From: Lujinxingiaceae bacterium
GTDB lineage: Bacteria; Myxococcota_A; Bradymonadia; Bradymonadales; Bradymonadaceae
Assembly: GCA_013697635.1 (NCBI GenBank)
Contig: JACCWM010000070.1
Span: 1 to 64,000 of the forward strand
Direction: 5' to 3'
Length of the DNA stretch: 64,000 nucleotides
Shown: positions 1 to 64,000 of the stretch, piece after piece
How positions within the stretch are numbered: position 1 is the first letter of the stretch
Layout of the letters: each line of letters starts with the position of its first letter
Translations under genes and position numbers: made by a program
Notes under the pieces: model-generated
What the model saw: the letters and a program-made list of their open reading frames with translations, nothing else
Database searches by the model: none
What the model was told of the DNA's origin: nothing

Positions 1-361
1 GGGGTACGCACCGGGCAAGGATGCCCGAGGGTACTGACGCGGCGGGAATGTGCAGGCCGCACCACTTGTAAGACAAATTGCATGTGTATCAAAACTTTAC
101 AAACACACTTATTTTCAAGCACTTACAGGGCGCGCCGACATGCGGCCTGCGATACTCCCGAAAAAACGCACTTGTCGAGTGATTCTGCACACTTATTTTA
201 GTTCCCGCCAAACACGGAAGTTGGTGGCGCGCAAACTTGACAGCAGTGCTCGGCACTGAGACTTTCACGATCCGAAGGTTGATGGACGGTTTGCCCGCTG
301 TGGCCTGCTGATTCGAGCGAAAGCCTTCTCGCCACACAAACCAGGTTGTCATGGGATTGGT
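1..361. other. Intergenic region upstream of dnaJ, possible tail of an upstream gene
   Basis: No complete gene is convincing here. A plus-strand frame open from the left edge stops at a TGA at 35-37 (last residues GYAPGKDARGY); it could be the end of an upstream gene, but 11 codons prove nothing. The rest is less GC-rich than its surroundings. It holds an 11-base direct repeat, ACACTTATTTT, at 105-115 and 189-199, and the promoter-like site described separately. A 69-residue frame at 50-259 has no family resemblance and is treated as chance. Confidence 0.4.
237..258 (+). promoter_or_regulatory. Possible dnaJ promoter -35 box with overlapping inverted repeat
   Basis: TTGACA lies at 237-242. 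The inverted repeat CAGTGC-TCG-GCACTG follows at 244-258, filling the stretch where the -35/-10 spacer would be. The -10 position (around 260-265, GACTTT) is poor. A palindrome between -35 and -10 is a common operator arrangement, but the arms are not in the CIRCE order (GCACTC...GAGTGC), so HrcA control is not supported. Inference only. Confidence 0.3.
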
Positions 362-1486
362 ATGAGTAAGCGTGATTATTATGAAGTCCTCGAGGTAGCG
401 CGTACGGCCGACCAGCCGGAGCTCAAGAAGGCGTATCGCAAGCTCGCGATGCAATTTCACCCGGACCGCAATCCCGGCGACGATGTCGCCGAGGCTCGCT
501 TCAAAGAGGCGGCCGAGGCCTACGAGGTATTGAGCAACGCCGAGAAGCGCGCGCTCTACGATCGATTTGGCCACGAGGGCCTGCGCGGCGGTGGAGGCGG
601 TGGTGGCCATGCTGGCTTCTCGTCGATGGACGACATCTTCTCGCAATTTGGCGACATCTTTGGCGATATGTTCGGCTTTGGCGGAGGCGGCGGCGGTCGG
701 CGCGCCTCGGGCGGGCCGGCGCGCGGCGCCGATCTGCGCTACGACCTCGAGCTCAGCTTCGAGGAGTCGGCCTTTGGCACGGCGCGCACGATCAAGATTC
801 CGCGGCGCACCGAGTGTGTGACCTGCAGCGGCAGCGGCGCCAAGCCGGGCACCCAGCCGGTGACCTGTCAGATGTGCGCCGGGCGCGGCCAGATCCACCA
901 CTCCCAGGGCTTTTTCACGCTGAGCTCGACTTGTCCCCAGTGCCACGGCGCCGGCAAGCAGATCACGGATGCCTGCGAGACCTGCCATGGTCAGGGCGCC
1001 ACCCAGGAAGAAAAGGAGGTCAGCGTCAAGGTGCCCGCTGGCGTCGACACCGGCACTCGCCTTCGCCTTCGCGCGGAAGGACAGTCGGGCAGCCGGGGCG
1101 GGCCGCCGGGCGATCTCTACGTGTTTTTGTACGTGCAACCAAGCGATGTGTTCGAGCGCGACGGCGCCGACTTGCACATTCGCGCCGACATCCCCTTTGT
1201 TCAGGCCACTCTGGGCTGCGAGTTCGAGGTGCCCACCCTTGGCGAGAAGCACACGCTGGTGGTCAAGCCCGGCACCCAGCACGGCGACAAGCTCACGCTT
1301 CGCAACGAGGGCCTGGCGCGTCTGACCGGCTCGGGGCGCGGCGATTTGATCGTGCACATCGGCATCCTCATCCCCCAAAAGCTCACCACCGAGCAGCGCG
1401 AGATCCTCGAGCAGTTTGCCGAGGTCTCAGGCTTTGCCGTCAAGAAGAGCGGCTTTTTCGACAAGCTCAAAGAAAAAATCGGCTAA
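362..1486 (+). CDS. dnaJ: Chaperone protein DnaJ (Hsp40)
   Basis: Type I Hsp40 co-chaperone that delivers clients to DnaK and stimulates its ATPase. The 374-residue protein has the usual length and domain order. A J domain (about 1-70) carries the HPD motif at 33-35. A Gly/Phe-rich linker runs to about 115, then a zinc-binding region has four CxxCxGxG-type repeats (CVTCSGSG, CQMCAGRG, CPQCHGAG, CETCHGQG), followed by the C-terminal substrate-binding domain. Neither dnaK nor grpE is visible in the window; they may lie upstream. The sigma-factor gene follows 28 bases downstream on the same strand, so co-transcription is possible. Confidence 0.97.
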   Translation: MSKRDYYEVLEVARTADQPELKKAYRKLAMQFHPDRNPGDDVAEARFKEAAEAYEVLSNAEKRALYDRFGHEGLRGGGGGGGHAGFSSMDDIFSQFGDIFGDMFGFGGGGGGRRASGGPARGADLRYDLELSFEESAFGTARTIKIPRRTECVTCSGSGAKPGTQPVTCQMCAGRGQIHHSQGFFTLSSTCPQCHGAGKQITDACETCHGQGATQEEKEVSVKVPAGVDTGTRLRLRAEGQSGSRGGPPGDLYVFLYVQPSDVFERDGADLHIRADIPFVQATLGCEFEVPTLGEKHTLVVKPGTQHGDKLTLRNEGLARLTGSGRGDLIVHIGILIPQKLTTEQREILEQFAEVSGFAVKKSGFFDKLKEKIG

Positions 1487-1514
1487 AGCCGTGTGAGCAA
1501 AGGTCGAGCGGTTG

Positions 1515-2123
1515 ATGGCAAACACCAACACACCCACAAGCAATCTCGAAGATCTCGACGACATGATCCTCGTCGAGCGCGCCGTCGGGGGCGACTTCGA
1601 GGCCTTCACGCAGATCGTGGGCCGCTACCAGGACAAGGCCCACCGGCTGGCCTGGAGCATGATGCGCGACGAGTCCGAGGCCCAGGATGTCGTCCAGGAA
1701 GCCTTCTTGAACATCTATCGAAAGCTCGAGAGTTTTGAGGGCTCCTCGAAGCTCTCGAGCTGGATCTACCGCGTGGTGGTCAACGCGGCCTTGATGCGCC
1801 TGCGAAAGCGCTCGCGCCGAAAAGAGGTCGCCCTCGATGAGCTTTCGCCCTCGTTTGACGCCCAGGGCCACCACGAGCCGATCGCCCAGTGGCGAATCCG
1901 GGCCGACGAAGCCGCCCAGAACAGCGAGCTGCGCGAGCAGATCCTGGCCGCCATCGACGAGCTCGAACCCAAGTATCAGGCCGTCTTCGTGCTCAAAGAA
2001 GTCGAGGGTCTGAGCCTCGAGGAGATCGCTGAGATGCTCGATCTGAGCGTGCCGGCCGTCAAGAGCCGGCTGCACCGCGCGCGCCTGTTCTTGCGCACCT
2101 CGCTCGAGCGTTATTTGAGCTAG
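1515..2123 (+). CDS. RNA polymerase sigma factor, ECF (RpoE-like) family
   Basis: A 202-residue sigma-70 family protein of ECF architecture. Region 2 (about 20-95) contains the D-x-V-Q-E-A-F core-binding helix; region 4 (about 135-195) ends in a helix-turn-helix with the typical EEIAEMLDLSVPAVKSRL pattern. The ATG at 1515 is preferred; an in-frame TTG lies directly before it. No anti-sigma factor, zinc-binding or otherwise, is adjacent, because the next gene is convergent. Its TAG stop (2121-2123) interlocks with the opposite gene's stop (2120-2122) in a CTAG. Its signal and regulon cannot be told from sequence. Confidence 0.9.
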   Translation: MANTNTPTSNLEDLDDMILVERAVGGDFEAFTQIVGRYQDKAHRLAWSMMRDESEAQDVVQEAFLNIYRKLESFEGSSKLSSWIYRVVVNAALMRLRKRSRRKEVALDELSPSFDAQGHHEPIAQWRIRADEAAQNSELREQILAAIDELEPKYQAVFVLKEVEGLSLEEIAEMLDLSVPAVKSRLHRARLFLRTSLERYLS

Positions 2124-4960
2124 GGCGCCTTGAGCGCGCGATCGAGGCGCGAGCCACTCACACCAGCCTCTCGCCCCTTGTCAGCGTATCGGCGCGCATC
2201 GTCGTCGCGGCCGACCTCGCGAAGCTGGGCGATGATCTTGAGGTAGGCGTCGGGGCGTTGGCGGCCATCGAGGCGCAACAGCACGGCCCAGGCCGCCTCG
2301 GCGCCGCCCAGATCGCCCAGGCCGAGCTTGGCCTGGGAGAGCGCCAGATGGGACTGCGGATCAAAGGGGCGAATGTCGATCCAGCGCCGGGCGGCCAGCG
2401 CCGCCTCTGGCCAGTCTTTGGCCGCCAGCGCGGTGGCGGTGGCCTGGCGAGCGATCACAGGATCGTTTTGGTCGAGCTCGAAGACCCGGCGTGCGGCGCG
2501 CTCGCCGAGCGCTGTGTCCTTTTGAAGCTGGGCCACGCGCACGAGCAGCTGCCAGGCTTCATAACCGTTTGGAAACAGCTCGGTGGCCGCCCCGAGGTGC
2601 ACTTGAGCGGACATGTTGTCCTCGGCCATGATCGCTGCGCGCCCAAGCAACAGGCGCAGATCGTAGCCGTCACGTTTGGCATCGAGCACGGCCACGCCAT
2701 AGGTGTAGGCGTCTCGAACCCGGTCGGTCCACAGCAGCACGTGTGCGCCCAGAAAGCGGATCGTGGGGTCGTCCTTGTCCTTTTGTACGGCGGTCTCCAG
2801 CGCCTTCAAGGCAGCCGGCTTTTCGCCGGCGCGCACATGGGCGACCGCCAGATGCGCCCAACCCAGGGCATCGTCAGGGGCCAGGCGCACCTGCTCTTGG
2901 AGCGAGGCCACGTCGCCTATCTGGGCCATGTCGGGGTTGAGCTGGCGTCGAAAGCCCATCATGCGGCGCTCGAGCCAGACGCGAAAGCCCTGGTCAAAGG
3001 CCTGGGGCGTCTGTCCCAACACCTGCTCGAAGGCGGCCGTGGTGTCGAGACGATCGCGATAGGCGCGCAGGATCTTGACGATCGCCTCGAATCCATGGGT
3101 TTCGGCGATGTAGTGGATCGCCAGGCTCGCCAGTTGGTAGGCCACGACCACGTCTTGCATGCTCTTGGCGTGTGTAAAACCCTTGTTGAAATCGACCACG
3201 CTCGCCAGCGTGCCGCCAAAGAGCACGGCGGCGATCTCGCGGTCGTAGTAGCGATTCCAGGCCTCGTCCTTGACGTTGGTCTCGTACTCGGCCAGACCCT
3301 CGGTAAACCAGCGGGGAACGCGCGAGCCGGCGAGCTGGATGTGGTAGACGTGGGCCATCTCGTGCCAGATCACCTGGCGCCAGTTGAAGTTGCCCTCGCT
3401 CGGGCTGCGGCTCAAGACCACCTTGCCAAAGCAGATGCCATGGGGGCTGATGTTGGGCAGGCCCACGCTGCGAACGGCAAAGCTCGTCGGCTCGTGGTAA
3501 ATCTCGACGGCCAGATAATCGTCGGGCTTGAAGCCATACTTTTTGTCGAAGAGAACCATCGACGCTTTGACCACCGGATCGACGAGCGCCTCGATCGCCT
3601 CGTACTGCGACTTGTGCGCGCGAAGCTGATAGCGCTCCATCTCGGTGAAGACAAAGTCGGGCATGACCTTCTCGTAGAACTCCAACATGTTGTAGGCGCG
3701 AACGTTGTACGAGTCGGCCGCAAAGGCCAGCCTCAGCACGTCGAGCGCCTCGTCCTCTTTGCCGATGCGCGAGAGCCCGATGCCCAGGCCCAGCAAGGCC
3801 TCGGCATCGCCCTCGTCGAGCAGCAGCGCCTCGCGATAGAGCGCGACGGCCTCCTCGTAGCGGTGCACGAGCAGCCCGTAGCGCGCCGTCTCGGTGAGCA
3901 GGCGCGCGTAATCGGGGCGCAGCGCCAGCACCTCGGCGCGCGTCTTCTCAAAGGCCGCCAGGTCATCGGACAAATAATGGCAGGCGGCGACAATCGTCTT
4001 GGCGCCAAGATGGCCGGGGTATTTGCTCAGCACAGTGTTTGCGCTGGCCAGCGCGGAGGTGCAATCGCCGTCGTAGATGGCCAATTCGGCGCGCGCTAAG
4101 AGCGCGGGCGGATGATGGCGAGCGACGCGTTGGGCGCGGTCGAGGTAGCCGTGCATCTTGTCGAACTGATTGCTCGTCGTCATCTCCAGGCGCGCCAGAG
4201 CCACGAGCGCGTCGGGGTGGTGCGCATTGATCTTGAGCGCCGCCTCGAAGGCTTCCTCGGCGTCGGTGGCGTTGTACTTGGACAAGAACAGCTCGCCCTG
4301 GGCGACAATTGCCTCGGTGTTGGTCGGGTCGAGGCGAATCGCGCGCTCAAAGGCGTAGTTCGCATCGCTGAAGCCGCCGAGCAGCACCATAGCGCGGCCA
4401 AGATGGGTGAGATCGCTCGAGGTCTTGATCAGGGCGTTGTTAAACGAGCTTTGAAAACCCTCGAGGATCACTTCAGCTTCGCGCCGGCGGCCGCGCTCAA
4501 TGAGCAGCTCGCCGAGCTCGACGCGCGCGCCGTAGGCCGCCGAGCTTTGCGCGAGCACGCGCCTCAAGCGCTGCTCGGCCTGATCGCGCTCTCCTCGGGC
4601 GCGCTCCAGGCGAGCCAGAAACACCTCGGCCTCGTTTTGCTGGGCAGGCGATGTGGCGCTGGCCAGCGCGGCCGTGGCGAAGTTCTGGGCCTGGCCGTGG
4701 GCGCCGTCGTAGATCGCGAGCTGAGCACGGATGAGCAGCGAGGCCGTGTCGTCGTGGCGAAGCGCCATCTGGCGCGCCTGATCGTAGGCACCGCGCGACC
4801 ACAGGCCTTGGAGGCTGCTGTCCTGGGGCGGCGCGTCGACGCCTTGTAGCATTTGAGATGAGCCCTGCTGGGCGCCGAGCAGCATCGAGACGAGCACCAA
4901 CGCGGCGGCTAATTGGCCATGGCCACGCCCGCTACCTGTCGACGAACGCTTTGCAAACAT
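2120..4960 (-). CDS. Exported TPR protein with peptidase-MA-like (HExxH) domain
   Basis: A 946-residue protein with an N-terminal signal peptide (hydrophobic stretch after a basic start). Many TPR-like helical repeats flank a central zincin domain carrying HEMAH at about 533-537, followed by WFTEGLAEYE, in which the Glu could be the third zinc ligand. This matches peptidase MA-like gluzincins found in large TPR proteins of Deltaproteobacteria. It is probably periplasmic; its substrate is unknown. The ATG at 4960 is chosen over a TTG three codons upstream. It lies downstream of the NTF2-like lipoprotein gene (30 bases apart) and probably shares its transcript. Confidence 0.8.
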   Translation of the reverse strand: MFAKRSSTGSGRGHGQLAAALVLVSMLLGAQQGSSQMLQGVDAPPQDSSLQGLWSRGAYDQARQMALRHDDTASLLIRAQLAIYDGAHGQAQNFATAALASATSPAQQNEAEVFLARLERARGERDQAEQRLRRVLAQSSAAYGARVELGELLIERGRRREAEVILEGFQSSFNNALIKTSSDLTHLGRAMVLLGGFSDANYAFERAIRLDPTNTEAIVAQGELFLSKYNATDAEEAFEAALKINAHHPDALVALARLEMTTSNQFDKMHGYLDRAQRVARHHPPALLARAELAIYDGDCTSALASANTVLSKYPGHLGAKTIVAACHYLSDDLAAFEKTRAEVLALRPDYARLLTETARYGLLVHRYEEAVALYREALLLDEGDAEALLGLGIGLSRIGKEDEALDVLRLAFAADSYNVRAYNMLEFYEKVMPDFVFTEMERYQLRAHKSQYEAIEALVDPVVKASMVLFDKKYGFKPDDYLAVEIYHEPTSFAVRSVGLPNISPHGICFGKVVLSRSPSEGNFNWRQVIWHEMAHVYHIQLAGSRVPRWFTEGLAEYETNVKDEAWNRYYDREIAAVLFGGTLASVVDFNKGFTHAKSMQDVVVAYQLASLAIHYIAETHGFEAIVKILRAYRDRLDTTAAFEQVLGQTPQAFDQGFRVWLERRMMGFRRQLNPDMAQIGDVASLQEQVRLAPDDALGWAHLAVAHVRAGEKPAALKALETAVQKDKDDPTIRFLGAHVLLWTDRVRDAYTYGVAVLDAKRDGYDLRLLLGRAAIMAEDNMSAQVHLGAATELFPNGYEAWQLLVRVAQLQKDTALGERAARRVFELDQNDPVIARQATATALAAKDWPEAALAARRWIDIRPFDPQSHLALSQAKLGLGDLGGAEAAWAVLLRLDGRQRPDAYLKIIAQLREVGRDDDARRYADKGREAGVSGSRLDRALKAP

Positions 4961-4990
4961 GGCGGCCAACCTGGGCGCAAGGATCGGTAA

Positions 4991-5521
4991 TTAGAGTCCG
5001 CTGACGATGCGCCAGAGGTCGCCCTCTCGGGCCATCTGAAGGCGGTTGACCTCGACGCCGGCATCCCAGGTCGTCTCGTCGCCCACCTTGTACTGGTAGG
5101 CGTACTCGTATTCGTAGTCGACATGGGCACGCAGCGTGGTGATCACCACATCCTTGACCACGACCTTGTATTGAATCGTCTCGGCGTGGCGCGCCATGAC
5201 CTCAAAGGCCTCACGCAGCTCGGTCAAGCCGTAGTCGTCGGCCGTGGTGTGGGTGGTGCCGGCATTGTCGTAGTAGTCTTGGGAGACCAGCCGATTGAGC
5301 GCGCCAAAGTCCTTTCGCACCAGCGCCTGCCGGTACTGAGCGAGCACGTCGAGCACCTGGCGCGCCTCGAGCGTGTCCAGGATGCGCGCCTCGTCGTCGA
5401 CACGAAACGCCGGATCATCGGGGTAGAGGTCGTCTGCGCGGATATGGTTTGGCGAGCACGCCGTCGTGGCGAAAATCGACAATAGAATCGTCAGGCCCAG
5501 CAGGAATCGTACCGATGACAT
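4991..5521 (-). CDS. Putative lipoprotein with SnoaL/NTF2-like fold
   Basis: A 176-residue protein. A short basic start and hydrophobic segment lead to a probable lipobox ending in Cys22. The rest resembles the SnoaL/DUF4440 type of NTF2-like domain: an early helix (VLAQYRQALVRKDFGALNRLVS), later beta strands and a conserved W near the end (GDLWRI). Such domains bind small ligands or act as accessory domains; no catalytic assignment is possible. ATG 5521 is preceded by TAAGG and is preferred to the adjacent TTG. The gene precedes the TPR/zincin gene on the same strand. Confidence 0.65.
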   Translation of the reverse strand: MSSVRFLLGLTILLSIFATTACSPNHIRADDLYPDDPAFRVDDEARILDTLEARQVLDVLAQYRQALVRKDFGALNRLVSQDYYDNAGTTHTTADDYGLTELREAFEVMARHAETIQYKVVVKDVVITTLRAHVDYEYEYAYQYKVGDETTWDAGVEVNRLQMAREGDLWRIVSGL

Positions 5522-5657
5522 CAAACCTTAACTCCATGAACGCGTACCTGCCATGTGCCACGACAGATCAGATCTTGTGGGTCCTACTACTCGACGGAAC
5601 AAACAACAGACAAGCTTTAGAATTCTTCACCCGGTCGTCGTGCACTAGCGACTAAAC

Positions 5658-5673
5658 GTCAGCGCGCGCTGAC
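5658..5673. repeat. Perfect 16-bp palindrome across a stop codon
   Basis: GTCAGCGC-GCGCTGAC is self-complementary and spans the TGA of the 773-residue membrane-protein gene (stop at 5659-5661, minus strand). It could form a terminator-like or RNA-stabilising hairpin, but it lacks a following T-run, so its function is open. Confidence 0.35.
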
Positions 5674-7980
5674 ACTATTCCTGCGCTTCCACGCGATGCG
5701 ATCGAGCCACTCGACGGCCTCCACGCTGTATCGGCTCATCGGCAACATCGCGAGCTCCTCGACAAGGCTCTGGGCTTGTTCGAGTCGGCCGGCGAAAAAG
5801 TAGCACTGAGCTAACACTCGGCGAGCCTCGGCGTCCAGCACTTCCGAGCCCATGCGCCCGACCACGGCCTCCAAATAGGGCAGCGCGTGCTCCCATTTTT
5901 GCGAGATCCACAGCCGTCGCCCGACCAGATAGGCCGCGATCGGGTTCTCGGGCTCGCGGCTCAACCACTCCATGGCAAAAAACATCGTGATCTCACCGCC
6001 CCCGCGCCCGATCAGGTGCTCGTAGGCCAGCGTGCGCGTCACCGCGTCATCGACCGTCACCGTCGCCCTTTTGACGCGCAGGCTGCGCTCCAAATCGGCA
6101 GGTACCCCGACCTCTAAACAAGAGCTGTAGGCTGTGGCCGCGGCGTCGAACTCACCCAGATGCCACTGCAGATCGCCGACCATGGCGAGCAGCTCGGCCT
6201 CCTGGACGCGTCCAAGCTCGCCGGAGCGAAGCGCCTCGAGCACAGCGAGGGCAGCCTCATAGTCGCGCGCGCTCTGCAGCACGCGCGCATACTCGACACG
6301 GTAGGCGGCGTTGCCGGCGTCAAAGCTGATGATGCGCTCAAAGATCGCGCGCGCGCCAAACACGTCGCCACGGGCCACCGCCTCGTTGGCCTGGCGGCGA
6401 AGCTCGGCGATCGTGCGTGCGCACACCTTGGCAAAAATGCTTGGCCGGTCAAAGAGATAGCGCGCCATCTCTATCTGATCATCACTGATCGTCATCTGGT
6501 CGAGATAGGCCTCCCACTCGCTGACGAGCGTGTCGGTGGATTTGCCATAGGCGCGCTGAAAGTCACCCTTGGCGTAGGCCTGCTTGAAGACGGCGATACC
6601 GTAGGTGTCGATCAAAAAGCGCACGAATGAGCCCATCAGCACATAGGCGCGCCCGGAGGCCTGCGTCCAAAAGCCCGTCGCGCCTACCAGGCCGCGGATG
6701 TTTGGCGCGAGCTCGGCGCGTCGAAGCGCGGCGCCCGTCTCATGGGGCGTAAGCTCGCCGACGGGCCAATCGGCGGCCGTGGCGATACCCTCGACCAGTC
6801 CCATATTGACGCCCACGCCGCGCTGCATGCTCAGGCGAAGCGGCCCCGAGCCGAAGGGCTCGGTAAAGATGTGGGCGAGCTCGTGGGTGAGCATGCTGTC
6901 GCCATAGCCTCGCCACATGATGTGCATCTCGTGCAGCCACAGCTTGGCGATCAGGGTGTTGCGCGCGCCCATCAACTGCCCCTTCGCTTCGCGATCGGGG
7001 TAGATGAAGCTCTTGATCTTGGTGTTACCGGCGAAGCTTATCGGATCGGACTCGAAAAAAGTGCTGAGCTGCGCATAGCGGTACTCGTGATCCTCGGCGA
7101 TCAGCCCGATCTGGTCGATAAAGGGATCGCGGGCCGGATAATAAATGATGAAGTGTTCGGTCTCGACCATGCCGCCCAGCTCGCCCATGATGAAGCCGCG
7201 GTCGATGTCGATGCCGGCGCGCTGGCGAAACCCCCAGCCCAGCGCAAAGACGAGGGTCAGCACGAGCGCCCAAAGCGCCGGGGCGCGCGTCGGGCGCCCA
7301 AGTTTGCGCACCCAGAGTGTCTCCAATGAGATCAGAACGCTGCCGACGAGCAAGATGTTGAGCGCGCGGTACCAGATCAGGCTCGTCGGTACGGCCATGG
7401 CCTCGTCGTAGATCGAGCCGCCAAAGTATCCGATCAGCCACTGGTGGCCGACGATCGGCGGCTCGAGGGCGAGCAACAGGCCAAACCACAGCGCGCTGAC
7501 CAGAGGAATCCCAAAGGCTATCGTGCGCGCAAGCCAGCGGCGCCTGGGCGAGCACACCAGCGCAACCCACGCGCCCGTCTGGCCGACCAAGATCGAAAAC
7601 GTCGGGATTAACAGCCAAAACCCTACGCCCGAGGCCAGATCACAATTGGCAACCCGCAGCGCGTTGAGCAGCAAAATCGCAAAGGGCAAGACAAGCAGCG
7701 CCAGATTGTGCGCATACCGCCGCGCAAAATCTCGCGCCGGTGAGCCTTCGCGCTCAACGTCGAGCGGCAATGCGAAGGCGCCGATGCGCTGGGCGTGCAG
7801 CGTCAAGCCGGTCGCCAAAAGCCCGAGCGTCACGCCAAAAAATGCCGCCGATTCGTAGCCCAGGATGTTGAACAGCGGCACAAAACAGAGCGCGCCGCCC
7901 GTCAGTGCCACAAGCGCAAAGCAAATCCGATAGGTCCACGTCGGCAACAAGCTCCTGGCGATGTCGATCAGCTTTGCCAT
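5659..7980 (-). CDS. Membrane protein with HELAH zincin domain and TPR tail
   Basis: A 773-residue protein. About seven hydrophobic segments occupy the first 260 residues. An extracytoplasmic domain follows with HELAH at about 366-370 and a downstream EGIATAADW that may supply the third zinc ligand. TPR-like repeats occupy roughly 530-770. It looks like a membrane-anchored member of the same peptidase-MA-like group as the gene at 2120-4960, so two such proteins sit within 4 kb. It directly follows the DUF192 gene (that stop ends at 7981, this ATG starts at 7980), which indicates a shared transcript and translational coupling. The substrate is unknown. Confidence 0.75.
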   Translation of the reverse strand: MAKLIDIARSLLPTWTYRICFALVALTGGALCFVPLFNILGYESAAFFGVTLGLLATGLTLHAQRIGAFALPLDVEREGSPARDFARRYAHNLALLVLPFAILLLNALRVANCDLASGVGFWLLIPTFSILVGQTGAWVALVCSPRRRWLARTIAFGIPLVSALWFGLLLALEPPIVGHQWLIGYFGGSIYDEAMAVPTSLIWYRALNILLVGSVLISLETLWVRKLGRPTRAPALWALVLTLVFALGWGFRQRAGIDIDRGFIMGELGGMVETEHFIIYYPARDPFIDQIGLIAEDHEYRYAQLSTFFESDPISFAGNTKIKSFIYPDREAKGQLMGARNTLIAKLWLHEMHIMWRGYGDSMLTHELAHIFTEPFGSGPLRLSMQRGVGVNMGLVEGIATAADWPVGELTPHETGAALRRAELAPNIRGLVGATGFWTQASGRAYVLMGSFVRFLIDTYGIAVFKQAYAKGDFQRAYGKSTDTLVSEWEAYLDQMTISDDQIEMARYLFDRPSIFAKVCARTIAELRRQANEAVARGDVFGARAIFERIISFDAGNAAYRVEYARVLQSARDYEAALAVLEALRSGELGRVQEAELLAMVGDLQWHLGEFDAAATAYSSCLEVGVPADLERSLRVKRATVTVDDAVTRTLAYEHLIGRGGGEITMFFAMEWLSREPENPIAAYLVGRRLWISQKWEHALPYLEAVVGRMGSEVLDAEARRVLAQCYFFAGRLEQAQSLVEELAMLPMSRYSVEAVEWLDRIAWKRRNSVSAR

Positions 7981-8688
7981 CTATGGAGCTTCGACAGGCG
8001 GCGGAGCGTGGGCCGGATCGACGTTCTTGATGCTCATCCACACGCCCTTGACGATGCCCTCACGTGCGGCGGTGCCAGCGTTGAGCTCGAAGACAAAGCG
8101 CGACTCGCCGTCCACTTCGCGCCGGTCGAGCGTCAGCGGCTCGGCCGCCTCGACCACGCCGATCACTTCACCGGAGGAGTGAATGAACACCATGTCGAGC
8201 GAAATCAGGGTGTTCTTCATCCAGAAGGTCAGATGGTCGTCGCTCGGATAGACGAACAACATGCCCCAGTCGGGCTGCATACTGCGGCGAAACATCAACC
8301 CGCGCTGTTGCTCCTGGGCGGAGATGGCCATCTCGGCGTAGAACCTGGTGATTTGTTTGGAATCGGGGGCGCGCGCGGCGCGAAATAGCACAACCGGCGT
8401 ACTTTGCGCGTCGTGCTCGCCAGAGACCGCTGGTGGCACGGTGCAACTCCCTTGAATGCAGCGAAGATAGCCCGAGCACTGGGCATCTTGGGTACAGGAC
8501 TTGGACGGCTCTTCAGCCTTGGATGGCTGCTCGGCCCCGGCCGGCTCGAGCGCCGGTTGGGCGACGGGAGGGCGCTCGACGCCGACCGCCTCGGTGGCCG
8601 GGCGGTTGCGCTCGCAGCCAAAGGAGCAGACCAACAGCGACAAGAGCAGTCCCAACCCGCTTACTAGAGGTCGCCTCGTGTGATTCAT
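7981..8688 (-). CDS. DUF192 family lipoprotein
   Basis: A 235-residue protein. A hydrophobic leader ends at a probable lipidation Cys (Cys25), then a Pro/Glu/Ala-rich linker and a small Cys pair region (CTQDAQCSGYLRCIQGSC). The DUF192 domain occupies about 115-235, with the family hallmarks RGLMFR, GMLFVYP and FWMKNT-x-I-x-LDMVFI. DUF192 proteins are secreted or periplasmic beta-barrel-like proteins of unsettled function. The start has AGAAGG upstream. It sits between the HEAT-repeat gene (28-base gap) and the membrane zincin gene (no gap), forming a three-gene unit. Confidence 0.85.
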   Translation of the reverse strand: MNHTRRPLVSGLGLLLSLLVCSFGCERNRPATEAVGVERPPVAQPALEPAGAEQPSKAEEPSKSCTQDAQCSGYLRCIQGSCTVPPAVSGEHDAQSTPVVLFRAARAPDSKQITRFYAEMAISAQEQQRGLMFRRSMQPDWGMLFVYPSDDHLTFWMKNTLISLDMVFIHSSGEVIGVVEAAEPLTLDRREVDGESRFVFELNAGTAAREGIVKGVWMSIKNVDPAHAPPPVEAP

Positions 8689-8716
8689 GGTCGCCTTCTG
8701 GCTGCGATCTCAGCAC

Positions 8717-11044
8717 TCAGATCGTTTTGAGCGTCGCGCGAATGAGCTCGACAAGCTCGGGATCTTTTTCCAGCTCGACGCGCTTTTGCAGGCTGGGCTT
8801 GGCGGAGCGGTCTTTGAGCTTGCCCACCGACTCGATCGCTGCGCGGCGCACGTCGACCTCATTGTCCTCGAGCGCGCGCACCACAAGCGCCGTCGCGCTG
8901 GGATGGCCCGAATTACCCAGCGCGCGAACGGCCGCCAGGCGAAGGTATTTTTCTTCGGCTGAGACGCGAATGGCGATGCTGGTCACGGCCATCTCCTCGT
9001 TGAAGCGGCCGAGCTGGCTAAGGGCTGCGACCTGGACGGTCTCGCTCTTGTCGGTCACCGCGCCACCGAGCAGGCTGATCACCTGGCGCACGGCCTCGCG
9101 GTCCTGGCGATCGACAAAGGTCGTCAAGGCTTTGAGCGCGCTCGAGCGAACGCCGGCATCGGCGTGGCTGGCATGGCTCCAAACGGGCTTCCAGGCATTG
9201 ACGTCTTCGCGCTGCTCGAGCGCGTCGATCGCCCCGGAGATGACAATCGGCGCCGCGTCCGTGAGGTATTTGTTGAGCGTCTCGACAAGCTCGCCCTCTT
9301 TGAAATTACCCAGCGCGAGCGCCACGTCGCGGCGAACCGGCGGGCTCTTGTCATCGACCATGCGCGCGAGCACCTTGACCGAATCGGCGCTGGCCAGCGT
9401 GCCCAGCGCGCGCGCCGCGGCGCCGCGAATCAGCGGATCGCTGTGCTTGGTGCCGGCCTCCAGCGTGTCGAAGGTGCGCTTGTCGGTCGAGCCGTCCTTG
9501 ACGGCGCGCTCGCCGATGGCGCGGTAGGCCAGGCGTTGGATCAGGTTATCGCGCGAGGTGGTGTGCTCGATGATCGTGGCCATCGGCTGAGCCGACATGA
9601 TCTGGTAGCCGACCTCCTCCATCGCCGCGGCGTCGGTGTTGGCACGCACGACGGCGACGATCGCGGGGAGCGACTCGACCTTGCCAATCTTGAGCAAGGT
9701 CTGGCTGGCAGCCAGGCGGCGCGCAGCGATATGGTCGCCCAAAAAGGACTCAACCACTTTTCGTGATTCGTCGGTGTTCATCGCACCAAGCGCGGCGATC
9801 GCCGAGGCGCTGCGGCCCTCCGGTGAGTTCTTGGCCAGATAGGTCAGGGCCGCAACGCGCGAAGGGGCATCCTTGGAGTTGGCCGCGACGTCCTCAGCGA
9901 GCTGGGTACGAATCGGCGCGGCGACCTTTTCCGAGCCCATGGCTTCGACGCGCGCGCGGTCGGCGTTGAGCTTACCAAGCGCGGCCAGCGCAGCGCGCGA
10001 GACCGGCTCGCGCTTGTCTTCGAGCGCGGCGGCCAGTCGCAAAACGACCTGCTCGTCGCCACTTCGCGAGGCCAGCGCCTCGGCGGCCTTGGGCGCCTCC
10101 TCATCGTTGCCGCGCGCCAGCAAAAAGTAGTGGCTGTGCACGTTGTAGGGTGCCAGGCGCGATTGGCCAAGATAGGCCGCCAGCGCGCGCGCCGTCTCCT
10201 CGTCCTGCTCACCGTCGAGCGCCTTGACCACGGCCGCGAGCACTTTTTCGTTGTTGGTCTGATCCTTGAGCACTTCGAGGCCGACGCGGCGCACTGGTCG
10301 CGAGGAGTGGTTGAGCAGCGAGATCACGTCGTCGGGCTGAAAGCTGCCGAGCGTGGGCAACAGACGCGCGACCGTGATCACGGTGAAGACATCGTCACTG
10401 GCCAGGTAGCCGTAAACCATCTTTCGCAGCTCGGCGCTGTTGGACTTCCAGCGCGCATAGATCGCGGCCACCGGCTCGAGCGTGCCGTCGGGCATCTGCA
10501 CCTGGGTGGTGCTCAAATTTCCTGGCGGCAGCACCTTCCAAAGCGGCACGGTGAGCGTGTAGGCGGCAAACGGCACGTCCTTTCGAGTCACCACACCGCT
10601 GGCGTTGCCTGGAAACTCGACGCCGGCGATGCCCAACTCGGTCAAGGTGTAGACCGTCTCGGCGATGATGATGATCGCGTAGCGCGCGTTCTCCGGGTCG
10701 ATCTTGACGACGACCTTGGCGCGCTCGGGCACCTTGCCGGTGATCTCGATCGTGGACTTACCATAGGTGGGACGCTTGGCGCGCTTGAGCGTCTCGAAGG
10801 CCCTTTGCAGGGTGTCGGCGTCGACCTTGCCGCCCATGGTTGCTTCGCCTACCGGCACCAGAACGCGCTCGGCTTGGCCGCCGATCTCGACGGTTTCATA
10901 GGAGTAACGAACGCTTCCGCCTTCGGCAAAGGCCGCTACGGGCCAGGCAATTGCGACCGCGACCAGCGCGCCCATTAGCTTGCGGCCCAGAGTGCGTGCG
11001 CCTTTGGGGTGCTGCTCACACCTGCTCATATGCTGGGTATTCAT
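8717..11044 (-). CDS. Exported HEAT-repeat protein
   Basis: A 775-residue protein starting with a signal peptide (hydrophobic LMGALVAVAIAWPVAAFA). A unique domain of roughly 150 residues follows, then a long array of HEAT-like repeats in which 30-35-residue units with Ala/Leu-rich helices and conserved Asp/Arg turns recur (for example V-R-x-A-A-I-E-S-V-G-K-L). Such arrays act as protein-binding scaffolds; the partner is unknown. Of two close ATGs, 11044 is preferred because GAGGAG lies 8 bases upstream; the other (11050) leaves only 2 bases. It heads the unit with the DUF192 and zincin genes. Confidence 0.75.
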   Translation of the reverse strand: MNTQHMSRCEQHPKGARTLGRKLMGALVAVAIAWPVAAFAEGGSVRYSYETVEIGGQAERVLVPVGEATMGGKVDADTLQRAFETLKRAKRPTYGKSTIEITGKVPERAKVVVKIDPENARYAIIIIAETVYTLTELGIAGVEFPGNASGVVTRKDVPFAAYTLTVPLWKVLPPGNLSTTQVQMPDGTLEPVAAIYARWKSNSAELRKMVYGYLASDDVFTVITVARLLPTLGSFQPDDVISLLNHSSRPVRRVGLEVLKDQTNNEKVLAAVVKALDGEQDEETARALAAYLGQSRLAPYNVHSHYFLLARGNDEEAPKAAEALASRSGDEQVVLRLAAALEDKREPVSRAALAALGKLNADRARVEAMGSEKVAAPIRTQLAEDVAANSKDAPSRVAALTYLAKNSPEGRSASAIAALGAMNTDESRKVVESFLGDHIAARRLAASQTLLKIGKVESLPAIVAVVRANTDAAAMEEVGYQIMSAQPMATIIEHTTSRDNLIQRLAYRAIGERAVKDGSTDKRTFDTLEAGTKHSDPLIRGAAARALGTLASADSVKVLARMVDDKSPPVRRDVALALGNFKEGELVETLNKYLTDAAPIVISGAIDALEQREDVNAWKPVWSHASHADAGVRSSALKALTTFVDRQDREAVRQVISLLGGAVTDKSETVQVAALSQLGRFNEEMAVTSIAIRVSAEEKYLRLAAVRALGNSGHPSATALVVRALEDNEVDVRRAAIESVGKLKDRSAKPSLQKRVELEKDPELVELIRATLKTI

Positions 11045-11182
11045 CAACATCTCTCCTCATCACCGCGTCTCAAATGCCCTAAAAGGGCCGAAGTGGGTCT
11101 TGACCACCATGACGTAAAAGGGCCCTTGGATTCAAGTTCATTCCAAACGATGGCATCGATCGAATTCTTGGCGGGCCGAACA

Positions 11183-11216
11183 CACAAAAAAACCCGCGGA
11201 TGCGGGTTTTTTTGTG
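11183..11216. terminator. Bidirectional Rho-independent terminator
   Basis: CCCGC (11193-11197), a four-base loop and GCGGG (11202-11206) are flanked by seven A on one side and seven T on the other; the pairing extends through CACA/TGTG-like ends. It works in either direction, but its position fits termination of the minus-strand tRNA/zinc-ribbon transcript. Confidence 0.9.
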
Positions 11217-11266
11217 AGTCAGGCATTTGAAGCGCCTGACGCGATTCTGTGGCCGGTCAAAAAAGC

Positions 11267-11485
11267 TCAGGCAGTCTTTTGAAGCAGGCTGCCGACCTTG
11301 ACGTCATGCTTGGAGACGACGAACATGCACGTGGCCGAGGTGCAAACCCAGAACATGCCGCTGGGGCCCTCGGTGAAGCGCATGACGCGTGTCATCTGCA
11401 TGTCGGTATTGCAGGACGGACACGTGCGAGCCGAGCCTTTACCTTTTTTCTTACTGGCGATCTTTGCTGGGCGTTTTGTTGCCAT
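11267..11485 (-). CDS. Small zinc-ribbon protein, unknown function
   Basis: A 72-residue protein. The lysine-rich N-terminus (KRPAKIASKKKGKG) is followed by a probable zinc ribbon formed by CPSC at about 22-25 and C-x4-C (CTSATC) at about 48-53. The basic head and ribbon suggest nucleic-acid or ribosome binding, but no named family is recognised. It lies downstream of tRNA-Glu on the same strand and upstream of the strong terminator, so it may be the last gene of the tRNA transcript. Confidence 0.75.
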   Translation of the reverse strand: MATKRPAKIASKKKGKGSARTCPSCNTDMQMTRVMRFTEGPSGMFWVCTSATCMFVVSKHDVKVGSLLQKTA

Positions 11486-11577
11486 GACTTTTTGCTCCTA
11501 AGATGCAAACTGGCTCGATGATTTCCCTTGATTGGAAAATACACGACGAGCCAGTTGGTTTCTCACAGTGAAAACAG

Positions 11578-11649
11578 TAGCCCGTACGGGATTCGAACCC
11601 GTGCTACCGGCGTGAGAGGCCGGAGTCCTAACCACTAGACTAACGGGCC
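11578..11649 (-). tRNA. tRNA-Glu (CUC anticodon)
   Basis: Read on the minus strand, a full cloverleaf can be drawn. The acceptor stem is GGCCCGT/ACGGGCT with a G-U first pair. The D arm contains TCTAGTGGTTAGGA, the anticodon stem CCGGC/GCCGG holds loop CTCTCAC (anticodon CUC), and the T arm contains GGTTCGAATCC. CCA is not encoded. It is paired with tRNA-Gln only 3 bases upstream and probably cut from one precursor. Confidence 0.95.
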
Positions 11650-11652
11650 GTA

Positions 11653-11723
11653 TTCGGGGACTAGGATTCGAACCTAGATACTTGGAATCAGAATCCAATG
11701 TCCTGCCATTAGACGATCCCCGA
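11653..11723 (-). tRNA. tRNA-Gln (CUG anticodon)
   Basis: On the minus strand the acceptor arms TCGGGGA/TCCCCGA pair perfectly. The anticodon stem TTGGA/TCCAA encloses TTCTGAT, giving anticodon CUG, and the T arm has GGTTCGAATCC. CCA is not encoded. It is the first gene of the transcript that begins at the promoter at 11807-11835. Confidence 0.95.
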
Positions 11724-11781
11724 AAGAGCAAGGAAGCGTCTTACGATAGGGCGAACCCCTTGCACTCGCTTCCGAGCGCGT

Positions 11782-11796
11782 CCGGGCAGTGCCCGG
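11782..11796. repeat. Hairpin in the tRNA leader
   Basis: CCGGGC-AGT-GCCCGG is a six-pair stem with a three-base loop. It lies between the presumed start of transcription near 11800 and the tRNA-Gln 5' end, in a GC-rich leader. A role in 5' processing is possible but unproven. Confidence 0.4.
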
Positions 11797-11806
11797 CGGA
11801 GATGGT

Positions 11807-11835
11807 GTTTTAAACAAGGTCCATGGGGCTGTCAA
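11807..11835 (-). promoter_or_regulatory. Sigma-70-type promoter of the tRNA-Gln/tRNA-Glu unit
   Basis: On the minus strand TTGACA (11835-11830) and TAAAAC (11812-11807) are separated by exactly 17 bases. The -35 is perfect and the -10 is a fair match. The region just downstream is GC-rich, as at many stringently controlled stable-RNA promoters. It faces the tRNA pair about 80 bases away. Confidence 0.6.
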
Positions 11836-12206
11836 CAGTTTTTTCATCCCAGCTCAACACCAGCCCAACACCAGCTCAATAACCGGGGGCTCCTTGAGCT
11901 GTTCGATACCAACGCCCACCCGATCGGCGCTATTCCGATTGCGGGGGCGCAACCCGATTCTCGGGCAATGATTTGCCCTTTGTCGATGAGTGCTTAGCGT
12001 TGGCTTGCGCGCCGTGCGCTTGCCTCCAAGCGCTTCGGTCGCTACTGTTGATAAAAGACGTTTTGTTCAGCCGTTGCAAGCCCACCACAAACCGTACATG
12101 GCCCTTTGGCCGTATGCGGTTCGATGGTGCTGGTCCAACACTTCACCAAACCCGCCAGGTCGTTCGGTCGTTTCACCCCTTCCACCCCCGCTCGAGGAGA
12201 TCGCCC
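11836..12206. other. Intergenic region with three tandem 11-mers
   Basis: No gene is supported. The notable element is three adjacent 11-base units at 11850-11881 (CAGCTCAACAC, CAGCCCAACAC, CAGCTCAATA), directly upstream of the tRNA promoter and divergent to the DUF465 gene. The remainder shows no clear hairpin or promoter. An open frame extends the downstream small gene to 11973, but the ribosome binding site at 12194-12200 argues for the start at 12207. Confidence 0.45.
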
Positions 12207-12413
12207 ATGTCCCAGTCGCTATCCAGCAGAAACGTTTTGCGCTACGACGATCTTGAGATGCTACGGGTCGAACACCAGTCGTTGGAAAACCGCCTCGTTG
12301 AGCTCGACCAACACCGCTCGCTGTCCCCCGAGGAGCAGTACGAGGTGCAAGTCATCAAGAAGAGAAAGCTCTTTCTCAAGGATCGTATGCATTCTCTGGA
12401 AGCGACGAACTAG
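12207..12413 (+). CDS. YdcH-like DUF465 small protein
   Basis: A 68-residue, highly charged helical protein. It matches the DUF465/YdcH family pattern: a helix with LRVEHQSLENRL, then LSPEEQYEVQVIKKRKLFLKDRM. Members are short helical-hairpin proteins of unknown role. GAGGAGA at 12194-12200 sits six bases before the ATG and fixes the start. Its last 38 bases overlap the 3' end of the convergent YihY-type gene. Confidence 0.8.
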   Translation: MSQSLSSRNVLRYDDLEMLRVEHQSLENRLVELDQHRSLSPEEQYEVQVIKKRKLFLKDRMHSLEATN

Positions 12414-13866
12414 CATCGTCCTCGGCCGCCTGCTCCAGGGTGGCGTCGATCAGCGTGTCAATCGACGGGGAGCCAGCCGAGAGAGAGGTAATCGAAAGAG
12501 AGTCAGCGTCTGCCTGCAGCGCTGGCTCTTTTTTTGGGCCAGCTTCCGGTGTGAAATCGACGAGGTCGCCCGCCACATAGCCGTCGAAGTAGGCGCGCGT
12601 GGCGTCGCGATAGCCTAGCGACAGGGCGCGCACGGCCGGCCCGAGCTTTCGACCGCCCTGAATCCAGAAGCTCTCGACGAGCGCGCCGAGATCGATGTCC
12701 TCGAGCGCGCGCGCCGGCAACAAGCGTCGATCCGAGCGCTTGCCCTCACGCGTCTCGGCCAACACGCCGCCGGCGAGCAGTTGATTGACCGTCTCGCGAA
12801 TGATCGTGCGGTTGTACTCGGTCTTCTCGACGAGCTGGGTCTCGCTCACCGCGCCCTGGCCTCGCTTGAAGGCGTCGACAATCGGCGCCAAGATCTCGAC
12901 GGCGATCACCGGGTTGAGCACGCGCAGCTTGCCATGGCGAAGAAGCGCGGCGCGCTCGCCGGCCTCGGCGCGCATCAACGAGGGCAGGTGCTGGAACGAG
13001 TAGGCCATCTCCGCGCCGATCAAGATCACGAACCAGGTGATGTAAACCCAGACCAGAAACAAGGGCACCAGGGTCATCGTGCCGTAGATGCGGTTATAGG
13101 CCTGCAAGAGCACATGGTGGATGTAGAGATTGAAGCCCCACTTGGCCAGCTCGAAGGCGACCGCGGTAAAGAGCCCACCGATGAGCGCCGATTTCCAGTG
13201 CACGTCGGCATGGGGCAAGAGCTTGTTCATCAACGTAAAGGCCACCAGCGTGTAGACCAGCGGCAGCAGCCGATCGACGAAGCTGACGTCAAACCCCATG
13301 CGCGACAGGTAGATCTGAACGTTGGCTGTATGGATGATCGACAGCGCGATGAGCACCGGACCAAAGGTGACCATGGCATAGAAGGTCAGAAACTTCTTGA
13401 TCCGCGATCGGTCGTGGGTGCCACGCCAGATGTTGGTCAGGGTCTGCTCAATCGAGTTGAACAGCAACACCCCGATGACCACCAGCGAGACGCCCCCTAC
13501 ACCGCCGACTGCCTGCGCGCTGCTCGCCGCTAAGTCGCCGAGATAACTCACGATTCCGCTCGCCGCAGATGGAAAAACCTGCTGCAGCGTGCGCACGAGC
13601 ATGTTATCCTCGGAGGCGAACACGCCAAAGGCCGCCCCAAGGGAGGTGGCCACGCTCAACAAAGGCACGATCGAGAGCACGGTGATAAACGACAGGCTCG
13701 CAGCCAGCGCGGCGCCGCGGTCGCGAAGCAGCTCGCGAACGGTCATGTAGATCAGCACGATCGAGCCGGTCCAGAGTTTTTCGCTGAGGGTACGCTCTTG
13801 CCATCCGCGTCGCTGAAAGCGCGCCATGCGCTCGGACAACTGCTCTTTGAGGGCGGTAAACTTCAT
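12376..13866 (-). CDS. YihY/BrkB-family inner-membrane protein
   Basis: A 496-residue protein. About six transmembrane segments fall between residues 35 and 300, with family features: RDRGAALAASLSFITVLSIVPLL after the first helix, a mid-region FNSIEQTLTNIWRG, and the final YGTMTLVPLFLVWVYITWFVILIGAEMAY helix. A cytoplasmic C-terminal part of about 190 residues resembles a winged-helix-like region followed by an acidic tail. Family function is unsettled (once annotated ribonuclease BN). The ATG at 13866 gives the usual family N-terminus; an upstream extension to 14004 has no support. Confidence 0.85.
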   Translation of the reverse strand: MKFTALKEQLSERMARFQRRGWQERTLSEKLWTGSIVLIYMTVRELLRDRGAALAASLSFITVLSIVPLLSVATSLGAAFGVFASEDNMLVRTLQQVFPSAASGIVSYLGDLAASSAQAVGGVGGVSLVVIGVLLFNSIEQTLTNIWRGTHDRSRIKKFLTFYAMVTFGPVLIALSIIHTANVQIYLSRMGFDVSFVDRLLPLVYTLVAFTLMNKLLPHADVHWKSALIGGLFTAVAFELAKWGFNLYIHHVLLQAYNRIYGTMTLVPLFLVWVYITWFVILIGAEMAYSFQHLPSLMRAEAGERAALLRHGKLRVLNPVIAVEILAPIVDAFKRGQGAVSETQLVEKTEYNRTIIRETVNQLLAGGVLAETREGKRSDRRLLPARALEDIDLGALVESFWIQGGRKLGPAVRALSLGYRDATRAYFDGYVAGDLVDFTPEAGPKKEPALQADADSLSITSLSAGSPSIDTLIDATLEQAAEDDASSSLPENAYDP

Positions 13867-13886
13867 GATCTCGTCAACTGATGGAT

Positions 13887-13902
13887 ACCGGCGCGAGCCG
13901 GT
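13887..13902. repeat. Inverted repeat upstream of the YihY-type gene
   Basis: ACCGGC-GCGA-GCCGGT is a perfect six-pair stem closing a GCGA (GNRA-type) tetraloop, about 20 bases upstream of the start at 13866. It could be a stable 5'-UTR hairpin or an operator. Confidence 0.45.
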
Positions 13903-13931
13903 GACGCTCAATATTGCTGGAACAAAAGGAG

Positions 13932-13943
13932 CACGAACTCGTG
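13932..13943. promoter_or_regulatory. Short inverted repeat CACGA-AC-TCGTG
   Basis: A perfect 5+2+5 inverted repeat in the divergent region between the YihY-type gene and the transglycosylase gene. Its half-site CACGA recurs in a longer palindrome at 14085-14100, so both may bind the same regulator. Inference. Confidence 0.3.
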
Positions 13944-14084
13944 TTATTTCCTCCGTATTTACTGCACGCCACCAATTATTGCGATCTTCTGGCGCGGGGG
14001 TCATTGATGTCTATGATGTCTGTACAGGCACCGCACCCTACCGCGTCTGCGCCACAAACGTGCGACTTGGATGCATTGGTTATA

Positions 14085-14100
14085 CACGAGCCCGCTCGTG
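14085..14100. promoter_or_regulatory. Inverted repeat CACGAG-CCCG-CTCGTG before the transglycosylase gene
   Basis: Perfect six-base arms with a four-base centre, 34 bases upstream of the ATG at 14135. Position and symmetry suit an operator or a 5'-UTR hairpin. Confidence 0.35.
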
Positions 14101-14134
14101 AGGGAAAAATACTGTTTGATACAAGGCCATTACA

Positions 14135-17100
14135 ATGACTGCCCGACGATCACTTGTGTGGACCATTGGTGCCCTCTCCTGCCTGACGCTGGCGGTCTTT
14201 GTGACCGTGCCGGAGCTGTCCGCTCAGCGCCTGGATGCGTCACCCAAATCCGGCGGCGCCAACGGCGCGCTTGGCGCAAGCCAGCTCGGCGGCGAGCGTA
14301 TGGAGCTCGCGCTCAATTTGACCAGCGCCCATGCCCTGGCCACGACCAGTCTTTTAAAGTCCTCACGCACGGCCAACCAGGTGGCACTTTGCGCGTTCGG
14401 CGAGGCCACCCTGGTGCTCGCGCGCGACACAGCCTTTGGCGGTGAGCGGCTTCGCGCCGAAGAGATGCTGCGCGCCCTGCTCGACGAAGGCAAGGGCTGT
14501 GCGCGCAGCGACAGCGAGCAGAGCGCACGCGCTCTGCAAGATCGCGCTCGCTTGCAGCTTGGCAATTTGTTGATTAGTGAGGGCCGCCCCGACGACGCGC
14601 TGGCCGTGCTCGAGGCGATTTCGGCCAACACCCCGGTTAACGACTACGTGCTCTGGCTTCGCGCAAACGCCCTGGAGGCCGCCGCACGCCCGGCCGAGGC
14701 CGCCGAGCACTTCGCCAAGATCCATGCGATCGGCACGAGCCCCCTGCACTGGCGCGCACGCGGGCGCCAGGCCAAGGCTTTGATTGAGGCCGAGAAATGG
14801 AAGGAAGCCCTGCCTGTGCTCACTCAGATGGTCGAGCTCTTTCCCGATTACCCGCGTCGTCACGCCGCGCTCTACTATCGCGGCCTCGCGCTCGACAAGC
14901 TCGGCAAGCACGCCCAGGCCGCCGAAGCCTACCAAAGAGCCTGGTTTGAGTTTCCCTTCAAAGCCGAGGGCGAGCTGGCCAAGGCGCGCCTCGACGCCTA
15001 CGCGCTCGAAGGCATCAAGCCAGTACCGATTGCCAGAGAGCGCCTGCTCGCCAGCTATCGCCAGTTGCGCGTGGACAAGCACTGGCCGCTGGCCCACAAG
15101 TTGCTCACCGCGCTTGGCGAGGCCCACAAGAGCGAGTCGGGCATCACGGCCTTTGAGAACGAGGTGCTGCTCGAGATCGCGCTCAACGCCCACTACAGCC
15201 ACAATCACGAGGATGCCGTCTACTACTTCGACAAGGCGCGCAAAATCTACGAGAGCGCTAGCCGCGAAGGCTTCAACGCCCGAACGATGTACCGTTTTCA
15301 AAGCTTCTCGCTGGCGCGCCTGGAGCGCTTCGATGAGGCCCTGGGCGCGCTCGAGACCCTCAACAAAGGCGCCAGCTTGAACACCCGGCTGACGGCCTAT
15401 GCCGCCTTCTACGAGGAGCACGGCCAGTACAAGCACGCCCTGCAAATCTACGACAAGCTCTACTCAGCCGGCCAAAAGCGCGGCTGGCATTTCAGCTACC
15501 TGCTCTACAAGTCGGGCAAGTTCGACAGCGCCTACGACAACTTCGTAAAGCTTGCAGAGCGCAGCGGCGGCGAGCGACGCGCCAAGTATTTGTACTGGGC
15601 CGGGCGCGCGCTCGAGCGCGGCGGCAACGACGCCGACGCCCGCGAGATCTTCGACGAAGTCGCGCGCGCCTACACCTCGAGCTACTACGGCATCCAGGCC
15701 ACCAACCGCTCGATGGACATCGTCCAGCGCGGCGCGGCCAACGCTCCCATGCTCGTCGAGGCCAAGGGCATGCTGCAATCGGCCGAGGAGGCCTTCCAGG
15801 CCTTTGACGAGGCCGCCACGATGTTCGCCTCGGCCACCACCGTGGCCGCAAGCGATCCGCGCACGCTGCCGCTCGACGAGCGCTACGACGCCGCCACACA
15901 CACCGATGCCGGCTTCAGCCCCTACCAGTTCGTCGCGACGCCGCACGCCTGCGCGATCGACACTTTGCTTGGCACCGAGAGCTGCGCCACGCCGCGCGTG
16001 GTGCGCCCGCATTCCCAGTGGCCGATGACGCCGGCCTTTTCACCCGAATTGCTCGCGGGCACGGCCGCGCCGCAAAGCGCGACCAGACGCGGCAAGTACG
16101 ACGAGGTCGTCGTCGATGACGACGAGGCCGACGGCTCCGGCGGCACCTCGCCCAGCGAGGGCGACGCCCTGACGCCGGTCAAAAAGGTCAAGTTTGCCAA
16201 GCAAGCCCCGCGGGTTCGCTACAACACCGACGCGCGCATCTACTGGCACGGGCGAAACGAGTCCGACATCGCCTTTGTACGCCATCGCCAGGGCGATATG
16301 CTCGGCGTGCTGCCCTCCCAGCTCAAGGCCTACGACGAGGACGACTACGTCGGCGGCGTCTACCGCGCCGTAGCTGCGGTGGGCGACCTCTTTCCCGAGC
16401 TCGTGCGCGCCCAGTGGTTGTGGGAGGCCGGTATGGGCACCGAAGCTCGCCGGGCCACGCGCGACGTCGCACTCGAGCTGCGCGGCCTCTCTCAGCGCGG
16501 CCGGCCCGGCGCCCGGCCACACGCGCTCGAATTCGATCGCTGGGCTTATTACATCGACAACCGTCGCCAGAAGAGCGCGCTCTGGGGAATGAGCAGCAGC
16601 GAGAAGCGCTTTCCCGTGCCCGCCGATGCCGCAGCCAGCCGCAAGCTGCTCGAGCGCCAGCAGGCGATCGTCGAGCGTCGACGCGACTTTGAGCCCGCGC
16701 TCATCGAGGCCTTCATGGAGGTCGGTGAGTACCATTTGGTGCGCCGCCACGCGCTCAACCGGGGAGGATGGTCTCGACAAGATCCCCGAGGCGATACCCG
16801 CCGCTCCTGGATGCAGGCCTATCCGCGCGCCTATCCCGAGATCGTGATTCCCGAGGCGATCAAGCGAAACGTCAACCCCTACATGATCTGGGCGCTGATG
16901 CTCGTCGAGAGCTCGTTTAATCCCGACTCGCTCAGCCGCGCCGACGCCATGGGCTTGCTGCAAGTCATCCCGCGCACCGGCCTCAAGGTCGCCGCGATGT
17001 TCGGCGACGCCGACTTTGGCCCCTTCGATCTGCTCGAAGACGAGGCCGCGATTCGCCAGGGCGTCTTCTACTTCAGTCGTCTCGTGCAAAAATTTCACGG

Positions 17101-17347
17101 CCAGGAGCTCTTGTCCTTTGCCGGCTACAACGGCGGCCCACACCGCGTCGGCGCCTGGCTCGAGGCGCGCGGGCGCGACATTCCGCTCGACGAGTTCATC
17201 GAGGAGATCCCCTTCAATGAGGCGCGCGGCTACGCCAAGAAGGTGCTGCGCTTTGTGGGCGTCTACATGCGCATCTACGAAGGCGTCGACCATCTCTACG
17301 TCGGCCAGAACCTGCGCCAGGACTACCTCGAGCAGCCCGACTTCTAG
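14135..17347 (+). CDS. Soluble lytic murein transglycosylase (Slt70-like) with TPR region
   Basis: A 1070-residue exported enzyme predicted to cleave peptidoglycan glycan strands to 1,6-anhydromuropeptides. A signal peptide (about 1-31) precedes TPR-like helices over roughly 110-560, comparable with the superhelical ring of Slt70, then a linker with an acidic low-complexity patch near 650. The SLT domain lies at about 900-1050. It shows the catalytic Glu in LVESSF (about 925), GLLQVIP, FAGYNGGPHRV and the EIPFNEARGY segment. At 1070 residues it is much longer than E. coli Slt (about 645). It ends three bases before the convergent Rrf2 gene stop. Confidence 0.9.
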   Translation: MTARRSLVWTIGALSCLTLAVFVTVPELSAQRLDASPKSGGANGALGASQLGGERMELALNLTSAHALATTSLLKSSRTANQVALCAFGEATLVLARDTAFGGERLRAEEMLRALLDEGKGCARSDSEQSARALQDRARLQLGNLLISEGRPDDALAVLEAISANTPVNDYVLWLRANALEAAARPAEAAEHFAKIHAIGTSPLHWRARGRQAKALIEAEKWKEALPVLTQMVELFPDYPRRHAALYYRGLALDKLGKHAQAAEAYQRAWFEFPFKAEGELAKARLDAYALEGIKPVPIARERLLASYRQLRVDKHWPLAHKLLTALGEAHKSESGITAFENEVLLEIALNAHYSHNHEDAVYYFDKARKIYESASREGFNARTMYRFQSFSLARLERFDEALGALETLNKGASLNTRLTAYAAFYEEHGQYKHALQIYDKLYSAGQKRGWHFSYLLYKSGKFDSAYDNFVKLAERSGGERRAKYLYWAGRALERGGNDADAREIFDEVARAYTSSYYGIQATNRSMDIVQRGAANAPMLVEAKGMLQSAEEAFQAFDEAATMFASATTVAASDPRTLPLDERYDAATHTDAGFSPYQFVATPHACAIDTLLGTESCATPRVVRPHSQWPMTPAFSPELLAGTAAPQSATRRGKYDEVVVDDDEADGSGGTSPSEGDALTPVKKVKFAKQAPRVRYNTDARIYWHGRNESDIAFVRHRQGDMLGVLPSQLKAYDEDDYVGGVYRAVAAVGDLFPELVRAQWLWEAGMGTEARRATRDVALELRGLSQRGRPGARPHALEFDRWAYYIDNRRQKSALWGMSSSEKRFPVPADAAASRKLLERQQAIVERRRDFEPALIEAFMEVGEYHLVRRHALNRGGWSRQDPRGDTRRSWMQAYPRAYPEIVIPEAIKRNVNPYMIWALMLVESSFNPDSLSRADAMGLLQVIPRTGLKVAAMFGDADFGPFDLLEDEAAIRQGVFYFSRLVQKFHGQELLSFAGYNGGPHRVGAWLEARGRDIPLDEFIEEIPFNEARGYAKKVLRFVGVYMRIYEGVDHLYVGQNLRQDYLEQPDF

Positions 17348-17350
17348 CTT

Positions 17351-17800
17351 CTAGATCTGATAGATCGGACGAAAATCCTCGCCGCAGATCTCCGGAACGG
17401 AGTCGGCAATTGACTGGATCGAATAGGTTTCCAGGATGCGGATCGTCGCATCGCGAATCTCCATCCATACCGGCTGAAAGGCCGCCTGGCGGTTGGTCGG
17501 TCGCTCGTCGGTGGTGCGATCCTCATAGGCCAGCGGGGCGACCGGGCCGTCGAGGTGGCGAATCACGGCCAAGACGGTGATCTCGCTGGCCGGCCGCGCG
17601 AGCAAATAGCCGCCGTTGGCGCCGCGCCGGCTGAGCACGAAGCCGCCGCGCTTGAGATCGGCCATGATGCCCTCGAGAAACTTCGAGGGAAGCGACTCCT
17701 CCTCAGCGATGCTTTGAATGCTCATCGGATCTTTAGAGCGGGCGCCAGCGAGGGTGACGAGCGCGCGCAGGCCATACATCGTCCGTGCACTGATATCCAT
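17351..17800 (-). CDS. Rrf2-family transcriptional regulator, no Fe-S ligand cysteines
   Basis: A 149-residue regulator. The family N-terminus is clear: MDISARTMYGLRAL, an HTH with SIQSIAEEESLPSKFLE, and the wing LSRRGANGGYLLARP. IscR/NsrR-type members bind Fe-S clusters through three Cys; here the only Cys is near the C-terminus (EICGED), so cluster sensing is unlikely and a CymR-like or ligand-only mode fits better. The ATG at 17800 gives the classical start. The VPEP-tailed gene lies 29 bases upstream on the same strand, so it is probably co-transcribed and perhaps autoregulated. Confidence 0.88.
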   Translation of the reverse strand: MDISARTMYGLRALVTLAGARSKDPMSIQSIAEEESLPSKFLEGIMADLKRGGFVLSRRGANGGYLLARPASEITVLAVIRHLDGPVAPLAYEDRTTDERPTNRQAAFQPVWMEIRDATIRILETYSIQSIADSVPEICGEDFRPIYQI

Positions 17801-17829
17801 GGCTACTCTTGGTCCGAGACGGTCAAAGC

Positions 17830-18774
17830 CTAAGCGTTTGGCTGCTTGATGCGACGGCGAAGGATCGCGGCGCCAAAGAGCACGCCCAACAACAAGAGCG
17901 TACCGGGCTCGGGCACCAGCGCAATCGTTCCACAAGCACAGCCACTTTGCTTGGTGCGCTCGGCCATCCGGTCATCGGGCGACATGAAAATGCGCACGTG
18001 CATCAGCGCGTCTTCGCGCGCGGTGAAGCGGTAGCTGACGGGGTGAAAGCCGCTCGCGCTCGCGCTGAGCGTCCACAGCCCCACGCCGAGCTCGTCGACC
18101 TCCCAGCTCGCGCTTCCACCGGTTACGACCACAGTTTGCGGCCCCAGTTGACCACGCTCCCCGCTCAGCGCGAGCTCGACGCTGGCCGGTGCAGCGGCGT
18201 CAAAGACCACCTGCACGCTCAACATCACATCCTGGGCGACGAAGAGCATGTACTCGCGCTCGCGCCCGGTCGACAGTGCGAACAACTCGACATGTGTGAC
18301 GTAGCCCGCCCGCGAAAGAGTCAACTCGTATTGGCCGCGTGAAAGTCCAGTAAAGCGAAACCGGCCGTCATCGGACGTGATCATACTCTGCGTGGCGTCC
18401 AGGTCGACATTTCGAAGCGCCACGTTGACGCCGGCACCGGAATCACTTCCTTGAAGCGTGACGCGCCCGCCGACGAAGAGATCGTCGAGGCCCACATCCG
18501 GCGAAACGTCGTCGACCACATCCACGGCAGCGTCTGTGCTCACGTCTGTGCTCACGTCTGTGCTCACGTCTGGAGCAACGTCTTCAGCCACGTCGGGCAC
18601 AAGGTCTGCGTCAGCGAGCGCATCCGGCACAAGAGCGACGTCGCTTGCGACGTCGCCCGTGGTGTCAGCCCCGACGGTGGCATCATCTGCGACATCGCCA
18701 ACGTCGGCCCAAAGCGGCGGGCAGATCAGCGTAACGAAGAGCATGGCGAATACAAAGCGTATCAGTGAGGACAT
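17830..18774 (-). CDS. Secreted carboxypeptidase-regulatory-like protein with VPEP (PEP-CTERM) tail
   Basis: A 314-residue protein with a signal peptide (about 1-23). An Asp/Val-rich repetitive linker occupies about 24-95. A carboxypeptidase-regulatory-like beta domain follows (GGRVTLQGSDSGAGVNVAL...GRFRFTGLSRGQYELTLSRAGY), then a second beta domain. The C-terminus has VPEPGT, a hydrophobic helix and RRR, the three-part PEP-CTERM sorting signal normally read by an exosortase; a CACG cluster lies just before it. The role is unknown; surface display or matrix is inferred. It sits between DUF368 and Rrf2 genes with 29-base gaps on both sides. Confidence 0.72.
   Translation of the reverse strand: MSSLIRFVFAMLFVTLICPPLWADVGDVADDATVGADTTGDVASDVALVPDALADADLVPDVAEDVAPDVSTDVSTDVSTDAAVDVVDDVSPDVGLDDLFVGGRVTLQGSDSGAGVNVALRNVDLDATQSMITSDDGRFRFTGLSRGQYELTLSRAGYVTHVELFALSTGREREYMLFVAQDVMLSVQVVFDAAAPASVELALSGERGQLGPQTVVVTGGSASWEVDELGVGLWTLSASASGFHPVSYRFTAREDALMHVRIFMSPDDRMAERTKQSGCACGTIALVPEPGTLLLLGVLFGAAILRRRIKQPNA
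18531..18572. repeat. 3.5 tandem copies of a 12-base repeat inside a coding region
   Basis: The unit CGTCTGTGCTCA repeats without mismatch at 18531, 18543 and 18555, with a half copy at 18567. On the coding (minus) strand it encodes the Asp-Val-Ser-Thr repeats of the linker in the VPEP-tailed protein. Exact copies suggest recent expansion and possible length variation between strains. Confidence 0.85.
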
Positions 18775-18803
18775 ATTGAATCTTCCAATCTCGAAAGGTG
18801 TGT

Positions 18804-20057
18804 TCACGCAGGCCCATGCTCGATCTGTTCGGCCTTCTTGACGCGGCCAAGCCAGCTCAGCGCCACGACCAGCAGCGCGCCGACGACAAAGGTCGCCGCC
18901 ACGGTCATCACGGAGGCATCGAGCGCTGCTGGTAAGACGTTGACGGCGGCACCGTCGACGGTCTGGCGAAACGGCCAGATACCTCGCAGACAACCTACCA
19001 TCAATCCGACGAGCACGCCCAGCGTGCCCGCCGGAAAGCGGCGCAACAGGTAGCTCAATAGCCGAGCGAAGCTCAAAAGACCGATCCCTGCGCCGGCACA
19101 AAACACGATCACGAAGGCGCCCTGGCTGATCGGAATCTCGCCGCTGGCCAGCGTTTTGAGAAAGCCCTTGAGCGCGTTGAGGATGAAGAAATAAGCGCCC
19201 AGAATCAGCAAGATGTACGAGCCGCTGATGCCGGGCAGGATCATGGCGCAAATGGCGATGGCGCCGGCCAAAAATATGAACCACAGCGTCGGTTGGGGCA
19301 CCTTGACCGGCACGCCGCCGGGGACCTCGAGCTTGTCGTAGGGTGCGCTTCGGGCCTTGATCGCGTCCTTGTCGGCACCCTCACCGGTGGCGATGGCGTG
19401 GGCTGCCGCCAGGGCTGCGGCCTGCTCGGGATTGGCCGCGACCAGGGCCTCGCGAAGCGCCTCGTTCTCGGGCGCCCAGTAGATCGCCTCGCTTGCCGCC
19501 GCGCTTGGGCCGCGCCGGGCGATCGTCTCGAGCGACTCGCCGCGTGACTCGAGCTCGACCCAGGTGCGGCCGCTCTCGAAGCTGTGGCCGGGATTGCTGA
19601 TCACAAAACCGGCGCCGGCGCCGGCGATGATCATCCAGGCGACGAGCACGCGCGTAGCACCGTCGCGAAAGCTGATCATGCGAAATGGCACCATGACGCT
19701 GGCCAAAATCAAGCCGAAGAACAGCCCGCGCATCGCCTCGGGATAGCGCTCCATCAAGCTGGGAATGACCATGCTGCCGAGCACGATCGCCGTGGCAATA
19801 CCGGCTCCCAGCACCATCATGAAGCCCAGATTGAGCGCCTTGACGGCCTCGATCAGCGCCGCGCGATCCTCGTCACGGCGGCCGTGGCGAAGATAGCGCC
19901 ACAGCGGCGCAAGCCAGCCCAGATTGAGCCCACGAATGGTGTTCACAAGCTCGGCATAGATGCCCAAAATCAGGGCCAGAGTGCCACCGCTGACGCCCGG
20001 AATGATATCCGCGACGCCCATGCAGGCACCCTTGCCAAAGAGTAGCAGTCGTTTCAT
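18804..20057 (-). CDS. DUF368 family integral membrane protein
   Basis: A 417-residue polytopic membrane protein. The family signature ADIIPGVSGGTLALILGIYAEL occurs near the N-terminus, and the related second motif MILPGISGSYILLILGAYF in the middle, consistent with an internal duplication. DUF368 members have been linked to undecaprenyl-phosphate recycling (flippase-like), which I recall as established for some members; this one is assigned by family only. A long hydrophilic insertion (about 160-250) separates the halves. It heads the unit DUF368, VPEP protein, Rrf2. Confidence 0.85.
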   Translation of the reverse strand: MKRLLLFGKGACMGVADIIPGVSGGTLALILGIYAELVNTIRGLNLGWLAPLWRYLRHGRRDEDRAALIEAVKALNLGFMMVLGAGIATAIVLGSMVIPSLMERYPEAMRGLFFGLILASVMVPFRMISFRDGATRVLVAWMIIAGAGAGFVISNPGHSFESGRTWVELESRGESLETIARRGPSAAASEAIYWAPENEALREALVAANPEQAAALAAAHAIATGEGADKDAIKARSAPYDKLEVPGGVPVKVPQPTLWFIFLAGAIAICAMILPGISGSYILLILGAYFFILNALKGFLKTLASGEIPISQGAFVIVFCAGAGIGLLSFARLLSYLLRRFPAGTLGVLVGLMVGCLRGIWPFRQTVDGAAVNVLPAALDASVMTVAATFVVGALLVVALSWLGRVKKAEQIEHGPA

Positions 20058-20279
20058 CTGATGAGTCTCTCGCGATGGTCACGCGCTTTGGCCAAACCCT
20101 GCGCCCTGCGCTCGTGCAACCAGGGTTGTTACGGGAAACGCGCCGAATCTGCAAGACGCGAGGCAAGCGATTGATTCGATTGAGGGATGAGCCTGCTGGA
20201 CGTGCTCAGCTTGCGCGGCTATCATCTGCGCCCATCCAGATGGTCGATACCACGCCAAAGAGAGCAAGGATTTATAGCC

Positions 20280-20957
20280 ATGACCCATGCAAAGACGATC
20301 GCCGACGGCTATCTGAGCTACGTCGATGACGAGCTCGGCTACAGCTACGAGGCCTGGGACGTGCTCAGCGTCGAGGCCATCCGCGCCCACGACGTGATCC
20401 TTCACACCGATTCAGCTTCACTCGACGCCGTCGACCGGCTGACCATCGACGACTTTGAGCGCTGGGCCCTGGCGCGCGCCTACCGCCGATGCGGCGAGCT
20501 CGAGGGATTCTTTGGTGTCTGCGAGTCGCTCACGCTCTCGACGGCGGCCCACCCGGGCATCGTCTACACCGAGGTCGTTGAGCTCTATGCCGAGGAGCTC
20601 GCCCGCGCCAACCGGCTCGCCAAAGCCCAGTCCAAGCTCGCCGAGGCTCGGCTGCGCTGGCCCGAGCCGGGCGCCCTACCCTATGCGATCGATGCGCGCA
20701 TCTTGCTGCTCGCGGGCGATCTCGACCTGGCCTTGGGCCGCTACCGCGCGCTTGCCGATGCCCACCCCGACGACGCCGAGCTGCGCTTCGAGATCGCCGA
20801 GGATCTCACACAAAATTCCCAGACATCGTCGGCCGGGCCGTGGCTCGACGAGGCCCTGGCTGTGGCCGAGCGCGTCGGCGACCGCGCGCTGATCGTCGAT
20901 ATCGAGCTGCTTCGAATCGAGCTTGGGGCGCTTACTGAAGAACGAAAGGCGCCTTGA
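20280..20957 (+). CDS. TPR-like protein, unknown function
   Basis: A 225-residue acidic, helical, probably cytoplasmic protein with no signal peptide. Loosely conserved TPR-like helix pairs are visible (ALARAYRRCGELEGFF, LAKAQSKLAEARLRWP, LDLALGRYRALADAHPDDAEL). No enzymatic motif is seen. AAGGA nine bases before the ATG at 20280 fixes the start; a longer frame from 20187 lacks such a site. The last 26 bases overlap the convergent GYF_2/AgmX gene. Confidence 0.65.
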   Translation: MTHAKTIADGYLSYVDDELGYSYEAWDVLSVEAIRAHDVILHTDSASLDAVDRLTIDDFERWALARAYRRCGELEGFFGVCESLTLSTAAHPGIVYTEVVELYAEELARANRLAKAQSKLAEARLRWPEPGALPYAIDARILLLAGDLDLALGRYRALADAHPDDAELRFEIAEDLTQNSQTSSAGPWLDEALAVAERVGDRALIVDIELLRIELGALTEERKAP

Positions 20958-23088
20958 TCGTGATGGCCTGCCCGCCAAACGCTGCGAAATTCCAGCGCTC
21001 GGTGTGCGAGATCATGCAGCGATCGAACTCCGTGCCGCGCACGGACTCGGGATCGACCTGGAAGCTCGAAACCTTGCCGCTGGGCTGGACTTCAATGGTG
21101 ACATAGATTTTTTGAGCATCGATGTTCAAGCCGCGACGCATCGTGCGCTCGCGACAAAGGCCGATGCTCTGGCGCACGGTGCGAAAGCCCGCTTGCGCTT
21201 GCTCGGCGGTCAAGCCGGTGCCCTCGAGCGTCGGGCGATCGACCACCGCGGCCGCCTTGGGCCGGTAAATCGGAGACTCACCCGAGGGCGACTGGATCGC
21301 GGCCAGGGCGTTGAAACGATCGTCATCGGCGGTTTTGGCGCGGGTGCCATCGGGCGCACCCTTGACGGCGGCCACCGGCGCGCCGCCCTCGCGTTGGAGA
21401 CCACCCTTGGCGGCGTTGGGGTCGTGGGCCACGGCGGCGTTCATCGCCTGCTCGAAGGGATCGACTGCGCCGCCGGCTGAGCTCGTGCCGCCGGTCTTGG
21501 CTGTCTTGGCTGCGGTCTTGGCGACGGCGCCCTCCTCAGGACGCTGCGCCTCCTGCTCGACAAAAGCCTTGGACTCCTCGCGTGTGATGACGTCGTCGGA
21601 GAGCTCCATCAGATTGTGCATGCGGCCCTGCTCCTCTTTGGAGTAGCGCCGAAAGACGACCTCACGCGGCTGCACTCGTTCGGCTTTGGCCACAGGCTCG
21701 GGCGCCTCCCTGTTTGCCGAGATATAGGCTCCGACACCGACCAGGCCGCCGACGATCACGACCGCCGCCACGATACCCGCGATCGCCTTGCCACGGCCCT
21801 GCTTTTTGATCTTGTCGAGCTGAATGAGCAGGCTGCCGCTGAACTCCCCACTGGTGGCGCTCGGGTGCGCCTGCGAGGAGGTCAGCATCGGCGCCGATGG
21901 AAAAAAGGGCACTTGATCGGAGGGGCCTTCCTCCTCGTCAGGCTCGACGCTGTCGCTCGCTGAAGCGCCGGCGGCAAGCGCCTTGCCGGCGTCGGCGCCC
22001 GAGAACAGGCCATCGTGGGTGCCCTTGAGCCGAGAGCGGCCCGAGGGCGGCAGAGCGAACTCGCCCGATCCCAAGGCGCTCTTCTGAACGGCGGCCCTCG
22101 ACGGATCCACCGCCTGGCCCGGCGAAACATCTACGGTGTCACCGAGCGCCAGATCGACGCCATGGTCAACGATGCTGGCCTCACTGACCTCATCGCTGGC
22201 CTCGCTGCCCTCGTCGAGCTTGAGCCGGTCGCGCAGGCGCTGCAAGCGCTCGCGCGGCGATACATCGCCTGTGGCACTGGCACGGTCGATTGAGGGCAAG
22301 GCGCGCGGTACGGGTATCGCAAGCTTGACCGGCTCGGGCTCGGGCTCGGGCTCGGGCGCGACAGCTTCTGGTTCGACGGGCTCCTGGTCGACGACCGGCT
22401 CTTTTGCGACTGGCTCTATGACGGCTGGGGCTGGCTCAATTGCGACCGGCTCTTCGGCCGCGGCCTCTTGGGCTGCAGGCTCGCTGAGCTTGGCGTTGAG
22501 GCTGTCGGGCACGGTGTCGAGCGGCTCATCGTCGCTATGATCGGCGACCTTGTCGGCGCGCTGCAGCTGAACGGGCTTGGAATCGGCAGGCTTTGTAAAG
22601 AGTGACTTTGAGGCGCCAGGCTTGGAGGCGGCCTCGGGCGCGCGCTTGCGCGGCGCGCCGCCGGGCTCGTAGTCCTCGATACGCACGGCCTGCAGCGCGG
22701 TGCTGATACCAATGGTCGATTTTGCCGGACGCACGGCCTGGCCGTCGCCGAGCGCATCGGCAAAGGCCGCCACGTCACGGACGGGCTTCCACTCGGTGAA
22801 GCTCTCGTTCCAGACGTAGACCGCGTCACCGAGTTTGCCGCTGGCAAATTGGACGCTGAGCTTCTCGAAGCTCAGCGGACCAAAACTCTCTCCGTTGATC
22901 GCGTAGTGCCAGGCGACGGTCGCCATGTCAGGCGCTGCAGCAGGTTGCGCGCTCGCGACAGGCTGGACGGGTTCTCGGACCGTGATGACGTGCGAGCAAC
23001 TCTTGCAGCGAACTTTGAGAACCTTGCCCCGAACCTTCTCATCCGCAATGGAGTATTTGGTCTGGCATTTATCGCAGTAAAACTTCAT
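20932..23088 (-). CDS. Zinc-ribbon, GYF_2 and AgmX/PglI-domain envelope protein
   Basis: A 718-residue protein. The N-terminal MJ0042-type zinc ribbon has C-x2-C and C-x2-C (MKFYCDKCQTKYSIADEKV...VRCKSC). A GYF_2 domain (about 60-115) contains WHYAINGESFGPLS. A long acidic Pro/Glu-rich linker follows, a single transmembrane helix near 440-460 (IAGIVAAVVIVGGLVGVGAYI), and a C-terminal AgmX/PglI domain (about 625-718) with two Cys (GLCRERTM, FDRCMIS). This is the layout of AgmX/GltJ-type proteins of Myxococcota, linked to gliding machinery in Myxococcus. A regulatory head inside and a TonB-like tail outside is inferred. Confidence 0.82.
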   Translation of the reverse strand: MKFYCDKCQTKYSIADEKVRGKVLKVRCKSCSHVITVREPVQPVASAQPAAAPDMATVAWHYAINGESFGPLSFEKLSVQFASGKLGDAVYVWNESFTEWKPVRDVAAFADALGDGQAVRPAKSTIGISTALQAVRIEDYEPGGAPRKRAPEAASKPGASKSLFTKPADSKPVQLQRADKVADHSDDEPLDTVPDSLNAKLSEPAAQEAAAEEPVAIEPAPAVIEPVAKEPVVDQEPVEPEAVAPEPEPEPEPVKLAIPVPRALPSIDRASATGDVSPRERLQRLRDRLKLDEGSEASDEVSEASIVDHGVDLALGDTVDVSPGQAVDPSRAAVQKSALGSGEFALPPSGRSRLKGTHDGLFSGADAGKALAAGASASDSVEPDEEEGPSDQVPFFPSAPMLTSSQAHPSATSGEFSGSLLIQLDKIKKQGRGKAIAGIVAAVVIVGGLVGVGAYISANREAPEPVAKAERVQPREVVFRRYSKEEQGRMHNLMELSDDVITREESKAFVEQEAQRPEEGAVAKTAAKTAKTGGTSSAGGAVDPFEQAMNAAVAHDPNAAKGGLQREGGAPVAAVKGAPDGTRAKTADDDRFNALAAIQSPSGESPIYRPKAAAVVDRPTLEGTGLTAEQAQAGFRTVRQSIGLCRERTMRRGLNIDAQKIYVTIEVQPSGKVSSFQVDPESVRGTEFDRCMISHTERWNFAAFGGQAITIKAPFVLQ
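22331..22360. repeat. GGCTCG hexamer run
   Basis: Four perfect GGCTCG units followed by a GGCGCG variant. On the coding minus strand they give Glu-Pro repeats in the stiff linker of the GYF_2/AgmX protein. Such repeats slip easily and can vary in number. Confidence 0.8.
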
Positions 23089-23334
23089 TCAAGGGCGCTC
23101 GAGGATGCAGATCAAACCATGGGTAAACCGGCACAACTGTACATAGGCGCCCTGGGACTGACAAGTAGGGGAATCACAATGTTTCGCCTCTGATCGTCGG
23201 CCAATCGAGCATCCGAGCCGCTCAGAGCCCGCGTTTGACCCGTACCCGGGCCTCATGACAGGATACCCGACAAGTGCCAGGCGGCGTCGAGTTTTTGGCT
23301 CCTGGTTTTCCTAGAATTGCTGACAAGGTGGACA

Positions 23335-23892
23335 ATGAAGTTCAATAAATGGTTTAGCCGGCTCTCCCGGGTGTTGATCGCGGGGTTTTGCCTGGTGCTG
23401 TTCGCTTGCGGTTTGGCCTCGTTTACGATGAACGAAGAGAGCAAAGAGATCATCATTGCCGGTCAGGCCACGGGCATCCTAGGCAGCCTGGCCGACCTCT
23501 TTCCGGCCAACATCCCGATGGATTTCAACCTCGAGCAAGAGCTCAAGGCACGCGATGCCGGCGTCGCCGAGAGCGTCTATTTGACCGAGCTACGCTTTGC
23601 GATCACGGCCACGCGCGATCCCGACGGCAGTGACAACTTCAACTTTCTCGACAGCGTCGACATCCACCTCGAGCCGACCACGGCGCGAAGCGCCCTGCCC
23701 GCGCGTCGACTGGCCTGGATTGACACCGTGGCCGACGGGCGTCGCGAGCTCTTCTTGAAGGTCGACGACGGCATCGACTTGAGACCCTACATCGAGGAGG
23801 GCATGCGCCTAAAGAGCACGGTCAAAGGCTCGGCTCCGCGAAACGATGTCTCGATGAAGGTCTTTGCCAAGCTCGACGTGCACCTGCTCTGA
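23335..23892 (+). CDS. Putative lipoprotein, unknown function
   Basis: A 185-residue protein. A basic start and hydrophobic segment end in the lipobox LFAC (Cys25). The mature part is mostly predicted beta structure, with repeated patterns such as VYLTELRFAITATRDPDGSDNFNFLDSVDIHL, recalling small beta-sandwich lipoproteins. The family is not recognised. ATG 23335 follows AAGGTGG; an upstream in-frame start at 23317 would spoil the signal peptide. The gene ends 14 bases from the convergent xseB. Confidence 0.6.
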   Translation: MKFNKWFSRLSRVLIAGFCLVLFACGLASFTMNEESKEIIIAGQATGILGSLADLFPANIPMDFNLEQELKARDAGVAESVYLTELRFAITATRDPDGSDNFNFLDSVDIHLEPTTARSALPARRLAWIDTVADGRRELFLKVDDGIDLRPYIEEGMRLKSTVKGSAPRNDVSMKVFAKLDVHLL

Positions 23893-23906
23893 GGCCCGCG
23901 CGCCGC

Positions 23907-24155
23907 TCAGCCCTCTTTTGCGGGGTCGAGCCCATCGATCACGGCCTTGACCTTCATCTCCGTGTCTTGAATCTTCTTGCGACACATCTGCAACAAGAAG
24001 GCGGCGCGCTCGACCTTGACCGCGAGCTCGTCGAGGTCGACGTGGTCGCCCTCAATCTCGGCCAGAATGCGCGAGAGCTCTTCCATCGCCTCGCGGTACT
24101 TGAGGCCGCCGGCTTGCTCGTCGACTGGCTCTGCCTGGTTCACTTTGTCGGCCAT
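23907..24155 (-). CDS. xseB: Exonuclease VII small subunit
   Basis: An 82-residue helical protein matching XseB: an N-terminal helix (YREAMEELSRILAEIEGDHVDLDELAVKVERA) followed by a second helix (LLQMCRKKIQDTEMKVKAVI). XseB decorates the XseA coiled coils to form the single-strand-specific nuclease. It lies 24 bases downstream of xseA on the same strand, as in most bacteria. Confidence 0.92.
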   Translation of the reverse strand: MADKVNQAEPVDEQAGGLKYREAMEELSRILAEIEGDHVDLDELAVKVERAAFLLQMCRKKIQDTEMKVKAVIDGLDPAKEG

Positions 24156-24179
24156 CGTTTGCCTTGATTCGCTGCCTGG

Positions 24180-25916
24180 TTACTCGTCGGGCACACGCTT
24201 GACGCTGATTGAGCCGTCCGCAAGCCTTACGTCGAGGAGCTGGTCCATTGCTACGTCCTCGCTGGAGCGCACCAGCTTGCCACGGCTACGAAGGATTGCA
24301 AAGCCGCGTTCGAGCACGCGCTGGGGATCGAGCAGGCGCAGGTTGTGCGCGGCGTGCTCGAGCTCCTCGCTTCGCCGGGCGAGGGCCATGCGCGCCTGCG
24401 GGCCAAGACGCGCCGCGGCGGCCTCGACACCCTCGCGTCGACGCCCGATCAGGCGAAACAGGCGCGCCTCGTCAAGCTGCTCGCGGCCGTGGCGCACCTC
24501 GTGCTCGGCGCGCTCCACACAGGCCCGCGCCCGTGCACTGATCTGCTCGCCAGAGATCTCCACACGCAACGAATCCTTGGCAATCCGTCGCCTGGCGCCC
24601 TGGGCGATACGCGCGCTGAGTTGGGCTGTGCTCGCTCGCTCGTCGACGAGGCGAGCGTTGACGCTGCGCTCGAGGCGCGCCGATTCTCGCAACAACAGGC
24701 TCTGCGCTGCCAGCACCTGGGCCGTGGCCCGCACACCCATGTGTTCGACGGCGGCCTCGGCGCCGGCCAGAAATTGGCCCACGCGCGCGATTAAAAGCTC
24801 GGCTGCGGCCGTGGGCGTCTTGGTCGAGTGCGCAATGAAGTCGAGCAGGCATTGATCGCGCTGATGGCCCACACCGCAGATCACCTTCACCGGATGCAAA
24901 CACACCGCCTCGCCGATCGCCTCGGTATCGAAGTAGGCCAGATCCGAGCGCGAGCCGCCGCCGCGCACGATCGCCACCACGTCAAAAGCGGCCGCCCGCC
25001 TGGCAAAATAATCGAGCGCCTCCAACACCGAGGCCTCCGTGTTGTGGCCCTGCACGCTGGCGTGATGCGTCGTCAGCTCAAAACCAAGCCCCGAGAGCCT
25101 CAGACCATGCACGAAGTCGTTGTACGCGTCGCTCTCATGGCTCGTGATCAGCCCCACGCGCAGCGGGCACACGGCGAGCTCGCGCGCCATGTTCTTGCCC
25201 TCGATGCCTCGCGCCTCCAGCGCCCGAAACACTCGCTCGCGGTTCATCTCCAGCTCGCCGGCCGTATACGACGGATCGATATCGGAGACGATCAGCTGGT
25301 AGCGCCCGTTTTGCGGATAGAGCTCGACGCGGGCCTTCAAGCGCACGGCCAGGCCGTCCCGAAGCCGTATCGACTGCGGCAGCGCAGCCAGGGTCGCCTC
25401 GATGCGCCGCCTGTCCTCCTCGAACATCACGGCCTTGATCCGCGCGATCTCAGATGCCCCGGCGTAGGGCCGCTCGGCCAGATCGAAGAAGCTCGTGCGC
25501 TGATTGCCGGCGGCATTCTTATCGTAGTCCTGCAGCTCGCCGACGATCCACAGATCGTCTTTGAAGTGATCCCGCAGCACCGCGCGCGCGGCCTGGTTGA
25601 GCTTGGAGACGGTATAGGTGTCGGCCGGCACCGGAGTCGCCAGCCCCGCCACGCTCGAGAGCGCCGGCGGCGAGGGCGCCAAAGACTGGCCCGCCGACTC
25701 GCAGTAGGTGCGAAGCTCCACGGAAAGTTTGAAGTGGTGGCCTTCGAGCTGCTCGAGCACGTAGGCCAGATGCTGCAGCGGCACGAACCAGGCCTTCGAG
25801 TTGGCGTCCCAGCGCCGCTCCGGAAGGTTTCGCACCGTATTAACCAGCTCGCGCTCGTAGGGAAAGCTGATGCGCAGGGTGCGCTCGGCAAGCTCGATGT
25901 CGATCATTCGTGCCAT
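24180..25916 (-). CDS. xseA: Exonuclease VII large subunit with N-terminal HARP-like module
   Basis: A 578-residue protein. From about residue 101 it is typical XseA: an OB-fold (YTVSKLNQAARAVL, WIVGELQDY), then the catalytic domain with GLITS, IVRGGGSRSDLAYFD and the HPVKVICGVGHQRDQCLLDF-like segment, and a long Arg/Glu/Ala-rich coiled coil. Family members are usually about 400-460 residues. The extra ~75 N-terminal residues carry SFPYERELVNTVRNLPERRW followed by D-x3-K-x-W, a pattern like the HARP domain of SMARCAL1 proteins. ATG 25916 is chosen because it opens this module and lies 5 bases after the upstream gene's stop. Confidence 0.9.
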   Translation of the reverse strand: MARMIDIELAERTLRISFPYERELVNTVRNLPERRWDANSKAWFVPLQHLAYVLEQLEGHHFKLSVELRTYCESAGQSLAPSPPALSSVAGLATPVPADTYTVSKLNQAARAVLRDHFKDDLWIVGELQDYDKNAAGNQRTSFFDLAERPYAGASEIARIKAVMFEEDRRRIEATLAALPQSIRLRDGLAVRLKARVELYPQNGRYQLIVSDIDPSYTAGELEMNRERVFRALEARGIEGKNMARELAVCPLRVGLITSHESDAYNDFVHGLRLSGLGFELTTHHASVQGHNTEASVLEALDYFARRAAAFDVVAIVRGGGSRSDLAYFDTEAIGEAVCLHPVKVICGVGHQRDQCLLDFIAHSTKTPTAAAELLIARVGQFLAGAEAAVEHMGVRATAQVLAAQSLLLRESARLERSVNARLVDERASTAQLSARIAQGARRRIAKDSLRVEISGEQISARARACVERAEHEVRHGREQLDEARLFRLIGRRREGVEAAAARLGPQARMALARRSEELEHAAHNLRLLDPQRVLERGFAILRSRGKLVRSSEDVAMDQLLDVRLADGSISVKRVPDE

Positions 25917-25921
25917 GTTCG

Positions 25922-26257
25922 TCAATCCCCGCCGGCCGTACAAGCCCCGCCCGCCACGCCCTCGCAGTGGCCAACGGAGTCGCCCGGAATCTCGCAAGTG
26001 CTGCACGTTTCGCTCTCGGCGCACTGGGCGTCGCGCTCGCAAGGCGCCAGGCATGTGCGCTGGAAGCAGACTAGGCCCTCGTCGCAGTTGACGTGGGCGT
26101 CGCACTCGGCCGTCTTGACGCAGGCCAAGCTGGCGAGCACCAAAAAGAGCAAGACGATAAGGCCTCGGACGGCTCGACAGGGGGCAAGCGCGCGGCTACA
26201 TTGCCCGCTTCGACTTACGCCCTCGATACGATGGATTCGATATGCTTCGCGCGCCAT
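25922..26257 (-). CDS. Small cysteine-rich putative lipoprotein
   Basis: A 111-residue protein. A hydrophobic segment ends at a probable lipobox (LASLAC, Cys46), followed by about 65 residues with nine Cys in paired spacing (CDAHVNCDEGLVC, CERDAQCAESETC), resembling the small Cys-rich modules of Myxococcota lipoproteins. The only canonical start is ATG 26257, which makes an unusually long Arg-rich leader and overlaps the divergent sppA start by 16 bases, so the true start may be non-canonical. It precedes xseA by 5 bases. Confidence 0.5.
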   Translation of the reverse strand: MAREAYRIHRIEGVSRSGQCSRALAPCRAVRGLIVLLFLVLASLACVKTAECDAHVNCDEGLVCFQRTCLAPCERDAQCAESETCSTCEIPGDSVGHCEGVAGGACTAGGD

Positions 26258-28002
26258 TTGTTCTGCTCTACAATCTGTTCAAACTTCTGCGCTACCTGTG
26301 GGCGGCCTTTTGGAACGGCCTGGGCCACTGGCTCAGCCGCAAGAAGCGAAAGTACGTGGCGATCAAGCTCGAGCGCGATTACGCCTTTGGTCCGGGCCGC
26401 GGGCTGGCCGCGCTGTTTCAGACACAGCCCACTTTCCTCGAATTTCGCCAGGACATCAAGCGGCTTGCCGGCGATCCCAAGATCGAAGGCGTGGTCATCA
26501 CGATCGAGACCGTTTCGATGGGACCGGCGCGTGCCGAGGAGTTTCGTGGGCTGATAGGCGAGCTGGTCGCCGCCGGCAAGCGCGTCGTGGTGCACTTTCA
26601 GATGATGACGCTGCGCGACTACGCGCTGGCCACGGCGGCCGACGAAATCCTGGTCACCCCGGCCGGCCGGCTCTACATCTTCGGGCTGCGCTTTGAGCAA
26701 TACTTCGCCGCCGATCTGCTTGAACGCCTGGGAGTGGCCGCCCAGTTCGTGCACATCGGGCCGTTCAAGACGGCCTCGCACCGCTTCATCCACAACGCGA
26801 TGACCGACCCTCAGCGCCTGATGATGCAAAACCTCTTCGACGGCCTGACTGGTCTCTACGAGCGTCAAATCGCCGGCGGCCGCGGACTCGATGTCACGGA
26901 CGTGCGCGCAGCCTTCTCGCACATGCCGCTCGACGTGCGCGACGCCATGCGCCTCAAGCTCGTCGATGGCGAGGCCTTTCGCACCAACGTCTCACGCTGG
27001 CTGGCCCAGGGCCCGGCGGCGAACAGCCTGCCCGGGCCGCCGGACAAAGAGATTCGCCTCTATCAGGCCCACAATTATCTCAATTCCAATCCGACGCCCT
27101 TTAAGTGGACGCCGCTGTTTCGCACCGCGCGCCGCTTTGCCGTCATGGATTTGACCGGCATGATCGTCATGCCCGACATGAACCTGCCCGGCAGCTCCGG
27201 CGCCTCGATCAACCCGTCCGAGGTGCTGCCCAGATTGCGCGCGCTCAAAAAAGACCGCAGCGTGGCCGGCGTCGTGCTCCACATCAATTCGCCAGGCGGC
27301 AGCGCCCTGGCAAGCGATCTGCTCTGGCACGCCATCCAGGATCTGCGCACGGTCAAGCCCGTCATCGCCTATTGCAGCGACCTGGCGGCAAGCGGCGGCT
27401 ATTATCTGGCCGTGGCCGCCGACAAAATCGTCTGTCGGCCCCAGACCGTCACGGGCTCGATCGGCGTCATCGCTGGCAAAATGTCGTTTCCCGGCGCCCT
27501 GGAGAAGGTCGGCATCAACGTCGAGTCGATCTACGACGACGAGGCCACAAGCTTCACAAGCCTCACCCATCCCTTGAGCGATCGCGTGCTGCAAAACCTG
27601 CAACACGACGCCCGCTCCTTTTACCGGCGCTTCTTGCAGCGCGTCGGCGAGGCCCGTGGCCTGAGCAAGCGCCGCCTGCACCGCTATGCACGCGGGCGCG
27701 TTTACACCGGCGAGGACGCTTATCGGCGCGGCCTGGTCGACGTGCTCGGCGGCTTCGATGAGGCCATCGCCCTGCTCGCCACCCTGGCCAAGCTCGACGC
27801 GAAGACCACCGAAGTCGAGTTCGTCGCCCACCGCCGCCAGACGATCAAGAGCGCCGTACGAAAATCCTTCATCCTGGCCGAGCTTGAGTTCGCCCAACCC
27901 CTGCTGGGCGAACTAGCCCAGGCCGCCGCGGCCACCGCCATGTTGCGCCACGAACCCGTGCTGGCCCTGACCCCCTATCAATTCAGCACCCAGCCATCTT
28001 GA
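26242..28002 (+). CDS. sppA: Signal peptide peptidase SppA, two-domain (67K) type
   Basis: A 586-residue S49-family serine protease with an N-terminal membrane-anchor-like segment. Two tandem S49 domains are present. The first supplies the general-base Lys in GPFKTASHRF (about 176). The second has HINSPGGSALAS and the nucleophile Ser in DLAASGGYYLA (about 384), then GSIGVIAGKMSFPGALEKVGI. Such enzymes degrade cleaved signal peptides and membrane-associated fragments. The start overlaps that of the divergent Cys-rich lipoprotein gene. Confidence 0.88.
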   Translation: MLRAPFVLLYNLFKLLRYLWAAFWNGLGHWLSRKKRKYVAIKLERDYAFGPGRGLAALFQTQPTFLEFRQDIKRLAGDPKIEGVVITIETVSMGPARAEEFRGLIGELVAAGKRVVVHFQMMTLRDYALATAADEILVTPAGRLYIFGLRFEQYFAADLLERLGVAAQFVHIGPFKTASHRFIHNAMTDPQRLMMQNLFDGLTGLYERQIAGGRGLDVTDVRAAFSHMPLDVRDAMRLKLVDGEAFRTNVSRWLAQGPAANSLPGPPDKEIRLYQAHNYLNSNPTPFKWTPLFRTARRFAVMDLTGMIVMPDMNLPGSSGASINPSEVLPRLRALKKDRSVAGVVLHINSPGGSALASDLLWHAIQDLRTVKPVIAYCSDLAASGGYYLAVAADKIVCRPQTVTGSIGVIAGKMSFPGALEKVGINVESIYDDEATSFTSLTHPLSDRVLQNLQHDARSFYRRFLQRVGEARGLSKRRLHRYARGRVYTGEDAYRRGLVDVLGGFDEAIALLATLAKLDAKTTEVEFVAHRRQTIKSAVRKSFILAELEFAQPLLGELAQAAAATAMLRHEPVLALTPYQFSTQPS

Positions 28003-28094
28003 ATCCTTGCACGCTTTTGTACATCTTATGCCCTGCTGCCCCCAGAGGGCTGCCCCCTTTAACCACCTGATCTCGAGAACCAGCGGAGCCAACG

Positions 28095-28358
28095 ATGGCC
28101 GAAGTACAGATTTATCGCACTTCCTATTGCCCCTATTGCGACATGGCCAAGCGCCTCTTCCAGGAGCTCGGCGTCGCCTTTGAGGAGATCGACGTCACCC
28201 ACGACGACGACGCGCGCGCCGAGCTGATCAAGCGCACCGGCGGCCGGCGCACCGTGCCCCAGATCTTCATCAACGGTGAGGCCGTCGGCGGCTACAGCGA
28301 CGTCCGCGCGTTGCAGACGCAGGGCAAGCTCACCGAGATGTTGGCGGCTTCCAAGTAG
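28095..28358 (+). CDS. grxC: Glutaredoxin (GrxC-like, dithiol)
   Basis: An 87-residue thiol-disulfide oxidoreductase of the usual glutaredoxin length. The active site CPYC occurs at 12-15, TVPQIFING carries the cis-Pro, and GGYSDVRAL forms the glutathione-binding Gly-Gly-x-Asp segment. It is probably cytoplasmic and reduced by glutathione. The gene has its own terminator at 28381-28405 and is separated from sppA by 92 bases. Confidence 0.92.
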   Translation: MAEVQIYRTSYCPYCDMAKRLFQELGVAFEEIDVTHDDDARAELIKRTGGRRTVPQIFINGEAVGGYSDVRALQTQGKLTEMLAASK

Positions 28359-28380
28359 TCGATCGCACCAGAAACAAAGA

Positions 28381-28405
28381 GAGCCGGCGCTCATCGCGCT
28401 GGCTC
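28381..28405. terminator. Bidirectional terminator between grxC and the convergent AgmX-type gene
   Basis: GAGCCGGCGC (28381-28390), loop TCATC and GCGCTGGCTC (28396-28405) form a ten-pair stem with one G-U. It is flanked by an A-rich left side (GAAACAAAGA) and a T-rich right side (TTCTCGTTTCTT), so it can serve both converging transcripts. Confidence 0.75.
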
Positions 28406-28446
28406 TTCTCGTTTCTTGTGCTGTTCGCTTTCGCTCTATCCGAGGC

Positions 28447-29814
28447 TTACTCGAGACCGGAGAAGACGAAGGGATAGTTGATGATGCAGATACCGCCATC
28501 GGGCTTCTCGAAGCGCATGCGCTGGATGACGCGGGTGATGCAGCCTTCGACCTCGCGGTTGTTCATCGTCGAGCTTGCGATCGAGGGGCTGGCCACGGCG
28601 CCGTCGAGCTGGATGCGCCACTGGGCGACGATCTGACCGCTCAGGCTGGGGTTGGTCTGCAGCTCCTTCTCAAAGCAGTAACGAATGGCGTTGGCGCGTT
28701 GGCCGACGACGCGGCGGATGTTGGCCGCGTCACAGAAGTCGCCGACCTGGGGGGTACCCTGGGAGAGCTTGGGTGTGACCTTCTTGGCAGTGCCCTTGCC
28801 GATCTTGGCGCCCGTGCCCTTTCCACCGCCGGTATCGACCTTGCCCAGGCCGCCGACGCGGCCAAAGCCCTCGCCGCCGCCACCGCCGCCGGTGCCGCGC
28901 ATGCCCATGCCGCCGGCGCCGCGGCCGACGACGAGATCGCCGCCCTCACCGCTCATCGCGACGTTCATCTTGGCGTCAAAGCCGTCGGAGTCGACAAAGA
29001 TGTTCTTGAACGGGCCGGCGCTGAGCAGCTCGGAGCTGAGCGCCTTGTTGATGCCGATGTTCTTGACGTCGATCTTGTCGACCATCTCGCCGTCGACCTT
29101 GGGGATCTTCGACTCTGGGATGTCCTCGTCGGGATCGCCGAATTTGCCTTCCTCGCCGCCCGCCTTCTTGCCGGTGGTGTCCTCTTCCGGGGTGTCGACT
29201 TCCTCTTCCTCGAGGGGATCGAGCACGTCGTCGACCATGAACTTGACGAAGCGATCGTAGTTGACCATGTCGTCGAGATCAGGGTTGGGGTCAAAGGCGA
29301 GCATGGCCGTGAGCAAGAAGCCCACGTGGGTGACCATGGCAAAGAGCAGGCACAAGACCATCGCCCCCTCGAAGCTGCCGGTGAAACCACGGCCGGCAAC
29401 CTTGTCGCCCTTCTCCAGCAGCTGAAAGAAGATGTTGATCTTGCCCAGACTGATCACGCCCCAATCGCCGGAGCGAAGCGCAAGTTCATAAGAGGCTGCC
29501 TGGCCACTCTCGGTGGTCACCGCATCGCGCTTGGTCGCTTTCTTGTCCTCGATCAGTTCCTCGAGGTCAAACTCCTCCTCGCCGAGATGCACGCTGCCAT
29601 CGAGCTTGTCGGTAAAGCGCAGGGTGTAGCCCTCGGGCGTGCGCTCGAACATCGGGAACACCGCCGGCACGCCCGGGGCGGGCACGGTGAAGATGTTGCT
29701 GTCTTCGTCACCGATCGTAACAATCGGCTCGCTGGTCTGAGCGAAGGATTTCTCCTGATAAATGGTCCCGTTCCAGACCAGCGCGACACGTAAGTTATGG
29801 CTATTCGACTTCAC
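28447..29814 (-). CDS. AgmX/PglI-domain protein with FHA-like N-terminal domain
   Basis: A 455-residue protein. The N-terminal ~135 residues follow the pattern seen at the head of many Myxococcota AgmX-type proteins (TIGDEDSNIFTVPAPG, then FPMFE and YTLRFTDKLDGSV). One transmembrane helix lies near 150-175. An acidic linker, a Gly-rich stretch (about 300-345) and the C-terminal AgmX/PglI domain follow, with Cys in DFCDAANI, RYCFEKE and GCITRV. TonB-like energy transduction or envelope scaffolding is inferred. It starts with GTG at 29814, with GGAG eight bases upstream. Confidence 0.78.
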   Translation of the reverse strand: MKSNSHNLRVALVWNGTIYQEKSFAQTSEPIVTIGDEDSNIFTVPAPGVPAVFPMFERTPEGYTLRFTDKLDGSVHLGEEEFDLEELIEDKKATKRDAVTTESGQAASYELALRSGDWGVISLGKINIFFQLLEKGDKVAGRGFTGSFEGAMVLCLLFAMVTHVGFLLTAMLAFDPNPDLDDMVNYDRFVKFMVDDVLDPLEEEEVDTPEEDTTGKKAGGEEGKFGDPDEDIPESKIPKVDGEMVDKIDVKNIGINKALSSELLSAGPFKNIFVDSDGFDAKMNVAMSGEGGDLVVGRGAGGMGMRGTGGGGGGEGFGRVGGLGKVDTGGGKGTGAKIGKGTAKKVTPKLSQGTPQVGDFCDAANIRRVVGQRANAIRYCFEKELQTNPSLSGQIVAQWRIQLDGAVASPSIASSTMNNREVEGCITRVIQRMRFEKPDGGICIINYPFVFSGLE

Positions 29815-30203
29815 CTGGGTGGCTCCGTAATCAATTATGAATCAAGCACTTACTGATGGTTGCGTCACGCAGCGGGCGACAGACTTAGACTCTACTCGTT
29901 TCGGTCGGTCGGTCAACGAAAGTGCCGCATGTTAACCAGAATTCGTGGCTGCGATCTCTCCGTGTAGGAGGTTTCGCCACCTGAAAATGGACAACGAACG
30001 ATACTTTTTGAACCACACGACGTCAAGGCTACAGAATCGGCCAGTTTCCGCTTACCAGGGAGGAGTCACTTTCGGCGCGCATCGAAATTGCGCATCGAGG
30101 TGACATCTCCTAAGCTGGCGTCGTATCGCTCGAGGGGCTCGCCAGTTGACCAACGCGCTTGCCCTTCACTTGAGAGCTGACAAGGACCGCCATCAAAAGT
30201 TCC
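29815..30203. other. Divergent intergenic region
   Basis: No gene is supported. The region is less GC-rich than its neighbours and must hold the promoters of both flanking genes. Visible elements are three tandem CGGT units around 29900-29920, flanked by TTTCG/CGAAA arms, and a spaced inverted repeat CTGGCG (30115-30120) / CGCCAG (30140-30145). No confident -35/-10 pair was found. Confidence 0.4.
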
Positions 30204-31175
30204 ATGGTATCGAAAACAAATTCAAGGTTCTTGGGTCTGGCCATCGCCGCCACAATGCTGTGTTGGGGTGCGTCAGCACGCGCCCAGAACGAGGTTTCCG
30301 GCGAGCAACAAGGATCTGCGATTCCGGGCGCGAGCACCTTTGACGAGGTGAGCGTGGAGCGCATTCGCCCCCAGGATCTGCCCGAGGCCACGCCGCGGCT
30401 GCCGCCAGGGCTGATTCGCCAGAGCGCCACGACGCTGCCTCGCCCGGCCTCGCTCAACGAGCTCAAAGAGGGCGCACGGGTGGTCGAGGCGGCCGTCGTC
30501 GAGGTCATCGCCGTACACATGCCGCCCAGGCCCTATCGCCAGACCCCGATGTACCACCGCGGCCACGGCGTCTGGCTTAGCGACGCAGTTCAAAGCCAGG
30601 CCGTGCTCGTGAGCACCTTCGACTGGCTCGAGGACGCCCAGACGATCTACGTGCTTCCAGCCCATCTCAGCCGACAGCTTGCCGCCCGTGATCCCAACGT
30701 GGGCACGGCCACCTTTCGCTCGCTCGATTCGGTGACCATGGGCGGGCTCGATACACGCTGGTTGCAAACTCACCAATCCGAGCTGATCGAGGTGCGCCGC
30801 CACCAGGGCACGCGCCATCGAAACCTGGTCGCGCTGGTCTCCACGCCGCCGGGCGGCCTGAGCGCGCCGGCAAGAGCGCTGACGATCTTCGACACCAACA
30901 ACGCACTTCCCTTGCAGGCCTATGGCTTCAGCCACTTCGCCGGCGCCGCGCTTGTACCAACGCACCTGATTATGGCCGCGTCCGAGAATGAATCATTGGC
31001 CTTCTATCTGCAGAACACCTTTGCGGCCATCCTCGGCGCGCCGATCGTCTCGCCAGATGGCCAGCTCATCGCCCTCAACGCCTTGCGCGACCCGGCAAAG
31101 CCCGAGATCTCCCTGGCCGTGCCCTCGGCCGCGATCACGGCGTTTCTTCAAAGCCTCGCCACAACCAAGCCCTGA
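30204..31175 (+). CDS. Exported trypsin-like protein, probably catalytically inactive
   Basis: A 323-residue protein with a signal peptide (cleavage near ASARA-Q, about 27). The body resembles a trypsin/HtrA-like fold: HGVWL...AVLVSTFDWLEDA where the His region is expected, and GAPIVSPDGQLIALNAL where active enzymes carry GxSGxP followed by V-x-x-x-G-x-L-I-G-I. At that site the sequence is ILGAP, so the nucleophile Ser appears to be Leu. Read as a non-proteolytic homologue; family assignment is tentative. tilS starts 6 bases after its stop, implying one transcript. Confidence 0.55.
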   Translation: MVSKTNSRFLGLAIAATMLCWGASARAQNEVSGEQQGSAIPGASTFDEVSVERIRPQDLPEATPRLPPGLIRQSATTLPRPASLNELKEGARVVEAAVVEVIAVHMPPRPYRQTPMYHRGHGVWLSDAVQSQAVLVSTFDWLEDAQTIYVLPAHLSRQLAARDPNVGTATFRSLDSVTMGGLDTRWLQTHQSELIEVRRHQGTRHRNLVALVSTPPGGLSAPARALTIFDTNNALPLQAYGFSHFAGAALVPTHLIMAASENESLAFYLQNTFAAILGAPIVSPDGQLIALNALRDPAKPEISLAVPSAAITAFLQSLATTKP

Positions 31176-31181
31176 GGTCTT

Positions 31182-32585
31182 GTGGCCGATGACGCCCTTC
31201 TCCATCGCGTTGCCGACGCGCTCGGCCTGCAGCCAAGCAAGCCAGCGCCCCCGGGCGGCCTGCTCGTCGCCTGGAGCGGCGGGCTCGACTCGAGCGTGCT
31301 CCTCGATCTGCTCGAGCGCTTGAGCAGGCGCCACGGCTTTGAGCTCGCCGCCGTGCACGTCGACCACGGGCTGCGCCCTGACTCGCGCGACGATGCCGCG
31401 TTTTGCACCCAGGAGGCCGCCCGGCGAGGGTTAGCCTTTCGCCTCGAGCACATCACCGTGCGAAAGGGCCACTCCACCCAGAGTCAGGCCCGCGCCCAAC
31501 GCTACGCCGCGATCGCCGAAGCCGCCGACGCGCTCGGCCTGGCGACAGTTGTGACCGCCCATCACGCCGACGATGCGCTCGAGACGGCGCTGCTCAACCT
31601 GAGCCGTGGCACCGGCCTTCGCGGTCTCGTCTCGCTGAGCGCGCCAGGCGACTCGCCGGGCATCGCTCGCCCGCTGCTCACCACAAGGCGCGCCGAGATC
31701 GAAGCCTATGCCAGCCAGCGCGCGCTTCGCTGGATCGACGACCCGACAAACCTCGAGGACCACTACGAACGAAACCGCCTGCGCCACCAGGTGTTGCCAG
31801 CGCTCGTCGATGCGCGTCGAGGCAGCGCTCCGCTGCTCGCAAGCCTCGCCAATCTGCGCCAGGACTCCGACGCCCTCCAATACTATGCCCGCGCGCTGAG
31901 CGAGCGCGCGCGCCGCGACGACGAGCCCGGATTGCAAACCATCGCCTTTGACCGCCAGGTTCTGGCCGGCCAGCCGGCTGCGACCATCGCGCTCGCGCTT
32001 CGCCAGGTCCACGATGGTTGGAGCATGGCGAGCCTTGGTGCCGTCGTCGAAGCGATCGGGCAAGCACAAAGCGGCCAGACGATCGCAATCGCCGGCGCCA
32101 CTGTTATCGTGCGCGCACACCGCGTCGTCATCGAGCCCACACGTGGGCGCGGCCCCCAAGAGCTCGCCGCTCGCCAGGCATTTGCGGCCACCGTGGCCGT
32201 AGGCCAGCCCGGCGAACTCCCCTGGTTTGGCTGGCACATCGGCTGGCAGCTGCGCGCACGCACTTCGGGCGACGAGCAGCCTGTGCCAGCGTGCATCGCG
32301 CGCTTTGACGCCGAGCTGCTGCCTCAAACCCTGATTGTGCGCGGTCCTCAAGAGTCAGAACGCCTCGTGGTCGAGGGCATGGATGGGCGAAAACGGCTCA
32401 AAGATCTGTTCGCAGCCCACGGCGTTGCCAGCGACGAGCGCTGGCGATGGCCCTGCCTGGCCGCCGCAGATAAACTCTTGTGGGTATGCGCCATTCGACG
32501 CAGCGCAGATTTTGCACTCACCCCGGCCACAACCACCGTGCTCGAGATCCGCTGCGAGCAGCCCACCGAGGGCGAAGAAGTGTAA
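31182..32585 (+). CDS. tilS: tRNA(Ile)-lysidine synthase
   Basis: A 467-residue enzyme that modifies C34 of tRNA-Ile(CAU) to lysidine using ATP. The N-type PP-loop SGGLDSS is at 32-38, followed by HVDHGLRPDS, TAHHADDALET and a central HYERNRLRHQVLP helix. The C-terminal TilS domains end in the typical GRKRLKDLF...WPCLAAADKLLWVCAIRRS block. It starts with GTG at 31182, six bases after the preceding stop, with TGAGG overlapping that stop. Confidence 0.93.
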   Translation: MADDALLHRVADALGLQPSKPAPPGGLLVAWSGGLDSSVLLDLLERLSRRHGFELAAVHVDHGLRPDSRDDAAFCTQEAARRGLAFRLEHITVRKGHSTQSQARAQRYAAIAEAADALGLATVVTAHHADDALETALLNLSRGTGLRGLVSLSAPGDSPGIARPLLTTRRAEIEAYASQRALRWIDDPTNLEDHYERNRLRHQVLPALVDARRGSAPLLASLANLRQDSDALQYYARALSERARRDDEPGLQTIAFDRQVLAGQPAATIALALRQVHDGWSMASLGAVVEAIGQAQSGQTIAIAGATVIVRAHRVVIEPTRGRGPQELAARQAFAATVAVGQPGELPWFGWHIGWQLRARTSGDEQPVPACIARFDAELLPQTLIVRGPQESERLVVEGMDGRKRLKDLFAAHGVASDERWRWPCLAAADKLLWVCAIRRSADFALTPATTTVLEIRCEQPTEGEEV

Positions 32586-32888
32586 TATTTTAGGTAGGTT
32601 GGAAATATCTGGGTAGTACAAGAACTTCCTTAATTACCATGACGACGCGCCCGACGAGGCCCTGTCATAACGTCAGTAGATCAACGCTTGAGCCTAAACT
32701 GGGTGAGTCGATGGCGTGGTTGAAAGGGTAGGACCGAGGTGTTATAGCTAGTTGGCGAGGTATATGGCCGCCAGTAGCCGTATTTCAGGCGCCAAATTGA
32801 CCGCAAACGCACGTGTCTCCAACACAAAATGAGACACCTGTTCTGCCCATCCCAGTGAGGATAGGCAAAGCACCCCTTCTGAAGAGGA
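32586..32888. other. Leader region upstream of ftsH
   Basis: No gene is supported. The stretch is AT-richer than its surroundings. It contains a spaced inverted repeat GTGTCTC (32813-32819) / GAGACAC (32831-32837) about 50 bases before the ftsH ATG, which could be a 5'-UTR hairpin or operator. The strong ribosome binding site GAAGAGGA lies at 32881-32888. Confidence 0.4.
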
Positions 32889-34853
<1,965 letters not shown>

Positions 34854-34879
34854 TCGAGAGCATCGCTTGAAGAACTTAG

Positions 34880-34914
34880 CCAGCAACTCTTAATCGGGTT
34901 GCTGGTTTTTTTTT
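34880..34914 (+). terminator. Rho-independent terminator of ftsH
   Basis: CCAGCAAC (34880-34887) and GTTGCTGG (34898-34905) form a perfect eight-pair stem with a ten-base loop, followed by nine T (34906-34914). Confidence 0.93.
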
Positions 34915-34943
34915 GCCCTTGTTGTTCACCCCATGCCCAATCC

Positions 34944-35858
34944 ATGTTGATGCCCATGAGCGCCTCGATAGCCCTTGCCTGCCCACGTCCCATCCCCGCG
35001 CCTGTTCGCCTCAGCGAGCGCAGCCTGAGCTTTGGCAAGCGCTGCTATGTCATGGGAATCGTCAACGTCACGCCGGACTCCTTCTCCGATGGCGGCGCAT
35101 ATTTGACCCACGACGCCGCCCTGGCCCACGCACTGATGCTTGCCGAGGCTGGTGCGGACATCGTCGACATCGGTGGTGAGTCGACGCGCCCCGGCGCAAA
35201 GCCCGTTGCAGTCGACGAAGAGCTCGAGCGCGTGGTCGCCGTGATCGAGGGCTTGCGCGCGCGAAGCCCCGTGCTCATCTCGGTGGACACCTACAAGGCG
35301 GCCGTCGCGAGCGCGGCACTGGCGGCTGGGGCCGACATCATCAACGACATCAGCGCGCTGGGCTTCGATACCGACATGGCGGCCGTGGTGGCGAGCAGTG
35401 GCGCGGCGCTGGTGATGATGCACATGCGAAAGACACCGGCCGATATGCAAGAAGACATCGTCTACGATGACCTGGTCGACGACGTGCTCGACTTTTTTCG
35501 TGAGCGCTTGGCCCGCGCCGACGCCGCAGGCATCGCGCGCGAGCAGATCATCCTCGATCCGGGCATCGGCTTTGGAAAGACCGTGGATCAGAACTACAGG
35601 TTGTTGCGAGAGCTTGGCCGCTTTACCGAGCTTGGCCGTCCGATCCTTTTGGGCACGAGTCGCAAGCGCTTTTTGGGTGCCATCGTTGGAAAGCCGGCCA
35701 ACGATCGCGTCTGGGCTACGGCCGCCACGGTCGCCTGCGGGATCTGGGCTGGCGCGGACATCGTGCGCGTGCATGACGTCGCCCAGATGGTTGACGTCGC
35801 CCGTGTTGCCGAGGCGATCGCGGCGATGAGTTTTCAAGACCAGGCCACACCCTTTTGA
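34944..35858 (+). CDS. folP: Dihydropteroate synthase
   Basis: A 304-residue enzyme joining p-aminobenzoate to 6-hydroxymethyl-dihydropterin diphosphate in folate synthesis. It shows MGIVNVTPDSFSDGG near the start, GGESTRPGA, SVDTYK, INDISAL, DPGIGFGKT and LGTSRKRFLG, all family motifs. Three close ATGs (34944, 34950, 34956) are possible; the first is given. A longer frame back to 34899 would start inside the ftsH terminator. Confidence 0.93.
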   Translation: MLMPMSASIALACPRPIPAPVRLSERSLSFGKRCYVMGIVNVTPDSFSDGGAYLTHDAALAHALMLAEAGADIVDIGGESTRPGAKPVAVDEELERVVAVIEGLRARSPVLISVDTYKAAVASAALAAGADIINDISALGFDTDMAAVVASSGAALVMMHMRKTPADMQEDIVYDDLVDDVLDFFRERLARADAAGIAREQIILDPGIGFGKTVDQNYRLLRELGRFTELGRPILLGTSRKRFLGAIVGKPANDRVWATAATVACGIWAGADIVRVHDVAQMVDVARVAEAIAAMSFQDQATPF

Positions 35859-36159
35859 GCGACGTGCCACGATCTCGCTTTAAATCCAAACACATGCGTC
35901 TTTTTTTTGCGCGATGACCAATCATCGGCGACGATGGCGCATGGATCAGCACAAGCAATGCCCACAGCAAGCCAGAATTTTTCATCGGTATCGAGGGTTT
36001 GAGTCTGTGCCATAACCTGATAATAAGTACACCCCGTCGATGCTGTGCATGGGAGTCCTTGGCCACACCTTCACCCCGCCAAAAGCGCAATTTTTCCCAG
36101 CGATCGCTGACCTCTGAAGCCTTGATGTCTGCCGCTCGCTCAACCGGGTAATCCGGGGC
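35859..36159. other. Intergenic region between folP and cdaA
   Basis: About 300 bases without a convincing gene. A run of eight T at 35901-35908 is followed, not preceded, by a small GATGA-CCAA-TCATC inverted repeat (35913-35926), so no plus-strand terminator can be drawn. A promoter for cdaA presumably lies here, but no clear boxes are visible. Confidence 0.4.
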
Positions 36160-37026
36160 ATGGAACAGATTCTCGATATATTTCGGGTCGAGACATGGCA
36201 GGAGACGTTTCTCGTCTTGCTGGACATGGCGATCGTGTTCTTCGTGATCTACCGCATTCTGCTGCTGATTAAGGGCACGCGCGCGGTTCAGATGCTCGTG
36301 GGGCTGGTCTTGGTGTTGGTCTTTTTCTTTCTCTCCCAGGAAGACTACCTGCATCTGGCGACGACGAACTGGTTTATCGACATGTTCATCGCCAACTTCA
36401 TCGTGATCATCGTCATCATCTTTCAAAGCGACATCCGTCGCGCCCTGGCCCAGGTCGGCCGGGCGCCCCTGTTCTCCGGATCGGGCTCCTTTGAGGAGAC
36501 CAGCGTGCTCGAAGAGGTGGTCAAGGCCAGTGTCATGTTGGCCAGCCGCAAGCTAGGCGCGCTGATCGCCATCGAGCGCGAGGCCGACCTGAGCCACTAC
36601 ACCGAAGAGGGCATCAAGCTCGACTCGTTTGTGAGCAAGGATGTCTTGTTCACGCTCTTTTTGCCCGAGCATCAAAACCCGCTGCACGACGGCGCGGTGA
36701 TCATCCAAAAGGGCCGGATCTCGGCAGCGGGCTGCTTCTTGCCGCTGACGATCAATCCGCGCGTCGAGAAGACTCTGGGCACGCGCCATCGCGCCGCGAT
36801 CGGACTCTCCGAGGACACCGACTCGGCCATCGTCGTCGTCAGCGAAGAAACCGGCACGATTTCGGTGGCCTATGATGGCGAACTCTACCGCGACTTGGAT
36901 GCCAACGCGCTGCGCGCGATCCTGCAAAAGATTTACAGCGCGCGACACTTCAACGCGCGTCGCCAGAGCTTGTTGGAGCGCTTTCGCAACAAGACGGCCG
37001 GTGACGAGACCGAGGCAAGCAAATGA
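36160..37026 (+). CDS. cdaA: Diadenylate cyclase CdaA
   Basis: A 288-residue membrane enzyme that makes the second messenger c-di-AMP from two ATP. Three transmembrane helices (about 18-38, 41-58, 72-90) precede the DAC domain, which has the DGA motif at 177-179 and GTRHR at 207-211. The neighbours match the conserved cdaA-cdaR(ybbR)-glmM cluster; ybbR overlaps its stop by four bases (ATGA), indicating translational coupling. Confidence 0.94.
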   Translation: MEQILDIFRVETWQETFLVLLDMAIVFFVIYRILLLIKGTRAVQMLVGLVLVLVFFFLSQEDYLHLATTNWFIDMFIANFIVIIVIIFQSDIRRALAQVGRAPLFSGSGSFEETSVLEEVVKASVMLASRKLGALIAIEREADLSHYTEEGIKLDSFVSKDVLFTLFLPEHQNPLHDGAVIIQKGRISAAGCFLPLTINPRVEKTLGTRHRAAIGLSEDTDSAIVVVSEETGTISVAYDGELYRDLDANALRAILQKIYSARHFNARRQSLLERFRNKTAGDETEASK

Positions 37027-37970
37027 TCGGTCGCATGATCAAAGCGGCTTTGCGCCGCATCTTCGTACACAACTTCTATCTGAAGTTCGTGGCCGCCGTG
37101 CTCACTTTGGCCTTGTACATCTGGGTCAGTGACGACCGAGAGATGGTGGTCGCAGGCTACGCTCCGGTGCGCGTGGTGGTGCCCGACGACATGGTGCTGA
37201 CCAGCGATCCGCTCGACCGCGTCAAAGTCACCATTCGCGGGCGCTGGTCGGACATCAACCGCTTCGATCCCAGCCAGATCGATCCGATCCGCATCGATCT
37301 CACGCGCACGGATCAAGATTCGGTCGTCGCGCTCTCGACCGACATGGTGCGCGTGCCACCTGGCCTTCGGGTGGTCGCCATCGAGCCGGGCCACATGCTC
37401 GTTCAGCTCGAAGAGGAGGCCGATAAGAGCGTTCGCGTTGTGGCTCAGATCGTCGGCGAGCCCAGGCCGCCCTACGCCCTCTCCGAGCTCAAAGTCACAC
37501 CCGAGGAGGTTGTCTTGCGCGGCCCCCGCAGCGTGGTCGACCGGATCAGCACGGTGTCCACCGAGGCGCTCGACTTGAGCAACCGCACCCAGAGCTTCCA
37601 AAAGCAGGTGCGCCTTCGCCTTGAAAACCCGCAGCTGAGCTACGATCTCGACCAACCGATCGTCGTGCAAGCGATCATCGTCACCCAGGAGGCCACGCGC
37701 ACCTTCGAGAACGTGCCGGTCAGCGCCGTCAACACCACGCACGCCGTCGAGGTCAGCCCGCCCACCACCACGATCACCGTGCGCGGCCCAAGCGACGTCG
37801 TCGAGCGCATGCGCACCGACATCATGCGCGCCGAGCTCGACCTCTCGGCCGAGGACCGCCGCCCGCCAGGCACCTTCTCCAAGGACGTGATCGTGCGCAA
37901 CCTGCCCTCGGACGTCACCCTCGTGCGCGTCTACCCCATGAGCTTTCGCGTCACGACGACGCCGCGCTGA
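37023..37970 (+). CDS. cdaR: YbbR-domain protein (CdaR-like)
   Basis: A 315-residue protein. One N-terminal transmembrane helix (LKFVAAVLTLALYIWV) is followed by about three to four YbbR repeats outside the membrane; recurrent features are a beta strand with VKVTIRG or EVVLRGP and the xVxTEALDL-type turn. In Firmicutes the CdaR partner modulates CdaA activity, and the four-base overlap with cdaA supports the same partnership here. Confidence 0.87.
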   Translation: MIGRMIKAALRRIFVHNFYLKFVAAVLTLALYIWVSDDREMVVAGYAPVRVVVPDDMVLTSDPLDRVKVTIRGRWSDINRFDPSQIDPIRIDLTRTDQDSVVALSTDMVRVPPGLRVVAIEPGHMLVQLEEEADKSVRVVAQIVGEPRPPYALSELKVTPEEVVLRGPRSVVDRISTVSTEALDLSNRTQSFQKQVRLRLENPQLSYDLDQPIVVQAIIVTQEATRTFENVPVSAVNTTHAVEVSPPTTTITVRGPSDVVERMRTDIMRAELDLSAEDRRPPGTFSKDVIVRNLPSDVTLVRVYPMSFRVTTTPR

Positions 37971-38119
37971 GCTATTTGACTTGTCGCACGCAATCCCAAC
38001 CTTCATCGGACAAAGGCATCGCCCTTTGAACGTGGCAGGGAAAATGGTATTAACTGCGCACTCGTGGATGGCCCACCACAGCTAACATGATGAATTGACT
38101 TGCAAATCGAGATCCTAAA

Positions 38120-39490
38120 ATGACAAAAAGACAGCTCTTTGGCACCGATGGCATCCGTGGCGTGGCCAATGAATACCCAATGACCGCCGAGATCGCCGTG
38201 CGCCTGGGCCAGGCGATCGCCCATCATTTTCGCAATCAACAGGCCAATAAGCCCTTTGGCCACCGCACGCGCATCGTCATCGGCAAGGACACCCGCGTCT
38301 CGGGCTACATGTTCGAGTCCGGCCTGGCCGCCGGCATCACCAGCATGGGCGCCGACGTCTTGCTCGTTGGCCCACTGCCCACGCCGGGCATCGCGTTTTT
38401 GACCACCGGCATGCGCGCCGACGCCGGCATCGTGATCTCGGCAAGCCACAATCCCTACGCGGACAACGGCATCAAGATCTTCGGTCGTGACGGCTTCAAG
38501 TTGCCCGACGAGGAGGAGGCGATCATCGAGGCCCTCGTGCTCTCGGACACCTCGCTTGCCACCGACACGGGGCTCATTGGAAAGGCCACGCGCATCGACG
38601 ACGCCGCCGGACGCTACATCGTATTCTTGAAGAACACGTTCCCGCGCGAGCTCACCCTCGAGGGTCTGCGCGTGGTGGTCGACTGCGCCCACGGCGCCGC
38701 CTACAAGGTGGCACCGGCCGTCTTGCGCGAGCTCGGCGCCGAGGTCTTCACCGTGGGCTGTGAGCCGGACGGATTCAACATCAACCAGGATTGCGGCAGC
38801 CTGTTTCCCTTCAACACGGCGCGGCGCGTGCGTGAGACGCGCGCCGATGTCGGCATAACGCTCGACGGTGACGCCGACCGCGTGATCATGATCGACGCAC
38901 AAGGCGACATCGTGGACGGCGACGCCACCCTGGCCCTTTGCGCCATGCACCTCAAGAGCCAGGGCATGCTCAAAAACGACACGCTCGTGAGCACGGTCAT
39001 GAGCAACGTCGGTCTCGAGGTCGCCCTCAAAAAGCAGGGCATCGCGCTTTTGCGCACCTCGGTGGGCGATCGCTACGTCGTCGAAGAGATGCGCTCGGGC
39101 GGCTACAACCTCGGCGGCGAGCAAAGCGGCCACCTGATCTTCTTGGACCACAGCACCACCGGCGACGGGCTGCTCGCCGCCTTGCAGGTGCTCGCGATCA
39201 TGCAAAGCCGCAAGCAGCCGCTCAGCGAGCTCAGCGCCGTAATGACACCCTTTCCTCAAGTGCTGATCAACATCGACGTGCGCGAGAAGCCGCCGCTTGC
39301 CGATCTGACCGAGTTTCAACAGCTGGTCGCCCAGATCGAGGGCAAGCTCGCCAACGTGGGCCGCGTCGTCGCGCGCTACTCGGGCACCGAATCCAAAGCG
39401 CGCATCATGGTCGAAGGCCCCGACGACCAGCAAGTGCGCGCTTATGCCGACGAGCTGGTGCGCTCCTTGCGCTCACTCATCGGCGCCTAG
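38120..39490 (+). CDS. glmM: Phosphoglucosamine mutase
   Basis: A 456-residue enzyme converting glucosamine-6-phosphate to glucosamine-1-phosphate for UDP-GlcNAc, and thus for peptidoglycan and LPS. It has FGTDGIRG at 7-14, the phosphoserine loop ISASHNP with catalytic Ser109, the metal loop DGDADR, the sugar loop GGEQSGH and the phosphate-binding RYSGTE-x-K-x-R-I-M-VEG. It lies 149 bases after ybbR; GlmM is also a known negative partner of CdaA in some Firmicutes. Confidence 0.96.
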
Positions 39491-39501
39491 TATGACAACT
39501 G

Positions 39502-39529
39502 GCGCGCGCGATGGCCTCGCCGCGCGCGC
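39502..39529. repeat. GC-only hairpin between glmM and pdxJ
   Basis: GCGCGCGCG (39502-39510) pairs with CGCGCGCGC (39521-39529) around a ten-base loop. No T-run follows, so it is not a standard terminator; it may shape mRNA decay or readthrough between glmM and pdxJ. Confidence 0.5.
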
Positions 39530-39577
39530 GCTCAATTCTCCCCCCTTTTCCACCTATTTCACCGTGAGTTTGGTGTT

Positions 39578-40348
39578 ATGAAGCCCACCCGCCCTCGCCT
39601 TGGCGTCAACGTCGACCACGTCGCCACATTGCGCCAGGCTCGCCAGACGATCTATCCCGACCCGGTCAGCGCCGCAGCGCTCGCCGAGCTCGCCGGCGCC
39701 GACCAGATCACGGTGCACCTTCGCGAAGACCGCCGCCACATCCAGGAGCGCGACGTGCGCATTTTGCGTGAGACGGTCACCACGCGACTCAACCTCGAGA
39801 TGGCCGCCACAGAAGAGATGCTCGCGCTTGCGCTCTCGGTGGGACCGGACATGGTCACGCTCGTACCCGAGAAGCGCGAGGAGCAGACCACCGAGGGCGG
39901 CCTGGCCGTCGTCGAAAATTTTGCCACTCTGCAGCGCTATATCGAGCGTCTGCGCCCAAGCGGCGCCTACATCAGCCTGTTCATCGATCCCGATCCCGAC
40001 CAGATCGAGGCCTCGGCCAGGCTCGGCGTCGAGATCGTCGAGCTGCACACCGGCGACTACTGCGAGGCCGCCGCGCACTTTACCAATCGCCTACGCCCAT
40101 CGCGCTTTGCCCTCGACGTGGAACTGCAAAGGCTCGTCGAGGGCGCCAAACGCGCGAGCAACCTGGGTCTTGTCGTGGCCGCCGGCCACGGCCTCAACTA
40201 CAAAAACGTCGAAGCAATAGCCGCGATCGAGCCCATCGAGGAGTTCAACATCGGCCACAGCATCGTCGCACATGCCGTGTTCGTGGGCTTTGAGCGCGCC
40301 GTGCGCGAGATGATCGAGGCGCTCGAGGCCGGGCGCGCCCGAGGCTAG
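39578..40348 (+). CDS. pdxJ: Pyridoxine 5'-phosphate synthase
   Basis: A 256-residue TIM-barrel enzyme making pyridoxine 5'-phosphate from 1-deoxyxylulose-5-phosphate and 3-amino-2-oxopropyl phosphate. It has the family blocks [53 protein letters not shown] and [11 protein letters not shown]. It sits 87 bases after glmM and ahead of nnr, a common arrangement in Proteobacteria, although the acpS gene often found between pdxJ and nnr is absent here. Confidence 0.96.
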
Positions 40349-40456
40349 CCCTTCCCTTGCGGCTGGGCATGCTCACCGCTTGCCCCCTGCAAGGCGAAGG
40401 TCTATCGTAGCCCACGTTGGCCTGTTGCTACATTCTCTTGCCGGTCGTGCCCCCTC

Positions 40457-41995
40457 ATGAAGCTCGTCAGCCCGACACAAATGCGCGAGATCGACCGGCG
40501 CACCATCGAGGACATCGGTCTTGGCGGCGCAGTCTTGATGGAGCGCGCGGCGCTGGGCGCTGTGGCGGCGATGGTCGCGCACTTCGACCTGCGCGCCGGC
40601 CAGCGCGTCGGCCTGATGTGCGGCGGTGGCAACAACGGCGGCGACGGCTATGCCATGGCCCGCATGCTCGAGCACAATGGCTTTGAGGTCGTCGTCGTTG
40701 CGCTGAGCGATCCGGCTGCGCTCATGGGCGATGCCAGGACAAACCTTACCATCGCCCGAGCGCTCGGGCTGACCATGATCGAGCAAGACAGCCTGGCGTT
40801 CGATGAGCTGCCTGCGTGCAATGTCTGGGTCGACGCCATCCTTGGCACGGGCATCGATCGCCCGATCAGCGGGCGTTTCTTGGAGGCGATCGGGTATCTA
40901 AACGAACAGAGCGCGCCGGTCTTTGCCCTCGACATACCGAGCGGCTTGGACGGGCTTAGCGGCCAGATCCACGGCCACTGTGTGCGCGCCGCGGCCACGG
41001 CGAGCTTTGGCTTCGCCAAAGTGGGCCTCGTGCTGGCCGGCGCCAAAGGTTACGTGGGCAAACTCTTTGTCATCGATATCGGGCTGCCTGCTGCGGTTGT
41101 CGACGCCGTTGGCTACCTGGCCGTTCATTTGACGCCGTCTTGGGTCACATCACAGCTGACGCCCAGGCCTGCCGACTTCCACAAGGGCGCGGCCGGCAAG
41201 GTGCTCGTGCTCGCGGGCAGCCGCGAGCAGGCCGGCGCCGCCTTGATGGCCGCGCGCGGCGCGCTGGTTGCGGGCGCCGGCCTGCTGACCGTAGGCACGG
41301 TCGACGAGCTCGTCGCGCTCGTTGCGCCGGCGCTGCCCGAGGCGATGGCCGCGCCGCTGCTTTGCTCCACGCGTGACGCCAACAGCGAGGAGCGCCTCTA
41401 CAGTTTTCTCGAGCGCGTCGACACGGTCGCGATCGGGCCGGGGATGGGAACCCACGACGGCGCGCGCGCAGCCCTCGACATCGTGCTGGCTAGCGACGTG
41501 GCCCGCGCCGTCTTCGACGCCGACGCGCTCAACATCGTCGCCGCCAGAGGCGACCACGACAAGCTGCGCGCCTTCTCGGCGCGCTGTGCGCTCGTGCTCA
41601 CGCCGCACCCGGGCGAGATGGCCCGACTTTGCGCCACGACAATCGACGCGGTGAGCGCCGATCCGATAGGCTTCGCCCAACAGCTCGCCCGGCGCACCGG
41701 AGCCGTCGTCGTCTTGAAGACCGCCACGAGCGTCGTAGCCGCGCCCGATGGCCGTCTGGCCATCAACGCCTCAGGCAACCCGGGCATGGCCACCGGCGGA
41801 ATGGGAGACGCGCTGACGGGCATGATCGCCGCGTTGATGGTGCCCTCGACCGACGCCTTCGTAGCTGCTTGCATCGGGGTCTGGACTCACGGCGCCGCCG
41901 GCGACGCCGCGCTCGCCAGCTGCGGCCAACGCGCACTGAGCGTCTCGAGGCTGCTCGATCACGTCGGCGGCGTCTGGCGTGAGGTCGAACCATGA
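40457..41995 (+). CDS. nnr: Bifunctional NAD(P)H-hydrate epimerase / dehydratase
   Basis: A 512-residue fusion for repair of hydrated NAD(P)H. The N-terminal NnrE/YjeF_N half (about 1-220) contains the start MKLVSPTQMREID, CGGGNNGGDGYAMAR and AVDAILGTGIDR-like segments. The C-terminal NnrD ribokinase-like half (about 235-512) has VLVLAGS, IGPGMGT, LTPHPGEMARL and the catalytic NASGNPGMATGGMGDALTG motif. It overlaps the following gene by four bases (ATGA). Confidence 0.95.
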   Translation: MKLVSPTQMREIDRRTIEDIGLGGAVLMERAALGAVAAMVAHFDLRAGQRVGLMCGGGNNGGDGYAMARMLEHNGFEVVVVALSDPAALMGDARTNLTIARALGLTMIEQDSLAFDELPACNVWVDAILGTGIDRPISGRFLEAIGYLNEQSAPVFALDIPSGLDGLSGQIHGHCVRAAATASFGFAKVGLVLAGAKGYVGKLFVIDIGLPAAVVDAVGYLAVHLTPSWVTSQLTPRPADFHKGAAGKVLVLAGSREQAGAALMAARGALVAGAGLLTVGTVDELVALVAPALPEAMAAPLLCSTRDANSEERLYSFLERVDTVAIGPGMGTHDGARAALDIVLASDVARAVFDADALNIVAARGDHDKLRAFSARCALVLTPHPGEMARLCATTIDAVSADPIGFAQQLARRTGAVVVLKTATSVVAAPDGRLAINASGNPGMATGGMGDALTGMIAALMVPSTDAFVAACIGVWTHGAAGDAALASCGQRALSVSRLLDHVGGVWREVEP

Positions 41996-43221
41996 AGCTT
42001 GGCCTTGCCGTCGCACTCGTCGTGCTCACCCTGGCCACGCTCGCCTGCACGACACCCTCCGATCCGGTGGGAGTCGGCAGCTTGTGCACGCCGCCAGGCC
42101 CGGAGTGCCCTGAGGCCGTCGTGCTCCAGCGCGGCTCGGTCGGGCGAAACGCGCTCGATTTCCAGCTCACCAATCGCGCGCACAGCTCCGAGGTGACCTT
42201 TCGCATCACCTCGCCAGGCGACGAGACCGATGCCCCCCTTGCGGTCGATGACGAGACACGTCCCGAGCTTTACTCGCGCGCCTATGCGCTCGAGGCCGAC
42301 GACGACGTCTTCGGCCAGCTCTCCTCGCGCACGCTAGGCACGGTCAACACGCTTCAACTCAGCCTGGTCTGCACTCAGCCGCCCTGCGACGCGGTGCTCG
42401 ACTACGTGTTCATCTCTGAGCCGCTCGAGTGCATCGACGATGGTGAGTGCAGCCGCCCCTGGCGCTGCGAGCAGTCGACCGGGCGCTGCGTGGAGTGTCT
42501 GGTCCACAGCGATTGTCTGAGCGCCACGCAGTCCTGCGATCTCGAGGCCGGCCGCTGCGTTCCGCCTCAGGACTCCGTGTGCACGATCGCGCGCATGCCC
42601 GCGCCCGGCTCCCCCCTGCCCGCCCTGACGCTTGCCCTGCTCGCGGGCGGGCTTTTGCTGCTTCGACGCCACGGGCGGCGCGGCTCTTTGCTCGGCGCCG
42701 TCTTGCTCGCCGCAGCTGCGGCCAGCATGCCGCTCGAGGCGGCGGCCGGCCCTCCGCGCGCAGGCTTTGCCCTCGGCGGTGGACCGAGAATGATCACCGG
42801 TGAGCTCGGGGAATTTGTCGCGATAGGCTATGGATACGTGCTGACCCAGGAGCTTCGCCGCACGCACTACGGCATGGCGATCGGGCTGACCACGGCAAGC
42901 TTCGAGACCAGCCAGCAGCCTCCGCCGCACACGTATGTGCTGCAATCCTACGGTGTCAGCCTCGGACCTCGCGGCTATTGGAGTTTGGGCGCCTTCGAGT
43001 TCACCGGCGGCGTCGACTACTTGCGCTGGGGCCTGGCCTCCAACAGTCTGGTGCGCTACACCGGGCTTGGGGTCTCGTTCAATGCTGTGGGCGCTACGGG
43101 CGGTGTGCGCTACCGCTGGTCGAGCCTGGAGGCGCGCTTTGAGGCCGGGCTCTACCCGATCTTCGAACTGCCGGGCTCGATCGTCTCACTCAATTTCATG
43201 GTGGGAATTGCCGGGCGATGA
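41992..43221 (+). CDS. Composite Cys-rich lipoprotein, sorting-like tail and beta-barrel-like domain
   Basis: A 409-residue open frame with three layers. Residues 1-19 are a lipoprotein-like leader (LATLAC). About 20-200 is a beta domain plus a Cys-rich module (CIDDGECSRPWRCEQ, CVECLVHSDC). Residues about 205-225 then form a tail like a C-terminal sorting signal (PAPGSPLPALTLALLAGGLLLLRRHGRRG). Immediately after comes a second signal-peptide-like stretch (SLLGAVLLAAAAASMPLEAAAG) and a barrel-like domain of alternating Gly/aromatic strands to the end. It looks like two genes joined in frame. A TTG at the second leader could be a separate start. Overlaps nnr by four bases. Confidence 0.6.
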   Translation: MKLGLAVALVVLTLATLACTTPSDPVGVGSLCTPPGPECPEAVVLQRGSVGRNALDFQLTNRAHSSEVTFRITSPGDETDAPLAVDDETRPELYSRAYALEADDDVFGQLSSRTLGTVNTLQLSLVCTQPPCDAVLDYVFISEPLECIDDGECSRPWRCEQSTGRCVECLVHSDCLSATQSCDLEAGRCVPPQDSVCTIARMPAPGSPLPALTLALLAGGLLLLRRHGRRGSLLGAVLLAAAAASMPLEAAAGPPRAGFALGGGPRMITGELGEFVAIGYGYVLTQELRRTHYGMAIGLTTASFETSQQPPPHTYVLQSYGVSLGPRGYWSLGAFEFTGGVDYLRWGLASNSLVRYTGLGVSFNAVGATGGVRYRWSSLEARFEAGLYPIFELPGSIVSLNFMVGIAGR

Positions 43222-43230
43222 GGGCCGCAG

Positions 43231-44445
43231 CTAATGCGAATCGGTGCGACGCAGCGCCGTGAGGCGCTCCTTGAGCGCCTTCTTGCTGATCACGCGCGCC
43301 TCGACGAGCAGGTCGGCCAGCGTCTGTAAGACAGCGCGCTGATGCTCCACCTCACGCTCCAAGCGTTTGATCTTGCTCATATTCTGCTCAACGGCCTGCT
43401 GAAGCGTCAGCTCGGGCTCCTCGCCCTCGCCCTCGTCGTCGAAGAGATCGAACTCACCGCGCGGTGCTGGCTGCGCCATCAGATTGAAGCCCGAGTCGCC
43501 GGCGTCCTCGCCACCAAGCGCGCCCGATCCACTGGCGTTGGGCCCGGCCGGGCGCCTGGCGGGCGCGGCGTGACCAGCGGAGCTAGCCGGCCGACGCTGC
43601 GGACTCGACGGCGCAAAGCCAGAATCGAACGGCGAGCGTGACGTGTCTTCGAGCAATGCGTCGAACTTGTCGAGCGCGCCGGCGAGGTCGTCGGCCTCGC
43701 TGGCAAAAGCCAGGCCGGCGCCGTCGTTGCGCCCTCTTGGGGAGTCGGACAACTCCCCGAAGCCGTCACCAAAGTCGTCGTCGCGACCGCGCGAGCGCTT
43801 TGAGACGGTGCCGTTGGAAGGCGGCTCCTGTTTGCGCGAGGGCGTGGGAATCGGAGGCGGCGTCGGCGCAGGAGACGGCGACGGTGTAACCATGACCTCG
43901 CGCGTGGCCAGCCGCTGGCGGCCCTTGACCTCGGCTCGGTCCGCGTCCTTGGACGGCAGTGGCTCGGCCCCCTTGTGCACAGCGCCCTCGGCAGCCGGCG
44001 TCGCGTCGTTGTTGCCCCGATAATGGCGGTGAATCTCGCGCTGCAGGCGACCACGCGGCGCGATCGCGACCTCGGGCGCCTTTCCCATCGCCGTCTGCAA
44101 GGACTTGATCACCTCGAGCGCGATGGCCGGATCGTAGACCGCGACGCTGACATGATCGTTTGTCGCGTCGAGCTTAAAGGGCAGCACACAATGCTTCTCG
44201 GCGAGCTCTGCCGAGATCAGCTTGAGCGCGTAGGGCTGAGCGTCGATGTTGACCGAATCGATGTAGGTGTAGCCGTAATAGCCGGCCATCGAGCGCGCCA
44301 GGTTGGTCTCGTCGACCTCGCCGTTTTGCAAGAGCTGCTCAACCACGCTCGTCTTTTGCATGGAAGCACGCAAAATACAGCGCTGCATTTCCTGGCGGGA
44401 GATCAGGTCGTTGCTGATCAGATGCTCAACGAGTTGTCGTTCCAT
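43231..44445 (-). CDS. GspE-N/MshEN-domain protein without ATPase domain
   Basis: A 404-residue cytoplasmic protein. The first ~145 residues match the GspE N-terminal/MshEN fold of type II secretion and type IV pilus ATPases (SVVEQLLQNGEVDETNLARSMAGYYGY, LPFKLDATNDHVSVAVYDP); MshEN domains bind c-di-GMP in several ATPases. No Walker motifs follow; instead there is a long Pro/Ser/Gly-rich disordered stretch and a C-terminal coiled coil (about 345-385) with KKALKERL. The role is unknown. It lies 9 bases from the convergent composite gene. Confidence 0.75.
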   Translation of the reverse strand: MERQLVEHLISNDLISRQEMQRCILRASMQKTSVVEQLLQNGEVDETNLARSMAGYYGYTYIDSVNIDAQPYALKLISAELAEKHCVLPFKLDATNDHVSVAVYDPAIALEVIKSLQTAMGKAPEVAIAPRGRLQREIHRHYRGNNDATPAAEGAVHKGAEPLPSKDADRAEVKGRQRLATREVMVTPSPSPAPTPPPIPTPSRKQEPPSNGTVSKRSRGRDDDFGDGFGELSDSPRGRNDGAGLAFASEADDLAGALDKFDALLEDTSRSPFDSGFAPSSPQRRPASSAGHAAPARRPAGPNASGSGALGGEDAGDSGFNLMAQPAPRGEFDLFDDEGEGEEPELTLQQAVEQNMSKIKRLEREVEHQRAVLQTLADLLVEARVISKKALKERLTALRRTDSH

Positions 44446-44555
44446 GGCAAGATGTGTCCATTTGAGAACCGAAAATCAGGGGCGCGCTCGGGCGCGAATC
44501 GCGTTGACCCGTGCACCTACATTGCGCCTCGATGGTGCCGAAAGTCAATTGCAGC

Positions 44556-46181
44556 TCAATCAAAGACCAAAATCGGACTACTCCAGGTTCCCGCCACCGG
44601 GACTACGCCGACGTCCTCAAGGATGGTCAGCACCTCGTCCTCCTCATAAACATCGACAAACGCTGCACTGTTTTGAGTAATCGGTGCGTGGTTGCCAGAC
44701 CAGCTCATCGGGCCATCGGATGCCAAGAAATCGGTGTTCCACACGGCGTTACGAAAATCGCCATCGTCGCGCGTGTGCTGTTGCACATAGGACATGGCCG
44801 AGCCGCGCGCTTCGGCCGAGCCGATGGCCGTGGCTGCAATGGCGATATTGCCGCCACTGGGCGTTGCGGTGACCTTTGCATTGAGCCAATTGCGCCCCAG
44901 ATAGACGTGGGTCGCAAAGGCCATCCAGTTGAGCAGGTGATCTTGTGTGCCGATGCCTGCGCCGTAGTTGGCGACGACGAAGCGATTGGTGTCGGGCCCA
45001 AAGGCCAAGGCCATCAGCGCATAGGCTGAGAGCGGAAAATTAGGATCCTTGGTGCCCAGCGCGTTGACAAAGCTCTTGTCGGCGATCATCACCGGCCAGC
45101 GCATCGGATCGACGGTGTCGTGCCAGGCCTTGCCCGCATCGGTTTGCAACCACAGGCGAAAGGCGTCGACATCGCCAAACCAGCCATAGTTCTGTGACCA
45201 GGCGGCCTTCATCTTGGGTAGGAGCTGGCTCAGTGCACCAAAGTCGGCCCCGGCGCCAAAGACGCCGTCAATGCGCGTATCGACCGCGGCGGCCATGCGC
45301 GCGCCCACCGCGCGATCGCCGTCGGCCAAGATGATCGCGCGGCTGAGGCGAAAGTCGATCGGGCCATCGCCATTCCAGCTCTGCTCGGGCGCGCGGCGCG
45401 AGACCTCGACGGCGGCCGTGACCGCGCGCATCCAACCAAAGGCCAGATAACGAAACGGATCGGCGCTGGCGTCGTCGGTGTTGCGCAGCACCTCGAGCAG
45501 ACACGGGGTGTAGCGAAGCGCCGGAACACTCTGGCCAAAACAGGCCGCCGCGCCCTGGCCCTGCCACTCCTGGGGGCCCTTGTTCAAATCGATCGGCCCG
45601 GGCAGATTGGTGACGACCACGCTGGGAATGCCAAAGATCGCCGTGATTCTGGCCGCATAATTGATGCGAAACTCGCCCGTCTGGCTGATGTCCTTGACGT
45701 CGTTTTGGGTGCCGTGTTGCACGACGATGAAGGCGCCGGCAACCAGGCTGGGGTTTAGGACCAGCGGCACGAACATCGTCGCGTCGTGGGTCCAGGCCGT
45801 GCCGAACACTGACTGGCTGCGAAAGGTGAAGTCGATCTTGTAGACCTGAGACTGCACCGAGGCCACCGAAATCAGGTTGGATTCGGCCGTTCGAATCTGC
45901 AAGCCCAGCCGCGACAGCTCACGCGCCGCCTCGACGTCGAGCACTTTGCCCGGACCCGTTGTCGGCTGAACCGGCGGCGGATCGACCACGGCATCGACTT
46001 GATCGACGATGTCATCGCCCTGGCTGGCATCGGGATCGGTGGTGTCCACGACATCGGGCGTGCTCTTGGCTCGCCTGGCATCGTCAGAGCAGGCCGGCAT
46101 CATCAGGGCGGCGCTCAACAAAAGCGCGATCCAGGCGTACGATGAACCCGACAACGGCGTAGCAAAACCCAGGCATTTCAT
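44556..46181 (-). CDS. Large lipoprotein, possible alpha/beta-hydrolase-like fold
   Basis: A 541-residue protein. A signal peptide ends in a probable lipobox (MMPAC, Cys about 31), with an acidic Asp-rich linker to about 80. The body has patterns loosely like the PhoPQ-activated pathogenicity-related (PqaA) proteins: FIVVQHGTQND, YLAFGWMRAVTAAVEVSR, then AVDTRIDGVFGAG and a large tryptophan-rich region; this assignment is weak. ATG 46181 has GAGGA upstream and gives a proper leader, while a longer frame to 46397 overlaps the upstream gene. It follows that gene by 10 bases. Confidence 0.5.
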   Translation of the reverse strand: MKCLGFATPLSGSSYAWIALLLSAALMMPACSDDARRAKSTPDVVDTTDPDASQGDDIVDQVDAVVDPPPVQPTTGPGKVLDVEAARELSRLGLQIRTAESNLISVASVQSQVYKIDFTFRSQSVFGTAWTHDATMFVPLVLNPSLVAGAFIVVQHGTQNDVKDISQTGEFRINYAARITAIFGIPSVVVTNLPGPIDLNKGPQEWQGQGAAACFGQSVPALRYTPCLLEVLRNTDDASADPFRYLAFGWMRAVTAAVEVSRRAPEQSWNGDGPIDFRLSRAIILADGDRAVGARMAAAVDTRIDGVFGAGADFGALSQLLPKMKAAWSQNYGWFGDVDAFRLWLQTDAGKAWHDTVDPMRWPVMIADKSFVNALGTKDPNFPLSAYALMALAFGPDTNRFVVANYGAGIGTQDHLLNWMAFATHVYLGRNWLNAKVTATPSGGNIAIAATAIGSAEARGSAMSYVQQHTRDDGDFRNAVWNTDFLASDGPMSWSGNHAPITQNSAAFVDVYEEDEVLTILEDVGVVPVAGTWSSPILVFD

Positions 46182-46191
46182 CACAAGTTCC

Positions 46192-47244
46192 TCACAAGTG
46201 AGCCAAGTCGCGACGTACGAGGTGCAGCTCGACGCGGCTCGTCTGCGGTATCTCCAATCCATCCAAGGCTTCAAATTCCGTGGTGCGCTCGAGCTCGACC
46301 TGACTGCTGTAGATCGCGCCGCGCTCGATATCAAAGAGTACCATGCCACTGCCTTCTGAGCGCATGCGATAAGTCGTCGTCTTGCCGGCCTCCCCAAACG
46401 CGCCCGTCAGCTTGCCCTCGAAGCGCTGCCTGATCACGGCATACTCGCGCCCGGCGCGCTCGACGACGCCCACGAGCCGATTGGTGACGACCAGATTACC
46501 ATCGGCCTCAAAGCCCTCGGATGGCTGATGGGCCTCGCTGCGAACCCGGTAGGTCCACTCCTCGCCAACGTGCACGGGCTCGCGGCGAAAGTGCGTGGTG
46601 AGCAGGCGCGCTGCGTCATCGACGAGGTTCAAGGTCTGGCGCACCTGGGCGTTGGTATCGGAGAGCCACTCGAAGCGCTCGATCTGGCCGCGCTCGCTCA
46701 TCGCGATGCGTTGCTCGGCGCCCTTGAGCAACATCTCGAGCTGGCGCGTGATGTCCGCGCCGATCCGCCGTCCGTCTTCGAGCACGTCGACGCGCACGTT
46801 GGAAAAGGCGCGCTCGATCGAGAGCTCGTCGACATCTTCGGCGCTCAGCGACGTCTCACGGACGAGCATCGACAGCCGTGTCTCCAGCGAACGCTCGCCA
46901 GTAGTCGGCGAAACATAGCTGTTTTGCTGGCGCATCGTCAGCTCGAGCTGGTGTGAGGCGTCCGGCAGGTAGCGCAAATCCAGACCACCGTCGATCCCGT
47001 CGACGACCAACTCCGCCTCGGACACCTCGAGCATCGAGGGAGCAGCAATCACGTCCGGGCGCGGCGCAAGGTTGGGCTTGAAGTAGCTCTGATGGCCCAG
47101 ATACGAGCCAAGCGCGATCAGTCCAAAGCCCAGCAAGAAGAGTGGATAGAGACGCTGCGTGCTGCGGGTCTGTGCGGGCAAATTGGAATTCAATGGACTC
47201 AAATCGGGTAGAAGTTCGTGGTGGGCGCGGATGTACCGCGCCAA
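46192..47244 (-). CDS. Single-pass membrane protein, unknown function
   Basis: A 350-residue protein. A cytoplasmic head of about 30 residues and one transmembrane helix (YPLFLLGFGLIALGSYLG) precede a large extracytoplasmic part rich in beta strands, with a patterned region around 195-260 (THFRREPVHVGEEWTYRV) recalling DUF6263-like proteins; the family is not confirmed. The only available early start is TTG at 47244 with no good ribosome site; later in-frame TTGs exist, so the N-terminus is uncertain. It is 10 bases upstream of the large lipoprotein gene. Confidence 0.55.
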   Translation of the reverse strand: MARYIRAHHELLPDLSPLNSNLPAQTRSTQRLYPLFLLGFGLIALGSYLGHQSYFKPNLAPRPDVIAAPSMLEVSEAELVVDGIDGGLDLRYLPDASHQLELTMRQQNSYVSPTTGERSLETRLSMLVRETSLSAEDVDELSIERAFSNVRVDVLEDGRRIGADITRQLEMLLKGAEQRIAMSERGQIERFEWLSDTNAQVRQTLNLVDDAARLLTTHFRREPVHVGEEWTYRVRSEAHQPSEGFEADGNLVVTNRLVGVVERAGREYAVIRQRFEGKLTGAFGEAGKTTTYRMRSEGSGMVLFDIERGAIYSSQVELERTTEFEALDGLEIPQTSRVELHLVRRDLAHL

Positions 47245-47366
47245 TGGTGACTCACGCCAAAGGGTGAGCGCGACGAAAACCTAGTCGACCCACGTGTTTT
47301 TTTCAATCAAACATGACACCATACGCGTGGCAAAACGCTCAGATTGCCCAGCCCATAAGTGCGCCC

Positions 47367-47774
47367 ATGTCCGATGAAAAAGCCCTGCCGTTTCGCTTCG
47401 AGTGTACCCAGTGCGCACAATGTTGTACCCGCCCTGGCATGGTCTATATGACCGATGCCGAGCTGGCCGCGATCGCCCAGGCACGGGGCACGAGCGCCGA
47501 GGCGCTGCAAGCAGACTATCTCGAGTACGACGGCGAACACTGGTTCATCGAGGTGCGCGAGGGTGAGCACTGCCCGTTTTTAGAAGGCGATCGCTGCGCT
47601 GTTCATTCCGTCAAGCCGCAGCAGTGTCGCACCTACCCGTTCTGGCCCGAAATCGTTGGCCTTGACGAGACCTGGCGAGCCGAAGCGCCCTATTGCCCCG
47701 GCATCGGCCAGGGCCCGGTCTATACGGCCAGCGAAATACGCGCGCTCATTCGCGGGCGCCGCTCGACGGGCTGA
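47367..47774 (+). CDS. YkgJ-family cysteine-cluster protein
   Basis: A 135-residue protein with the YkgJ pattern: FECTQCAQCC near the N-terminus, then CPFLEGDRCAVHSVKPQQCRTYPFWPEI and a final C in APYCPG. The cysteines are thought to bind Fe-S or zinc; function is unsettled. ATG 47367 begins the conserved domain closely; an upstream ATG at 47313 is also possible. Its last 29 bases overlap the convergent Cys-cluster gene. Confidence 0.8.
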   Translation: MSDEKALPFRFECTQCAQCCTRPGMVYMTDAELAAIAQARGTSAEALQADYLEYDGEHWFIEVREGEHCPFLEGDRCAVHSVKPQQCRTYPFWPEIVGLDETWRAEAPYCPGIGQGPVYTASEIRALIRGRRSTG

Positions 47775-48618
47775 TGCTCAAGGCGCTGGCAAAACTCTCG
47801 ACCGCCTCGCACACCCGCGAGCGCGCGGCCTCGAGCGCCTCGATGCTGTCGACCTCGGTTCCCAGACAGGTCAGAATCGCCTCGAAACGCTCGGGCTCGA
47901 CCCCGAGCGTCACCGACGGCCCCGCCCGGCGCGAAGTCTCCAGATCCTGGCCGGCAACGATCTGGCCAAAGACGCCGTCGCGGGCCGCATACGGCCAGTC
48001 GCGCATCAACTCGAAGAAGCGCGCGGCCGCGGCCACCACGCCCGGGCGCGCAAGCGTGCCGCGATCGGGAAACGCACCGTTGATCCGCGCGGCCTGCTCG
48101 AAGAGCTCCTTGACCAGGCGCACGTTGGTTATCACCAGCCCATAGAGGTAGCTGTCGTCGACGGCCTGCAAGACCAGCCAGCGCTCATCGCGCGAAAGCA
48201 AATCGTGGGCGGCGCACAGATACTCGTCACAGACCTTGCGATCGTAGACGCCGCAGTCGCGCCCGTCGATGCCGTCGTTTTGAAGGGGATGGACCATGCA
48301 GCCAACGCGCGCGCGCCGGCCTGGCTCCAAGGCTGTGGGATCGTCGAGAAAGCCCAGAAACGGGCAGTTGGGAAGGCCCGAAAGCAGCTTTTGCGCCGGA
48401 TCGACCGGCTCCCAGGCTGCCCGAAAACGGCGCAGTGAGTCGGCGTCCTCGATGCGTGCTTGCGCGTGGTAGGCCACGGTCCTGGCCGCCAGGCGCGCAA
48501 GCGTTGCACCTTCGCCGGGCTCGGCGTGGTTGTACATGCCACAACAGGCGCCGCAGCTCTTGCGCGCATCGGGCTGGCATAACACCCGCGGGATTGGCCG
48601 GGTGTCGCCCTCTAGCAC
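47746..48618 (-). CDS. Cysteine-rich protein related to YkgJ-type clusters
   Basis: A 290-residue protein. It has CQPDARKSCGACCGMYN near the start and later GCMVHP, DGRDCGVYDRKVCDEYLC, which together resemble an enlarged YkgJ-like metal cluster. The second half is helical with no recognised motif. It starts with GTG at 48618, whose GTGCTAG overlaps the lolA stop, so translation is probably coupled to lolA. It converges with and overlaps the smaller YkgJ gene, so two related Cys-cluster genes lie tail to tail. Confidence 0.65.
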   Translation of the reverse strand: MLEGDTRPIPRVLCQPDARKSCGACCGMYNHAEPGEGATLARLAARTVAYHAQARIEDADSLRRFRAAWEPVDPAQKLLSGLPNCPFLGFLDDPTALEPGRRARVGCMVHPLQNDGIDGRDCGVYDRKVCDEYLCAAHDLLSRDERWLVLQAVDDSYLYGLVITNVRLVKELFEQAARINGAFPDRGTLARPGVVAAAARFFELMRDWPYAARDGVFGQIVAGQDLETSRRAGPSVTLGVEPERFEAILTCLGTEVDSIEALEAARSRVCEAVESFASALSISPSSGARE

Positions 48619-49442
48619 GACTTCTGGGGGTTGAGCACGCGCGCGCCCTTGGGCGGGCTAAACTCAAAGCCGCTGTCGGGCAGGTTGCGATTGACGCGCA
48701 TGCTGTTGAACTCGATCTGGTTGGTGTTGCCATACGGATCGTAGATCGTCGTTCGCGCCACCTGGAAGGTGGTCGGATCGACGATGAAGCGAAGCTCGCG
48801 ATACTGAGCCGTGGGCTGCTTGGGCGTCAGCTTGAGTTCGGGGCGCGCGGCGGTCGACTTGGGCGTTAGCTCCACGTCGAACTCGTCGAGTAAATTGCCC
48901 TCGCCCATCAGAAAGCGAAGGCTCGTTGGGAGCTGGCTCTCGGCCAGGCACTGCTTGAAGACCTGCTGAAACTCGAACTCGTAGATCCAAAACGTGCTGC
49001 CGTCACTCACCAGCACCTTGTCGCGCTTTTTGGCATCCTTGGCGCTGTTGTAATCCCAACGCATCTTGCCCGGCTTCTTGAAGTAAACCGTACCCGAGCT
49101 GGTCTTCGACTCGCCGGCGGCCACGTCGGTGTAGGTCTGCTTGAAGCTCGACTGAAAGTCGGTGGTCTTTTGGTAGAAGCCCTGGATGCGCTCGGCGACC
49201 TCGGTGGCCGTCATGTTGGCTGGCGCGCGAGCTGCTTCGACCTTGGGCTCGGCCTTGACCTCGACCTTGGGCTCGGATTTGGGCGTCTCCTGGGCGGCGA
49301 GCTCGCCCGGAGCACTGCCCACGATCGGCACGCCCGTGGTCACCACCAGGGCCAGACCAAGGCTGGCAAAGAGCAACAACCCCTGGCGTCGGCGCCGCGG
49401 GGCGCGACCAGAACTCAGGCTAAACTCAGAGCGCATGGACAT
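48612..49442 (-). CDS. lolA: Outer-membrane lipoprotein carrier protein LolA
   Basis: A 276-residue periplasmic chaperone that ferries lipoproteins from LolCDE to the outer membrane. A signal peptide and a Lys/Glu/Pro-rich linker (about 50-70) precede the LolA domain: YQKTTDFQSSFKQTYTD, GTVYFKKPGKMRWDY, LVSDGSTFWIYE and FIVDPTTFQVARTTIYDPYGNTNQIEF. It is longer than E. coli LolA (about 200) because of the head and linker. ATG 49442 is preferred because GGAG sits six bases upstream; 49457 is an alternative. The many lipoproteins in this window are plausible clients. Confidence 0.88.
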   Translation of the reverse strand: MSMRSEFSLSSGRAPRRRRQGLLLFASLGLALVVTTGVPIVGSAPGELAAQETPKSEPKVEVKAEPKVEAARAPANMTATEVAERIQGFYQKTTDFQSSFKQTYTDVAAGESKTSSGTVYFKKPGKMRWDYNSAKDAKKRDKVLVSDGSTFWIYEFEFQQVFKQCLAESQLPTSLRFLMGEGNLLDEFDVELTPKSTAARPELKLTPKQPTAQYRELRFIVDPTTFQVARTTIYDPYGNTNQIEFNSMRVNRNLPDSGFEFSPPKGARVLNPQKSC

Positions 49443-49518
49443 GATATTCTCCGTCAATCATTGAAAGTCGTTCTGGACCATGGCGGCGCCAATGTTGCGT
49501 GGCCAGGTGTGGCATAGC

Positions 49519-49533
49519 CCCTGAGGCTCAGGG
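49519..49533. promoter_or_regulatory. Odd-length inverted repeat upstream of lolA
   Basis: CCCTGAG-G-CTCAGGG, perfect seven-base arms around one base, in the 150-base gap upstream of lolA. It is too tight for an RNA hairpin loop, so a protein binding site is the better reading. Confidence 0.35.
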
Positions 49534-49593
49534 ATGCTCGCGGTATTAAAGACGCCGTGCGGTGGAGTTTATTCGTCGCCGCTCAAAATACGC

Positions 49594-50889
49594 TCAGGAG
49601 ACGAGCTCCTCGGCGTCACTGCGATCGCTTTCGTCAAGCTTCTCGATTTCGACGGTGATGATGCGCTTGGCGTCGGCGTCGATCACGCGAAAGATCAGAC
49701 CGTTCCACTGAATCTGGTCACCCGATGAGGGTACGCTCCCCGACTGCGAGAGCAAGAAGCCGCCGAGCGACTCGTAATCGGGATGCTCGGGAAGCTCGAC
49801 GTTGAAATACTCCTCGACCTCGTAGATCGGCACGCGGGCATCGGCGCGCACGGTACGCTCGTCGATCTCGGTGAGCTGCGCCGGCTCGACGTCGTACTCG
49901 TCTTGAATATCGCCGAAAAACTCCTCGATGATGTCCTCGATCGTGATCAAACCGGCCGTGCCGCCGAACTCGTCGACGACGATCGCCATATGCATACGCT
50001 GGCCCTGGAACTCGGCCAAAAGGTCGGCAATCCTCTTGCTCTCCGGCACGAAATAGGGCTGGCGAAGATGCTGGCTCAGGTCGAACTCGGCGCCCGTCAC
50101 CATCAAACCGATGATGTCCTTGGAGTAGAACAGACCGACGATGTTGTCGATCGTGCCCCGGTAGACGGGGATACGGCTGTGGCCGCAGGCGAGCAGGATC
50201 TTGAGGATATGCTCGAACTCCATGTCCTCGGAGATCGCCTCCATGTCGGTTCGCGGCACCATGATCTCGCGCACGATCGTGTCGGGAAACTCAAATACGC
50301 TGCGCAACAGCCGCTCACGATCCTCGGAGAAGGTGCCCTCACGCGAGCCCAGATCGATCATGTACTGGATCTCCTCGGAGGTGACGAAGGGCCCCTTATG
50401 GTCGAAGTCGTTGCCAAACTGGCCCATGAGCATCTTGGCCAGCTTCACAAAAAAGATCGTGAAGGGATAGAAGATCAGATACGGCAGACGAAGCGCCACC
50501 ATGATCGGTCCGGCGAGACTCTGGTGCTTGACCTTGGCCACGGTTTTGGGCGTGATCTCGCCAAAAGTCAGCAGCAAGAAGGTCATCATGCCGATGGCCA
50601 CAGGGATCGCCCACTCGCCGGCACCCGTTGGCCCGAGCACGCGCCCGGCCAGGTCCGTGGCCAGCGCCGACGCCGTGATGTTGAAGATGTTGTTGCCGAT
50701 GAGAATCGAGGTCAGCACGGAGATCGGCTTGTCGATCCAAAGCTTCAGCGACTTGATCCCCTTCTCATCGATCAACCTCTGAGCTTGCGCCTCGCTGAGC
50801 GAGGTCAACGCCGTTTCTGAGCCCGAAAAAAATGCGGAGAACGCCAGACAGACAAGGATTCCTATGGCTTCCGCTATGACTACGTCCAA
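49594..50889 (-). CDS. CNNM/CorC-family membrane protein with CBS domains
   Basis: A 431-residue protein. The DUF21/CNNM membrane domain (about 1-185) starts with LAFSAFFSGSETALTSLSEAQAQRL and has about three to four helices. Two CBS domains (MVPRTDMEAISEDMEF, RIPVYRGTIDNIVGLFYSKDI) and the CorC-HlyC C-terminal domain follow. Members are linked to Mg2+/Co2+ transport or resistance. No ATG exists at the N-terminus. TTG 50889 gives the normal family start and leaves the inverted repeat at 50923-50942 outside the gene, whereas GTG 50940 or TTG 50949 would translate through it. Confidence 0.82.
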   Translation of the reverse strand: MDVVIAEAIGILVCLAFSAFFSGSETALTSLSEAQAQRLIDEKGIKSLKLWIDKPISVLTSILIGNNIFNITASALATDLAGRVLGPTGAGEWAIPVAIGMMTFLLLTFGEITPKTVAKVKHQSLAGPIMVALRLPYLIFYPFTIFFVKLAKMLMGQFGNDFDHKGPFVTSEEIQYMIDLGSREGTFSEDRERLLRSVFEFPDTIVREIMVPRTDMEAISEDMEFEHILKILLACGHSRIPVYRGTIDNIVGLFYSKDIIGLMVTGAEFDLSQHLRQPYFVPESKRIADLLAEFQGQRMHMAIVVDEFGGTAGLITIEDIIEEFFGDIQDEYDVEPAQLTEIDERTVRADARVPIYEVEEYFNVELPEHPDYESLGGFLLSQSGSVPSSGDQIQWNGLIFRVIDADAKRIITVEIEKLDESDRSDAEELVS

Positions 50890-51263
50890 GGTCGGTGACC
50901 CCGTTATGGAGATAAACTCACAGTGTGAAAACGATTTCACACCTCGCAATGCACGCCTTCGACCCTTTTGCGGACTCCTTCGCTGGTGTTTGGGGAGAGG
51001 CCGAAGCGGACGGGCAATTGCCTACACATTAAATCAATTCATCGATAGCATTATTTCACATTTCCCGACCCAAGCGCTCAGGCTCAGCGGTCGCTCATCG
51101 GGTCCATGAGTGATGAATTATTCAATCACGCAGGAACGATGTCAAGTGGCCGGGCTGTTTGCCCCACGGTTGCACGATCGCGCGTCTCGTGTCATAGCCT
51201 TTGGCGCGGCTTGATAACACGGCCGCTCCCGCTCGCCATGCCACGATTGATGGGCTCATCCGT
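50890..51263. other. Divergent intergenic region between CorC-type and MFS genes
   Basis: About 370 bases with no supported gene. It holds the strong inverted repeat at 50923-50942 near the CorC-type gene and is AT-rich around 51025-51060. No confident promoter pair was identified for either gene. Confidence 0.4.
50923..50942. promoter_or_regulatory. Perfect inverted repeat GTGTGAAA-N4-TTTCACAC
   Basis: Two exact eight-base arms flank ACGA. It lies 34 bases upstream of the preferred CorC-type start. It resembles a CRP/FNR-type dyad, but the TGTGA/TCACA spacing is eight rather than six, so it would be a different regulator. Operator function is inferred from symmetry and position. Confidence 0.5.
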
Positions 51264-52472
51264 ATGAATACCCGCCGACCGCTCTTAAGACTTTTCCCCA
51301 TCCTGTTGCTCAACATCACGGGCTTTGCGATCTCGATTCCCGTGCTGCCAGCCTTGGCCTATGCGCTGGGCGGCGGCGCGGTCGATGTCGGCCTGCTCTA
51401 TGCCACGCAGGCCTTTGGCCAGTTCATCATGGCGCCGGGTTGGGGCGCGCTCTCCGATCGCTTCGGGCGAAAGCACATCTTGATGTGCACCTTTGGCGCG
51501 GCGGCGATCATGGAGCTCAGCACGGCCTTTGTGCCAAGCCTGGGCCTGCTGTTTTTGGCGCGCTTTCTGGTCGGCCTGTGTGCCGGCAACGTCGCCACGG
51601 CCACGGCGCTCATCGCTGACGCGACCGACGCCAGCACGCGCAGCAAAGGCATGGCGATCGTCGGCATCAGCTTTGGCGTGGGCTTTACCCTTGGCCCGGC
51701 GATCGGCGCCGGCGTCAGTCTGCTCACCCAACCCGGCGCCGGTATCCTGGGCGCCGGCCTGCCCTTCGCCGTCTCGGCGGCCCTGAGCCTTATCACCCTG
51801 GTGCTGGCCGCCGCCTTTCTGATCGAGCCCGTGCAAGACGCCGACGAGCGCCGAAAGACTCGCCTGGCCACCCGTCCCAACTCGATCATGGCCCAGCTTC
51901 GCGTCGCCCCGATCTTCATCATGTGCGCCCTGTTCTTTTTGTACACCGTGGCGATCACCGTCATGGAGGGCACCTTCTTTGTCTACATGGCCGACATCTA
52001 CGGCTACGACGCCGCCCACGTCGGCATGATCTTCGCGGCCATGGGCCTGCTCATGGCCCTGTTTCAGGGCGGCGTCGGCTGGGCGTCTCGCACCTTTGGC
52101 GATCGCACGATGACCGCCGCCGGCCTGGCCCTGCTCGCCGTCGGCCTGGGACTTGCCCCGATCACCGGCAAGCTCGCCGTCTTGCTGATCTTCTTGGCCA
52201 TCGCAACGATCGGGCGCGCCTTTGTTCACCCCGGCATCTTGTCGATGACCTCCTCGCTGGCCATCCACCGCCAGGAGACCGGCCGGATCATGGGCATCCT
52301 GCAATCGGCCAGCAGCCTCGGCCGCGTGATCGGCCCGGCGCTGGGCGGCTTGATCTTCGTGTACGTCAGCCCCGCTGCACCCTTTTGGTTTGCAGGCATC
52401 CTGCTCGCCAGCGCCGGGCTGTGGTGGTGGACCGCCACGCGCGTCTATTTCCCGCGTGTTGTGAAGGCCTAG
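51264..52472 (+). CDS. MFS transporter, drug-efflux (TetA-like) type
   Basis: A 402-residue protein with about 12 transmembrane helices. Motif A between helices 2 and 3 is GWGALSDRFGRK, and the first helices have FAISIPVLPALAYALGGG followed by LYATQAFGQFIMAP, close to the TetA/MdtG group of drug:H+ antiporters. The substrate cannot be told. ATG 51264 gives a short cytoplasmic head before helix 1. It ends 9 bases from the convergent hydrolase gene. Confidence 0.85.
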   Translation: MNTRRPLLRLFPILLLNITGFAISIPVLPALAYALGGGAVDVGLLYATQAFGQFIMAPGWGALSDRFGRKHILMCTFGAAAIMELSTAFVPSLGLLFLARFLVGLCAGNVATATALIADATDASTRSKGMAIVGISFGVGFTLGPAIGAGVSLLTQPGAGILGAGLPFAVSAALSLITLVLAAAFLIEPVQDADERRKTRLATRPNSIMAQLRVAPIFIMCALFFLYTVAITVMEGTFFVYMADIYGYDAAHVGMIFAAMGLLMALFQGGVGWASRTFGDRTMTAAGLALLAVGLGLAPITGKLAVLLIFLAIATIGRAFVHPGILSMTSSLAIHRQETGRIMGILQSASSLGRVIGPALGGLIFVYVSPAAPFWFAGILLASAGLWWWTATRVYFPRVVKA

Positions 52473-52481
52473 AGAGCGCAC

Positions 52482-53738
52482 TCAAAGAGCGCGTGGCACC
52501 AGCGCTTCGCTGTCGTAGAGCGCGCGGCAAAGTGCCATGACGCGCGGCGAGCGCACGCGCCAGTCCATCCGGTTCATGGCGTAGCCAATCGTGAGTTGCT
52601 CGACGGGGTCGGCCCAGCCCAGCGCGCCGCCCATGCCGGCGTGGCCGAATGATTCCGGGTGTGGCGAGAAGACGTGGCGCTCTTCTTTCAAAAAGCCGTT
52701 CGACCAGCCCAGGGGTTTTTGCAAGACCATGTCGTGATCGGACCAGCCCTGGCGTCCGTAGGCCGGGGAAAGGGTCTCGGCTTTCAGATAGCGCTTGGCG
52801 TCGAAGGCGCCCTGGGAGGCAAAAGGCAAGTAGGCGCGGGCGACGCCGTGGGCGCTGCCGGTGGCCGAGGCCCAGGCCAGCACGCTGCGCCGTGCGGGGG
52901 CCTGGTTGTAGAGGGTGACGTCGTTGCCGGGAAGCTGGGGGTTTAAAAATGCGCCGCGCATCGCTGAATTGCGCGTGAGAAACTGCTTGAACACCCAGGC
53001 CTCGGTCGATTGCGGCGCGATCACGGCGTTGGAGACCATGTTCAAAACGCGCGCCGGAGCAGCCGGCGGATACAGCGTCGCGATGTAGCCGTCCTCCGAG
53101 CTGGGCGTACCCAGATGCACATCCGAGCCCAGCGGCTCGAACAGCTCGGCGCGCAAGAACTCGCCCATGTCCAGGCCGCCGCTGGCGCGCTCAAATAGCT
53201 CACGCGCGTACAGGCCAAAGGTAATCGCGTGGTAGCCTTGACGCTGGCCTGGCGTCCACGCGGGGGCCTGGGCCTCGAGCGCCTCCAAAAGCACCGCCGC
53301 GCGCTCAGGATTGGTGCAATCCTCCAGCGTCAGCGCCGCATCGAGGCTTGCCAGGCCGCCACGATGGCCGAGCAACGTGGCCACAGTCATGGCCGTCTTG
53401 CCACCTCGCCCAAAACCCGGCCAGTAATCGGCGACCGCGGCATCCCACTCCAGTTGACCGCGATCGGCCAAAAGGTGCAACGCCATCGCCGCAAAACCCT
53501 TGGTCACCGAAAACAACACGATGCGCGTATCTCTTTTCCACGCCCGCCTTGTCGCCACGTCCGCCAGGCCGCCCCACAAATCTACGACGCACTCCCCGCG
53601 CCGATAGACCGTAAAGCCCGCGCCGACCTCCTGGCCGCTGGCAAGCTGGTTGGCAAAAACCTTGGCCACCGAGGCGTATCCATCGGCAAATTGGCCCTGG
53701 GCCGGAGCCGGCGCGCGATTGTTGAGCTTGGACTTCAT
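52482..53738 (-). CDS. Serine hydrolase of the beta-lactamase (class C / EstB) family
   Basis: A 418-residue protein without a clear signal peptide, so probably a cytoplasmic esterase- or peptidase-like member. The active-site S-x-x-K is SVTK at 77-80 with WKRDTRIVLF before it. A Tyr in YHAITFG near 169 is a candidate for the second motif. HAGMGGALGWADP near the end resembles the H-x-G-x-G region of class C-type enzymes. The substrate is unknown; true antibiotic hydrolysis is unlikely without secretion. Confidence 0.82.
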   Translation of the reverse strand: MKSKLNNRAPAPAQGQFADGYASVAKVFANQLASGQEVGAGFTVYRRGECVVDLWGGLADVATRRAWKRDTRIVLFSVTKGFAAMALHLLADRGQLEWDAAVADYWPGFGRGGKTAMTVATLLGHRGGLASLDAALTLEDCTNPERAAVLLEALEAQAPAWTPGQRQGYHAITFGLYARELFERASGGLDMGEFLRAELFEPLGSDVHLGTPSSEDGYIATLYPPAAPARVLNMVSNAVIAPQSTEAWVFKQFLTRNSAMRGAFLNPQLPGNDVTLYNQAPARRSVLAWASATGSAHGVARAYLPFASQGAFDAKRYLKAETLSPAYGRQGWSDHDMVLQKPLGWSNGFLKEERHVFSPHPESFGHAGMGGALGWADPVEQLTIGYAMNRMDWRVRSPRVMALCRALYDSEALVPRAL

Positions 53739-53780
53739 GGGCAGTCTTCCTCGGGGGCGCCGAGCCCCGACGCCAAAGGT

Positions 53781-56240
53781 TCAGGGGAGGGGGTAGATGC
53801 ATTTGGTGTTGGGCGTATGGATGGTGCGAAATTGCATGCGGATCAAGGTGGTAAATTGATCTGGTCCCTCGTGTTTGACGGCAAGGCAGCTCGTGTGGCC
53901 TGCAACGTGGGTGTCGGTCAGCTCGGTAATCTCAAAATCAACACCGAGGGTCGTCCCGCCTTCAAAGAGCGGTTTGCCGATATTGCACGAGCCCCGGAAG
54001 CGACCGGGTAATCCGTTGAGGGCGTGCGCGGAAAAGAGCACCTCGGTTTGGGTAGGACCACCGGGCCTTTTGCTGTCTTGAAGTTTGATCACGAGGGTAT
54101 CGGCGATCGGGAATTGATACAGAGGCGTGATCCCATACTCCTGAAAGATCGAGGCGTTGTAATTTCCGACCATCTGCAGGCTAAACCAGCAGTCACAGGC
54201 TCCCACGATCACAGAAGCGCTCTTTTCCACCAATCGGGCGCCAATCGTTGCCGACGCCGTGACGGTGTAAGTGCCGGCCTCGGCGGGCGCCGTATACAAT
54301 CCAGCTGCGCTGATCTGGCCGCCATCGGCCGAGAAGTTGACCGCTGTCGGCTCCCGGGTCAGCGCTGTGAACTGTACTTGTTCGCCCGGCCGCAGACAGC
54401 GCTCTTCCCACTCCAGTTCAAAGTCTCCCAGGCGCATCAGCGCTCGCCCCTCGCGAGACGGTGCGTCAGGCAAGGCGCGCAGGCCCCATCGGGAGGTGCT
54501 CTTGGCCGCGATGGTCACCGGAAATTCTTCCTCGTCGGCCGGAAGAACCACCTCCTTGGTTCCCTTGAGATCAGAGGTCGTTCCTGCCGGTTGCACGACG
54601 CCATTTGCGCTGCGCATCTCCCACTCCAGTCGACCATCTTGCGCGTTTGAGACTTCAAACGCGATCGCAACCCGCGCGCCGACGTCGACGAGCTTGACCG
54701 GCGGCGAGAGTTTGATGGTAATAGGCGAAACAGCACCCACAACGTCGCGCGCGGTCTCACCCTTTGCCGGAAACTTGTAAGGGTTGAGCGCGAGGCGAAA
54801 AACCTCCCTGCCCACCTTGGCGCCCCTGAGACAAACCCGTCCCCAAGGTACACCGGAAGAGGGACAAGCCACGAAAACACCTTCGGAGCGATCGTCGGGA
54901 AAAAATGCGGTCCACTCGGTGTCATCGACGTTGATGGCAGGCCAGGTGCGCGTTCCTATCGGCTGGCCGGAGGGCAAAATCCCCTTGACGAGGCTGAGGT
55001 AAACATCGAGCAAGCCATTCTCGAGAATCTCTTGAAATACGGCCATCTCCTGACGGGGCAGCGCCGAGAAGGCTTGACTGATTGCGGCAGCCAGGATGTT
55101 CTTGCCGGTTTCGGTGAAATCCCAACCGGAGTTCCTGGCCGTAACCTGCAAGCTCGAAAAGAAGATCGAATCATCAGTGCCGTCCTCTTCGATGTCCAGA
55201 GTGGCCGGAATAATGGTGAAGCGGTGGATAATCGAAGGCAACAGCGCACATTGAAGCCGCGAGATTTCTGTGAGCAAAACACCGGCATTGACAAAGCCCG
55301 CCGCAAAAGCCTTGACCGCTACGTGACCGACGGACAAAATCCCTACTCCCCGGATCGCGTGCTGAAAGTAGTGACTGTCCTCGATGATGTGGCAGTGCAC
55401 GGCGGCCCGCAGAACATAGTGACTCAACTGGGCGGCGTCGGTGATCACCAGGCCACTGTAGGGCGCGCCGATCTGCCCGGGTCCGCCCGTATCGACACCC
55501 CACTTGTGCTCAACTTGCGGCAGGGCCTGCAGATCGGCGATATAGGCGTCCAACAATGGCACCATCTCGAGACGGCTCAAATAGGCGTCGAGCATGTCCA
55601 TCTGAACTTTGTGCTCGGCGGCGTCCGACGCAGCCACGTCGTCATCCTTGAGAAACGACACGAAAGTCGACGGCACGCCCGGATGATCGAGCATGGATTG
55701 TATGTAGACCAGCGGCCACACATCCACCGGCAGGCTCGTATCGAAGGTTTCATTCTCAGGATCGAGCGCCTCGATCAGCTCCGCGCGGCTGAATCCGTAA
55801 TACTGAGCCTCGTGATCGACCAGCTTTTGGAAGCGCTCGGCGATCTTGCGCGTGTAACCTGGTGCGGCCGCCAGCGCCTTGACCTGAAAGTCCACCGGCG
55901 CACAGCGCACCGTGTCGGCGACCACGCTCAGCTGCACTTTGCCGCCTCCGATGCCATTTGGGTGCAGGGGCGCGACGAAATAGGGCTGGCCGTCGTCGTC
56001 CTCGAGCAGGGCCGCGTAGTAGAGCTGATCCGTGTCGGGCACACGCACCTCGATTGCGCCCGGTTGTGAGATCGCCGGCGAGATCGTGATCTTAACCGAG
56101 TCCAGCGGCTGGGCTGAGCTGTGCTCGAGCGTCACCGAGTTGCACTGGGTGGCATCCTCGGCGCCCGGCTCGTCGTCGCAAGCAAGGGTACCAAGTGACA
56201 CGAGAGAACAAACCACCAGTCTGCGAAGCAAAGTATTCAT
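53781..56240 (-). CDS. Large lipoprotein, unknown function
   Basis: An 819-residue protein. The signal peptide ends at a probable lipobox (LGTLAC, Cys about 21) and an acidic segment. An N-terminal beta domain follows (LDSVKITISPAISQPGAIEVRVP), then a long helical region (about 120-420), and in the last third Ig-like beta modules, one with the bacterial Ig signature ISAAGLYTAPAEAGTYTVTASA. No catalytic motif is visible. It is probably displayed on the outer membrane surface. ATG 56240 is preferred to an upstream frame start at 56273. Confidence 0.62.
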   Translation of the reverse strand: MNTLLRRLVVCSLVSLGTLACDDEPGAEDATQCNSVTLEHSSAQPLDSVKITISPAISQPGAIEVRVPDTDQLYYAALLEDDDGQPYFVAPLHPNGIGGGKVQLSVVADTVRCAPVDFQVKALAAAPGYTRKIAERFQKLVDHEAQYYGFSRAELIEALDPENETFDTSLPVDVWPLVYIQSMLDHPGVPSTFVSFLKDDDVAASDAAEHKVQMDMLDAYLSRLEMVPLLDAYIADLQALPQVEHKWGVDTGGPGQIGAPYSGLVITDAAQLSHYVLRAAVHCHIIEDSHYFQHAIRGVGILSVGHVAVKAFAAGFVNAGVLLTEISRLQCALLPSIIHRFTIIPATLDIEEDGTDDSIFFSSLQVTARNSGWDFTETGKNILAAAISQAFSALPRQEMAVFQEILENGLLDVYLSLVKGILPSGQPIGTRTWPAINVDDTEWTAFFPDDRSEGVFVACPSSGVPWGRVCLRGAKVGREVFRLALNPYKFPAKGETARDVVGAVSPITIKLSPPVKLVDVGARVAIAFEVSNAQDGRLEWEMRSANGVVQPAGTTSDLKGTKEVVLPADEEEFPVTIAAKSTSRWGLRALPDAPSREGRALMRLGDFELEWEERCLRPGEQVQFTALTREPTAVNFSADGGQISAAGLYTAPAEAGTYTVTASATIGARLVEKSASVIVGACDCWFSLQMVGNYNASIFQEYGITPLYQFPIADTLVIKLQDSKRPGGPTQTEVLFSAHALNGLPGRFRGSCNIGKPLFEGGTTLGVDFEITELTDTHVAGHTSCLAVKHEGPDQFTTLIRMQFRTIHTPNTKCIYPLP

Positions 56241-56346
56241 CGCGCGCGGCCTCAATCGAATCCAACAATCCATTTATCGACTGCGCTGACCCTAGCACGG
56301 TCCGCGATCGCGATTCAAACCAAAGCTGCACCGCTTCGGCCCGGGT

Positions 56347-56871
56347 CTACGGGCAGACCGTGGCCTTGAACGTCCCGTTGATCGTGCTGTTCGCCCCCTC
56401 GAAGACGAGCGCTCCGCTCACCTCCTGACCGGCCTCGGTGGTCCAGTTGTCCAGGCGCAACAGGCCATCGTCGACGATGATCGTCTTGATTTGAGCCGCG
56501 TCGACGTTGACCTGCATGGCCCCACCGTGGCCGTCGGCAAAGCTCACCTCGACCAGACCGGCCTTGCGCTCGAGGACCTCGAAGTTCACGACCAGCGCCG
56601 GCTCAGGCAAAGGCCTCGGTGAATTAGGGCCACATTCCCATTCGTAGTTTTTCAATCCCACCACGTAGGAGGTGCCGTTGGGGGTGGTCACCTTGTTGAT
56701 CGTTCCGCTCACGAACGCATAATCGTGGCCATCGATCGTGCCGCTCAGCACGGTCGACACCAGATCCGGCTCCGAAAACTTGGCGGCTTCCGGGCCACAG
56801 CCGACCGCGCTCAACACGATCGCAACGGCCAATAATCCACAGCCCACACTCTTGATCCAACGCATCGTCAT
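56347..56871 (-). CDS. Small putative lipoprotein
   Basis: A 174-residue protein with a lipobox-type leader (VLSAVGC) and a mature all-beta domain (VLSGTIDGHDYAFVSGTINKV, LVVNFEVLERKAGLVEVSF). The family is not recognised. Three ATGs lie within six codons; 56871 is chosen because GGAGG is six bases upstream. It lies 106 bases upstream of the large lipoprotein gene on the same strand, with a shared theme of beta domains. Confidence 0.55.
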   Translation of the reverse strand: MTMRWIKSVGCGLLAVAIVLSAVGCGPEAAKFSEPDLVSTVLSGTIDGHDYAFVSGTINKVTTPNGTSYVVGLKNYEWECGPNSPRPLPEPALVVNFEVLERKAGLVEVSFADGHGGAMQVNVDAAQIKTIIVDDGLLRLDNWTTEAGQEVSGALVFEGANSTINGTFKATVCP

Positions 56872-57272
56872 CTCCATCCTCCAGTGCCATTCCAATCGAT
56901 GTTCCCTTGCCGCCACGCTAGCTTCGGGGAACAGGCCGGTCAACCCGCAAGGTGAGGCAGCCGGCTGCGTCAATATGCCACACACCGTTTGCCGCATGCT
57001 TGCTGGGCACAAGGCGCCTGCTTTGTTAAGAATTGCGCTGTGCCCGATACGATCGGGTCGCGTCGCTGCACCGCACGAAACGGATCGTCCGACAAGCGCA
57101 AATTGCACCTTTTTTGAAGGTACTTTTGGCCTTCAGCAGCGGATAAAGATGTTGACAAGCCTTGCTGGCCCATGGGATTTAGGGGCCGCTTTGCATTGGC
57201 ACCAAAACTGATCCTGCTGGACCATGCTGCTTGTTGTTAGAAGTCATTTTGGATTACGGAGTCATTGGTCGT
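56872..57272. other. Intergenic region before the alternative complex III operon
   Basis: About 400 bases between the small lipoprotein gene and actA. A long minus-strand frame crosses part of it (to 57108), but it has no ribosome site or family likeness. The plus-strand promoter candidate at 57152-57181 is listed separately. Nothing else is clear. Confidence 0.4.
57152..57181 (+). promoter_or_regulatory. Candidate promoter of the act operon
   Basis: TTGACA (57152-57157) and GATTTA (57176-57181) are 18 bases apart, about 90 bases upstream of the actA start. The -35 is perfect and the -10 moderate. Confidence 0.4.
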
Positions 57273-57782
57273 ATGAGTCCACGTTATCTCTTGCTCCTCG
57301 GATTTGTCGTACTCGCCGTCGCGATTGGTGTTTCGGCCTGTAAAGACCCGCGCAAAGGCTACGCTCCCGAGCAGCCCATCGCCTTTAGCCATCAGTTGCA
57401 CGCGGGCACCCACGAGATTCCCTGCGGTTACTGTCACGTGGCCGCCGGCGAAGGGCCACAAGCCTCCGTTCCCAGCCTCAACATCTGCATGAATTGTCAC
57501 TCTTCGGTGGCAACGGGCAGGCCCGAGGTTCAAAAGCTCACCCAGCATTGGCGCGAGGGTCGCCCGGTCGAGTGGATCCAGGTCCACGATCTGCCCGACC
57601 ACGTCTTGTTCAGCCATCAGCCCCATCTGGCGCGCGGCATCGATTGCTCCGAGTGCCACGGCCAGGTCAACCGCATGGACGTGGTCGAGGTCGTCGCGCC
57701 GATGACCATGGGATGGTGTGTCAACTGCCATCGCCAGCCTGAGTACAATGCACCGGTCGACTGTTTCACCTGTCACTACTGA
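57273..57782 (+). CDS. actA: Alternative complex III subunit ActA, pentaheme cytochrome c
   Basis: A 169-residue protein. A leader ending in the lipobox VSAC (Cys23) suggests a membrane-anchored heme lipoprotein. Five CxxCH heme sites occur at 51-55, 72-76, 125-129, 149-153 and 164-168, plus extra His (FSHQLHAG, FSHQPHLA) suited as distal ligands. This is the expected pentaheme ActA that passes electrons out of the complex. ATG 57273 gives the proper leader. actB starts 58 bases downstream. Confidence 0.9.
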   Translation: MSPRYLLLLGFVVLAVAIGVSACKDPRKGYAPEQPIAFSHQLHAGTHEIPCGYCHVAAGEGPQASVPSLNICMNCHSSVATGRPEVQKLTQHWREGRPVEWIQVHDLPDHVLFSHQPHLARGIDCSECHGQVNRMDVVEVVAPMTMGWCVNCHRQPEYNAPVDCFTCHY

Positions 57783-57840
57783 ATCTTCCTCGCAATTCGA
57801 CGCGATCGTTAGTCACCCCCCGCTGCTTTAGAGCACGGAC

Positions 57841-61164
<3,324 letters not shown>

Positions 61165-61167
61165 GCG

Positions 61168-61195
61168 GCAGCGCCGGCTCTGGTTTGGGCGCTGC
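61168..61195 (+). repeat. Intercistronic hairpin between actB and actC
   Basis: GCAGCGCC (61168-61175) pairs with GGCGCTGC (61188-61195) around a 12-base loop, 3 bases after the actB stop. A short AT stretch follows, but no proper T-run, so it is more likely an mRNA-stabilising or partial-readthrough element that could set subunit ratios. Confidence 0.45.
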
Positions 61196-61299
61196 ATTTA
61201 CGAAATAGCAACGATGAGTAGTACCTCGCGTGCACAGTGTGCAACGGGTGCTGGGCCGAAGATGACTGATCAACTTTTTAAGCTCGAAAGAGTTCAAGC

Positions 61300-62739
61300 A
61301 TGAAGCATAGCGAGCTAACAGGACGGTCCCATATCGTCGAAGGTGAAGGCCCTTTCGGAGGGCCATTGGCCAAGCGCGAGCCGCTGGTCTCTGATCACAG
61401 GACCTGGGCACAGGTCAACGACGACGTCGCCAGCCACACCGAAACAATGCCCACCAAGTTGTGGTGGGCGGCGTTTATCCCATCGCTGCTGTTGATGCTG
61501 ATGTTCTTTACATCGCTGGGCATCATCATCATGACCGGTATGGGCACCGTCGGTATCAGCCACCCGGTCGGCTGGGGTGTGTTCATCGTCAACTTCGTCT
61601 TCTGGATCGGTATCGGTCACGCCGGCACGCTGATCTCGGCCATTCTGTTTTTGTTTCGACAGCACTGGCGAACGGCGATCAACCGCTCCGCGGAGGCGAT
61701 GACGATCTTTGCCGTCATGACGGCAGGTATCTTCCCGCTCTTGCATACCGGGCGGCCCTGGTTTGCCTACTGGCTGTTTCCGCTGCCCAACGGGCGCGGA
61801 CCGCTGTGGGTCAACTTCACCTCGCCACTGCTTTGGGACGTGTTTGCCGTCTCGACCTACGGCACGATCTCGGTCGTCTTCTGGTATGTCGGCCTGGTGC
61901 CCGATCTGGCTTCGCTTCGTGACCGCGCCAAGCACCCGCTTCGGCGCACGATTTACGGCTTGCTCAGCCTGGGCTGGACCGGTGGCAACCGCTCCTGGCG
62001 CCACTACGAGGCGGCCTACCTGATGCTCGCTGGTCTGGCGACTCCGCTGGTGCTCTCGGTGCATACGATCGTGTCCTTCGACTTTGCCGTCTCGGTGATT
62101 CCGGGCTGGCATACGACGATCTTTCCGCCCTATTTCGTGGCCGGCGCGATCTTCTCGGGTTTTGCGATGGTCTTGACGCTGACGATCATCATGCGCCACA
62201 CCTTCAATTTGAAGAGCTACATCACGATCAATCACCTCGAGTCGATGGCCAAGGTCGTGCTCTTGACCAGCGGCGTGGTCGGCGTGGCCTACTTGACCGA
62301 GTTCTTCATCGCCTACTACTCGGCGGTCGAGCCCGAGCAGTTCCACTTTGCCAACCGCATGCTCGGCCCCTATTGGTGGGCAGCCATGATCATGTACGGC
62401 TGCAACATGGGTATCCCCCAGCTGCTGTGGTTCAAGGCCATACGCCGCAGCATCCCGGCGCTGTTTGTCATCTCGCTCTTCGTCAACCTGGGCATGTGGT
62501 TCGAGCGCTATGTGATCGTGACCACCAGCTTGCATCGCGACTTTTTGCCGAGCTCCTGGGGTATGTACAACTTCAAGGTCATGGACTGGCTGCTGACGAT
62601 TGGCTCGTTTGGCATGTTCATGACGCTGTTTCTGCTATTTGCTCGGGTCCTGCCGACGATCTGTATGTTCGAGGTCAAGGCGGTCATGGATCCGGCTGGG
62701 GCATCGCGCAAGGTAGCTAAGGAGGTGGCCCGTGGCTGA
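61300..62739 (+). CDS. actC: Alternative complex III subunit ActC, NrfD/PsrC-like
   Basis: A 479-residue polytopic membrane protein of the NrfD/polysulfide reductase family, expected to carry the quinol site. About ten helices are seen. Typical features are [45 protein letters not shown], the segment around [30 protein letters not shown], and [20 protein letters not shown]. The last eight bases overlap the actD start. Confidence 0.92.
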
Positions 62740-63658
62740 TAAAGACGACCTGAAGAAGGATGAGGCCAAGGACGCAACAAAAGTCGAGGAGACTCCTGCC
62801 GTTGAAGAGACTCCGGCCGTTGAAGAGACTCCGGCCGCTGAAGAGACTCCGGTCGCTGAAGAGACTCCGGCTGATGCCGATGATGCCGACGCACAGGCCA
62901 CCGATGCTTCCGGCGAAGAAGACGGCGCCCCGACGCCTGTGACCGACGAGCAGCCCGAGCAAAGCCCGGCCCCTGCCGACGAGCAGCTCGTCACGAGCAC
63001 CGAGGCCGTTTCACCCGAGACCGCCTCGCGCGAGGGTTATAAAGGAACCGGCGAAGGCATGGGCGATGACGACGGCACCGATGGAAACGGCGGCGGCGGC
63101 GGCGACGGCTCCCATGGAGGCCCCAAGTCGAGCGCGCCCGACGAGGTCGACGGCATCGCCGCCTTCTTCGATCTGCCCGACGACTTGATGCACGCCGCCG
63201 CGCGTGCCCATCAGGCCAAGTACACCAAGTACGATGCTTTCTCACCGTTTCCCATCCATGGCATGGACGACGCCATGGGCCTTGGCCGCTCCTGGATTCC
63301 CTGGGTGACCTTTGGCGCCGGCGCCGGCGGCTTTTTGACCGCCAACGCCCTGCAGTTTGGCACCATGACCTTTGACTGGCCGATGATCGTGGGCGGCAAG
63401 CCCTTCGCACCGTGGCCGGCCTTTGTGCCGATCATGTTCGAGCTGACCGTCTTGTTGGCCGGCGTCACCACCGCCGTGGTCATGTTGTTTGCGGCCGGCT
63501 GCTTTCGCAAACCGCGCGTCATCGACCCCGAGATCACAAACGATCGTTTCGTCTTGTGGATCTCGGCCGACGACGCCTCCTTCGATCTCGATGCAGCCAG
63601 CGCGTTCATGGAGTCACTCAACCCCGTGGAAATCCGGACGTTCTATAAAGGCGCGTAA
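62732..63658 (+). CDS. actD: Alternative complex III subunit ActD (DUF3341) with long acidic N-terminal extension
   Basis: A 308-residue protein. The C-terminal ~175 residues are a normal ActD/DUF3341 domain: [32 protein letters not shown], two membrane helices, [15 protein letters not shown] and a final [21 protein letters not shown]. The first ~130 residues are disordered and acidic, with five VEETPA-like repeats and then a Gly/Asp-rich stretch; ordinary ActD lacks such a head. It starts with GTG at 62732, overlapping actC. Confidence 0.9.
62783..62872 (+). repeat. Five 18-base tandem repeats in actD
   Basis: Units begin at 62783, 62801, 62819, 62837 and 62855; two are identical and the others differ at a few positions. 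Each encodes V/A-E-E-T-P-A/V. Near identity at DNA level points to recent expansion. Confidence 0.9.
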
Positions 63659-63662
63659 AACC

Positions 63663-64000
63663 ATGAAGAACCACAGCACCTTGAAAATTCGGCTCGGGCT
63701 TGTTTGCCTCACCCTGCTTGGCACCCTCGTTGCCGGCTGCCCCTTTGAAGTGGGCATCCCGGCCAGCGGCAACAAGACCTTCGGTGAGCTCAATCCCATT
63801 CGTGGCATGCATGAGCAAACGAGCTACCGCGATCAAGAAATGCAGCCGATCTTTCGCGCCGACCAGCCCCAGGGCATGCGCCGTCCGCCGGCGATGACCG
63901 TGCCGATCATGGGCAGCTCGCGCACCGAGCTTGCGATCAGCCCGGAGGCCTCGGCGCGCCTGGCCAACCCGGTGGCGATCACCGAGGACAGCCTCAACTA
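63663..64000 (+). CDS. actE: Alternative complex III subunit ActE, cytochrome c lipoprotein (3' end outside window)
   Basis: The frame opens with ATG at 63663 (AAAGG upstream), five bases after the actD stop, and stays open to the window edge for 112 codons. A lipobox leader (LVAGC, Cys26) is followed by a segment typical of ActE N-termini (FGELNPIRGMHEQTSYRDQEMQPIFRADQPQGMRRPP). The CxxCH heme motif must lie beyond the window. Position after actD supports the call. Confidence 0.82.
   Translation, partial: MKNHSTLKIRLGLVCLTLLGTLVAGCPFEVGIPASGNKTFGELNPIRGMHEQTSYRDQEMQPIFRADQPQGMRRPPAMTVPIMGSSRTELAISPEASARLANPVAITEDSLN

What the first reader, a model, noticed from the sequence alone, without database searches (positions are those of the whole stretch)
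25692..25916. HARP-like module fused to exonuclease VII large subunit
XseA here has about 100 residues before its OB-fold. The first 75 carry a pattern I associate with the HARP domain of SMARCAL1-type annealing helicases: F-x-Y-x-x-E-L-V, then N-L-P-x-R-x-W-D-x3-K-x-W. Conventional XseA proteins start almost at the OB-fold. HARP modules target branched or replication-fork DNA, so this fusion could direct the nuclease to forks or annealed junctions. I do not know of a described HARP-XseA fusion.
Basis: partly seen in the sequence, partly recalled or inferred. Interest (0 to 1): 0.68.

Follow-up and report, generated by a model that had tools for sequence, protein, structure and literature searches.

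The report
HARP module fused to exonuclease VII
In the bacterial order Bradymonadales and in some Planctomycetota, the DNA-trimming enzyme exonuclease VII carries at its front end a small DNA-recognition module otherwise known from the human fork-repair protein SMARCAL1, which suggests that the enzyme is guided to branched or partly single-stranded DNA.

Summary
The 578-residue XseA (24180-25916, minus strand) has about 98 residues before its OB-fold. Residues 1-75 form a folded, conserved domain. A profile of 25 such domains finds one solved structure in the PDB significantly: the SMARCAL1 HARP domain (4o66, E = 3.6e-7). Of 25 members, 22 hit Pfam HARP at E <= 1, and two members checked exceed its curated cut-off. 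The window's own copy alone is sub-threshold (20-21 bits, cut-off 25). The AlphaFold model (pLDDT 88.6) ranks 4o66 first and XPB damage-recognition domains next in Foldseek-PDB.

The fusion is neither an oddity nor confined to Myxococcota. It occurs in 24 of 26 genomes of the order, in other families of the class, and in about 30 of 392 sampled Planctomycetota. It is usually the only XseA, has intact catalytic residues, and is followed by xseB wherever enough downstream DNA was held. A tree of the XseA core, without the domain, puts all fused proteins in one clade (99/98): one old gain.

Most likely the module is a tethered binder of DNA junctions that delivers branched or gapped DNA to the nuclease. 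That function is inferred; the homology is shown. I found no published description. Verdict: new variant of a known kind.

The parts
24180..25916 (-). xseA, exodeoxyribonuclease VII large subunit with N-terminal HARP domain, 578 aa
   Evidence: ORF and translation; TIGR00237 xseA 283 bits, cut-off 180; PF02601 E 1.3e-62
25692..25916 (-). HARP-family domain, residues 1-75
   Evidence: Pfam HARP 20-21 bits alone; family profile to 4o66 E 3.6e-7; AF2 pLDDT 88.6 and Foldseek top hit 4o66
25749..25874 (-). stretch aligned to the Pfam HARP profile, residues 15-56
25788..25790 (-). W43, invariant Trp of the (K/R)-x-W motif, aligned to the Trp of the SMARCAL1 HARP sequence ...FTKTWDF...
   Evidence: invariant column in A1; alignment to 4o66
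25620..25691 (-). flexible linker, residues 76-99, variable in length and sequence
   Evidence: pLDDT below 50 for residues 78-94; 27-40% identity
25275..25616 (-). OB-fold domain (PF13742), residues 101-214
   Evidence: E 1.9e-17
24201..25190 (-). Exonuc_VII_L (PF02601), residues 243-572: catalytic domain, coiled coil and C-terminal strands
25116..25118 (-). D267, equivalent of E. coli XseA D155
   Evidence: alignment to 8txr, invariant in A4
24963..24965 (-). R318, equivalent of E. coli XseA R205
24864..24866 (-). H351, equivalent of E. coli XseA position 238 (Ala in the 8txr chain sequence)
24855..24857 (-). D354, equivalent of E. coli XseA D241
23907..24155 (-). xseB, exonuclease VII small subunit, 24 nt behind xseA
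   Evidence: PF02609 E 7.4e-12
25922..26257 (-). upstream ORF (111 aa, Cys-rich, lipoprotein-like) whose stop lies 5 nt before the xseA ATG; likely same transcript, not part of the fusion
   Evidence: sequence

Best explanation
[quoted passage not shown] It belongs to an old XseA subfamily that gained the domain once. SHOWN: homology, fold ranking, conservation, gene order with xseB, intact catalytic residues, single clade. INFERRED: the domain binds junctions between single- and double-stranded DNA (forks, flaps, gaps), as in SMARCAL1. Because it is tethered beside the OB-fold (several copies in the multimeric holoenzyme), it recruits or orients such DNA so that the single-stranded arm enters the nuclease site. 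This would turn a general single-strand exonuclease into one that prefers fork, flap or gap intermediates.
For: Profile of 25 domains against the PDB: 4o66 E 3.6e-7, only significant hit. Pfam HARP matched by 22 of 25 at E <= 1, best 7.3e-8; the domain of L022 scores 32.3 bits and the complete protein of L061 26.3 bits, both above the cut-off of 25. AF2 domain model pLDDT 88.6. Foldseek-PDB ranks 4o66_A and 4o66_C first (probability 0.98), then XPB damage-recognition domains, among them the forked-DNA complex 6p4f further down. Foldseek-viral: 'HepA-related protein' of Bacillus phage vB_BcoS-136, E 3.7e-5. A scan with patterns from the domain alone brought back SNF2 helicases of Solirubrobacterales besides fused XseAs. 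24 of 26 genomes of the order carry it; it is in Planctomycetota; it is usually the sole XseA. XseB follows in every fused locus with enough downstream DNA. Fused XseAs form one clade, 99/98, on a tree made without the domain. Literature: HARP domains are portable; fused to other SNF2 proteins they confer annealing activity (PMC4035279, citing Ghosal 2011), and HARP is named as important for fork reversal (PMC4666394). ExoVII degrades single strands from both ends and is proposed to remove flaps at fork fusions (PMC6393302).
Against: The window's own copy is below Pfam's HARP cut-off (20-21 bits against 25). The Foldseek-PDB match to 4o66 is not significant alone (E 0.03, TM 0.47-0.54, rmsd 7.6 over 53 columns). 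DUF5710 and XPB-DRD are also related, so the wider superfamily is sure but a specific SMARCAL1-like DNA preference is not. SMARCAL1 HARP domains also take part in protein contacts (BRG1, PMC9243424). No biochemical data exist for this protein.
Confidence: 0.72

Rival explanations
1. The domain is HARP-related but acts as a protein-protein or assembly module: it contacts another replication protein or stabilises and gates the ExoVII oligomer near its OB-fold, without recognising DNA structure.
For: SMARCAL1 HARP domains also mediate interaction with BRG1 (PMC9243424); the domain precedes the OB-fold.
Against: The nearest relatives found sit on DNA-acting enzymes: SNF2 helicases, XPB, apparent tyrosine recombinases (by inspection).
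Confidence: 0.15
2. A generic DUF5710/XPB-DRD-like DNA-binding wing that only raises affinity for DNA, with no junction preference; 'HARP' would overstate the specificity.
For: DUF5710 matches 13 of 25 members, and an f4 member better than HARP does; XPB-DRD structures follow in Foldseek.
Against: HARP matches 22 of 25 and is the only significant PDB match by sequence.
Confidence: 0.2
3. The N-terminal extension is not translated, or is a chance resemblance with no function.
For: The window copy alone is sub-threshold in Pfam.
Against: Protein-level conservation equal to the OB-fold across genera, presence in 24 of 26 genomes of the order and in a second phylum, confident fold.
Confidence: 0.02

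Closest known systems
Exonuclease VII (XseA-XseB; E. coli structure 8txr)
   Same: OB-fold, residues D155/R205/H238/D241 (here D267/R318/H351/D354), coiled coil, C-terminal element, xseB next to xseA.
   Different: About 90 extra N-terminal residues holding a HARP domain plus flexible linker; divergent XseA subfamily (284 bits for the whole frame against TIGR00237, versus roughly 340-505 for most Planctomycetota XseAs).
SMARCAL1 HARP domain (4o66, PF07443)
   Same: Sequence profile (E 3.6e-7), shared motif Y-x-x-E-L-x(7)-L-P-x-R-x-x-D-x3-K-x-W, predicted fold.
   Different: Attached to a nuclease instead of a SNF2 ATPase; a single copy; no motor in the protein.
XPB damage-recognition domain (2fwr, 6p66, 6p4f)
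   Same: Second-best fold matches, rmsd 2.7-3.4 over about 65 columns.
   Different: No significant sequence match of the profile; internal in a helicase.
DUF5710 (PF18974)
   Same: Shares the R-(W/F)-(D/N)-x3-K-x-W hairpin; matches 13 of 25 members at E <= 1.
   Different: Below its cut-off in the members checked; in the window copy it covers 13 residues only.

Membership tests
HARP domain (PF07443) | Score above the curated Pfam cut-off (25 bits) | tested here: inconclusive
   Window copy 16.6-21.1 bits, not met; met by close relatives: L061 complete protein 26.3 bits, domain of L022 32.3 bits.
HARP domain (PF07443) | Sequence homology to the solved SMARCAL1 HARP domain | tested here: met
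   Profile search E 3.6e-7, sole significant PDB hit.
HARP domain (PF07443) | HARP fold | tested here: inconclusive
   4o66 ranked first in the PDB (probability 0.98) but E 0.03 and rmsd 7.6; HARP-annotated phage protein E 3.7e-5, TM 0.62.
HARP domain (PF07443) | Binding of branched or fork DNA / annealing activity | not testable with these tools
   Needs biochemistry.
SMARCAL1/ZRANB3 annealing helicase | SNF2 ATPase in the same protein | tested here: not met
   Only OB and Exonuc_VII_L follow; not a member of the helicase family.
Exonuclease VII | XseA equivalog score and intact catalytic residues | tested here: met
   TIGR00237 283 bits against 180; D267, R318, H351, D354 invariant.
Exonuclease VII | XseB partner | tested here: met
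   PF02609 ORF 24 nt downstream; same order in relatives.

The most novel reading that the evidence does not exclude
A distinct, structure-directed class of exonuclease VII: multiple HARP modules per holoenzyme capture replication forks, flaps or gaps and feed the single-stranded arm to the nuclease, replacing the general ExoVII as the cell's only copy. HARP would then be a mobile bacterial and phage DNA-recognition module, joined to helicases, nucleases and recombinases, and not a SMARCAL1-specific invention.
Probability: 0.45. Interest if true: 0.7.

Novelty: new variant of a known kind. Interest (0 to 1): 0.56.

Why it matters
HARP is known mainly as the part that gives SMARCAL1-type motors their fork and annealing specificity. 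Here evolution has placed it, once and long ago, on a nuclease with no motor, and kept it as the main ExoVII of a whole order. That makes two questions directly testable: whether a HARP domain alone suffices to direct an enzyme to forks, and what ExoVII, whose natural substrate is still debated, really works on.

Tried and rejected
Single-copy Pfam and PDB searches gave only suggestive values (HARP E 4e-4; 4o66 E 0.035); a family profile was needed. The viral-contig scan with the domain found no relative. The divergent N-termini of family f5 could not be shown to be HARP (hhalign probability 9%). The idea of an isolated fusion in one genome was rejected. The idea of several independent fusions was rejected by the tree: 2 changes in all, the second being L025, whose N-terminus looks like a decayed copy. 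The idea that the fused XseA is a paralogue beside a normal one was rejected for most genomes; G725 is an exception, with two conventional copies besides the fused one. No paper in the held library joins 'exonuclease VII' and 'HARP domain'. The primary HARP structure paper and Ghosal 2011 are not held.

Full report
THE OBSERVATION. The ORF 24180-25916 on the minus strand encodes a 578-residue XseA (TIGR00237 283 bits). Pfam places the OB-fold at 101-214 and Exonuc_VII_L at 243-572. The E. coli enzyme of known structure, 8txr, aligns its residue 9 with our residue 100. An xseB gene follows after 24 nt, and a small Cys-rich ORF ends 5 nt before the xseA ATG, so the genes look like an operon.

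IS IT HARP? Searched alone, the N-terminus gives HARP at E 4e-4 (20.2 bits, cut-off 25), DUF5710 at 0.008, and the SMARCAL1 HARP chain 4o66 as best PDB hit at E 0.035. This is suggestive only. I collected the same region from relatives and aligned 25 (A1). The columns read roughly F-x-Y-(D/E)-x-x-L-V-x-x-V-(R/K)-x-L-P-x-R-x-(F/W/Y)-(D/N)-x3-(K/R)-x-W-x-V-P, with W43 and F62 invariant. The A1 profile hits 4o66 at E 3.6e-7, the only significant entry in the PDB. 22 of 25 members match Pfam HARP at E <= 1, best 7.3e-8. One complete protein (L061) carries HARP, OB and Exonuc_VII_L all above their curated cut-offs.

FOLD. AlphaFold2 on the domain with 15 sequences gives mean pLDDT 88.6, strands and helices in the order b-b-a-b-b-a-a. 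Foldseek ranks 4o66_A and 4o66_C first in the PDB with probability 0.98 but E 0.03; XPB damage-recognition domains come next. Against predicted viral proteins six matches pass E 0.001, among them one annotated 'HepA-related protein'; DUF5710 and MutS domain I entries appear lower. In the full-length model the domain (block pLDDT about 81-91) is joined by a disordered linker, residues 78-94; that model has a low pTM (0.42), so the relative placing of domains is not to be trusted.

SELECTION. Against nine fused relatives, residues 12-63 are 58-63% identical in Bradymonadales and 46-48% in Planctomycetota. The OB-fold is 49-63% and 33-36%, the linker 27-40% and 6-13%, the coiled coil 23-33% and 21-24%. 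The module is kept as strictly as the OB-fold.

DISTRIBUTION. 24 of 26 genomes of the order have the domain, at XseA where the locus is complete. In the phylum 33 of 379 sampled genomes have it, nearly all in f1, f2, f4 and f6. In Planctomycetota 30 of 392 sampled genomes (the two that served as seeds, G058 and G062, among them) have it; all loci examined are fused to XseA except one stand-alone copy (L069/L079) and one cut by a contig end (L095). It is usually the only XseA of the genome. Families f3, f7 and f8 and most Planctomycetota have conventional XseA without it. The group codes f1-f8 carry no names.

ONE ORIGIN. A maximum-likelihood tree of 86 XseA cores, without the domain, places all 48 fused sequences plus one (L025, whose N-terminus looks like a decayed copy) in a single clade with support 99/98; the trait needs two changes, read as one gain and one loss. 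Neither the Myxococcota nor the Planctomycetota sequences are a clade of their own, so transfer between the phyla is likely; direction is not resolved. Unfused sequences were sampled in these two phyla only.

ENZYME. D267, R318, H351 and D354 correspond by alignment to D155, R205, position 238 and D241 of E. coli XseA and are invariant in the fused set. That these are catalytic is my knowledge of the XseA literature (Poleszak 2012, not read). xseB follows xseA in every fused locus with enough downstream DNA.

MECHANISM. Shown: architecture, homology, conservation, intact nuclease, partner. Inferred: in SMARCAL1 the HARP domain gives annealing activity and is portable (PMC4035279, citing Ghosal 2011), and it is named as a determinant of fork reversal (PMC4666394). 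ExoVII degrades single strands from both ends and is proposed to act on flaps at fusing forks (PMC6393302); it is needed for quinolone tolerance in E. coli (PMC5684230). That the holoenzyme is multimeric, with several XseA copies, is from my own knowledge and the four chains of 8txr. The simplest model is a tethered junction reader that brings forks, flaps or gaps to the nuclease and may restrict attack on other single strands. My probability that the domain is HARP-family is about 0.95, and that it confers junction preference about 0.6. Rivals are a generic DNA-binding wing or a protein-contact module.

OTHER CONTEXTS. The domain scan returned SNF2 helicases from Solirubrobacterales/Conexibacter with the same N-terminal module. 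An actinobacterial survey (6 of 296 genomes) found more of these and two frames that by inspection resemble tyrosine recombinases. So HARP-like modules in bacteria appear on several DNA-acting enzymes. A 2022 review states that no SMARCAL1 homologue is known in prokaryotes (PMC9368896), which these helicases may question.

VERDICT. The finding is real and the interpretation of homology is right. It is a new variant of a known enzyme, not a new kind of system. Literature absence is limited to the held open-access library, and domain databases may already list the architecture.

Noticed in passing
L065:2872-5154, L067:2914-5148, L066, L068; also L185-L187: Bacterial SNF2 helicases (Solirubrobacterales, Conexibacter) whose N-terminus carries the same HARP-like module (A1 E about 1e-12) although Pfam HARP does not call it; possible prokaryotic SMARCAL1-like proteins.
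   Followed up: partly
L188:769-2898, L189:1192-1701: HARP-like module in front of what looks, by inspection only, like tyrosine recombinases in two genomes of the actinobacterial phylum.
   Followed up: no
L069:2986-3234 (= L079): Stand-alone HARP-like protein of about 84 aa in a Planctomycetota genome that also has a fused HARP-XseA (L082).
   Followed up: partly
L027-L030, first 70 residues of XseA: Family f4 members (same class) have a form of the module closer to DUF5710 than to HARP, hinting that the two Pfam families are related.
   Followed up: partly
L034-L037, L039: Family f5 XseAs (same class) have a different N-terminal domain with W...DD.G....M..GA.....K.YW....F..I.PLL...GY; relation to HARP not shown (hhalign probability 9%).
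   Followed up: partly
G725 (L126, L131/L177, L178): A genome of the phylum with three XseAs: two conventional and one HARP-fused, the last nesting with family f2, which suggests horizontal gain.
   Followed up: partly
window 24801-24836: Fused XseAs have (I)AxSxKTPTA where E. coli XseA has ADLRAPTPSA, behind the conserved GxGHxxD; a subfamily-specific change near the active site.
   Followed up: no
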